36,821 nt of DNA from Pseudomonadota bacterium (GTDB lineage: Bacteria > Pseudomonadota > Gammaproteobacteria > Acidiferrobacterales > Acidiferrobacteraceae): positions 1-36,821 of the forward strand of contig JAKAXM010000023.1 of the NCBI GenBank assembly GCA_021816625.1, read 5' to 3'. This document shows, piece by piece, positions 1 to 36,821 of this stretch; positions within the stretch are counted from its first letter, which is position 1, and the number at the start of each line of letters is the position of its first letter. Position numbers and translations under genes: made by a program. The notes under the pieces were generated by a model. It was not told the origin of the DNA, searched no databases, and saw only the letters and a list, made by a program, of their open reading frames with translations.

Positions 1-42
1 AAGAAGACCTTCAAGAAACCCAAAGATCCCCACCGGGGATGA
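1..42 (+). CDS. C-terminal end of an upstream gene (partial)
   Basis: Frame 1 from the first base reads a short lysine-rich tail, KKTFKKPKDPHRG, and stops at TGA (40-42). Basic tails like this are common at the ends of RNA-binding proteins and helicases, but 13 residues are too few to name a family. The other two forward frames run on without resembling anything. The 22-bp palindrome beginning 14 bases after the stop fits the end of a transcription unit. This is an inference from a very short stretch and the segment could also be non-coding. Confidence 0.35.
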   Translation, partial: KKTFKKPKDPHRG

Positions 43-55
43 TGTCTCCAGGATT

Positions 56-77
56 ATGGCTTCCCATGGGAAGCCAT
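56..77. repeat. 22-bp perfect palindrome
   Basis: The half-site ATGGCTTCCCA is followed immediately by its exact reverse complement, giving a perfect 22-bp palindrome without spacer. A 6-bp hairpin (26-31 with 35-40) lies just upstream, overlapping the end of the putative upstream frame. No T-run follows on either side, so a classical intrinsic terminator is not obvious. It could be a dyad operator, a cruciform or an RNA stem. Confidence 0.6.
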
Positions 78-601
78 GGCAGGCCTTACAGGCCCATGTA
101 CGATGCGATTGCCTCAGCCCTACCGCGCGGTCTTGGTCGGGGAAAACACATTCATACGTCTCCCGACCCTCCAGGGCGGCCACGCCGAAGCTTACGGATG
201 CAAATAGGGGTTCAACGGCGACGGGTCTGCGCCCTAACCTGCATGGGTCATGTCGGCGCGCGGACGATTATGGGGGGATGTTTCCGGGTACCCAACCGTA
301 GACGCGGTGTAAGGTGGGGTAGGCCCGCCGTCATGACGCACCTCGGATAAGCACTCTCGGAGTCAGGTTCGCAGCGCGCGTATTTCTCCGAAACTGCCGC
401 CTCACCGGATAGGGGACAAAGAGGACCTGAACGACCAACGCCACGAGACCGGGTCCCTTCCCATTCGAACGATCCAGGCTCACCGCGCCAGAGGCCTGCC
501 CTCCCCGGGGTAGCTCCCTCCAGAACGGGGCCCATCCGAGCCATTATCAGAGACCGATCACGATGACGACACCTAGGGTGACAACCGCCGCCCCTTGCGC
601 T
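78..601. other. gene-free stretch
   Basis: About 520 bases with no convincing gene. Short open frames exist on both strands, but they are rich in Arg, Pro and Gly, match no family I know, and lack ribosome-binding sites. I see no tRNA, CRISPR or clear terminator here. It is downstream of fdhD, so it should hold the 3' end of that transcript. Confidence 0.5.
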
Positions 602-1495
602 TCACACCCCTTCATCGGGGCCGCTCGTAACCCACATCGCGGCTGCGCTCTCCTTGCTGCCCGCGATCTCACACCCCTCTGCCATCGACGCCATACGCTC
701 CTTATGCGTATAGATCGTCATACGGCCTTCACGCGCATAGGCAATCACCGTGATCCCCGCCTCCTCAGCGGTCCGCACCGCGAGGCCGCTTACACCCGAA
801 ATCGCTACCACTACCGGAACACAAAGACGAATCGCCTTGTGTACGATCTCGAATGTAAGTCGCGAGGATATCGCTAAAACGCGCAGCGCCGTAAGATCCC
901 ATGCCTGCCGCACGGCCCAGCCCGCCACCTTGTCCACCGCATTATGTCTTCCGATATCCTCGCGCACCACCTGCTCGGACTGCCCAATCAGGATGGCCGC
1001 ATGCGCCGTGCCGGTACGTCTATTGATGTCTTGCCGCACCTGCATGTTCTGCAATGCATCCGATATCTCGCCAACGGATATTCGCCGTCCGATCTCAATC
1101 TTATGACGCACCGCCAATCGGTCATCGATACGGGGTACCCCGCATAGCCCGCAACCGCTCGCCCCTATGACACCGCGCGCCCGCCCGCGCGCGACGCGCG
1201 CCATCGCGTCCGGAAGCTGCACGTAAATGGCGTACATACCGCGGAATTCCACCATCTCCCACGCCAGGACATCAGCGGCTTTACCGATTAGCCCATCGGA
1301 AAAGAGAAACCCAAAGAGAAAATCCTCAAGGTCGCCGGGCGTCACCATCATGACCGCGTAGGCCTGCGCATTGATCACGACCGACACAGGCGTTTCCTCG
1401 AGAAGCTCTTCCCTCCTCACGAATACGCGTCCGTCGCTTTGGCGAACGGTCGCTGGTCGCGGATCTACTCTTTCTGGGCAGGATTGTCCGCGCAT
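602..1495 (-). CDS. fdhD: FdhD sulfur carrier for formate dehydrogenase-type molybdoenzymes
   Basis: 297 residues. FdhD proteins take sulfur from IscS and deliver it to the bis-MGD molybdenum cofactor, making the sulfido ligand needed by FdhF-type enzymes; they act in the cytoplasm. The family's sulfur-binding CxxC loop is present as CGLCG (Cys115, Cys118). Other family stretches are visible: EETPVSVVIN, the GxxxSDGLI region, the VREDIGRHNAVDK motif that contacts nucleotide cofactor, and SSRLTFEIVHKA. The start is firmly set by AGGGAGG five bases before the ATG. The frame overlaps the small winged-helix gene upstream by 31 bases. That gene lies 4 bases from ydeP, so all three are very likely one operon, and the carrier probably matures the YdeP-like enzyme. 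Confidence 0.95.
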   Translation of the reverse strand: MRGQSCPERVDPRPATVRQSDGRVFVRREELLEETPVSVVINAQAYAVMMVTPGDLEDFLFGFLFSDGLIGKAADVLAWEMVEFRGMYAIYVQLPDAMARVARGRARGVIGASGCGLCGVPRIDDRLAVRHKIEIGRRISVGEISDALQNMQVRQDINRRTGTAHAAILIGQSEQVVREDIGRHNAVDKVAGWAVRQAWDLTALRVLAISSRLTFEIVHKAIRLCVPVVVAISGVSGLAVRTAEEAGITVIAYAREGRMTIYTHKERMASMAEGCEIAGSKESAAAMWVTSGPDEGV

Positions 1496-1734
1496 AACGC
1501 CCTCCCTTTTTCCGTGAGGCGCACCAACACCTGACCGCCTTCGGCTACCTCTTCAATATAGTCCAGGCCGCCTAGTGCCTCCGATGATCCCATGAGCGCC
1601 AACAGCCGCTCCATCTGGCTACGCCGTATTCCGAGCTCCCGCGTGAGATCCATAACCGTTCGCGCACCCGATTCGCACAGCGCGCTCATCAAGGCGACTG
1701 CCAATTCGTCCGTGCTCGTCTCTCTTTGTTCCAT
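1465..1734 (-). CDS. small winged-helix protein between ydeP-like gene and fdhD
   Basis: 89 residues from ATG at 1734 (a TTG one codon upstream is also possible). The gene begins 4 bases after the ydeP-like stop and its end overlaps fdhD. Residues about 12-70 look like a winged helix-turn-helix: a first helix with ELAVALMSAL, then TVMDLTRELGIRRSQMERLL as the helix-turn-helix, and a wing with GGQVLVRLTEKGRAL. This architecture resembles ArsR/MarR-type or Fe-S regulator folds, but no metal-binding cysteine cluster is visible (only two cysteines, well apart). I do not recognise a named family. It may regulate the operon or be an accessory protein of the molybdoenzyme; position favours a link with formate dehydrogenase-like function. 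Confidence 0.75.
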   Translation of the reverse strand: MEQRETSTDELAVALMSALCESGARTVMDLTRELGIRRSQMERLLALMGSSEALGGLDYIEEVAEGGQVLVRLTEKGRALCADNPAQKE

Positions 1735-1738
1735 CAAC

Positions 1739-3991
1739 CTAGGCCGCTTCTACCGTTACCTTTATGGATTTTGACGTCGGTGTCCTTGCCCTATCCGCAT
1801 AACTAGAGAGCGGGACCAACACATTGAGCTCGGGATAGTAGCCCGCGAGACAGCCTTCCGGTATGTCATACGCCACTAACATAAATCCCGACGCCAATCT
1901 CTGCCCATCCGACCAATGCGAAACGATATTCACGAATGCGCCTGCCTTCATGCCGAGCGACTCGATATCGGCGGCGTTCATAAAGCACACATTCCTAATA
2001 CCAGATACACCCCGATATCGGTCGCTGAGTCCGTAAATCGTCGTATTATATTGATCATGACTGCGAATCGTCATGAGCGTAAAGACGCGCTTACTTGTTC
2101 TTGGCACGAACTCCGCGCTTACGGTGTCTGACAGGTTGTGGGCAATGAAGTTCGCCTTTCCGGTTTTGGTATGCCAAATCCGTGAGCGAGGGGCCAAATC
2201 CAGATGGAATCCGCGTGGTTTATGTACACGCTCATTGAAGTTCTCAAACCCTACGACAACCCGCGCAATGCGGTCCCTTATGCGGTCGTAGTCCGTTACG
2301 AGATCCATCCATGGCGTTTTCGATCCCTTCAGTGTCGCTTGCGCCAGATTGGCAATTATCCAACATTCCGACCGCAACTGCGGAGATGCTGGGGCGCGAA
2401 TCCCATGAGATATATGCACCATACTCATCGAGTCCTCGACTGTCACGCCCTGCGGCTTTCCCCCTTGTATGTCGATCTCCGTTCGTCCCAGGCAGGGGAG
2501 GATCAGGGCGCTTCGCCCATGAACAATGTGGGATCTATTGAGTTTTGTTGTCACATGCACCGTTAACTCGCACCGCTCCAGCGCCTTATGAGTCCGTTCC
2601 GTATCCGGTGTCGCATTGGCAAAATTCCCGCCCATGCCCATGAATACCTTCGCGCGCCCCTCCTCCAAGGCGGAAATACTGGCGACAACGTCAAACCCAG
2701 GCTTGCGGGGCGGGAAAAATTCAAATTCGGCGCCCAGCGCATCGAGAAAGGCTGCGGACGGCTGCTCATAGATTCCCATCGTGCGATCACCCTGGACATT
2801 GCTGTGCCCCCGGATGGGTGCAGGCCCCGCACCGGCCTTGCCAATGTTACCCTTGAGCAAAAGCAAGTTAAGCAGCATATGTATGGTCGCGACGGCGTGC
2901 CGGTGCTGCGTGATACCCATGCCCCAGGTGACGATCGCCGCTTTGCCCGTATCGTAAATCTGCCCGATGGTACGGAACTCCTGCCGCGTGAGGCCACTTG
3001 CGCGTACGATCTCATACCAGGAATGCCTAAGAACGCTTTCTTTGAACGCCTCAAACCCATGCGTATGGTCATTGATGAAGGCGTGATCCGGATTCCCGTT
3101 CTCCAAGACATCCCGCACGATGCCGAGCGCTACGGCCAAGTCGCCGCCGATCTTCGGCTGGTAGTAGTGGGTCGCAATCGGGGTGCCCCGATTCGTCAAC
3201 ATGCCCCCTGGTTCCTGGGGATGCGTGAAGCGCTCGAGGCCGCGCTCCCGTAACGGGTTAAATACCAGGATCCGGGCCCCTCTTCGCGCCGCTTTCTGCA
3301 AGGTCCCCAGCATCCGCGGATGGTTGGTCCCGGGGTTATGGCCAAACAACAGCAAGGTGTCCGCTGCGTCGAAATCATCGAGCGTCACCGTGCCTTTTCC
3401 GACCCCTATGGACTCCGGCATGCCTAGACTCGTCGGTTCATGGCACATATTCGAGCAATCCGGCAAATTGTTGGTGCCGAACTCCCGCACAAAAAGCTGA
3501 TACAAAAATGCGGCCTCATTCGACGTCCGGCCTGATGTATAAAAAATCGCCTCGTTAGGAGATGCGAGACCTTGAAGGTGCTTTGCGATGGTCGCAAACG
3601 CATCTTCCCAACTTATGGGCTTGTAGTGATCCGTGCCTGCGTCGTATACCATGGGCTCGGTGAGGCGGCCTTGGTCTTCTAAAAAGTAGTCGTCATAAGC
3701 GGCCAGCGCGCGCACGGTATGGCTTGCAAAGAACTCCCGCGTGACACGCTTGCTGGTCGCCTCGGCGGCAACGGCCTTCACGCCGTTCTCGCAAAATTCG
3801 AAGGTTGAATGGGCGTTTGGCTCAGGCCAGGCGCAGCCGGGACAATCGAACCCTTCTGCCTGATTCGACTTCAACAGGAGGGCTGTCCCTTGGCCAAGTA
3901 CCCCTTCATGACGAAGGTGTTCGAGTGATGAGCGGAGTGCACCCCACCCGCCCGCGGGCCCGGTATACTTTTTGACTTCATGCTCTGCCAT
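1739..3991 (-). CDS. ydeP: FdhF/YdeP-family molybdopterin oxidoreductase
   Basis: 750 residues, close to E. coli YdeP (about 760). The family carries bis-MGD molybdenum and resembles the alpha subunit of formate dehydrogenase; YdeP itself is known from acid resistance and its substrate is not settled. The N-terminal cysteine region reads FDCPGCAWPEP (Cys50, Cys53), then FEFCENG (Cys67), the usual YdeP pattern, which gives three close cysteines rather than the four of FdhF. The molybdenum ligand is probably Cys183 in NMCHEPTS, the position of selenocysteine in FdhF. Later motifs fit cofactor binding: LLLFGHNPGTNHPR, IVTWGMGITQHRHA, LLLKGNIGKAGAG and the C-terminal RSHDQYNTTIYG. AGGGGG stands before ATG 3991. 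Base composition looks lower in GC than in the genes to the right. No small electron-transfer subunit is encoded nearby. Confidence 0.93.
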   Translation of the reverse strand: MAEHEVKKYTGPAGGWGALRSSLEHLRHEGVLGQGTALLLKSNQAEGFDCPGCAWPEPNAHSTFEFCENGVKAVAAEATSKRVTREFFASHTVRALAAYDDYFLEDQGRLTEPMVYDAGTDHYKPISWEDAFATIAKHLQGLASPNEAIFYTSGRTSNEAAFLYQLFVREFGTNNLPDCSNMCHEPTSLGMPESIGVGKGTVTLDDFDAADTLLLFGHNPGTNHPRMLGTLQKAARRGARILVFNPLRERGLERFTHPQEPGGMLTNRGTPIATHYYQPKIGGDLAVALGIVRDVLENGNPDHAFINDHTHGFEAFKESVLRHSWYEIVRASGLTRQEFRTIGQIYDTGKAAIVTWGMGITQHRHAVATIHMLLNLLLLKGNIGKAGAGPAPIRGHSNVQGDRTMGIYEQPSAAFLDALGAEFEFFPPRKPGFDVVASISALEEGRAKVFMGMGGNFANATPDTERTHKALERCELTVHVTTKLNRSHIVHGRSALILPCLGRTEIDIQGGKPQGVTVEDSMSMVHISHGIRAPASPQLRSECWIIANLAQATLKGSKTPWMDLVTDYDRIRDRIARVVVGFENFNERVHKPRGFHLDLAPRSRIWHTKTGKANFIAHNLSDTVSAEFVPRTSKRVFTLMTIRSHDQYNTTIYGLSDRYRGVSGIRNVCFMNAADIESLGMKAGAFVNIVSHWSDGQRLASGFMLVAYDIPEGCLAGYYPELNVLVPLSSYADRARTPTSKSIKVTVEAA

Positions 3992-5301
3992 AGAAACCCC
4001 CTAACGCGATCCCGTATGCGTTGCACCGGGACCCCCAATAACTGCCTGGCCCTAATGCGGCCCGTCATGGTTGCCGCTTGCGTATGTAGCCGTTAACGAC
4101 CGCCTAAAGGCGCGTCATATCGCGTACAGACCACATACCTATAGCTCAAAACGGCCCTTGGCGACAATCACCCCATGGCCAAACCAGAGCGCGATCGATG
4201 AGTAATGCGATTTTAGATTGAGTCGCGAGCTCGCGACTTAAACACACATATACGAACGCATGGCTTACAAGGGGGCCGGCACCTTCAGACCGACATATAT
4301 CGTTCGCCTACAAGACTCGAAAAGAAGCCTTGAGTAAGGGCAATCTACACGGGCATACAATCCCCTGAGAGCGTACGGGCCTGGCACGCCTTCCTTCCGA
4401 TCCCCTCGGGGCCGGAATGAGACCGCTCACCACGGCCCCTTGCGCAGGATATCGAGCTCACCCCTGGAGTGCGCGCCCTGAGCCGCGCTGTTTTCGCGCC
4501 ATACGGCCCCGCAATGGTTCGCGACAAACTCAGGCACCATGCTAGGACCCCCTGGCCTGCTTGACAAGCAAGCTGATACGAAATCTCGTCTCCGGGAACG
4601 AAATCCATGGAAATCACCATTCGGGGGCAGCGCAGATAACACGGCGGCACAAAACGCAAGGCGCCTCGGTTGCGGGCCTTACAGGGGCCGGATGCCGATC
4701 CTAGGACCGCGGGTTACGCCGCTGCCGGCACAGGAGTTACGAGCCATATGAGTCGGGTCCTGCCGAGCGCAAGGATGCCCCAAACGCGGGCCAAACAAGC
4801 TCACCTAGGCCGGCAGCGAAAGTCAGACAGCCCGGAATGGCTTGGGCGACAACGGGCAAAGATGGGTCGATATGCCCGTCTTCCTAAGCGTGCGTAGACC
4901 GCGGAGGCCATGCGTCAGCCAGTATTCCCGTTCCGGCAGGCCGCCCTCTCTTGGCTACGCATTGGCATAGGGGCCCCGAATACGGGGGTGGTCCAGACAT
5001 CCTTATGGTCGCCCCTAGCGGGCCCCCCCGACCGGACCAGGGCGCAAAGCCACGCCTTGTCCTTCTGAGGCCGTCTGAGCCGACGTTTAGGAAGGCCGAC
5101 GGGCCAAGAGGCGTAGGCCTAAGAGCGGAATATCGGCCTCCATCGCTGCGGTCGGGTCTCGTTTTGGGGCCCTCTTTTGTTAAGTCCCGGCCGACCTGTG
5201 ACCCATATAACCCGCACACGTGCCATTTAAGTCCTGCAGGCTCCTACCCATCGGCGCTTCCTGCTAGACTTTGGCTAGTTTGTTCGGGATATTTAAACAT
5301 C
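3992..5301. other. gene-poor intergenic region
   Basis: 1.3 kb without a convincing gene. The part next to the ydeP-like start (about 4130-4330) is AT-richer and must hold that operon's promoter as well as the palindrome described separately. The rest (4340-5250) is GC-rich; its open frames on both strands have Pro/Arg/Gly-rich translations, no ribosome-binding sites and no family resemblance. I find no tRNA, transposase fragment or long direct repeat in it. A weak promoter for the gene at 5302 may lie at 5265-5294 (TAGACT, 18 bases, GATATT). Confidence 0.5.
4218..4241. promoter_or_regulatory. palindromic operator candidate upstream of the ydeP-like operon
   Basis: AGTCGCGAG and its exact complement form a perfect 18-bp palindrome at 4221-4238. 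After one mismatched pair the symmetry resumes with TT and AA, giving a 24-bp interrupted dyad. It lies 230 bases upstream of the ydeP-like start in the locally AT-rich segment. Perfect symmetry without a loop suits a homodimeric DNA-binding protein better than a terminator, and no T-run follows. Which regulator binds is unknown; the winged-helix protein of the operon is one candidate. Confidence 0.45.
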
Positions 5302-5616
5302 ATGCCCATAACTCAGAAGAGAACCCCTGCGCGATCCCAACGGACGTCTGGCAGCACACGCGCCTGTGCAGGTCTCGCCCTTATCGTCGCCATGCTGGGC
5401 GTGACCCCCGGCACCGCCTCGGCCGACATCAACCAGGCGGCCCGCCATATCGGGCAGGGCCTCGGATCCGCGGCCCACACGATAGGACGGGGGGCCAAGC
5501 ACATCGGTCTTGAAATCGGCCATGAGGCCAAACACGTCGGTATTACCATCGGCCATGCCGCCAAAGCCGGCGGTCTCGCCTTCTGGCATGCCGTGAAAGG
5601 GAAAGGCCACCACTAG
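5302..5616 (+). CDS. small secreted protein of 11-residue amphipathic repeats
   Basis: 104 residues, not a family I recognise. Residues 1-41 form a signal peptide: basic N-terminus, hydrophobic core ACAGLALIVAML, and cleavage after TASA. The mature 63 residues are repetitive: RHIGQGLGSAA (48-58), a 7-residue HTIGRGA, then KHIGLEIGHEA (66-76), KHVGITIGHAA (77-87) and KAGGLAFWHAV (88-98), ending KGKGHH. The 11-residue period with small residues at fixed spots (GxxxG at 69-73 and 80-84) predicts an amphipathic helix rich in His and Lys, as in lipid-binding or pore-forming peptides. The frame is open upstream to 4951, but ATG 5302 is the only start giving a signal peptide. No clear Shine-Dalgarno is seen. 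It converges on the pigment operon and shares its terminator; a functional link is unproven. Confidence 0.7.
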   Translation: MPITQKRTPARSQRTSGSTRACAGLALIVAMLGVTPGTASADINQAARHIGQGLGSAAHTIGRGAKHIGLEIGHEAKHVGITIGHAAKAGGLAFWHAVKGKGHH

Positions 5617-5646
5617 GCCACGGCCATAAGCCGGGCCGTGGCCTAG
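5613..5646. terminator. bidirectional hairpin containing both stop codons
   Basis: A perfect 13-bp stem (5613-5625 with 5634-5646) encloses an 8-base loop. The TAG of the repeat protein (5614-5616) lies in the left arm and the TAG of the opposing pigment-operon gene (5643-5645) in the right arm. The hairpin is GC-rich and symmetric, so it can form in both transcripts. No long T-run follows on either strand, so it may act as a transcript-end stabiliser as much as a terminator. Confidence 0.75.
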
Positions 5647-6440
5647 TCCAAAAAGCTAAGCTCCGCCTGGAGCTCACCGGCACGGGGGCAAGGCCACACC
5701 ACGGTAGTGGGCCGGCGCTTGGCTATGGCCTCCAAAAGTGGCAGGGCCCGCGCGGCGGGATTCCCTTGGCGCAGCGCCTCCCGCTCAGTGACCGGCATCG
5801 CCGTCTCCGTAGCGCCGCTACGCGGCTGCCAGCGCCAATCGAGGCGGGCAAGCGGCGATTGCCGCGGCGGTTCCGCACACAAGGCTAGCGCTACCGCAAA
5901 GGGCGCCACCACCTTGCGGACGGACGCCAAGGCGGCCGGCGCCGGCAGATCGTAGGCCACCAAGAGACACGTGCGCCGTGCCGGCAAGGTCGTCAAGGCC
6001 TCGAGCAGGCCGGCTGCGAAGCTCGCATCATAGGCCGACAGGCTCGTCGTGGGGGCGCGTGAGTGCGTTGCAATCCCCCAGTAGCCGCCGGCCGCATTAT
6101 GGACCGAATTGTGAAACAAGGTGGGGGACAGGACCGCTGGCGTCTGCGTCAGGGCCCGGCAATTCTTGTCGAGTATTTCGAGGTCACCGCTGCCCGAGCT
6201 CAAGACCGTCGCGACGCGGGCGGCATCCCATCCTGCCGCGCTCAAGGCCTGCATGCCGACATCGAGGGCATAGCGGGCACTGGCCGGACAGCGGCGCGCC
6301 TCGTTAGGGGACAGGCCGGTCGCCACAGGCGCGCGCAGCGCCGCCCCGAGGGGCCCCGCGCTCGCCAGGGCCGCAAGCCCCTGTTGCCCGTCCAACAAAC
6401 CCGGACCCAACATACCTAAGCCTGCCAGATAGGCGATCAT
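5643..6440 (-). CDS. ketosynthase-like chain-length-factor protein (ApeC-like), inactive
   Basis: 265 residues from the ATG that overlaps the stop of the upstream ketosynthase (ATGA). It matches the single-domain beta-ketoacyl synthase N-terminal-like proteins found beside the true ketosynthase in aryl-polyene clusters, where they form a heterodimer that shapes chain length. Visible features are VLSSGSGDLEILDKNC, the LFHNSVHNAAGGYWGIA stretch, and SLSAYDASFAAGLLEAL. The last aligns with the nucleophile elbow of ketosynthases but has no cysteine there, so no condensing activity is expected. It is about two-thirds the length of a normal ketosynthase, as usual for the family. It is the last gene of the minus-strand operon. 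Confidence 0.8.
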   Translation of the reverse strand: MIAYLAGLGMLGPGLLDGQQGLAALASAGPLGAALRAPVATGLSPNEARRCPASARYALDVGMQALSAAGWDAARVATVLSSGSGDLEILDKNCRALTQTPAVLSPTLFHNSVHNAAGGYWGIATHSRAPTTSLSAYDASFAAGLLEALTTLPARRTCLLVAYDLPAPAALASVRKVVAPFAVALALCAEPPRQSPLARLDWRWQPRSGATETAMPVTEREALRQGNPAARALPLLEAIAKRRPTTVVWPCPRAGELQAELSFLD

Positions 6441-7633
6441 CCGCGCCGCTCCAGCGCCAAGGTGCAATTACTTCCCCCAAAACCGAAGGTGTTGATCAAG
6501 CTCCGGCGCACCGTCGCCGCATAGGCCTGCAGGATCAACCGCGACCCAAAACCCGGATCCATCGCCACCGTATTCGCGGTCCCCGGGATATAGCCTCGTT
6601 CCATGGCCAGACCCGCAAAAGCGACCGCGCACATGCCGGCGGCCCCGAGCGTATGCCCCGTTGCCCCCTTGGTGGAACTCGCCGGCGTGCGCGCAAGACC
6701 CACGTGCGCCAAGGCCAGATCCTCAGCGGCGTCGTTGTGTACGGTCCCCGTGCCGTGCAGATGCACATAATCGACATCGCCGGCCTCCCAGCCCGCCCCC
6801 TCGAGGGCGGCCGCCATCGCCGCACGGGCCCCTTGCGCCTCCGGATGCGGGGCAGTCATATGGTAGGCGTCCGCGCTGTCGCCGACACCGGCAAGAGCCA
6901 ACACACCATCTCGCCAGGGGAGATCGGGTGCCGTAAGGAGGGCAAAACCGGCCGCCTCACCCACGCCAATACCGTCACGGTTCGCGCTAAAGGGTCGCGG
7001 TAGGCCTTTGGCCAATAAGCTCAAGGAATGAAAACCGTAGAGCGTGGTCTCGCACAGGCTATCGACCCCACCGACCACGACCGCTCGACAGATGCCGGCG
7101 GTGAGCCACCGCGTGGCCGTCGCAAAGGCCTTGGCGCTCGAGGAGCACGCGGTCGACACGACCAGGGCCGGTCCCGCGGTACCGAGATAACGGCTCACGA
7201 AATCGCCGCACGAAAAGACATTATGGGTCTCGCGATAGGGGAAGTCGGGTGGCAAGGCCCCGGTGCGCGCAAAATCCGCCGTCCGATAGGCGGCCTCGGT
7301 CGCACTGATTCCGGATGTACTGGTGCCGATCACGACCCCCACGGCCTGCGCGCCGACGCGCGCCCGACAGGCGGCCACGGACTCGGCAAAACCATCGGTT
7401 TCCAAAGCCAGCAAGGCGAGCCGATTGTTCCGGCAATCGTAGCGGGCGAGCGGGTCGGGCATGCGCACATCCTCCAACCCGGCCACACGCCCCACCGTAC
7501 ATGTAGTCCCGTCCCCAAGCGTATGGGCACCAAGGCCCGAGCGGCCGGCGAGGAGCGCCTCATAGTGAGCGGCCCGTCCGCGTCCTAGGGCGCTCACGAT
7601 CGTGTAGTCATGGATAGGCGTCCGGGGCGTCAT
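6437..7633 (-). CDS. beta-ketoacyl-ACP synthase (aryl-polyene type)
   Basis: 398 residues from the ATG overlapping the exporter stop (ATGA). FabF-like condensing enzyme with a complete Cys-His-His set: Cys163 in VVSTACSSSA, His293 in HLHGTGT, His327 in KGATGHTLGAAG with Lys322, plus the glycine-rich C-terminal NTFGFGGSNC. It would condense malonyl-ACP with the growing polyene. The next gene encodes its inactive partner, and an ACP is encoded four genes upstream, so the pair probably works as an iterative type II system. A longer upstream reading exists inside the exporter gene, but translational coupling and the family start favour 7633. Confidence 0.92.
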   Translation of the reverse strand: MTPRTPIHDYTIVSALGRGRAAHYEALLAGRSGLGAHTLGDGTTCTVGRVAGLEDVRMPDPLARYDCRNNRLALLALETDGFAESVAACRARVGAQAVGVVIGTSTSGISATEAAYRTADFARTGALPPDFPYRETHNVFSCGDFVSRYLGTAGPALVVSTACSSSAKAFATATRWLTAGICRAVVVGGVDSLCETTLYGFHSLSLLAKGLPRPFSANRDGIGVGEAAGFALLTAPDLPWRDGVLALAGVGDSADAYHMTAPHPEAQGARAAMAAALEGAGWEAGDVDYVHLHGTGTVHNDAAEDLALAHVGLARTPASSTKGATGHTLGAAGMCAVAFAGLAMERGYIPGTANTVAMDPGFGSRLILQAYAATVRRSLINTFGFGGSNCTLALERRG

Positions 7634-9933
7634 GATCGGCTCGCGTGCGACCAGGCGGCCGTAAAGGCGAGCGCCAGCAGGGCGCCGATGCTGACGGTAA
7701 GCCCAACGGACGCCAGGAGCGCCACGGGCGCGGTCGCCATTACCCCAAAACCCGTGACCGTCGTTGCCGCGCATACCCAGGGCGCCAGAGGCCGCCGCTC
7801 GCTGATCAAGCCGTGGTCGCCGAGAAACAAGGCATAGCCCATTCCCAGACCTGCAATCAATAGCAAGGCCACGACGTTCAAGAGCGTAAGCCCGTGGCCC
7901 ATGAGCACAAGCAAAGCCGCCGTCACGATTATGGCACCGGCCATGGGCACCACCAGGCGCACGCCTTCGCGCCAGGACCGCAGGCCCATAGCGATGACCA
8001 AAGCCATCAACAGGCCCGCCAAGATAGAATCATGCAATAGCGCGGTGCGATAGTGCGCCAATAGACCACTGACCGCGCGCTTGACCACGACGTAGTGGGC
8101 ATCAGGGACTCCGCTGTCGCGCACCAAGCGGGCCACCACGCCCGGCGCTTGCACGCCACTGAGATGGATGAATGCCACGCCGTGCCCATGTATGGTCATG
8201 AGCAGGCCACTTAACTTCGCGCGCATGACGGGGGGCACCGTACTCGGACGCAAAGGCGCCATATGACGCGCCTCATGCACCGCCGCAAGAAACGGGGCGA
8301 AGGCTCGCATCCGAAACGGCAGTCCGGCCGCGGCCCTCCGCAGATTGGCAAGCAGCACGGCGTGGCGAGGAAGGGCGGCCTGCCGGCGTGTTTGCACCGC
8401 GACGCTGGGCAGGTAGGCGGCCGCCAGGTCGTAACTGCCGATGGCGTGATCTTTTTTGAGGCGCCGTAGCGTCGGCACGAGTCCCTCGCTTGCGTGCAAC
8501 GCCCCTTCCCGATCCGGACCGATCACGACCAGCAGCGACGACAGGCCCGGGACCCCAAACTCACTTGCCATACGCCCAGTCTCAGCCATCAAGGCCCGGG
8601 GCGCCGGGCTCAAAGCGTGCAGGTGGTCGTTCCATACCGACCCGCCCTTGACATAAAGCACGCCAAGCGCAGCGAGCACGGCGATCGGCACCGCCATACG
8701 CCCGCGCCGCATGGCCGCCGTCGCCGCCTGCGCACGGCCGTCCCATCTCGATAGATCGGCATGCGGCTGCCAGTCGGGCATCAGGGATGGCAGGATAAAG
8801 CGCGCCGCAAGCGATGCCCCCAAGAGTCCCACGCTTGCAAAGACCCCGAGCTGCACGAGGCCGGCGAGGTGCGAAAAAAGCATGGTCGAGAATCCTATCA
8901 CCATCGCGATCACGGCCAGACCCAGTGCGCGTGAAATGCGCCGGGCAGCGGCCCCGACGTGTTCGCCGGGCCGCGCGTGCAAGAGCACATACGTGGGGTA
9001 ATCCATGGCGACCCCGATCAACATGGTGCCAAAACCCAAGGTCGTCACGGTCAGCTCCGAAAACACGAGACCGCTTACGGCCGTCGCGGCAAGCCCCCCC
9101 GTCAGCAGTGGTACCAGACTGCCAAGCAGCGGCGCCAAGGAACGGTAGACAAAAAACAAGATGGCCGCCACCAGCATGACATCGATGACAGTCAGGATCC
9201 GGGCGCTGCGCGCGACCTTAGCATTGGCAGCCACCGTGATTGCCCCGGTACCACCGATCTGTAAGGTCAACGCGGGTGCGGCAACCCGCATGAAGGCCTT
9301 ATGGATAATGGTAAGCGCGCGGCGCTGGGCGCTTGCGGAAAACCCCGACTGGCGGGTCTCCACCAGTAGTAGCGCTGCATGCCCCCGTGGTGACACCCAT
9401 ATCCCATGGCGTGTTTTCGGGCCCATCGATTGTATCCATGGCCGTCCGGCCGCCTGCAAGGCGCCCGTCGGGTCCGCCAATATCGCGCCCGAACTCAAGG
9501 CCGCCGGCGACTCCAAAATCATCAGATCGCGTTTTAGGTCGGCGCGCAAGGCCGCCGCACTCCAGGTCGTCCGGGGGGCCAGCAGGTAGCGATATCGCGT
9601 GAGAAATTGCGCGAAACCGCGCGCGGCGTCCTGTCCCCCGTTGGTGGCCAATGCGAACACTTGATGATGGGCCTGCAAACGCCGAACGAGTTGGCGGCTT
9701 GCATGCGCGCGCTGGTCTTGTGTCCCCCCCCGAATGGCGAGCAACAGCAGGCGGGAGGCTTGCCCTTTATGAAGGCCGCGCACCAGTGCGCGCTCCACCA
9801 CGCTTCCGGAGTTCGGGAGAAAGGCCGTGAGGCTGCCGCCAAACCGCGTAACCGCAACCACCAGGGCCGCCAGCACCAACATGGCCGCTACCCAAGCCCA
9901 CAGCAGACCGCGGGCCGACAGCGGCTGTCTCAC
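7630..9933 (-). CDS. MMPL/RND-family exporter of the pigment operon
   Basis: 767 residues from a GTG that overlaps the stop of the LolA-like gene (GTGA). The protein has the two-fold RND layout: an N-terminal membrane helix (about 10-30), a periplasmic domain to about 240, a block of membrane helices with the family's GFGTMLIGVAMDYPTYVLLH segment, a second periplasmic domain, and a final membrane block including LLLIAGLGMGYALFLGDHG. Aryl-polyene and xanthomonadin clusters typically encode such an MMPL exporter next to a LolA-like protein; both are thought to take the lipid-linked pigment toward the outer membrane. Short overlaps on both sides show tight coupling within the operon. Confidence 0.9.
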   Translation of the reverse strand: MRQPLSARGLLWAWVAAMLVLAALVVAVTRFGGSLTAFLPNSGSVVERALVRGLHKGQASRLLLLAIRGGTQDQRAHASRQLVRRLQAHHQVFALATNGGQDAARGFAQFLTRYRYLLAPRTTWSAAALRADLKRDLMILESPAALSSGAILADPTGALQAAGRPWIQSMGPKTRHGIWVSPRGHAALLLVETRQSGFSASAQRRALTIIHKAFMRVAAPALTLQIGGTGAITVAANAKVARSARILTVIDVMLVAAILFFVYRSLAPLLGSLVPLLTGGLAATAVSGLVFSELTVTTLGFGTMLIGVAMDYPTYVLLHARPGEHVGAAARRISRALGLAVIAMVIGFSTMLFSHLAGLVQLGVFASVGLLGASLAARFILPSLMPDWQPHADLSRWDGRAQAATAAMRRGRMAVPIAVLAALGVLYVKGGSVWNDHLHALSPAPRALMAETGRMASEFGVPGLSSLLVVIGPDREGALHASEGLVPTLRRLKKDHAIGSYDLAAAYLPSVAVQTRRQAALPRHAVLLANLRRAAAGLPFRMRAFAPFLAAVHEARHMAPLRPSTVPPVMRAKLSGLLMTIHGHGVAFIHLSGVQAPGVVARLVRDSGVPDAHYVVVKRAVSGLLAHYRTALLHDSILAGLLMALVIAMGLRSWREGVRLVVPMAGAIIVTAALLVLMGHGLTLLNVVALLLIAGLGMGYALFLGDHGLISERRPLAPWVCAATTVTGFGVMATAPVALLASVGLTVSIGALLALAFTAAWSHASRS

Positions 9934-10511
9934 GGCAGGATATGCATGTCCGAGAAATCCCCATTGGGCGCGCGCGTCTTGATCGTGACGAGCCGCGCCC
10001 CTTGCCCACGGATCATGACACTCGTCAGCGCCCTCTTGAGCGCTGCCAAGCGGGGATGTAAGGTCAAGCGCCAGGACTGGGGGGTTCCTTGCAGACGCGT
10101 CTTGAAGTCATGGGCCAGGAGCGCGTAATTCCCGCTCAAGAGACCTTCGAAACCGGAGACGATGGCAATCACACCGGGATAGCGGCTAACGGGCACACCA
10201 CGCTCGGAATGATTCACAAAAAGCCGGTTGCCTTCGATGCGGTAGACGGCTTTGTGCGGCGCGCTTTGCGTCATGATCAAGGTATGCGGCTTGCGGAATT
10301 GCAGGGTACCGTGCGCACGGATGGGGTGGCGCAGGCTTGCCAAGTGATTGACCTCGACGAAGCGCACCTCATGGCTTACGCCGCGGCTCAGGGTGTGTAG
10401 CAGTGCCGGCACCCCCCACGGCTGTGGGTGCGCCTCGACCCTGCTCACGGCTGCCATCGACAGAAGTCCGCCGGCGACCGCCGCGACCCACCTCGGATTG
10501 CCAAAAGTCAT
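9930..10511 (-). CDS. LolA-like periplasmic carrier
   Basis: 193 residues. Residues 1-27 are a signal peptide (WVAAVAGGLLSMAAVSRVEA). The mature part resembles LolA-type carriers: LLHTLSRGVSHEVRFVEV, then HGTLQFRKPHTLIM, YRIEGNRLFV, and the C-terminal LTSVMIRGQGARLVTIKT with an NGDFSDM ending, which recalls LolA's two-layer fold. In aryl-polyene loci this protein is thought to shuttle the lipid-linked product across the periplasm, next to the MMPL exporter encoded just downstream. Its first 143 bases lie inside the upstream acyltransferase frame, in another phase. The signal peptide begins exactly at this ATG, so the overlap looks real rather than a mis-called start. Confidence 0.85.
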   Translation of the reverse strand: MTFGNPRWVAAVAGGLLSMAAVSRVEAHPQPWGVPALLHTLSRGVSHEVRFVEVNHLASLRHPIRAHGTLQFRKPHTLIMTQSAPHKAVYRIEGNRLFVNHSERGVPVSRYPGVIAIVSGFEGLLSGNYALLAHDFKTRLQGTPQSWRLTLHPRLAALKRALTSVMIRGQGARLVTIKTRAPNGDFSDMHILP

Positions 10512-11391
10512 AGAAGTTAAACCAATTGTCGGGCGCGATACGGCAATATGCCTCTAGGGCCGAGACATAGCGCGCCCCCAGATCACGCATCCAGGCAGCA
10601 CGCAGCGGTCCAGGCGGCGCGGGTCCGGACAGCGGCTTGAATACTAGCTCATAATAACAGGAGCCATCAACGGCCCTACGGTAGAGGGCCGTAAAAAAGA
10701 ACACGGGCGCCCCGAGCGCCGCGGCCAGCCGCAGCGGACCCAGGGGAAAGGACGCCGTCTCCCCCAGAAAGCTCGCCTCGTACGTCTCCTCGCCGGCACG
10801 CACCCGGTCGCCCATTACCCCTACCAAACCCCCCTCCGCCAGGGTCTCCTTGACTTGCAGGAGCGCCGCCGGACCCCCGAGAGTCACAACCGACTGCTCG
10901 GCCCCCGGATGCAAGGCGGCCAGGATAGAATTGAGTTTTCTCGAGATGCCCGGGTGCATGATGACCTGAATCTTCAAGTCTGGCCGGAGGAATCCCGCCG
11001 CTCGCGCGGCCTCGAAACTCCCCAGATGGGCCCCCAACAAGACGGCCCCCGTGCCGCTTTGCAGGGCCTGTTCCACGTTCTCGAAGCCATGAATCTCGTA
11101 CGGCGGCGCATCCTTGTGCCGCGCCAATAGATAGGTACGGTCGAGTATGGTCCGCGCAAAGGTCAGGTGGTGATGGAATAATTGCGCAAGCCCCGCCCCG
11201 CCTGGTGTGATATGCGCATGATACGCTGCCAGACCTTGCCGCCCGTCCCGAGCAACGACAAAGAAATAGGCCGTAACGGGCCACAGCAAAAACCGGGCGG
11301 CACGCCGCCCGACCATAAGCGCGAGGCTGCGCCCGGCGCGTATACCCCAAGCCGCTCCATACTCGCGTTTATCAAACCAGGCTCGGGCCAT
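10369..11391 (-). CDS. HtrB/LpxL-type acyltransferase of the pigment operon
   Basis: 340 residues from ATG 11391, chosen for the AGGAAGG before it; an ATG at 11418 is also in frame but lacks a ribosome-binding site. The lipid A acyltransferase family motif is present: GAVLLGAHLGSFEAAR holds the HxxxxE-like catalytic pattern (H, then E), followed by LVGVMGDR and the SFPLGPLRLAAALGAPVFF block. The conserved end NWFNFYDFW is reached about 43 residues before the stop. The remaining Arg/Gly/Pro-rich tail is read from bases that also encode the LolA-like protein and is probably not conserved. In aryl-polyene clusters such an enzyme attaches the polyene to a lipid or sugar-lipid anchor at the inner membrane. 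Confidence 0.9.
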   Translation of the reverse strand: MARAWFDKREYGAAWGIRAGRSLALMVGRRAARFLLWPVTAYFFVVARDGRQGLAAYHAHITPGGAGLAQLFHHHLTFARTILDRTYLLARHKDAPPYEIHGFENVEQALQSGTGAVLLGAHLGSFEAARAAGFLRPDLKIQVIMHPGISRKLNSILAALHPGAEQSVVTLGGPAALLQVKETLAEGGLVGVMGDRVRAGEETYEASFLGETASFPLGPLRLAAALGAPVFFFTALYRRAVDGSCYYELVFKPLSGPAPPGPLRAAWMRDLGARYVSALEAYCRIAPDNWFNFYDFWQSEVGRGGRRRTSVDGSREQGRGAPTAVGGAGTATHPEPRRKP

Positions 11392-11440
11392 GCCCCTTCC
11401 TAGCGCTGCGCGGCGCATGCAAGGCAGCGCCTGGCATTCT

Positions 11441-11707
11441 TTAAGCGCGGCGCGCCGCTATGGTGGCGGCCAGTGCCCGCAAGGACGCGAAAATCGTCGC
11501 GTTCTCGGGATCGTCGGAGCGCAACTGAATGCCATAATGCTGGGAGATGGCAAGCGCGATCTCTAGCATATCGATCGAATCAAGGCCCAGACCCTCACGA
11601 AACAGGGGTGCCTGCGGATCGATAGCGGCCGGATCAAGCGCTAAATTCAAACTGCTCACGAGCAGCTGCGCAATCTCGCGCTCAAAATCGGTTTGCTCAG
11701 TGTTCAC
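11441..11707 (-). CDS. acyl carrier protein
   Basis: 88 residues, starting at GTG with GAGGA upstream. The phosphopantetheine site is Ser44 in LGLDSIDMLEIAL, the standard ACP motif, followed by the acidic helix and LRSDDPENATIFASLRAL. Length and charge are normal for a discrete ACP of a type II system. It would carry the growing polyene for the ketosynthase encoded downstream. It sits 50 bases before the acyltransferase and 41 bases after the MipA-like gene. Only one ACP is seen in the operon, whereas many aryl-polyene clusters carry two. Confidence 0.93.
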   Translation of the reverse strand: MNTEQTDFEREIAQLLVSSLNLALDPAAIDPQAPLFREGLGLDSIDMLEIALAISQHYGIQLRSDDPENATIFASLRALAATIAARRA

Positions 11708-11748
11708 TCACCACGTCCTCGTTTGCCTAGATTTCCCGTTTGTCGCAC

Positions 11749-12597
11749 TCACGCGCCGCCCTGGGACCGGGATCGCAGAAACACCCATACGACAGCGGTT
11801 CCCACGATGACGGTATTGGAGGCCTTCATCAGGGGGCTTGCCGCAAATACGGCCCCCCGGTAGTTCCGATAGCGCGCAAAAAACGCAATATCGATAGGCC
11901 CCATGCGCGTCGATATCGCCCCCGTCAAACGCACGCCTGCGTAACCCCCAGGCGCCCCATAGGCCGGCCGCCCGGCTGTCGCATACGGGGCTTGCACGCC
12001 GAAAAAGTAATCGTTGACCCCGCGGCTGCGAAAAACGGGGCCCAAGCTTATCACAATGGGCCACGTGCGCCCTCGGGGACTGTGCCATTCGACGAAACCC
12101 GACGCACTGGTCCCGACCCCGGTAATCCGAAAGCTCGAATCAACGGCAAAGCGGTAGCGAACCCGGGCGCCGAGCGCGGTGCGCAAGCCCCCAGGATGCC
12201 AAGCAAGGGCGTACATGACATCCGGCCCGATGGCAAAGGTCGGCAAGAGCGCCGGCATGCCGGCACGCGCCGCCGGAGACCCGGCCGCCGCGGGCGGCGA
12301 GCCGTTCGCACCGAGGCCGAAGCTCAACGGAGAATCAGGGGCCCACTTGGCACGCAAATGCTCATGGTGCAGATGGAGGACAGGCGACTCATAATCCCAG
12401 TAGGGGTAGGGGTAGACGAAGAACCGTTCACTGTCCGAGGCCGGATAGGCCGGCGCCAGAAACAGGGCAAGGCCTATGCCTCCCCGATAATGGGCCTCCC
12501 CGGCCACGGCCCGGCCCGCCGCAAACGCCAGGACGACGACACCCGCCCGGACGGCCGCACACAGTCGCCCGCGCCCCGCTACCCCGCGATTTTCCAT
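11749..12597 (-). CDS. MipA/OmpV-family outer-membrane protein
   Basis: 282 residues with a signal peptide (cleavage after GRAVA, about residue 32). The mature protein matches MipA/OmpV beta-barrels: a start with YRGGIGLALFLAPAYPASDSE, alternating hydrophobic and polar strands, the SRGVNDYFFGV stretch with following YGAPGGYAGVRLTG, and an aromatic C-terminal strand. AGGGGA precedes the ATG. MipA-like proteins are scaffolds or barrels of the outer membrane with no settled substrate. Lying between the chorismatase (43-base gap) and ACP (41-base gap), it is almost certainly co-transcribed with the pigment genes, which is not a standard component of such loci. It might host or bind the pigment in the outer membrane; that is only inference. 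Confidence 0.85.
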   Translation of the reverse strand: MENRGVAGRGRLCAAVRAGVVVLAFAAGRAVAGEAHYRGGIGLALFLAPAYPASDSERFFVYPYPYWDYESPVLHLHHEHLRAKWAPDSPLSFGLGANGSPPAAAGSPAARAGMPALLPTFAIGPDVMYALAWHPGGLRTALGARVRYRFAVDSSFRITGVGTSASGFVEWHSPRGRTWPIVISLGPVFRSRGVNDYFFGVQAPYATAGRPAYGAPGGYAGVRLTGAISTRMGPIDIAFFARYRNYRGAVFAASPLMKASNTVIVGTAVVWVFLRSRSQGGA

Positions 12598-12640
12598 GTT
12601 TCCCCTTCTGGCCTCGTCGCGCTGCCTGTTCGACCCGCCC

Positions 12641-13582
12641 CTAGCACCGGGCCTGGACCACCGCCTCGATCTCGACGGTAAGCTCCAAGCGGCAGATATT
12701 GCCCTGCAAGATCATGATAGCCGACTGATCCCAGGGCGGCGGCAACGCCCCGAGCGGGGCCGGCGCACGCATGTAGATCTTGGTCGCGAGCACACGCGGC
12801 TCAGGCCCCATCTCGGCCGCTGCCAGCACCGTCGCGAGATTCGTAAAGGTCTCACGGGTTTGCGCGGCGAGATCCCCGGGCGCTTGGCTCGCATGGCCGA
12901 CGATCGCCGCCGTGCCCGAGATCCAGAGTAGCCGGCCTTGTCCGGGCCGGTCCACCGCCATGGCGCGCGCAAAGTCCGGGGGGCGCGGCCCATAGGTCTC
13001 GGGGTAACAATAAGCCGGCAGCTGTCGGGGGTTTTCGATGGGGACGCCCGGGAGAGCACGCGCCAACACATGGATGGTGAGCGCTCCGCGCGCACTCCCT
13101 ATGCAGGTCGCCGCGGGGCGCGGGGCCCCTTGCGCCAGATAGGACCGAAAGGCCTCGTGGCGGCCGCGATTGAACTGGCGATATCGCTCGAGACCCTCCT
13201 CTACGCAATGGATCTCGGGAAAGTACTGCCAAGCCCGGATCAGATACGGATAACCCTGCTCCCGGCACAGCCGCAAGACGCGGCCGTAGGCGGCCGCCGA
13301 ATCCGCTTGCAGGGTGCTCGTATCGGCCACCTCGATGGCCGCGAACAACCAGTCACCATCATGGGCGTAGCGCACCCCGTCGCGCACGCCGCCCTGCACG
13401 CGACCGGCCGTGAGGATCTCGCAAACATCCGCCTGCGGGGCCGTAAGCGGCACCGACACACGCGGGGCCACGCCGCTCCAAGGCCAACGTTCGGGAGTCG
13501 CCCCGTAACATACGACCCCGAGGACGTCATCCCGCCCCTGCCACTGTGCCAGTCTATCGGCCGGCTCGTAAAAAATCTGCAT
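12641..13582 (-). CDS. xanB2: XanB2-like chorismatase
   Basis: 313 residues from ATG 13582, preceded by AGGGAG; a TTG at 13642 is in frame but unlikely. The protein matches the FkbO/Hyg5/XanB2 chorismatase family, which splits chorismate into pyruvate and hydroxybenzoate or dihydroxycyclohexadienoate. Family marks are AWQYFPEIHC with ERYRQFNRGRHEAF (about 117-145), YCYPETYGPRPPDFARA (191-207) and LLWISGTAAIVGHAS (218-232), and a RidA-like C-terminal half with ETFTNLATVL. In Xanthomonas, XanB2 makes 3-hydroxybenzoate for xanthomonadin and 4-hydroxybenzoate for ubiquinone. As first gene of an aryl-polyene-type operon, it probably supplies the aromatic starter here. Product specificity cannot be read from the sequence by eye. 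Confidence 0.9.
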   Translation of the reverse strand: MQIFYEPADRLAQWQGRDDVLGVVCYGATPERWPWSGVAPRVSVPLTAPQADVCEILTAGRVQGGVRDGVRYAHDGDWLFAAIEVADTSTLQADSAAAYGRVLRLCREQGYPYLIRAWQYFPEIHCVEEGLERYRQFNRGRHEAFRSYLAQGAPRPAATCIGSARGALTIHVLARALPGVPIENPRQLPAYCYPETYGPRPPDFARAMAVDRPGQGRLLWISGTAAIVGHASQAPGDLAAQTRETFTNLATVLAAAEMGPEPRVLATKIYMRAPAPLGALPPPWDQSAIMILQGNICRLELTVEIEAVVQARC

Positions 13583-13711
13583 AGACTCCCTAAATGACCC
13601 AACACCCTGCCAAGACGCCTCCGTCAGATCGCCGTCGGGCAAGGGCCCTTGTGTTTCGTGCTATCCTCTCGCGACACGCGTCCCACGTTCGCGTCGCTCC
13701 GAGGTCCCCTC
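13583..13711. promoter_or_regulatory. divergent promoter region, pigment operon and deacetylase
   Basis: 129 bases separate the chorismatase start (minus) from the deacetylase start (plus). Both genes have Shine-Dalgarno-like sites at their ends of it (AGGGAG on minus, GAGGT on plus). No convincing -35/-10 pair or dyad operator stands out, though TATCCT at 13662 could be a plus-strand -10 box. By arrangement it must hold the promoter of the eight-gene operon. Confidence 0.4.
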
Positions 13712-14590
13712 ATGCCCAAATTGGATGCTCGGCACGTCTTTCAGGCCGTCAATATCGTCGACGGTCTCATGGGGGCGGCCGCGATCGCACACGCGCTCCC
13801 AAGTGCTCCGAGCCTCGCTTGGATAGCCACCAGCCAGGCCGCCTTGGCCATGGCCTGTCTCTGTCCGCGCTGTCCCCTCGTGGGCCCGGCGATCGTCTCT
13901 GTCCCGACTGCCAAACCCTACGTCGCCTTGACCTTTGACGACGGTCCGGACCCTGCGCTTACACCCTACGTCCTCGACATACTGGCGCAGTATGACGCCA
14001 AAGCCAGCTTCTTTTGCATCGGCGAGCGCGTCCGCGCCCACCCCGCGCTCGCGCGCGCCATTGCCGCAGCGGGCCATGGTGTCGAGAATCATAGCCTAAA
14101 CCATCGCGCGGGCTTTGCCTTACTGGGCTCAGGGGGGATTGCGCGGGAGGTCGACCACGCGCAGCGGCTGCTTGCCGACACGACCGGCCAGAGCCCGGTT
14201 TTTTTCCGGGCCCCATCAGGCTTTCGTAACCCCTGGCTCGCCCCCCTTCTGGCCGCGCGCGGGCTGCGTTATGCCGCCTGGTCGCGCCGCGGCCTCGATA
14301 CCATCGACCCGGATCCGGCTCGTATCCTGCGACGCGTCTCGCACACCGTCGCGCCCGGTTCCGTCCTGCTCTTGCATGACGGCCGCAGTGCCCACGATCG
14401 GCAAGGAGAGGCGGTCCTGCGCACGGTCTTACCGCGACTCCTGGCCGAGTTAGGCGAACGCGGGCTGCAAGCCGTCGATCTGCGTAGCCTCTGGCGGCAA
14501 CGCCTGCGGATCAGCCCCCAGACTGTCGTCGGCCCGTCCCCGCCTCCCGGCTTCTCAGATAGTCCTCATAACCGCCGCCGAAGCTCGTAA
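13712..14590 (+). CDS. polysaccharide deacetylase (NodB domain)
   Basis: 292 residues from ATG 13712 with GAGGT six bases upstream. A membrane-anchor-like hydrophobic N-terminus (about 10-55) is followed by the carbohydrate esterase 4 domain: motif 1 LTFDDGPDP with the catalytic base and metal Asp, motif 2 HSLNHR, motif 3 [11 protein letters not shown], motif 4 [10 protein letters not shown], and motif 5 SVLLLHDGR. All metal-binding residues appear intact, so it should remove N- or O-acetyl groups from an envelope glycan. It is divergent from the pigment operon and may modify the glycan part of a related product. The last about 27 residues overlap the ybiT gene in antisense and look like read-through after VDLRSL. 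Confidence 0.88.
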
Positions 14591-16127
14591 TCTGTCCGGC
14601 ACCGACTTCGAGGATCTCGGTTGCAAGCGATGACACGAATTCCCGGTCATGGCTCGCAAAGATCAGGGTCCCTGTGTAGTGGGCCAAGGCCAGATTCAAA
14701 GCCTCTATCGACTCCATGTCCAGATGGTTAGTCGGTTCATCCATGATCAGGACATTGGGGGCCGTCAGCATGAGCTTGCCAAAGATCATGCGGGCCCGCT
14801 CGCCCCCTGACAATACGCGCACGGACTTCGCGCTTTCGTCCCGGGAAAACAGCATGCGCCCTAGCACCGCCCGGATCGCCTGTTCGTCATGCCCAGGCTG
14901 CGCCCACTGACTCATCCAATTAAACAGCGTGTCGTCTTCCGCGAATTCGCCGCCATGATCCTGGGCGCAATACCCCAGGCGCGCCCCTTCGGCCCATCGG
15001 ATCTCGCCGGCTTGGGGCGTAAGCTCGCCTGCCAGGGTACGTAACAAGGTGGTCTTACCAGCCCCATTGGCCCCTATGACCCCGATACGCGATCCCGCCG
15101 GCACCAGCAGGTCGAAGCCCGACCATAGGGCCTGCGCCTCGTAACCTTGCACGAGGCCGCGCACCTCCAGCGCCTGACGGTAAAGTTTCTTGTCCGGCTC
15201 GAAGCGGATGTAGGGGCTTATCCGGCTAGACGGCTTGATGTCCTCGAGCTTGATTTTCTCGATCTGGCGGGCGCGCGAGGTCGCCTGCTTGGCCTTCGAG
15301 GCGTTGGCCGAAAACCGGCTGACGAAGGACTGCAGTTCCGCGATCTGGGCCTTCTTTTTGGCATTATCGGCCAGCCGCCGCTCGCTTACCTCGGTCGCGG
15401 CCGTCATGTATTCATCGTAATTTCCGGGATAGATGCGTAACTCCTGGTAATCGAGGTCGGCAATGTGCGTGCATACGCGGTTCAGGAAATGCCGGTCGTG
15501 GGAAATGATGACCATGGTGCTGCGCCGCGCGACCAGCAACTCTTCGAGCCAGCGTATGGTGTGGATATCCAGATGGTTGGTCGGCTCATCCAAAAGCAGG
15601 ATATCGGGATCGGCGAACAAGGCCTGGGCCAGCAACACACGCAGCTTCCAGCCCGGTGCCACCGCGCTCATCGGTCCTGCGTGTTGCGCAAGCGGCACCC
15701 CAAGCCCCGTCAACAATTCCGCGGCCCGGGATTCCGCCGTGTAGCCATCATGGCTTGCAAATTCCGCCTCAAGTTCCGCAACCCGCATGCCGTCGTCCTC
15801 GCTCAGGCTGGGCAGGCCATAGAGACGGTCACGCTCTTCCTTGACGCGCCACAGCAGGGCATCACCCATGATGACGGTGTCGAGTACGCTGTGCTGCTCA
15901 AAGGCAAACTGGTCCTGCCTGAGCTTGCCCAGCCGCTCATCAGCGTCCCATGCGACCGCGCCATTCGTAGGTTCGAGATCGCGGCCCAGGAGCTTCATGA
16001 AGGTGGACTTGCCGCAGCCGTTGGCACCGATCAGGCCGTAGCGATGGCCGGACCCGAATTTGACTGTGACGTTCTCAAAAAGGGGCGCGGCCCCGAACTG
16101 CATGGTGAGCTGGGTCGTTGAAAGCAC
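14511..16127 (-). CDS. ybiT: ABC-F ATPase YbiT
   Basis: 538 residues, matching E. coli YbiT (530) nearly end to end. ABC-F proteins have two ATPase domains and no membrane part; they act on the ribosome. Domain 1 has [12 protein letters not shown], and a degenerate signature in [17 protein letters not shown], which is normal for YbiT, then [11 protein letters not shown]. The linker includes the highly conserved [20 protein letters not shown]. Domain 2 has [21 protein letters not shown] and [11 protein letters not shown]. Start is GTG with AGGA six bases before. It overlaps the deacetylase tail-to-tail by 80 bases. The 212 bases upstream (16128-16339) must hold its promoter. Confidence 0.96.
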
Positions 16128-16339
16128 GGGAATCCTAATTAAGAAAGAGATAGAGACGGTCGGTGGCCAAAAGCCCCCTTATGCTACCGGAAGCGGTCCC
16201 GCGCGTCACCGGGCCGCAGACCCTGCCCCCTAGCGCTCGCCACGCGCACAGAGAGGGACGATGCGCCCAAGGCCCCGGCCCCGTACCGCGGGGTGCCGCC
16301 CCCTCTCGCAGCGCAAGGGGCGCCCCTATCGCGCAAACC

Positions 16340-16696
16340 TCAGGACTCGGCCGCCTGGCGCGACTCCTCACCTCCCATCGACTCTTGCTGTTCCCATTCC
16401 GCCACAATAGGCTGTAGAAGACCGAGCACTTCGCCCAGGCGGCAGCCGAGCGGGCTCAGGCGATAGGACACCTGAGGCGGGATCGTCGGCACAACTTCCC
16501 GATCGACGAGGCCGGCCGCCACCAGCCGCCGCAGACGTTCACTCAACAGACGATTCGAGACGCCCGGGATGGCCCGCTTCAGGGCTCCAAAGCGCAGGGT
16601 ACCGTGGGTCTGGAGGGCCCAGAGGATGTGCGTCGTCCACGGTCCTGACAAGAGCTTCAGGATCCGGTCGACGGGGCAAGGCGACGGGGTATCCAT
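16340..16696 (-). CDS. HxlR-family transcriptional regulator
   Basis: 118 residues from ATG 16696, the normal size for HxlR proteins. Visible: CPVDRILKLLSGPWTTHILWAL with the family's conserved cysteine near the N-terminus and GxW, then LRFGALKRAIPGVSNRLLSERLRRL as the winged helix, and VSYRLSPLGCRLGEVL as the wing. Many HxlR proteins sense quinones, diamide or aldehydes through the N-terminal cysteine. The gene is divergent from wrbA with 87 bases between starts and probably controls it and itself. The frame remains open upstream across wrbA, but that part is an antisense shadow. Ribosome binding before the ATG is weak. Confidence 0.9.
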   Translation of the reverse strand: MDTPSPCPVDRILKLLSGPWTTHILWALQTHGTLRFGALKRAIPGVSNRLLSERLRRLVAAGLVDREVVPTIPPQVSYRLSPLGCRLGEVLGLLQPIVAEWEQQESMGGEESRQAAES

Positions 16697-16746
16697 GGTT
16701 ACTTTAGAATACCTACTTCCCAAAGGTAACCGCAAGGGGGTATATA
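16697..16746. promoter_or_regulatory. wrbA promoter with inverted-repeat operator candidate
   Basis: GGTTACTTT at 16697-16705 is mirrored by AAAGGTAACC at 16722-16731 (GGTTAC/GTAACC arms exact, centre about 16714). A -10 box TATATA (16741-16746) with TTCCCA 18 bases upstream as -35 places the right arm inside the wrbA promoter spacer. The left arm abuts the hxlR start codon. This is the arrangement expected for a local HxlR regulator acting on both genes. Confidence 0.5.
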
Positions 16747-16783
16747 AAGCGCCATCGTAACGCGTTTCTGAAAAGGAGATTCC

Positions 16784-17392
16784 ATGAGCCGCATCCTCGT
16801 CTTGTACTACAGCACTTGGGGCCACGTCGAACGTATGGCGGAGGCCGAGGCCGAAGGGGCGCGCGCCGTCCCGGGCACGACCGTGGACATAAAGCGTGTC
16901 CCGGAGCTCATGCCTTCCGAGACCTTGGCCGCGATGCATGCCAAGGTGTCCCAACCGGCCCCCATCGCCCATCCGCTCGAACTCGAACACTACGATGCCA
17001 TCCTTTTTGGGACGCCGACCCGCTTTGGCAACATGAGCGCGCAGATGCGCAACTTCCTGGACCAGACGGGGCCTTTGTGGAGTGCGGGGAAGCTCGTAGG
17101 CAAGATCGCGAGCGTGTTTGTCAGCACTGGTACTCAGCACGGGGGGCACGAAACCACGATCGCCGCCTTCCATACGACGCTTCTCCACCACGGCATGATC
17201 ATCGTCGGCGTGCCCTATACCTGCCCGGGCCTCACCAAGATGGATGAGATCACCGGCGGCAGCCCCTATGGGGCGGGCACGCTGGCGGGGGGCGATGGAA
17301 GTCGGACCCCGAGCGCCAATGAGCTTGCCATCGCCCGCTTCCAGGGCGAACATGTGGCGCAACTCGCAGCGCGTCTTAGTAAGCGCGCATGA
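16784..17392 (+). CDS. wrbA: NAD(P)H:quinone oxidoreductase WrbA
   Basis: 202 residues, the standard WrbA length. WrbA is a tetrameric FMN flavoprotein that reduces quinones by two electrons, avoiding semiquinones. Motifs: [15 protein letters not shown] (phosphate loop for FMN), [37 protein letters not shown], and [16 protein letters not shown] near the end, all diagnostic. AAGGAG stands before the ATG. It is the first gene of a run with pirin, tetR and pump genes, and its stop overlaps the pirin start (ATGA), so the first two are co-translated. The divergent HxlR regulator suggests induction by quinones or electrophiles. Confidence 0.97.
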
Positions 17393-18093
17393 TCACGGTC
17401 CGGCCGGCAGCGGCGCGGGGGCAGGCCGAGCATGGCTGGTTGTCGAGCCGCCACAGCTTCTCCTTCGGGGACTACTACGACCCCGCCGAGATGGGTTTTG
17501 GCGACCTGCGGGTCATCAACGAAGACGTGATTCAGGGCGGCGGCGGCTTTCCCCCGCACCCGCACCGCAATATGGAGATCCTGACCTATGTACTCGAAGG
17601 CGCCCTACGGCATGAGGACAGCATGGGCAACGGTTCGATCATCGCGGCAGGCGACGTCCAGCGCATGAGTGCCGGGACCGGCGTCATACATAGCGAATTC
17701 AACGCCACTGCGGATACCCCGGTCCACTTGTTTCAGATCTGGCTGCTCCCAGACCGCACTGGTCGTCAGCCGGAATACGAACAGATGCGTCCGGATCCGG
17801 CGGGGCGACGGGGACGTTTTCAGGTCTTGGCCTCCGGCGACCCGGCCGATCCCGGTCTCCATTGGCATCAAGACGCACGGCTATTGGCCGCCGAGCTCGC
17901 GCCAAACGCAACCGCGACGGTCCCGCTCGGGGGCCAGCGCATGGCCTATGTGCAGATCATTCGCGGACAGGTTACGGTCGCCGGTCAGGCGCTCGGGCCG
18001 GGGGACGGTGCGCGGCTCACCGATCTCTCCCGCGTACCCGTGCAGGCCATCACCGACAGTGCCGTGCTCGTGTTCGATCTGCGTGCGGCCTGA
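17389..18093 (+). CDS. pirin-family protein (YhhW-like quercetinase)
   Basis: 234 residues, a bicupin of the pirin family. The metal site is intact: His57 and His59 in [10 protein letters not shown], His101 and Glu103 in GVIHSEFN, numbered exactly as in E. coli YhhW, which binds a metal and has quercetin 2,3-dioxygenase activity. The start overlaps the wrbA stop by four bases (ATGA), so the two are translationally coupled. Both enzymes handle aromatic redox compounds, so a role in quinone/flavonoid-like electrophile defence is reasonable. The true substrate is unknown. Confidence 0.95.
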
Positions 18094-18132
18094 CCTCCAC
18101 ACGCTCGGAGTGAGATAAGAGATGAACCCACA

Positions 18133-18795
18133 GTGAAGCTCCGTGGCCTCGCGACCCGCACGCGGCTCCTGGAAGCGGCCCGGGAAGAGTTTGAGAGATG
18201 GGGGTTACGGGGCGCGCGGCTAGACCGTGTGACCGCCCAGGCCCAAGTCACCAAAGGCGCCCTCTACCATCACTTCCGGGACAAACGCGCCCTGTTTCTC
18301 GCGGCATTCGATCAGGCCATGGAACAAGAACTCGACACCCTGTGGATCCGGCCGTTCCGTGAAACCGACGACCCCCTGCCGCGGCTGGCCGCAGGACTCA
18401 GCCATTATGCCCAGACCTGGGGCCAACACCCACGGGGTGGCGGCGCGTTCGGTCAGCGCACCCTTACCGATATGGCCGCTGCAGATCCGGAACTGTCCCC
18501 CCATCTCGCACGGCTTTCTGATCGCGCGCGCGAGCGTTTGACGGTGGTCTTGATACGGGCCCGGCGCGCGGGTCTTGTACGCCGCGATGCCGATTGCGAG
18601 GCGGCCGCCCTCTTTATTTTATCGTCTTGGCGAGGCTGTCTGCAGGGCGCCCGCGGCGCAAAGGCACCCCTACAGGCCTGTGGCACGGAACTCATGCGCT
18701 ATGTGGCGACCCTAGCCCCTTTGGCAGCCTGCGGGACATTACCGGCACCGGCGGCCCCCTTTCGGTCGACCACTGTGACCTGTCCAACGGCATGA
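18133..18795 (+). CDS. TetR-family regulator
   Basis: 220 residues, beginning at GTG 18133; an ATG at 18122 is out of frame and stops at once, and the ribosome-binding site is weak. The N-terminal helix-turn-helix is typical: TRTRLLEAAREEFERWG, then LDRVTAQAQVTKGALYHHFRDKRALF (about 28-56). The C-terminal ligand domain is not diagnostic, though GGGAFGQRTLTDMAAADPEL with the following LSDRARERL resembles AcrR/YcdC-like members. It begins 39 bases after pirin and its stop lies within the ATGATG start of the efflux lipoprotein, so it is likely a repressor of this pump, released by a substrate. The last about 20 residues look like unconserved tail. Confidence 0.92.
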   Translation: MKLRGLATRTRLLEAAREEFERWGLRGARLDRVTAQAQVTKGALYHHFRDKRALFLAAFDQAMEQELDTLWIRPFRETDDPLPRLAAGLSHYAQTWGQHPRGGGAFGQRTLTDMAAADPELSPHLARLSDRARERLTVVLIRARRAGLVRRDADCEAAALFILSSWRGCLQGARGAKAPLQACGTELMRYVATLAPLAACGTLPAPAAPFRSTTVTCPTA

Positions 18796-20282
18796 TGCGG
18801 CCGCTCGCACCGCATCCCCGGGCGGTCCCGCGACCGATCCGGGCCGCAGCCATCGCGCTCCTTAGTCTAACGCTCTTGGCCTGTGTGCCGCCGCCGCGGA
18901 CGCCACTCGCGCACCCTCGGACACGCGCCCCGCAACTGGGCCCCTGGCGCCCGACGCACGAGACCCAAGGGGCGGCGCTCGGTCCCTGGCCTGCGACCCA
19001 CTGGTGGCGCGCCTTTCACGACCGGCGATTGAACCACTTGATCCGCATGGGACTGCGAGCCAACGCAGGACTGAAGGCGGCGCGCGCCCACCTGCGCGCC
19101 GCTCATGCCGCCTATCGTCTCGCGCAGGCACGCACGGGGCTTTCGATCTCCTTCGCCGGACGCGCGTTGCGGGAGCGGGCCTCGGCAACGGGGCTCGTCC
19201 CGCCGCCCTTTGCCGGACATACCATCAATTACGCGAGTCTGGGGCTCCATGCGCGCGCTGATCTCTCGGTCTGGGACCGCCAACACGCCGAAGTCGCGGC
19301 GGCGCTCGGCGCGGCCCGGGCCGCTCGCGCGCAGGCCGCCCTCATCCGCTTGGTCGTAAGCACGGAGATCGCCGACGACGACTTCGCCCTCGCCGCCCTC
19401 GCTGATCGGGTGCAGGCGGCCGAGGCGATCGTCCGCGTACGTCGTCACATACGCGGACTGCTCGCCGCGCGCTACCACGCGGGTATCGCAAGCGCCATCT
19501 CTTACAATGACAATGAGGCCATCGTGGCCCTGGCGCGCACCGAACGCGATGAGGCGCAAGTGGCGCTCGCCAAGACGCGCTTGGCCCTAGCAACGCTCCT
19601 CGGGCGCGGACCGCGCTTCGCGCACACCCTGACCCCACCGGCGCTCGGCACACTTCCGTCGCAGGGGTTTCCAGCCCACGTAGGGCTCGATCTCATCGCC
19701 CGCCGCCCCGACATCCAGGTCCGTTACTGGCAGGTCGAGGAAGCGGTGGCCGGCCGCCGTGCAGCCCGCGCGGGTTATTATCCCAACATCTCCCTTTCAG
19801 CCCAGGCCGGGTTTGCGAGCATCAAACTCGCAGACCTAGTCGACCCTGCTAATCTCGTAACCCTGTTTGGGCCCGCCTTAAACCTGCCGATCTTTACGAG
19901 CGGCGCACGCCGGGCACGCCTGAGCGTAAGCCGCGCCCGCTTCGATAGTGCTGTCGATGATTACAACGCGGCCATCATCCGCGCGGCCAATCACGTGGCC
20001 TATGCCCTGTTCGTCTTGCGCATCGCCCGTCACCGTGCGAACGTCGCCCGCGCAGCAGCGCGCAGCGCCCACCGCGCCCTGGTCCTCGTGGCCGCGCGCG
20101 CCCAGGCCGGGGTCGCCGACGCCCTTACCCTCCGTAAGGCACGTCTCACCGCCCTGCTGCAAGCCGAGCGCGCCCAGGTCACCCGTGCGCGGGTGCTCAT
20201 GGCGCAGGTCGCCGTCATAAAGAGCCTGGGGGGCGGTTACCGCGCGCCGGATGCCCGGAGCCTGTCAGCCGCCCCCCTATGA
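18792..20282 (+). CDS. NodT/TolC-like outer-membrane efflux lipoprotein
   Basis: 496 residues starting at the ATGATG that overlaps the tetR stop; the frame is open farther upstream inside tetR but that part is a shadow. A lipobox LLAC places the lipidated cysteine at residue 31. The rest is an efflux outer-membrane channel of the RND-lipoprotein (NodT) type: two long repeats with coiled helices, WWRAFHDRRLNHLIRMGL, the DLSVWDRQHAEVAAALGAAR motif, then LDLIARRPDIQVRYWQVEEA, GYYPNISLSAQAGF and LFGPALNLPIFTSGARRARL. It would form the exit duct for the EmrA/EmrB-like pump encoded next. Confidence 0.94.
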   Translation: MMRPLAPHPRAVPRPIRAAAIALLSLTLLACVPPPRTPLAHPRTRAPQLGPWRPTHETQGAALGPWPATHWWRAFHDRRLNHLIRMGLRANAGLKAARAHLRAAHAAYRLAQARTGLSISFAGRALRERASATGLVPPPFAGHTINYASLGLHARADLSVWDRQHAEVAAALGAARAARAQAALIRLVVSTEIADDDFALAALADRVQAAEAIVRVRRHIRGLLAARYHAGIASAISYNDNEAIVALARTERDEAQVALAKTRLALATLLGRGPRFAHTLTPPALGTLPSQGFPAHVGLDLIARRPDIQVRYWQVEEAVAGRRAARAGYYPNISLSAQAGFASIKLADLVDPANLVTLFGPALNLPIFTSGARRARLSVSRARFDSAVDDYNAAIIRAANHVAYALFVLRIARHRANVARAAARSAHRALVLVAARAQAGVADALTLRKARLTALLQAERAQVTRARVLMAQVAVIKSLGGGYRAPDARSLSAAPL

Positions 20283-20322
20283 TCGATCCCCTTAGTTCGA
20301 CTGCTGCCCTGAAAGGAGCCTT

Positions 20323-21501
20323 GTGAGCACTCCCGCGCCCACCGATACCCGCCATTCCGACCGCCGCCGGCGACTCCTCTGGCTCATTACCGCGGGTTTC
20401 CTACTGCTGGCCGCGGGCTATCTCATCTATTGGCTGCTCATCGGCCGCTTCTTCGTGAGCACCGACGACGCCTACGTCCGCGGTAATTTAGTCCCGCTGA
20501 CGGCGCGGGTCGCGGGCACCGTAACGGCGATCACAGGCGATGACACCGATCTCGTCAGGGCGGGCTCGCCTGTGGTCATGCTCGACCCGACCAACGCCCG
20601 GCTAAAACTCGACCAGGCCGAGGCGGCACTCGCCGCCGCGGTCCGTAGCGCCCGTGCCGCGCGCGCCCAGTGGCACGCCTTGCAAAGCGCGGCCCAGGCC
20701 GCACATGTTCGTTATGAGCTCGCCGCAAGCGACGAGCGCCGGCGCCGACATCTGGCGGCCATTGACGCCATTTCCCGCGAGTCGTGGCGGCACACCCGCG
20801 CGACGGCCCAGACGCTCGCGGCGCAGTATCGGGCCGCCGTGGCCCGTGCCCGCGCCCAGCAAGCCGTGGCCGGTACGCGTCCCCTGAGGCGCCTGCCGGC
20901 CATCCGTCAGGCGATGACGGCGGTGAAGACCGCCTATCTCGATCTTACGCATTGCGTGGTTCGCGCCCCGGTCACGGGCTACATCGCCAAACGACACGTG
21001 CAGTTGGGGCAACGCGTCACCGCCCACGAGACCTTGCTTGTCATCATCCCCCTACAGAGGCTTTGGGTGAGCGCCAATTTCAAGGAAACCGATCTCGGAT
21101 CCTTACGCATCGGGCAACCGGCGCGCGTGGTGGCCGACATCTATGGCGATAAGGTCGTCTATCATGGCCGCGTAGCCGGCATCGGGGCAGGCACCGGCTC
21201 GGCCTTTGCGCTGTTACCGCCCAGCAACGCGAGCGGCAACTGGATCAAGATCGTGCAACGGGTGCCGGTGCGCATAAGCCTTCCCTCCCGACTGCTGGCG
21301 CAACACCCATTGCGCGTCGGCCTGAGCACCGACGTCACGGTAAATATCCATCACACCAAGGGACCCGTGCTCGCCTCCCGCCCCCCAGCCATCCCGCGCT
21401 ACCGCACGGACATCTACGGCCACGCCTTACAGGGTGCGCGGGTCCTGATCGACAAAATATTGCAGGCAAACGGCGCACAGGTGGCCGCTCATGGCCGATG
21501 A
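20323..21501 (+). CDS. emrA: HlyD/EmrA-like membrane-fusion protein
   Basis: 392 residues from GTG 20323 with GAAAGGAG upstream. One membrane helix (about 18-40) anchors it, with RFFVSTDDAYVRGNLVPLTARVAGTV as the classic EmrA biotinyl-lipoyl half. A helical hairpin (about 90-200) follows, then the second lipoyl half (VVRAPVTGYIAKRHVQLGQRV) and the beta-barrel with WVSANFKETDLGSLRIGQPA. Length equals that of E. coli EmrA (390). It connects the inner-membrane pump to the outer-membrane duct. Its 3' end overlaps the pump gene by 11 bases. Confidence 0.95.
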   Translation: MSTPAPTDTRHSDRRRRLLWLITAGFLLLAAGYLIYWLLIGRFFVSTDDAYVRGNLVPLTARVAGTVTAITGDDTDLVRAGSPVVMLDPTNARLKLDQAEAALAAAVRSARAARAQWHALQSAAQAAHVRYELAASDERRRRHLAAIDAISRESWRHTRATAQTLAAQYRAAVARARAQQAVAGTRPLRRLPAIRQAMTAVKTAYLDLTHCVVRAPVTGYIAKRHVQLGQRVTAHETLLVIIPLQRLWVSANFKETDLGSLRIGQPARVVADIYGDKVVYHGRVAGIGAGTGSAFALLPPSNASGNWIKIVQRVPVRISLPSRLLAQHPLRVGLSTDVTVNIHHTKGPVLASRPPAIPRYRTDIYGHALQGARVLIDKILQANGAQVAAHGR

Positions 21502-23023
21502 CAGGCCCCTGCCGCTTGCCCTCGTCACCGTGGCCTTGTCGCTTGGCACCTTCATGCTGGTGCTCGACACCTCGATCGCCAACGTCTCGATCCCAACCAT
21601 CGCCGGCGATCTCGCAGTAAGCCCCGACCAAGGGGCATGGATCATCACCTCATTTGCCGTAAGTAACGCTATCGCCCTGCCCATGACCGGCTTTCTCGCC
21701 CGCCGCATGGGCGAGGTCCGGCTGTTTGTGCTCGCCACGGCACTCTTCACCCTCGCCTCGTGGGCCTGCGGCCTGGCCCCCAATCTGCCGACGCTGCTCG
21801 TGTTCCGTGTCATCCAGGGCGCCATGGGCGGCCCCATGATCCCGCTCTCGCAGAGCCTGCTTTTGCGCAGCTACCCACCTGAAAAAAAGGGCCTGGCCCT
21901 GGCGTTATGGTCGATGACGGTGGTCGTGGCCCCCATCCTCGGTCCCATCCTCGGCGGCTACATCACGGATGACATCTCCTGGCCGTGGATCTTTTATATC
22001 AACATACCGGTCGGCCTCTTCACGGTCCTCACCGTATGGCAGTGGCTTGGCGATCGCGAGACACCGCGGCAAGCGGTCCCTATCGACTGGATGGGTATCG
22101 CCCTTCTGGTTGTGGGCGTAGGCGCCTTGCAGATCCTCCTCGACCGCGGCAACGACCTAGACTGGTTTGGATCGAGCACTATCGTCGCCCTCGCCATCGT
22201 GGCGGTGGTCGCGCTCACGTTCTTTATCGCCTGGGAACTGACCGATGCCCATCCCGTGGTGGATCTGCGTCTCTTCGCGATCCGCAATTTCGCCGTGGGC
22301 ACAACGGCCCTGAGCCTCGGTTATCTTGCCTTCTTTGGCGCCATCGTCATATTCCCTTTGTGGCTACAGACCAACCTCGGTTATACGGCCGTCTGGGCAG
22401 GCCTAGCCGCCGCCCCTATCGGCGTCCTATCCGTGATCTTTTCGCCACTCGTGGGGCGCGTCATCCACAAGATCGACCTGCGCGCGATCACCTCCGTGTC
22501 GTTTTTGATCTTTGCCTTCGTGTCGTTCTGGACGAGCACCTTCCCAAGCGACGTAGACTTCGCGCACCTGATCTGGCCGCGATTCGTCCAGGGCGCGGCG
22601 ATGGCCACCTTCTTTGTGCCTACGGTCACCATGGTTTTGTCCGGTCTGCCGCAGTCGCGGATCGCGAGCGCGGCAGGTCTATCGAACTTCATGCGACTGA
22701 TCGCCGGATCCTTCGGGACATCGCTTAGCATTACGCTCTGGACACGGCGCACGACCTTTCATATGTACCGCTTGCAAAGCGATCTCGCCCCCGAAGACCC
22801 TGTCGTTCGACACAGTCTCAAGGTCCTAGAGCACCACGGGCTATCGGCCCACGCGGCGGCGGCCGTCTTGATCGGTAAGGCCCATGCCCATGCCGTGGTC
22901 ATGGCAACCGAGGATTTTTTCTGGATATCCGGCTGGATCTTTCTCGGGCTTTTGGTGCTGATCTGGTTTGCCAAACCGCCCTTCGGTGCGGGCGGCAGCG
23001 AAGCCGGCAGCGCCGGTCATTAG
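21491..23023 (+). CDS. emrB: EmrB-like DHA2 drug:H+ antiporter
   Basis: 510 residues with 14 predicted membrane helices, as in E. coli EmrB. Diagnostic parts are FMLVLDTSIANVSIPTIAGDL in helix 1 (motif D1), FLARRMGEVRLF in the loop 2-3 (motif A), RVIQGAMGGPMIPLSQSLL (motif B), and VVVAPILGPILGGYITDDISWPWIFYINIP (motif C). It exports hydrophobic compounds using the proton gradient. Substrate is not readable; uncouplers and phenolics are typical for EmrB. Context with wrbA and pirin suggests aromatic or quinone-like toxins. It ends at a terminator-like hairpin. Confidence 0.96.
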   Translation: MADDRPLPLALVTVALSLGTFMLVLDTSIANVSIPTIAGDLAVSPDQGAWIITSFAVSNAIALPMTGFLARRMGEVRLFVLATALFTLASWACGLAPNLPTLLVFRVIQGAMGGPMIPLSQSLLLRSYPPEKKGLALALWSMTVVVAPILGPILGGYITDDISWPWIFYINIPVGLFTVLTVWQWLGDRETPRQAVPIDWMGIALLVVGVGALQILLDRGNDLDWFGSSTIVALAIVAVVALTFFIAWELTDAHPVVDLRLFAIRNFAVGTTALSLGYLAFFGAIVIFPLWLQTNLGYTAVWAGLAAAPIGVLSVIFSPLVGRVIHKIDLRAITSVSFLIFAFVSFWTSTFPSDVDFAHLIWPRFVQGAAMATFFVPTVTMVLSGLPQSRIASAAGLSNFMRLIAGSFGTSLSITLWTRRTTFHMYRLQSDLAPEDPVVRHSLKVLEHHGLSAHAAAAVLIGKAHAHAVVMATEDFFWISGWIFLGLLVLIWFAKPPFGAGGSEAGSAGH

Positions 23024-23034
23024 CCGCTTTTTTT
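22992..23034 (+). terminator. probable intrinsic terminator after emrB
   Basis: GCGGC (22992-22996) pairs with GCCGC (23023-23027), enclosing an inner CCGGC/GCCGG hairpin (23004-23016), followed directly by seven T (23028-23034). The structure overlaps the last codons and stop of emrB. The outer stem is only five pairs. Confidence 0.5.
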
Positions 23035-23089
23035 CCGGCAATCGGATCACGGATCTTACAGATGAGCATGCACTTTGCTAACATGGGCC

Positions 23090-24799
23090 ATGCCTTTGTT
23101 TCCTAAATCGCGCCCGCTATCGGCGGCCTTGATCGCGGCTATCCTGGTCCTCATCTTCGTGCCGCTTGCGCTGCGGCCACTCTTTAATCTCAACGAGGGA
23201 CTCTACGCCGAGGCCGCGCGCGAGATGCTCGCGCACAACCCCCTGATCCCGCGCCTCGACGGCATGCCCTACCTTGAGAAGCCGCCTATCTTCTATTGGC
23301 TCATCATGCTGTCGTACAAGGTATTTGGAATCGGCAAGTTCGCGGCGCGACTGCCGTCGGCGATCTCGGCACTGGCGACCATCGCGATGGTCGCCCGTTT
23401 CGCGCGGGACCGCGTCACGCCTGCCCTGTGGCCGCCCCTGCTACTCCTGTCGTCGGCCGGCTTCTATATGATGTCGCAGCTCGCGATGTTCGACATGACC
23501 TTCACCTTCTTTCATACCATCGCGCTGCTTGCCTTCTTCTCCTATATCGAGCGGCCCGCGCGCGTGTCGCGGCTCTGGCTGGCCGCCGCCGCGAGCGCCC
23601 TGGCCTGCCTAACCAAGGGCCTCATCGGCATCGTCCTGCCGGGTCTAATCGTCATCACCTTCCTGGCTTGGGAACGAAAAACTTTGCCCTGGCGGCCTTT
23701 TTTGGTGGCCTGGCTCGTCTTTTTCGTCATCGTCCTGCCCTGGCACATTTGGATGACACTGCACGTTCCGCATTTCTTCGATCGCTACATCATCCAGGAA
23801 CACTTCGACCGCTTCCTGGGTACGCTCAAGCCCATGGACTACCGGCGACCGCCTCTTTACTACAACCTGGAACACATCCTGATCGGTGTATTTCCGTGGA
23901 CACCCTTTCTCATAGACGCCCTGATCGAAAGACGTCCCTATGACCGCCTGGATCGCTTCCTGCTCGTCTGGGCCGGCGTCTACCTCGTATTTTTTACGGT
24001 CTCCAAGACCTCGTCCTCCTACTACATGCTGCCGATCATGCCAGCGCTCGCCTTGTTCGTCGGGCGCGCCATGGGGCAACGCAAGGGCCGGGCGTTTCTC
24101 TGGATCGCCGGCAGCTTCGCCGCCCTCTGCCTGGCCGGGGCCGGCGTGGCGTTCGTCCTGCCGCATCCGGCCATGCGTCCCTATGTGGCGGCGGCGTCGC
24201 TCCTCTATTTCGGGTTTTTTGTCGCGGTTCTAAGGTCCGGACGCGGCCCCACGGCGCCTACGCTCGGGATCCTTGCCGTGGGCGCTTTAAGCGGGTTTAG
24301 CGCCCTCTTTCTCACCTTCTCGCTCATCCACCCCAATCGCTACGCCTCCCAGGATCTGGCGCGCGCCTTGCTACCGCACCTCACGCCCTCATCCTACGTC
24401 TTCGTGGCCCGTCAGTATGAAGATCTGTCCTCGCTCGACTTTTACTTGAATCGCCCGATCTATGTCTTCGACCCCCATCAGGGCGACCTTTATTACGGCA
24501 TCCGCCATGACTCAGCCGTACACCGCCTGATCAGGGGGGCTGCCTTAAGGCGGCTTGCGCGCACCCAGAGGGTCTTTATCGTCGGGCCGGTATCGGCGCG
24601 TGCAGGATGGAACCGTTATGGCCGTTTCCGGGTCATCGCAAGCAATGGGCGTGACGTGGCCGTCGAAAACATCCGGCCGGCACAGCGAGATCCGGTGGCG
24701 CGGCCCAAACCGACGCGCGCGTCCCGTTCGCCCGCATACAGTGCCCGCCCCTCACACCCCGACCAAGGTCGGAGACACGCGCGCCCACAGCTCAGGTAG
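23090..24799 (+). CDS. ArnT-like membrane glycosyltransferase (GT83 type)
   Basis: 569 residues from ATG 23090; a TTG at 23075 is in frame, and neither start has a good ribosome-binding site. The protein has about 12 membrane helices and an ArnT/PMT-like N-terminus: LFNLNEGLYAEAAREML, then MPYLEKPPIFYWLIM, both hallmarks of periplasm-facing GT-C transferases that use undecaprenyl-linked sugars, such as aminoarabinose on lipid A. The catalytic Asp of ArnT (PDETRYAE) is replaced by Asn in this stretch. The C-terminal about 60 residues are Arg/Pro-rich and probably unconserved. It stands alone between two modules, so its acceptor cannot be told. Confidence 0.88.
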   Translation: MPLFPKSRPLSAALIAAILVLIFVPLALRPLFNLNEGLYAEAAREMLAHNPLIPRLDGMPYLEKPPIFYWLIMLSYKVFGIGKFAARLPSAISALATIAMVARFARDRVTPALWPPLLLLSSAGFYMMSQLAMFDMTFTFFHTIALLAFFSYIERPARVSRLWLAAAASALACLTKGLIGIVLPGLIVITFLAWERKTLPWRPFLVAWLVFFVIVLPWHIWMTLHVPHFFDRYIIQEHFDRFLGTLKPMDYRRPPLYYNLEHILIGVFPWTPFLIDALIERRPYDRLDRFLLVWAGVYLVFFTVSKTSSSYYMLPIMPALALFVGRAMGQRKGRAFLWIAGSFAALCLAGAGVAFVLPHPAMRPYVAAASLLYFGFFVAVLRSGRGPTAPTLGILAVGALSGFSALFLTFSLIHPNRYASQDLARALLPHLTPSSYVFVARQYEDLSSLDFYLNRPIYVFDPHQGDLYYGIRHDSAVHRLIRGAALRRLARTQRVFIVGPVSARAGWNRYGRFRVIASNGRDVAVENIRPAQRDPVARPKPTRASRSPAYSARPSHPDQGRRHARPQLR

Positions 24800-24848
24800 A
24801 GTCGCTAGCGTCACAAGGATGTGTCACTCCCATCACGGACGATGGCGG

Positions 24849-24882
24849 GCCCCCTTCTTCTCATGAGAAGGGGGCTTTTTTT
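24849..24882 (+). terminator. intrinsic terminator after the ArnT-like gene
   Basis: A perfect 10-bp stem (GCCCCCTTCT, 24849-24858, with 24866-24875) has a 7-base loop and is followed by seven T (24876-24882). It is 49 bases after the stop. This is the clearest intrinsic terminator in the window. On the other strand it lies downstream of the AddA-like gene but without a T-run there. Confidence 0.9.
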
Positions 24883-24931
24883 GGCGCGGCCGCGGCATTC
24901 GCCCCGCTGGCAACTTCAGGTCAGGACTGGT

Positions 24932-27900
24932 TCAGGACGGCGCGTAACGCCAGGTCCGCCAGGCCGCGAGCAAGGGAAAATACAGGGCCAGGACTACGGG
25001 TCGCCCCTCCCACGCCCAAAACAGGCGCCCGTAACCCTCGAGCTGATCCCGGTAGCGGGCCTGCTCACTATCCAGAAAACCCTCACGATCCGACCCCTGG
25101 TGGCGACTCGTCTTGTAATCGACGATCCAGCGCGTCCCGTCCGGATCTATGAATGTGCGATCGACGCGCGCTACGACGAGCCGTCCCTGCGCGAAGGCGC
25201 TCACCGCATATTCGTTACGGGCATCGGCGTGCGGCGCGAGAATGAAGCGGCCATGCTCACAGGTCACGGCCCTCGTAAGGGCCTCCGCGATGGTGGCACA
25301 GGCGGCATCGAGATCGGGTCCCGACAGGCCATGGCCTTGCAAAAGCGCGCGAGCGCGCCGCAGCACGGATGCCGGCACCACCCCGTCTCCCGGAAATTTA
25401 TGATCGGAGAGATCCGCAAGCAGCGCATGCACAACCGTCCCCACGATCCGGATGCAGGTCCCGGCCCAGTCAAAGACCACGGACCCATCCGGCCAACCGT
25501 CCTCGTCCCGTCCAGCCGTCATCTCCGGGAGGACCGGGGATGACAGGGCCGCCAGGGGCAAACGGTAGGGTCCGGCCGCCGGAGGCGATGGCTGCGCACG
25601 CGTCTCGCACGCGGCTGGCAGGGAGGCCACGAAGGCATCGCCTATGACCGGCCACAAAACCGCGAGCAGCCCCCCGGGGCTACGCAGGGTTCCATCGTCC
25701 TTCGGGACCACATGACCCACGAGGTGCAATCCGCCGCGGGCTCGCGTAAAAGCGACGTAGAGCAGACGTCTCACCTCGTGGTCGCGGCGGCGCGCGGCAA
25801 AACCCCACACCGCCTCGTAAAGGGGATCATGATCGGCATCGTGGGCCTTGAGGGGCGCAAGCAAGAGATCAGGCCCCTGAGACGTGGTCGTCTCGAGGGC
25901 GAGCAACAGCGGACGGTCGTCTGTCCGCGTCCGGCGTCCAAGGGCCGGGCAGATCACGGTGTCAAACTCAAGACCCTTAGCGGCATGGATGGTGAGGACG
26001 TGGAGACGGGCGGCCTCGGCCGCCGAATCGGCCGGCGCATAAAGCCCCCCCAGGCGATCGCGCAACTGCCAAATGTCGACCTCGCCCGCCGCCTCGAGAT
26101 CGGCAAGCGTCGTGAAAAATATCTCGCACTCGCGCAGGCCCGCCGACGACTCGAGCGCCGCCGGCCCATTGAGCGCAAGCCAGGTATCCTCGACCAACTG
26201 CGTAAGGCCGCACTGGCCCCGCGCCGCCTCGGCGGCGGCGAGTGCGCGATACACATGCCGGGCGCGGACGCGGCCAGCATCGCTCAATGCCGCAAGCCGC
26301 GCCTCGTCGTTCAGCAAGACGAGCACCGGGCGATCGTCGCCTTCACACAAACAGGCGAGATCGTCGAGATCCAGACCGCACCAGGGCGCGCGCAAGACAC
26401 TCACAGCGGCGAGCCGCGCAGCCGGGAAGAGCAGCGTCTCGGTCAGCGCCAGCAGATCGCGCACCACGGGGCGCGCACCCAGGCTATAGAGACCATCCCC
26501 GGAAAATCTGAGGCCTGCCGCGACCAAGGCCTCCGCAATCGCGTGGCCGTGGGTACGGGAGCGGACCAGGATCGCCACGACCTCTTCCGGACGCGCCGCG
26601 CGAATATCGGCGACGAGTCGCGCGACATACCGGGCCTCGGTCTTTAGATCGACATCCCCCAAGGCGTGCAGGCCTACCTCGCCCGGGCCGTCCTTCATGG
26701 CCACGGCCGCAACATGCGGGACCGCACCTTGATCGGCCACGAACGCGTGCGGCAGCAGACGCGCAAAGCTGTCATTGACCCACGCCACCAAACCGGCCTC
26801 GGACCGGAAGTTCGCGGTCAGGGTAAGGGGCGCAAGCGCCCAATGACCGAGCCCTTCCTGGGCCAGCCTGAAAAAAAGCCCGACCTCGGCCTTACGAAAG
26901 GCGTAAATCGATTGCATGGGGTCGCCCACCACGAACACGCTGCGGTCTTCGCCGGGCACCCACTCGTCTACCAAGCGCTCGAGGAGCCGGTACTGTAAAA
27001 CCGATGTGTCTTGAAACTCATCGACGAGAATGTGGCGTAGACGGCGATCCAAGCGCACCGCGCCTGCGGTCGGTTCCCCTCCGGCCCCAAGGGCCTGCAG
27101 GGCCCGCAAGGCGACCTCTGTGAAATCCCACTGATTACGGCGCGCAAAGACCAGCTGCAGTTCGGCCGACGCCGCCGGCAGGATGCGGATGAGGGCCAGC
27201 AACCGGCGCCACTGATCATCGGCATAGACCCCCGCGCCCCAGGCCGCGAGATCCGCAAGCGCCGCACCCAAGGCCTCGCTATCGCCGAGCCCGGCCACGA
27301 AGGCGCGGGTCGGCCCCAGGCGCTTGGGCCAGCCCGGAAGCTGTTTACGCAGAGTGCCACCGCTCGTCAAAAAGTGCCGGGCCAATTCCTGCCAACGGGC
27401 CAGCGCGCCGGGTCCCGTAGCGGTCAGGACCCGCGGGTCCCAGCTGTCATCGCCCGTCTGCTCCGCTAGGTATTCACAGGCCGCCGGCAGCGCGCTGGGC
27501 GGGAATAGCGCGCGTACGCGCGCCAAAGCCGCGTACGCCAGATCGGCAAACACCCGCTCCAGGCGTTCCCGAGCGTGCCCAGTTGGCGCCTGCCCCACCT
27601 CGAGAACGATGGGCAACCACTGCTCGCGCCGGGCCAACAGGTCGCTCACCAGGCCCACGAAACGGTCCACGTCGTTGCCAAGCGCCGGCAGCAGCTCGGC
27701 TAGACCCTGACCCACGGCGTCGTCGTGCCCAAGCCGCTCGAAGGTTGCGAGTGCAGCCTCGGCATACAAGGCCCCCGCATCGGTCGCAATCGCCGGCGCG
27801 ACCCCTACCCCAGCCGCCGCCGGCCATTGATTGACGACCTGCGCGCAAAAGGCATCGAAGGTCTGAATGCGCAGCCGCCCGGGGCAGTCGGCAAGTAACC

Positions 27901-28207
27901 AGTCGCGCCCCTGGGCGCGCGCAGCCGCAGCCCGCGCGAGATGTGCGCGCTCCTGCTCGTACTCACCGCAGGCGGGCGGCGCCCCGGCCGCACCTTCCAA
28001 GGCCGTCAGCACACGTGCACGCATCTCTTCGGCCGCCTTGCGCGTAAACGTGAGCGCAAGGATCTCCTCGGGGCTATCGACGGTCGCCAGCAAGGCCAGG
28101 TAACGCTGGATCAAAAGCGCGGTCTTGCCCGAACCCGCCGGGGCCTGGACAACAAACGAGCGCGTGGGGTCGGCCGCGGCCGCCCGGGCCGGCGCGTCAG
28201 GTATCAT
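24932..28207 (-). CDS. addA: AddA-like UvrD helicase/exonuclease
   Basis: 1091 residues from ATG 28207, which overlaps the end of the upstream gene by 11 bases; the longer frame from 28300 is a shadow. Helicase motifs are in order: Walker A in APAGSGKTALL (25-29), LTFTRKAAEEM (Ia), ILVDEFQDTS (II), VFVVGDPMQSIYAFRKAE (III), LTANFRSE (IV), LHVLTIHAAKGLEFDTVI (V) and LLYVAFTRARGGLHLVG (VI). A RecB-type nuclease domain ends the protein, with WIVDYKTS at about 1027-1034. Together with the upstream gene it forms an AddAB-type complex that processes double-strand breaks for RecA. RecBCD-type naming is possible, but the second subunit is AddB-like. Confidence 0.93.
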   Translation of the reverse strand: MIPDAPARAAAADPTRSFVVQAPAGSGKTALLIQRYLALLATVDSPEEILALTFTRKAAEEMRARVLTALEGAAGAPPACGEYEQERAHLARAAAARAQGRDWLLADCPGRLRIQTFDAFCAQVVNQWPAAAGVGVAPAIATDAGALYAEAALATFERLGHDDAVGQGLAELLPALGNDVDRFVGLVSDLLARREQWLPIVLEVGQAPTGHARERLERVFADLAYAALARVRALFPPSALPAACEYLAEQTGDDSWDPRVLTATGPGALARWQELARHFLTSGGTLRKQLPGWPKRLGPTRAFVAGLGDSEALGAALADLAAWGAGVYADDQWRRLLALIRILPAASAELQLVFARRNQWDFTEVALRALQALGAGGEPTAGAVRLDRRLRHILVDEFQDTSVLQYRLLERLVDEWVPGEDRSVFVVGDPMQSIYAFRKAEVGLFFRLAQEGLGHWALAPLTLTANFRSEAGLVAWVNDSFARLLPHAFVADQGAVPHVAAVAMKDGPGEVGLHALGDVDLKTEARYVARLVADIRAARPEEVVAILVRSRTHGHAIAEALVAAGLRFSGDGLYSLGARPVVRDLLALTETLLFPAARLAAVSVLRAPWCGLDLDDLACLCEGDDRPVLVLLNDEARLAALSDAGRVRARHVYRALAAAEAARGQCGLTQLVEDTWLALNGPAALESSAGLRECEIFFTTLADLEAAGEVDIWQLRDRLGGLYAPADSAAEAARLHVLTIHAAKGLEFDTVICPALGRRTRTDDRPLLLALETTTSQGPDLLLAPLKAHDADHDPLYEAVWGFAARRRDHEVRRLLYVAFTRARGGLHLVGHVVPKDDGTLRSPGGLLAVLWPVIGDAFVASLPAACETRAQPSPPAAGPYRLPLAALSSPVLPEMTAGRDEDGWPDGSVVFDWAGTCIRIVGTVVHALLADLSDHKFPGDGVVPASVLRRARALLQGHGLSGPDLDAACATIAEALTRAVTCEHGRFILAPHADARNEYAVSAFAQGRLVVARVDRTFIDPDGTRWIVDYKTSRHQGSDREGFLDSEQARYRDQLEGYGRLFWAWEGRPVVLALYFPLLAAWRTWRYAPS

Positions 28208-30800
28208 CGCCCATCTCGTCCCGGACCCGGCAGAGGCTCTCACGCCCACAATGCGCGCAGGCGTCCGGCAGCGGGTCGACATCGGCACGGCCGGCAACAA
28301 AGTCCTGCGCCAAACCCTCGAGCAGATCCTTCCAGGCGGCCGTGACGGTCGGCCAGTCGTTCACCACCTCCGCCCCCGGGAGCAGGCCTGGACGCCGGAC
28401 CCAAGCCTTATATCCCATCTCCCTGGCGCCGATCTTGGCGTAGGCGATCCCGGCCACGGGTACGCCCTGGGCGGCTGCGTAGAACAACAGTTGGGGATGG
28501 GCGGGCCGCGCGACGGTCCAATCGACTGTGGGCGTAGCCCCCGTTTTATAATCGATCACGATGCGCTCACCGGCCACCTCATCGATGCGATCGATACGGC
28601 CCTTGATCTCAAGCCCCCCACAGGTCCAGGTCACCACCTGTTCGCAGCCCAGGACCCTAAACGGGGCACGGTCGCGCTCGCCATCGAGAAATTCGCGCAG
28701 GAGTCGCGCCATCCGCTGTGCCTCGAGCGCGACGAAGGCCTCGGACATGGCCCCGTACCGATCCCGCTCGCGTGCCTGCGCGAGGCTCACGACCTCCGTT
28801 ATGCACAGGTCCCGCTCCTGTTCCGACAAGCCTTGCCAGGACCCGACCTCGGGAAACTTCCGGAACCACTGCTCAAGGACGCGATGGAGCACGGTGCCCC
28901 GATCGCCCTTTCCTGGACCATAACCGGGACGCTGGAGGGGCTGGGCGCGTAGCCGATACTGGGCGAAGGCCTGGAACGGGCAGCGCGCCTGCGCCGTAAA
29001 AAGACCGGCCCCATAAGTCCGCCCTGGCACCTGCCCAAGCGGCACCGGCCGGTCGGGAATCGGCTCACGCGGGCCGCGGCTTACATAACGGGTCTGCGCG
29101 CGACTCATAAAAACCGGCACCGGCGCGGTCTCAGGGGCATAGGCGGCCAAGGCCTGGCTGGGCCGCTGGGCTTCCGTGCCATCGTGCCACGCGCACGTCA
29201 ATACCACCTCCGGGGCGGCTCGCGTGAGGGCGTGCACGAGCCGCTGCGCATAGCGAATATCGTCTTCGATCCGCGCATGCGGCAAGCCATGCGCCCGCTG
29301 AAAGGCGAGCGGCAACAAGGGGTGCGGGGGCTGTACGACCGGCCATGCCCGGTCATGGAGATTCATGACCCACAGCCCATCAAAAGAGAGGCCCACGGCC
29401 TCCAGAGGGCCCATGATCCGGATAGCGCCATCGCCGCCGCTCGGCTGAAAGACCTGCCCGCTCAGCCACTCGCCGGCCATGGCCAGGACGTCCTGGGGGG
29501 CCTGTGCGCCACTGACCGCATCCAGCCCCGCCACCGCGCTCCAAACCTCGTTTAAAGCCGCGACCGCCTCCCGATCCGCGGGACCTGCGGTGCCGGGCCA
29601 ACCGGCGGCGGCCAGGGCAGCACTAAAGAGCTCGACGCATCGACTGGGAGCAGCCGTGCGCGGCCAGCGCCGGCGCAGCCCGGCCAAGCGGGCACAGACC
29701 GCCCCGAGTCCCGCCTCGTCTGTCCGCAGCGCCTGACCCAGGCGCTGCAAGTCGACCATACGCGCGGTGTCGAGGAGCCCGCAGGCCGCCGCCGCCCGTG
29801 ACCAACGCGCGCGCGGCGCGCCCGTAAGATACGGTGACTGGATGAGTGCCGCGGCGTCGGCGGCGGGCAACCCCCCGACCATGAGCCGGAGAACCCTGAG
29901 CGCGGCAATCACTACAGGGGCGCGCGCGAGCGGCGCGCCCAATGACAACTCGTAGGGAAGTCCGCCTGCTTCTGGTGTCCCAAATACCTCGTGGGCTGCG
30001 CGGGCGAGCGGCGTCCGCAGCCGCACCAGATCGGGTACGATCAGGGCGTAATGCCCGTCTGGATGAGCGCGTGCGCGCTCCCGCGCCCAGAGTAGCGCCG
30101 CCGTGATTTCGGCCTCGAGCGCCAGGTAGATCCGGGCCGCACCCCTAGACTCGATGTCCGGCAGGGGCAACCGCCGGCAGACGGCCCCGGCCGCCCCGCA
30201 CGCGTCATGCACCGCGAGCTGCACGGGCGTTAAATCCTGGAACCCGGCCCACAGAACCTGCCGCCCGGGAGAAAGAAGCCCGGCCCGCAGTGCGCGCGCG
30301 ACGCGCATCCCATCGCGCGCGGGGTCCTCGCGCCCGAGCGCGGCCAGGCGCCGCCCGAAGCCCTGCGCAAGCGCTGCAAAGGTCTCGCTCTCGAGGTCGG
30401 CGCCGGGCGGCGGCACCGCCAGATCGTAATCGGCTAGGAGCTGCCAAGCGTCCGCCGCCAACGCCCCAAAGGCCTCGGGGCCGCACAGGAATCCGTCATC
30501 CCGGTTGTGTGCGAGATCGGCCCATAAAAAGCGCTCCTGGGCGGCGGTGAGCGCCGGGGTCGCGTGGCTCGCTTGGGCACGCATGAGCCCTGCGGCGCGA
30601 CTTACATAGGCCGACCAGGGCAGTATATCCGGGGCCTCCCAGACGTGTATACCTGCCGCCTCGCGGCTGCGGGCATAGCGCAGATGCCAGGCGCGCGCGA
30701 GGCGGTTATTGGCCGTGATGAGGCATGCGCCGGCCGTTAGAGCCGCGCACACATCTCTCTCCGATACGCCCGTGAATTCATCGGGACTTTTCAGTACCAT
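28197..30800 (-). CDS. addB: AddB-like nuclease subunit (probable DNA-repair protein family)
   Basis: 867 residues. It matches the family of 'probable DNA repair' proteins that replaces AddB in many beta- and gammaproteobacteria: an inactive helicase-like N-terminal part (ITANNRLARAWHLRYA, WAGFQDLTPVQ), GLSFDGLWVMNLHDRAWP in the middle, and a PD-(D/E)XK nuclease near the end (GTVLHRVLE, IKGRIDRIDE, IVIDYKTG at about 750). A 4Fe-4S cluster is predicted from the cysteine in ARCPFQAF plus CAHCGRESLC (848-857), as in AddB. The ATG 30800 lies 11 bases from the divergent gltX start. A GTG at 30752 has a better-looking GGAGAG and is a real alternative start. Confidence 0.9.
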   Translation of the reverse strand: MVLKSPDEFTGVSERDVCAALTAGACLITANNRLARAWHLRYARSREAAGIHVWEAPDILPWSAYVSRAAGLMRAQASHATPALTAAQERFLWADLAHNRDDGFLCGPEAFGALAADAWQLLADYDLAVPPPGADLESETFAALAQGFGRRLAALGREDPARDGMRVARALRAGLLSPGRQVLWAGFQDLTPVQLAVHDACGAAGAVCRRLPLPDIESRGAARIYLALEAEITAALLWARERARAHPDGHYALIVPDLVRLRTPLARAAHEVFGTPEAGGLPYELSLGAPLARAPVVIAALRVLRLMVGGLPAADAAALIQSPYLTGAPRARWSRAAAACGLLDTARMVDLQRLGQALRTDEAGLGAVCARLAGLRRRWPRTAAPSRCVELFSAALAAAGWPGTAGPADREAVAALNEVWSAVAGLDAVSGAQAPQDVLAMAGEWLSGQVFQPSGGDGAIRIMGPLEAVGLSFDGLWVMNLHDRAWPVVQPPHPLLPLAFQRAHGLPHARIEDDIRYAQRLVHALTRAAPEVVLTCAWHDGTEAQRPSQALAAYAPETAPVPVFMSRAQTRYVSRGPREPIPDRPVPLGQVPGRTYGAGLFTAQARCPFQAFAQYRLRAQPLQRPGYGPGKGDRGTVLHRVLEQWFRKFPEVGSWQGLSEQERDLCITEVVSLAQARERDRYGAMSEAFVALEAQRMARLLREFLDGERDRAPFRVLGCEQVVTWTCGGLEIKGRIDRIDEVAGERIVIDYKTGATPTVDWTVARPAHPQLLFYAAAQGVPVAGIAYAKIGAREMGYKAWVRRPGLLPGAEVVNDWPTVTAAWKDLLEGLAQDFVAGRADVDPLPDACAHCGRESLCRVRDEMGDDT

Positions 30801-30811
30801 AGCCCCCCACT

Positions 30812-32218
30812 ATGACCATACGCACACGCTTTGCTCCCAGCCCCACGGGCTACTTGCACATCGGAGGGGCACGTACGGCCCTTTATTCCTGGCTCTATGC
30901 GCGCCGCCATCAAGGCCAGTTCATATTGCGCATCGAAGACACCGATCTCGAACGCTCGACACCCGAATCCGTGCAGGCCATTCTAGAAGGCATGGCCTTC
31001 CTAGAGCTTGACTATGACGAGGGGCCATTCTACCAAACCGCGCGCTTCGACCGGTATCGCGCTGTCCTAGACGACCTCGTGGCGGCCGGCCACGCCTATT
31101 ACTGCACGTGCACAAAGGCCGAGCTCGAAGAACGCCGCGCCGCCCAGGTCGCGCGCAAGGAAAAGCCGCGCTACGACCGCCGTTGTCGTGATGCCGGTCA
31201 CCCGCACTCGCCGCAGGCCGTCGTGCGCTTCAAAAATCCCCTCACGGGCCAGGTCGTCGTGGATGATGCCGTCAAGGGCCGGGTCGTCTTTCAAAATGAC
31301 GAGCTAGACGACCTCATCATCGCCCGTGGCGATGGAACCCCGACCTACAACTTCACCGTGGTGGTCGACGACATGGACATGGCGATCACCCACGTCATCC
31401 GGGGCGATGATCATCTCAACAATACCCCCCGCCAGATCAACATGCTGCGGGCACTCAACGCAACATTACCCCATTACGCCCATATCCCTATGATCCTCGG
31501 TGAAGACGGCGCCCGGCTTTCGAAGCGCCATGGCGCCGTGAGCGTCATGCAATATTACGAGGAAGGCTACTTGCCAGAGGCCCTAAAGAACTACCTCGTG
31601 CGGCTGGGCTGGGCCCATGGGGATCAGGAGATATTTACGCGCGAGGAGATGATCGCCCTCTTTGATATCAAGGACGTCCATGCAGCGCCAGCGGCCATTA
31701 ACCCAAAGAAGCTGCTGTGGCTCAATCAGCACTACATAAAGACCCTGCCGGCGGCCGATATCGCCAAACGGCTCACACCCTATCTCCTCAAGCGCGGCGT
31801 CGACATCTTCCGTCCGGGCGCCCCCCCGTTGCCAGACGTCGTCTCCGCCCTGCAAGAGCGCGCCAAGACCCTGACTGAGATGGCCGACCAGGCACTCGTC
31901 TTTTATGCAGACGAGATCGCCATAACCGACCCCAAAAATCGCGCGACGCTCGCCCATATCCCGCGTACGACACTCATGGTGCTGACCGAGGCCTTGCGGA
32001 CCCTACCCTGCTGGACGCGCGAGGCCATACATGGGGCCCTCGAGGCCACTGCCGAAGGCCAGGGGATCCCCTTTGGCAAACTCGCCCAGCCGCTGCGTAT
32101 TGCGGTAACGGGGTCATCGGTCTCGCCGCCCATCGACGTCACCTGCCTGCTCTTGGGGCAGGAGCGCTGCGTGACGCGCCTGCACAACGTGCTTGCTTTT
32201 GACGAGACAAGGCCTTAG
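30812..32218 (+). CDS. gltX: glutamyl-tRNA synthetase
   Basis: 468 residues, matching E. coli GltX from its first residues. Class I signature HIGH-like region is APSPTGYLHIGGARTAL (8-24), and KMSKS-like is ARLSKRHG (about 234). The zinc site is complete and numbered as in E. coli: Cys98, Cys100, Tyr121, Cys125. Other family parts are ILRIEDTDLERST, VVVDDMDMAITHVIRGDDHLNNTPRQ and HIPMILGEDG. The start is certain by homology, yet there is no Shine-Dalgarno; the 15 preceding bases are pyrimidine-rich (AGCCCCCCACT). It is divergent from the AddB-like gene with only 11 bases between the starts. tRNA-Ala follows 17 bases after the stop, so both may be on one transcript. Confidence 0.98.
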   Translation: MTIRTRFAPSPTGYLHIGGARTALYSWLYARRHQGQFILRIEDTDLERSTPESVQAILEGMAFLELDYDEGPFYQTARFDRYRAVLDDLVAAGHAYYCTCTKAELEERRAAQVARKEKPRYDRRCRDAGHPHSPQAVVRFKNPLTGQVVVDDAVKGRVVFQNDELDDLIIARGDGTPTYNFTVVVDDMDMAITHVIRGDDHLNNTPRQINMLRALNATLPHYAHIPMILGEDGARLSKRHGAVSVMQYYEEGYLPEALKNYLVRLGWAHGDQEIFTREEMIALFDIKDVHAAPAAINPKKLLWLNQHYIKTLPAADIAKRLTPYLLKRGVDIFRPGAPPLPDVVSALQERAKTLTEMADQALVFYADEIAITDPKNRATLAHIPRTTLMVLTEALRTLPCWTREAIHGALEATAEGQGIPFGKLAQPLRIAVTGSSVSPPIDVTCLLLGQERCVTRLHNVLAFDETRP

Positions 32219-32235
32219 AGTAGCGGCGCGCTACA

Positions 32236-32311
32236 GGGGCCATAGCTCAGCTGGGAGAGCGCCTGCATGGCATGCAGGAGGTCGGCGGTTCGATCCCGCC
32301 TGGCTCCACCA
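32236..32311 (+). tRNA. tRNA-Ala (anticodon GGC)
   Basis: 76 bases with encoded CCA (32309-32311). Acceptor stem GGGGCCA pairs with TGGCTCC (one G-T pair), the D arm is AGCTCAGCTGGGAGAGC, the anticodon stem CCTGC/GCAGG encloses ATGGCAT with anticodon GGC, and the T arm holds GGTTCGATCC. All arms are intact. Confidence 0.98.
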
Positions 32312-32458
32312 ACGAAATCACGCCGCTCCTCGTACGCAAAATTTCCGCCCTTTTGATTTTCTGCTCCCAATTGACTCGTCTTGCTTGCGGCTGATGGCCA
32401 AGGGAGAAACGGGAGCGGAGTGGCGTCTATCAGAAAGCGCGGCGACCTGCAATGGGAA

Positions 32459-32495
32459 GCGCTCATCCAAACGCTAGCGATGAGCCAATGAGCGC
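32459..32495. repeat. nested inverted repeat
   Basis: GCGCTCAT (32459-32466) can pair either with ATGAGCGC (32488-32495), exact over 8 bp, or with the nearer GATGAGC (32479-32485), exact over 7 bp through its GCTCATC. The two hairpins exclude each other. No T-run follows. It may be a transcript-end structure for gltX and tRNA-Ala, or chance. Confidence 0.4.
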
Positions 32496-32660
32496 CTCTT
32501 AAACCCCGGATTCGCCCCCAGTGACCCTCCTACCCCAGCATTATCCCCGCAAGCCTGTTTTCAGGAGCAAGGACGATGCGACGGGGTAGCGATCAGGACG
32601 TGGCGGGACTTCTCGGATGTGAGAGCGTCGACCGCGTTGTAGCGCAAAGCCAGCCTATAG

Positions 32661-32744
32661 CGGCGGGTCGTGACGGCACTGGTGCGTTTGATCTCGGCGC
32701 GACCAGCGACCCGGCGCGAACGTGAACAGTACAAGGCAGGATGA
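32661..32744 (+). pseudogene. remnant of BrnT-like toxin gene (3' part)
   Basis: The frame from 32661 reads RRVVTALVRLISARPATRR, then EREQYKAG and TGA at 32742-32744. VRLISARxATRRERxxY is the C-terminal signature of BrnT ribonuclease toxins. An in-frame TAG at 32658-32660 and lack of the family's N-terminal half upstream (possibly shifted frames back to about 32590) show decay. It stands 35 bases before a BrnA-like antitoxin start, the normal toxin-then-antitoxin order. The part is too short and broken to be active. Confidence 0.6.
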
Positions 32745-32779
32745 ATGCCGCACACCAGCCAACGAACAGAGGTGATGCG

Positions 32780-32899
32780 ATGCAAGACGAGTACGATTTC
32801 AGCAACGCCAAGCGCGGCAAGTTCTACCGCCCCGAACCCGCTTTCGCCCATTGCGGCATGCGCATCCGATTGCGGGCCGCCCGATCCTGTCCGCCCTAA
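32780..32899 (+). pseudogene. truncated BrnA-like antitoxin
   Basis: 39 codons with GAGGTG before the ATG. The first 19 residues, MQDEYDFSNAKRGKFYRPE, are the hallmark start of antitoxins paired with BrnT-type toxins. After that the reading leaves the family: the expected ribbon-helix-helix part (LPVYLxxEV-type) is absent and the frame ends at TAA 32899. Loss of the DNA-binding C-terminal half means it could not work as a normal antitoxin. It may be a deletion or frameshift product. Confidence 0.65.
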
Positions 32900-34164
32900 A
32901 TGTCGCGCGCTGCCAAGCGCACAGGGCGGGCATGATCGGGCGCGTCCCAGAGCGCCCGTTACTTTGCAATATGGGGGAATTTTCATTAAACGGCCATTCT
33001 CAAACGCCATTACCCCTGCAGGGTGTCTCTGGAACAGCGGTTATCGGCACATCAGACTGCCTAAGTCTCGCCCCCGGTGTCCGGATAGGACCCGGGCAGA
33101 ACGGGCCATTCGGGAGGACCCTAACGGCCTACGCGCACCGCTTGGGCTAGGCGTAGAGACTGGACCCGCGCTAGTCGGTACCTATCTCTCCGATGCGCCC
33201 TTACCCAGTCGGTGAGGCTCCGCTAAAGCTGCCTTCACCCATGCTGGTGACGGTGCGCGCGCAGAGCCCGGCCCCCATGGCCGTGGGCCTCAGTGGGTCA
33301 TGAGCAAACCCATCGTGAATCCTTCACCTTCCGTTGCCAAAACGGGTATCGGTCCGCGCACCCTCCATGACCCCCCAACGCCGCAGGGGAACGGGATCCT
33401 TGTGGGAATGGCGGGCAGAAGGCCGGCGCCGCATGCCCCACCCCCTCACCGTAAGCCCCGATGCCTCATCAATCCCGCCGCGGCACCGCTTTTCTGTCAT
33501 CGGGCTGCAAACGGTCCGCAAATCTGTTTAAATTGGCGCCTCTTTGGAAGGGGATCTATGAGCGGTACATCACCGATCCCGGTCTGGGCGGCAAGGGTCG
33601 CCAATAGCAGCAACGTCACCGACGCACGCAGGCCGTCGGCCCTGATAGGCACGGGCAGGACCGCCATGCCAGATCGCGTGCGGGATGCCGAGGAGGGCGG
33701 GCCCCGAAACTCGGCTGCCCGAACCGCCCAACAGACCGTGTGTGCCCGCGACAGGAACCGATGCCATAAGGGCATTGTACGCTGCGCCCGATCAAAGGCG
33801 CGCGCCCTCGCCCGAGCACAGAAGGGATGGCCGTGAACCTCAGTTCGACAGAGGACGGGTCCTACCCTGTATGCCGGCGCCAGCAAGCCACTGGTATCAC
33901 GGAACGGCGGTCACGGGTCCTCGCCTCCTCCCGCTTAACGCGGGCCCAGCACCCCGCTCCAGCGAAGGGGCCTCGCGACTGCGCACTCCGGGGCACGGCG
34001 TCGAGAGGCTCGCCGGTTGCATCAGTATCATACCGAAACCCATCGGCGACCCAGGGCCTATGGAACTTTACAGCCGAGCCCGGGTCCGACGGGGCAGCCC
34101 GAGCTGGCGCCGAAGGCGATCGTCGGAAACTTATACACCGTAACCTTACATAAGGAATCCGTTT

Positions 34165-35061
34165 GTGGCAGCCAAGAACGCAGTAGGTGTCGCGCTGGTA
34201 CTGTGCGCTGTATCCCTAGCCGCTCACGCGCACGCCATCGCCGGCATGCGCGTATTCCCGGGCACCCTCACCTTCCCAGACCCTGGCGTCACCGACGAAC
34301 TTGACCTCGGCTTTGGCCGGACCGCACTGGCGTCCATGCCCGGCGGCTCGGCCCCCGATACCTCGACCTTCTCGCTTGCCGAATCCAAGACCATTACGCA
34401 GCGACTTGCCGTTACACTCGGCAGCAGCTACCAGGGCGCCGGGCCTGGAGGGAACGGGTTTGGGAATCTGGGCGTGGGCCTAGACTACGGTCTCTGGAAA
34501 AGCGACAGCCAGGAGACACTTATTACCGGTGCCCTAAACGAGTCGCTTGGCGATACCGGCAGCGCGGGCATCGGAACGACATATTCCGTGTTCTCTCCTG
34601 CCCTGTTGTTTGGCCGGGGCTTGGGGGATCTGCCAAGCCCACTGCGCGATCTGCGGCCCCTGGCCTTTACCGGCATGCTGGCCGCCAACCTCCCCTCGGA
34701 TGCCGCTGTCGCTCGGTCCGTTAACTGGGGTGTTTCTGTCCAGTACAGCCTGCCCTACCTCCAATCGTATGTGCGCGACATCGGACTCCATGCGCCGTTT
34801 AGCGAACTCGTACCGCTCGTCGAATTCCCGATGCAGACCTACACGAGCGGACCTGCGGCCGGTCAAACCATAGGCAGCATCGACCCAGGCTTCGTATGGA
34901 TCGGCCGCTATGGGCAAATAGGGTTGGAGGCAACCGTGCCCATCAATCGGGCTAGCGGCCGCGGGCTCGGATTCATGCTCGGCGTTGGTCTTTATCTCGA
35001 CGACATCTACCCTCATAGCCTCGGGGCGCCCCTCTTCCCCACTTCACAAAAGGGTTCGTAG
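34165..35061 (+). CDS. exported, probably outer-membrane, protein of the copper operon
   Basis: 298 residues from GTG 34165 with TAAGGA nine bases upstream. A signal peptide (core VGVALVLCAVSLAA) ends at AHA, so the mature protein may begin HAIAGMRVFPGTLTFPD. The rest has many short alternating strands with Gly, Tyr and aromatic residues (GLDYGLWKSDSQ, VSVQYSLPYLQSY, FVWIGRYGQIGLEATVPIN, LGFMLGVGLYLDD), suggesting a beta-barrel like the MetA-pathway/transporter-type proteins, but I do not recognise a named family. It stops 2 bases before copC, so it belongs to the same operon. A role in copper handling in the outer membrane or periplasm is inferred from context only. Confidence 0.8.
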   Translation: MAAKNAVGVALVLCAVSLAAHAHAIAGMRVFPGTLTFPDPGVTDELDLGFGRTALASMPGGSAPDTSTFSLAESKTITQRLAVTLGSSYQGAGPGGNGFGNLGVGLDYGLWKSDSQETLITGALNESLGDTGSAGIGTTYSVFSPALLFGRGLGDLPSPLRDLRPLAFTGMLAANLPSDAAVARSVNWGVSVQYSLPYLQSYVRDIGLHAPFSELVPLVEFPMQTYTSGPAAGQTIGSIDPGFVWIGRYGQIGLEATVPINRASGRGLGFMLGVGLYLDDIYPHSLGAPLFPTSQKGS

Positions 35062-35063
35062 GT

Positions 35064-35438
35064 ATGCATACCACACGTAAACGGATCATCCATCTGAGCC
35101 TGCTCGTGGCCTTAGGCCTGCCTCTGGTGGCATCGGCCCACGCCTTCCCCGAGCGGTCGCGTCCCAGGGTCGGAGCCACCCTGAAGGCCGCTCCCCACCA
35201 GGTACGCATCTGGTTTGATGCCGGGCTTGAGCCGCTTTTTTGCTCCCTCATTGTAAAAAACGCGGCCGGACAGGTGATGAGCCACGGCCGTGGCGTAGTA
35301 GCCTCGGGCACCCACGACCGACTGCTCGAAACGACGGTCAACACATTGCCACCCGGCAAGTACCGCGTTTATTGGAGCGTGATTGCAGTCGACGGCCATC
35401 ACACGGAAGGTCATTACATGTTCCGCGTTGGGCACTAG
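35064..35438 (+). CDS. copC: CopC periplasmic copper-binding protein
   Basis: 124 residues with a signal peptide cleaved after VASA (25), leaving His26 as the mature first residue. CopC binds Cu(II) through this N-terminal His and a later Asp and His, here Asp110 and His112 in AVDGHHTEGHY. The Cu(I) methionine cluster of plasmid-type CopC is absent, so it is a one-site chromosomal CopC. Family phrases are RSRPRVGATLKAAPHQVRIWF with EPLFCSLIV and LPPGKYRVYWSVI. It hands copper to the CopD membrane protein encoded 3 bases downstream. Confidence 0.95.
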   Translation: MHTTRKRIIHLSLLVALGLPLVASAHAFPERSRPRVGATLKAAPHQVRIWFDAGLEPLFCSLIVKNAAGQVMSHGRGVVASGTHDRLLETTVNTLPPGKYRVYWSVIAVDGHHTEGHYMFRVGH

Positions 35439-35441
35439 GCC

Positions 35442-36602
35442 ATGGCATCCGACCTCCCGTACATCGCCGTCAGCGCCTTCGACATCATTGCCATCGCCGC
35501 CACCGTTGGGGCGCTCGCGACGCGCCTCTGGATCATCCCCAAAGGTACCGACGACCTCTTTCATCGCCCCGTCTGGCGGCTCCTCGGCTGGGCGCTCGGC
35601 CTCGTCACTACGAGCAGCCTCGTCTTGCTCGCCGGGCGCACACTTGAGATGAGCCGAGCACCCTGGATGCGGCTCGCCCACTGGCTCCCGCTCGTCTTGA
35701 CGGATACGCCCTTTGGCCACATCTGGTCGGTGCGGCCGGCGGTCTTGATCCTGGCATGGATCGCCTGGGCGCGCGGATGGCGCGCGGATAGCGCGCCTGG
35801 CTCGGCCCGCGTCATATTGGTCGCCATGGCCGCGATCGCCTTTACGCGCAGCGCAACCGGCCACCCTGTCGATCAGGGACAATGGCAGGCCCCCGAATGG
35901 GTCGACTTCGTTCATCTCATGGCCGGTGCCGTCTGGGCCGGCACCGTGTTCGCCATGACCCTGGTCGTATTTCCAAGGCTCAAGGACAAGCGCATCTCGA
36001 GCCCGGTCCGCGCCGCACTGATCGGTAACCTCTCTTCCGTGGCGACGGTCGCCTTGATCATCATCCTAGTCACAGGACTGCTCTCGGCCTACCACTATCT
36101 GGGGAGCCTGGCCGCGCTGTGGGGTTCGACCTATGGACACACCCTGCTCGTAAAGCTCGCCTTTGTCGGGCTTGCCATTCTGCTGGGGGCCGCCAATCGC
36201 TTCATACTCGTCCCGCGCATTCGCGCCCAGCCCTATTCCCTGCCTGCAGAATCCAGCCGGCCCGCGCCGGCCGCCACCGGCGTCACGGCGTTTCGCTGGC
36301 TCACGGGATCAGTAGCCCTCGAAGCGGTCTTGCTATGTGCGGTGTTGCTCGCGGCCGCCACGCTCTTGCACGGTATGCCACCTCGGGAGATGGCCATGGC
36401 CATGCGCGGTGGGACCATGGCGCGCGCGGGGCAGGACTCCAAGACCCGGGGCCACGCATCGGAGGCCTCGCTCGTAGGGCCGGGAGACCCGGGCCAGGCG
36501 TTGCCGGTCCCCCTTGTGCGCTACGGCGTCCTGGCCGAGCCCCGGTCCCGGTCCGGCAAAGACCACGACGGGCCCGGGTTTCTGCAAAACGCCATCCTGT
36601 GA
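35442..36602 (+). CDS. copD: CopD copper-import membrane protein
   Basis: 386 residues with about 8 membrane helices. It fits the CopD family: conserved LAHWLPLVLTDTPFGHIWSVR, then FVHLMAGAVWAGTVFAMTLVVFP, AALIGNLSSVATVALIIILVTGLLSAYHYL, and YGHTLLVKLAFVGLAILLGAANRF. Several His residues in these helices are the likely copper ligands. CopD takes copper from CopC to the cytoplasm. The C-terminal about 70 residues after the last helix (from about HGMPPREM) are Arg/Gly/Pro-rich and methionine-bearing at first (MAMAMRGGTM) and may be unconserved read-through. Coupled tightly to copC. Confidence 0.93.
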   Translation: MASDLPYIAVSAFDIIAIAATVGALATRLWIIPKGTDDLFHRPVWRLLGWALGLVTTSSLVLLAGRTLEMSRAPWMRLAHWLPLVLTDTPFGHIWSVRPAVLILAWIAWARGWRADSAPGSARVILVAMAAIAFTRSATGHPVDQGQWQAPEWVDFVHLMAGAVWAGTVFAMTLVVFPRLKDKRISSPVRAALIGNLSSVATVALIIILVTGLLSAYHYLGSLAALWGSTYGHTLLVKLAFVGLAILLGAANRFILVPRIRAQPYSLPAESSRPAPAATGVTAFRWLTGSVALEAVLLCAVLLAAATLLHGMPPREMAMAMRGGTMARAGQDSKTRGHASEASLVGPGDPGQALPVPLVRYGVLAEPRSRSGKDHDGPGFLQNAIL

Positions 36603-36621
36603 GGGCGGACCGGTTTCGCGG

Positions 36622-36653
36622 GGTGCCTGCGCTGAGCACGAGGTGCAGGCACC
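36622..36653 (+). terminator. possible terminator hairpin after copD
   Basis: A 9-bp exact stem, GGTGCCTGC (36622-36630) with GCAGGCACC (36645-36653), encloses a 14-base loop. Only a short TTTT follows, at about 36668. It lies 20 bases after the copD stop and upstream of tRNA-Glu, so it may separate the two transcripts. Confidence 0.45.
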
Positions 36654-36745
36654 GGTCGGATGCTTGCTTTTCCATCGTCCAGCCCTTAGAGTACCGGGCC
36701 TTCTACGCCTGCCGTAGAGGCAGTCACAGCAAGGCAAGCCCTTTA

Positions 36746-36821
36746 GTCCCCATCGTCTAGAGGCCTAGGACATCGCCCTTTCACGGCGGTAACAGGGGTT
36801 CGAATCCCCTTGGGGACGCCA
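36746..36821 (+). tRNA. tRNA-Glu (anticodon TTC)
   Basis: 76 bases, ending with encoded CCA on the last base of the window. Acceptor stem GTCCCCA pairs with TGGGGAC before the discriminator G. The D arm includes TCGTCTAGAGGCCTAGGACA, the anticodon loop CTTTCAC gives TTC, and the T arm is CAGGGGTTCGAATCCCCTT. The 143 bases between copD and this gene hold only the hairpin described separately. Confidence 0.97.

Follow-up and report, generated by a model that had tools for sequence, protein, structure and literature searches.

The arcuflavin pigment of Azoarcus sp. BH72 is described as a product of two unlinked arc loci, with one gene of each necessary for pigment formation (PMC3949708). One locus holds a ligase, an ACP, one dehydratase, an acyltransferase, LolA and an exporter, and the other a chorismatase, a ketosynthase (KS), a reductase, a glycosyltransferase and a halogenase; MipA is named arcC, the deacetylase arcN and the half-length KS partner ArcJ (PMC3949708). 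In Lysobacter, ORF16 provides a precedent for such a half-length KS-like partner (PMC3691225).

Here we analyse a stretch of 36,821 nucleotides (the window) from an Acidiferrobacter genome. Its operon very probably supplies one half, condensation and export, of a xanthomonadin-type pathway to a yellow aryl-polyene pigment, and a second, unlinked operon on contig C28 of the same genome supplies the other half, activation and reduction. A literature search, with most subscription journals outside its coverage, found nothing tying Acidiferrobacter to polyenes.

The window operon and its flanks

Eight ORFs on the minus strand, from 5643 to 13582, belong to the families named for them in the preliminary description. 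With the flanking features they are:

13712..14590, plus strand: divergent polysaccharide deacetylase (PF01522, 3.5e-28)
12641..13582, minus strand: chorismatase of the FkbO/Hyg5/XanB2 family (TIGR04444, 5.9e-61, below cut-off)
11749..12597, minus strand: MipA/OmpV-like outer membrane protein (PF06629, 2.6e-26)
11441..11707, minus strand: dedicated ACP (NF006617, 123.5 bits, cut-off 70; motif LDSI)
10369..11418, minus strand: Lip_A_acyltrans-like acyltransferase (PF03279, 1.2e-6; motif HLGSFE)
9930..10511, minus strand: LolA-like periplasmic carrier, LolA_3 (PF19574, 2.1e-20)
7630..9933, minus strand: MMPL/RND-family exporter (PF03176, 3.4e-12)
6437..7633, minus strand: chain-elongating KS (NF006618, 442.8 bits, cut-off 407; catalytic motifs)
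5643..6440, minus strand: half-length KS-like partner, chain-length-factor-like (CLF-like; PF13723, 4.9e-23; 265 residues)
5612..5647, no strand: hairpin separating the operon from the small convergent gene, 14 bp stem
5271..5616, plus strand: small convergent gene (tblastn matches at the same cluster flank)

Spacings along the operon are 43, 41, 22, -143, -4, -4 and -4 bases. The limit of 50 bases first given for overlaps and gaps therefore fits throughout except at the acyltransferase/LolA overlap, whose 143 bases assume a LolA start at the ATG at 10511 and would shrink with a later start. The KS carries the motifs TACSS, HGTGT and GHTLG, and adjoining it is the half-length CLF-like partner, which lacks Cys in its KS active-site column. 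Profile matches place the acyltransferase, the LolA-like carrier and the MMPL exporter all within the operon. Among the 29 window ORFs scanned, no pathway ligase, reductase or dehydratase is seen, as had been observed, and no E. coli-type thioesterase or methyltransferase appears among them or in the C28 operon.

The divergent gene, earlier taken as the outer boundary, is instead part of the pigment system: a polysaccharide deacetylase is present in 47/50 well-flanked foreign pathway loci (8 kb on both sides) and is the arcN of Azoarcus. The hairpin proposed as the 3′ bound is real (z -4.7 on one strand and -4.5 on the other), but neither strand shows a T-run after it and the terminator scan does not list it; the sole hit of that scan, 5676-5657, is what chance alone would give (0.7 expected). 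The small convergent gene is probably not a pathway gene. It has tblastn matches of 43-52% identity at 7 of the 8 other genus loci with a full operon, the exception (L180) being a locus that starts near the CLF at a contig end, and a 46% identical match in the sister-genus locus L071, and it flanks the cluster in both genera. Upstream of the chorismatase, a block around CTACACGSATTCG recurs in 10 of 14 genus loci and is absent in the window.

The unlinked locus downstream of groESL

The second locus lies downstream of groESL on contig C28 and encodes an AMP-binding ligase, two dehydratases (one FabA-like, one weakly ApeP-like), a FabG-like reductase, a GT2 and a Trp_halogenase-family enzyme. 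The ligase is located as follows:

C28:84195-85547: divergent, putative aryl ligase, AMP-binding, one copy in the genome

This ligase is placed in the XanA2/ArcT kind by its position beside the ACP in foreign loci, not by direct sequence comparison. The ketoreductase scores 341 bits against NF004200 (cut-off 273). FabA, at 29.4 bits (cut-off 23), is the sole dehydratase profile passed at C28; the ApeP-like match (19.9 bits, cut-off 27) and the ApeI-like score (15.9 bits, cut-off 28.5) fall below. The halogenase carries WFWFIP, the WxWxIP motif of flavin halogenases, and ORF276 of the same locus matches no Pfam family. Beyond groES, an alpha/beta hydrolase gene (L080:14945-15730) could encode a thioesterase.

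Judged by gene content, the two loci are complementary. The single pigment ligase of the genome and its sole ApeP-like match are at C28, and the single KS over the pigment-type cut-off is in the window; no further complete set that includes a ketosynthase was found. The preliminary description had called the operon biosynthetically incomplete, which is true of the operon alone and not of the pathway, whose missing steps sit at C28. The genome-wide search that it proposed located ligase, reductase and dehydratases all there, the dehydratases with weak scores. Of its three readings, a locus split in the genome is thus borne out, and nothing in the gene set calls for a product unlike known pigments. 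The third lets housekeeping FabG/FabZ and a different ligase serve the operon; read as a relic on this basis, the operon could draw on a FabG-like gene just before FabF on contig C35. Such help is unneeded, because C28 has a reductase and two dehydratase-like genes and that reductase, 42% identical to the C35 protein, is a separate gene. This dedicated set accompanies the window-type operon in 13/14 genus genomes, the exception being G008 (85% complete), which has the operon but no ligase or halogenase match; we regard the relic reading as most improbable.

In 13/13 genus loci, the C28-type operon lies on the same strand directly downstream of groEL, as would be expected if the activation half were co-transcribed with groESL and so driven by heat shock. 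We reject this reading as very unlikely because a terminator-like structure intervenes in all 13, a strong hairpin with 6-7 T located 47-52 bases past the groEL stop. A TGNTAT-type -10 candidate was seen by eye after this hairpin in 11/13. As a possible regulatory motif shared by the two operons, this pattern was looked for ahead of the chorismatase gene at 14 genus loci, without a match.

Conservation and history of the split

The split is present in 13/13 Acidiferrobacter genomes with a ligase match, the window's own included. Two of the genus genomes carry both loci on one contig, more than 1.2 Mb apart, and in the one-contig genome G005 they are separated by 1.43 Mb and form no single cluster, which is not a strict requirement for the xanthomonadin type, Azoarcus also being split. 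ORF276, ligase, both dehydratases, reductase, GT2, halogenase and groEL stay together in all 13 loci read. The comparison of locus order suggested earlier thus gives a constant split in this genus and an unsplit cluster in its sister genus, where ligase and chorismatase are neighbours in 3/3; in the sister-genus genomes G014 and G016, ligase, FabA-like dehydratase, reductase and GT2 are in one run with window-type genes, beginning next to the deacetylase. Sister-genus matches to ORF276 are confined to weak ones in G014 and G017, the ApeP-like gene occurs in G016 alone, and no halogenase was found in the sister-genus cluster. Among the well-flanked foreign loci, 47/50 have both KS and MMPL along with the ligase.

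Two histories, which assign the loci the same function, compete to explain this arrangement. The first, to which we give nearly an even chance, holds that part of a native cluster was kept (the window), part of a betaproteobacterial-type cluster was gained (C28), and reciprocal losses followed. By median identity from the window's genome, with 1-3 sister-genus sequences per gene, window genes are nearest the sister genus (MMPL 50% vs 33% foreign, acyltransferase 57% vs 37%) and C28 genes are nearer foreign loci (ligase 49% vs 45%, ketoreductase 63% vs 58%, GT2 64% vs 31%); matches covering less than 45% of the query were dropped, which removed every sister-genus match to ORF276 and to both dehydratases. 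In the KS, acyltransferase and chorismatase trees the two genera are united at 100/100, and separating them was tested and rejected for acyltransferase and chorismatase; the free trees for ligase, ketoreductase and GT2 leave them apart. In 13/13 genus loci reductase and GT2 form a convergent tail, an arrangement that recurs, GT2 subfamily included, in 14 of 30 foreign loci carrying the two genes; the sister genus (2/2) has another subfamily and a co-directional pair. However, the two genes are co-directional in 3 of those 30 foreign loci and not adjacent in 13, and the two GT2 genes are perhaps simply different genes.

Quick trees covered subsets of the loci (ligase 98 rows, KS 71 rows). The tested trees drew on 28/76 named loci and 6 genus rows, short or weak matches being dropped by length and score limits, and comprised 53 rows for ligase, 39 for ketoreductase, 31 for GT2, 39 for ligase plus ketoreductase, 47 for acyltransferase and 28 for chorismatase. 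Holding the genera together was rejected for GT2 alone (p 0.0004); ketoreductase was borderline (p 0.053), and neither ligase (p 0.57, the held tree fitting slightly better) nor ligase plus ketoreductase (p 0.41) gave rejection. A long branch leads to the sister-genus ligase. The two-origin history had been expected from the quick ligase tree; for the ligase the AU test gives it no support, and taken together the tests favour it in part.

In the second history, one ancestral cluster lost two internal blocks to a site beside groESL in the genus ancestor. Common descent of the ligase, left standing by the AU test, agrees with such a relocation, as does the sister genus, in which the ligase/dehydratase and reductase/GT2 blocks are in place within the cluster. 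Against it, two blocks must move and then end up together, and GT2 subfamily and orientation differ between the genera. Its probability appears somewhat below even. Tentatively, and with rather less than an even chance of being right, we would picture a chimeric pathway whose condensing and export genes are inherited within the family and whose activation and reduction genes come from a betaproteobacterial-type cluster, with reciprocal loss leaving neither half self-sufficient, and whose chorismatase, being tied to ubiquinone, is kept where the pigment is lost.

The apparently incomplete operon is explained by its second locus; cluster-finding on single contigs would rate each half as partial. 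The arrangement also offers a natural experiment on cooperation: do ligase, ACP, KS and reducing enzymes still work together when they derive from separate loci, perhaps separate lineages?

Proposed pathway, chorismatase and known systems

The sequences show the gene content, the complementarity of the two loci and the conserved split; the substrates of the enzymes, the product and the dual role of the chorismatase are predictions. The window chorismatase would convert chorismate to 3-hydroxybenzoate, the pigment starter, which the C28 ligase would load onto the window ACP. The window KS and its half-length partner would add malonyl units, and the C28 ketoreductase and two dehydratases would turn each malonyl-derived unit into a double bond. 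The window acyltransferase and C28 glycosyltransferase would link the polyene to a lipid carrier, which MMPL, LolA and MipA would help to deliver to the outer membrane. Ring halogenation is probably the task of the C28 halogenase; products of the xanthomonadin type are 3-hydroxyphenyl polyenes, often brominated.

The chorismatase scores 206 bits against TIGR04444, below the cut-off of 325, which 0/60 relatives pass. It matches the structures PDB 5ag3 (1e-44) and FkbO 4bps (1.8e-37), and it resembles 5ag3 in the Gly of SGTA and the Cys of ICR, two positions at which FkbO carries Ala. Since the chorismatase is present in 18/18 family genomes and UbiC, a divergent family whose absence is weaker evidence than presence, was found in none, the same enzyme probably also supplies 4-hydroxybenzoate for ubiquinone. 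UbiA is over its cut-off in 8/8 genomes tested. The family genome G015 keeps the chorismatase without a pigment ligase or pigment-type KS. If true, one enzyme feeds pigment and ubiquinone in this acidophile family, which would explain that retention.

Among the closest systems, the sister-genus cluster (G014 and G016; L071 and L072) shares the chorismatase-MipA-ACP-...-KS-CLF backbone beside the deacetylase. It is unsplit, with ligase and FabA-like dehydratase between ACP and acyltransferase and with reductase and GT2 after the CLF, and it differs from C28 in its GT2 subfamily and in having no halogenase. To our knowledge, the E. coli aryl-polyene cluster is without a chorismatase and a halogenase. 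Elements that it has in common with the present loci are KS/CLF, ApeI/ApeP dehydratases, ApeQ reductase, acyltransferase, Lol-like proteins, an RND exporter and hydroxybenzoate activation; by contrast, it is a single cluster that uses 4-HBA and encodes two ACPs together with a methyltransferase and a putative thioesterase (PMC8253772). The thioesterase earlier expected from known loci is therefore matched by E. coli, but the arc table of Azoarcus lists none and the Lysobacter scheme draws it as unknown.

With the yellow-pigment clusters of Lysobacter and Xanthomonas the common features are a KS with a half-length CLF-like partner, a XanB2-type enzyme, an ACP, a reductase, two dehydratases and an outer-membrane carrier protein; a halogenase is also in Xanthomonas, and Lysobacter has one cluster (ORF1-17) where the window's genome has two unlinked loci (PMC3691225).

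Azoarcus shares the gene families, the chorismatase, MipA, deacetylase, halogenase gene and half-length KS partner, and has dialkylresorcinol genes in addition (PMC3949708). A dialkylresorcinol (arcuflavin-type) hybrid is ruled out here by the lack of a DarB-like enzyme in the window's genome, whose one KAS III C-terminal (PF08541) match is on C35 beside fabF; a second, weak one occurs in G009. The arc loci also differ in the cut itself: here the ligase is away from its ACP and the reducing steps away from the KS (PMC3949708). Split xanthomonadin loci are thus already known from Azoarcus, and the present split is another variant.

The window operon and its borders

The window operon is real and, as read from sequence, is one half of a predicted xanthomonadin-type pathway that is split in Acidiferrobacter. 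Its eight minus-strand genes (5643-13582) are present as first described; with the most likely starts, the first three intergenic gaps measure 43, 41 and 22 bases, and the remaining junctions overlap by 143, 4, 4 and 4.

Genes of the window operon (most likely starts)
13582-12641, minus strand: chorismatase
12597-11749, minus strand: MipA
11707-11441, minus strand: ACP, LDSI serine kept
11418-10369, minus strand: acyltransferase
10511-9930, minus strand: LolA-like protein
9933-7630, minus strand: MMPL protein
7633-6437, minus strand: ketosynthase (KS), Cys-His-His motifs kept
6440-5643, minus strand: half-length KS-like partner (CLF), without the active-site Cys

The hairpin closing the operon, reported in the preliminary description, is real but has no T-run. 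The divergent gene upstream, taken there as an outside boundary, is not one: it is a polysaccharide deacetylase associated with the pathway. We compared the best 80 of 497 loci of a named collection, 76 of them outside the genus (foreign loci) and 50 of those well flanked, with 8 kb either side of the ligase. A deacetylase is present in 47 of these 50 (among the best 80 of 497), and its Azoarcus counterpart is arcN (PMC3949708).

A small convergent gene (window 5271-5616) is conserved next to the operon in the genus and, in the sister-genus genome G014, next to the joined cluster. Between chorismatase and deacetylase, 10/14 genus loci share a conserved stretch around CTACACGSATTCG, which is absent from the window. 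In G008, a genus member, an insertion between MipA and ACP (L179:3469-5671) carries a Resolvase-family protein (PF00239) followed by a 553-aa ORF with no Pfam match, which we take to resemble a TnpB-type protein in an arrangement like that of an IS607-like element. In L065 and L067 the acyltransferase match falls into two pieces separated by ~300-400 bases, and the chorismatase match at G004:C58 covers only profile positions 4-231 of 311.

The second locus at C28

Searched for AMP-binding enzymes, 18 genomes (the window's own among them) gave strong, ordinary-looking matches plus weaker ones from a divergent ligase, found in the window's genome on another contig, C28.

Genes at C28 (L080, 20 kb around the ligase)
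One strand, after groEL: ORF276 (no family), ligase, FabA-like dehydratase, weak ApeP-like dehydratase, FabG-like reductase
Opposite strand, convergent: halogenase-family flavoenzyme with WFWFIP; family-2 glycosyltransferase (GT2)

The ligase, dehydratases and reductase absent from the window operon are thus found at C28, which bears out the earlier suggestion of a split locus and makes the fear of an incomplete pathway unfounded. The window's genome holds one ligase of this kind and one ApeP-like match, at C28. No second pigment ketosynthase was found: the single KS over the pigment-type cut-off is the window's own. The C28 reductase is distinct from the FabG-like gene that immediately precedes FabF on contig C35 (42% identical).

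Co-transcription with groESL was suspected because the C28-type operon starts directly after groEL in 13/13 genus loci. It was rejected, since a hairpin and then 6-7 T lie 47-52 bases past the groEL stop in all 13, with a TGNTAT-type -10 candidate (identified by eye) further downstream in 11.

On the far side of groES, an alpha/beta hydrolase (Hydrolase_4; L080:14945-15730) is a possible thioesterase; counterparts 61-67% identical occur in 11/12 other genus loci of this type, and the contig of L084 stops before the gene. A further halogenase-family gene (65-67% identical) is a second copy in six genus genomes (G003:C64, G006:C85, G007:C126, G011:C38, G012:C25, G013:C25) and the only copy in the sister-genus genomes G016:C9 and G017:C18. 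Stops lie inside 6/8 matches, the G012 match is a fragment only, and no pigment genes were found near this halogenase gene in the three surroundings read (L197, L198, L199).

Chorismatase and ubiquinone

The first gene of the operon probably has a second duty in ubiquinone synthesis. XanB2 of Xanthomonas, a protein unrelated to UbiC, is a bifunctional chorismatase giving 3-hydroxybenzoate (3-HBA) for pigment and 4-hydroxybenzoate for ubiquinone (PMC5069965; PMC3949708). UbiC (PF04345) was found in 0/18 family genomes and in 9/14 other genomes of the order; UbiA was over its cut-off in 8/8 family genomes tested. Chorismatase occurs in 17/17 other family genomes, every match being below the family's curated cut-off. 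Across the 32 genomes examined for UbiC it is present in 22/23 without UbiC (missing in G034) and 3/9 with it. The family member G015 has a chorismatase (L173:733-1611) but lacks the pigment ligase, and none of its KS matches exceeds the pigment-type cut-off. This distribution, together with G015, is consistent with a dual role in pigment and ubiquinone synthesis.

The window enzyme and the 5ag3 chain, presumably Hyg5, have a Gly (SGTA) and a Cys (ICR) in common, at positions we take to correspond to the CH-Hyg5 class residues; FkbO has Ala at both. One study describes Gly and Cys residues as characteristic of the 3-HBA-forming CH-Hyg5 class (PMC7170507). Counting against such a reading, the product is not fixed by sequence alone, according to another study (PMC3949708).

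Extent and history of the split

The ligase is present in 13/14 genus genomes, the window's included (none was found in G008), in 3/3 of the sister genus and in 0/1 of g3. In the 13, ligase and chorismatase are never close: they lie on different contigs in 11, and in the other two they share a contig, at a distance of 1.43 Mb in G005 (one contig of 3.4 Mb) and of 1.25 Mb in G009. Different contigs alone are little proof of a split; locus contents add to the case. All 13 genus loci of C28 type are flanked by groEL on one side and by the convergent GT2/halogenase pair on the other, and no ligase was found in the nine window-type loci with the whole operon (window, L065-L070, L176, L180).

In the sister genus the ligase is <=3 kb from the chorismatase in 3/3 genomes. 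In G014 and G016 the ACP and acyltransferase genes flank ligase and FabA-like dehydratase, and the CLF is followed by reductase and GT2. An ApeP-like gene was found only in G016 (E 1e-4), and ORF276 gave weak matches only, in G014 and G017; a halogenase was not found in the cluster.

Median identities fall into two classes, with the sister genus contributing 1-3 sequences per gene and offering no match long enough to count for ORF276 and the dehydratases. Nine window-side genes (chorismatase, MipA, ACP, acyltransferase, LolA, MMPL, KS, CLF, deacetylase) are nearer the sister genus than foreign loci, and ligase, ketoreductase (KR) and GT2 are nearer foreign loci (both among the best 80 of 497). 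These classes favour separate origins of the two halves, a history with slightly less than even odds. The two genera are joined at 100/100 in the KS, acyltransferase and chorismatase trees and are not joined in free ligase, KR and GT2 trees. With the genera constrained to join, the AU test rejected the tree for GT2 only (p 0.0004) and did not reject it for KR (p 0.053), ligase (0.57) or ligase+KR (0.41); the sister-genus ligase has a long branch. Plain relocation of part of one cluster is about as likely as two origins. A convergent reductase/GT2 tail of one GT2 subfamily is found in 13/13 genus loci and in 14/30 foreign loci with both genes, the rest being co-directional (3) or not adjacent (13) (all among the best 80 of 497). 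Another subfamily, co-directional, occurs in 2/2 sister-genus loci and in the 2 order loci holding both genes.

Ligase and chorismatase are on different contigs in further genomes of the order (split candidates, e.g. G024, G026, G033, G040, G053). Among the best 80 of 497, chorismatase is found in 13/50 well-flanked foreign loci and KS with MMPL in 47/50, so that ligase, KS and exporter together are the rule in this sample, from which Acidiferrobacter departs. A known exception is Azoarcus, cut at another place than the genus (PMC3949708).
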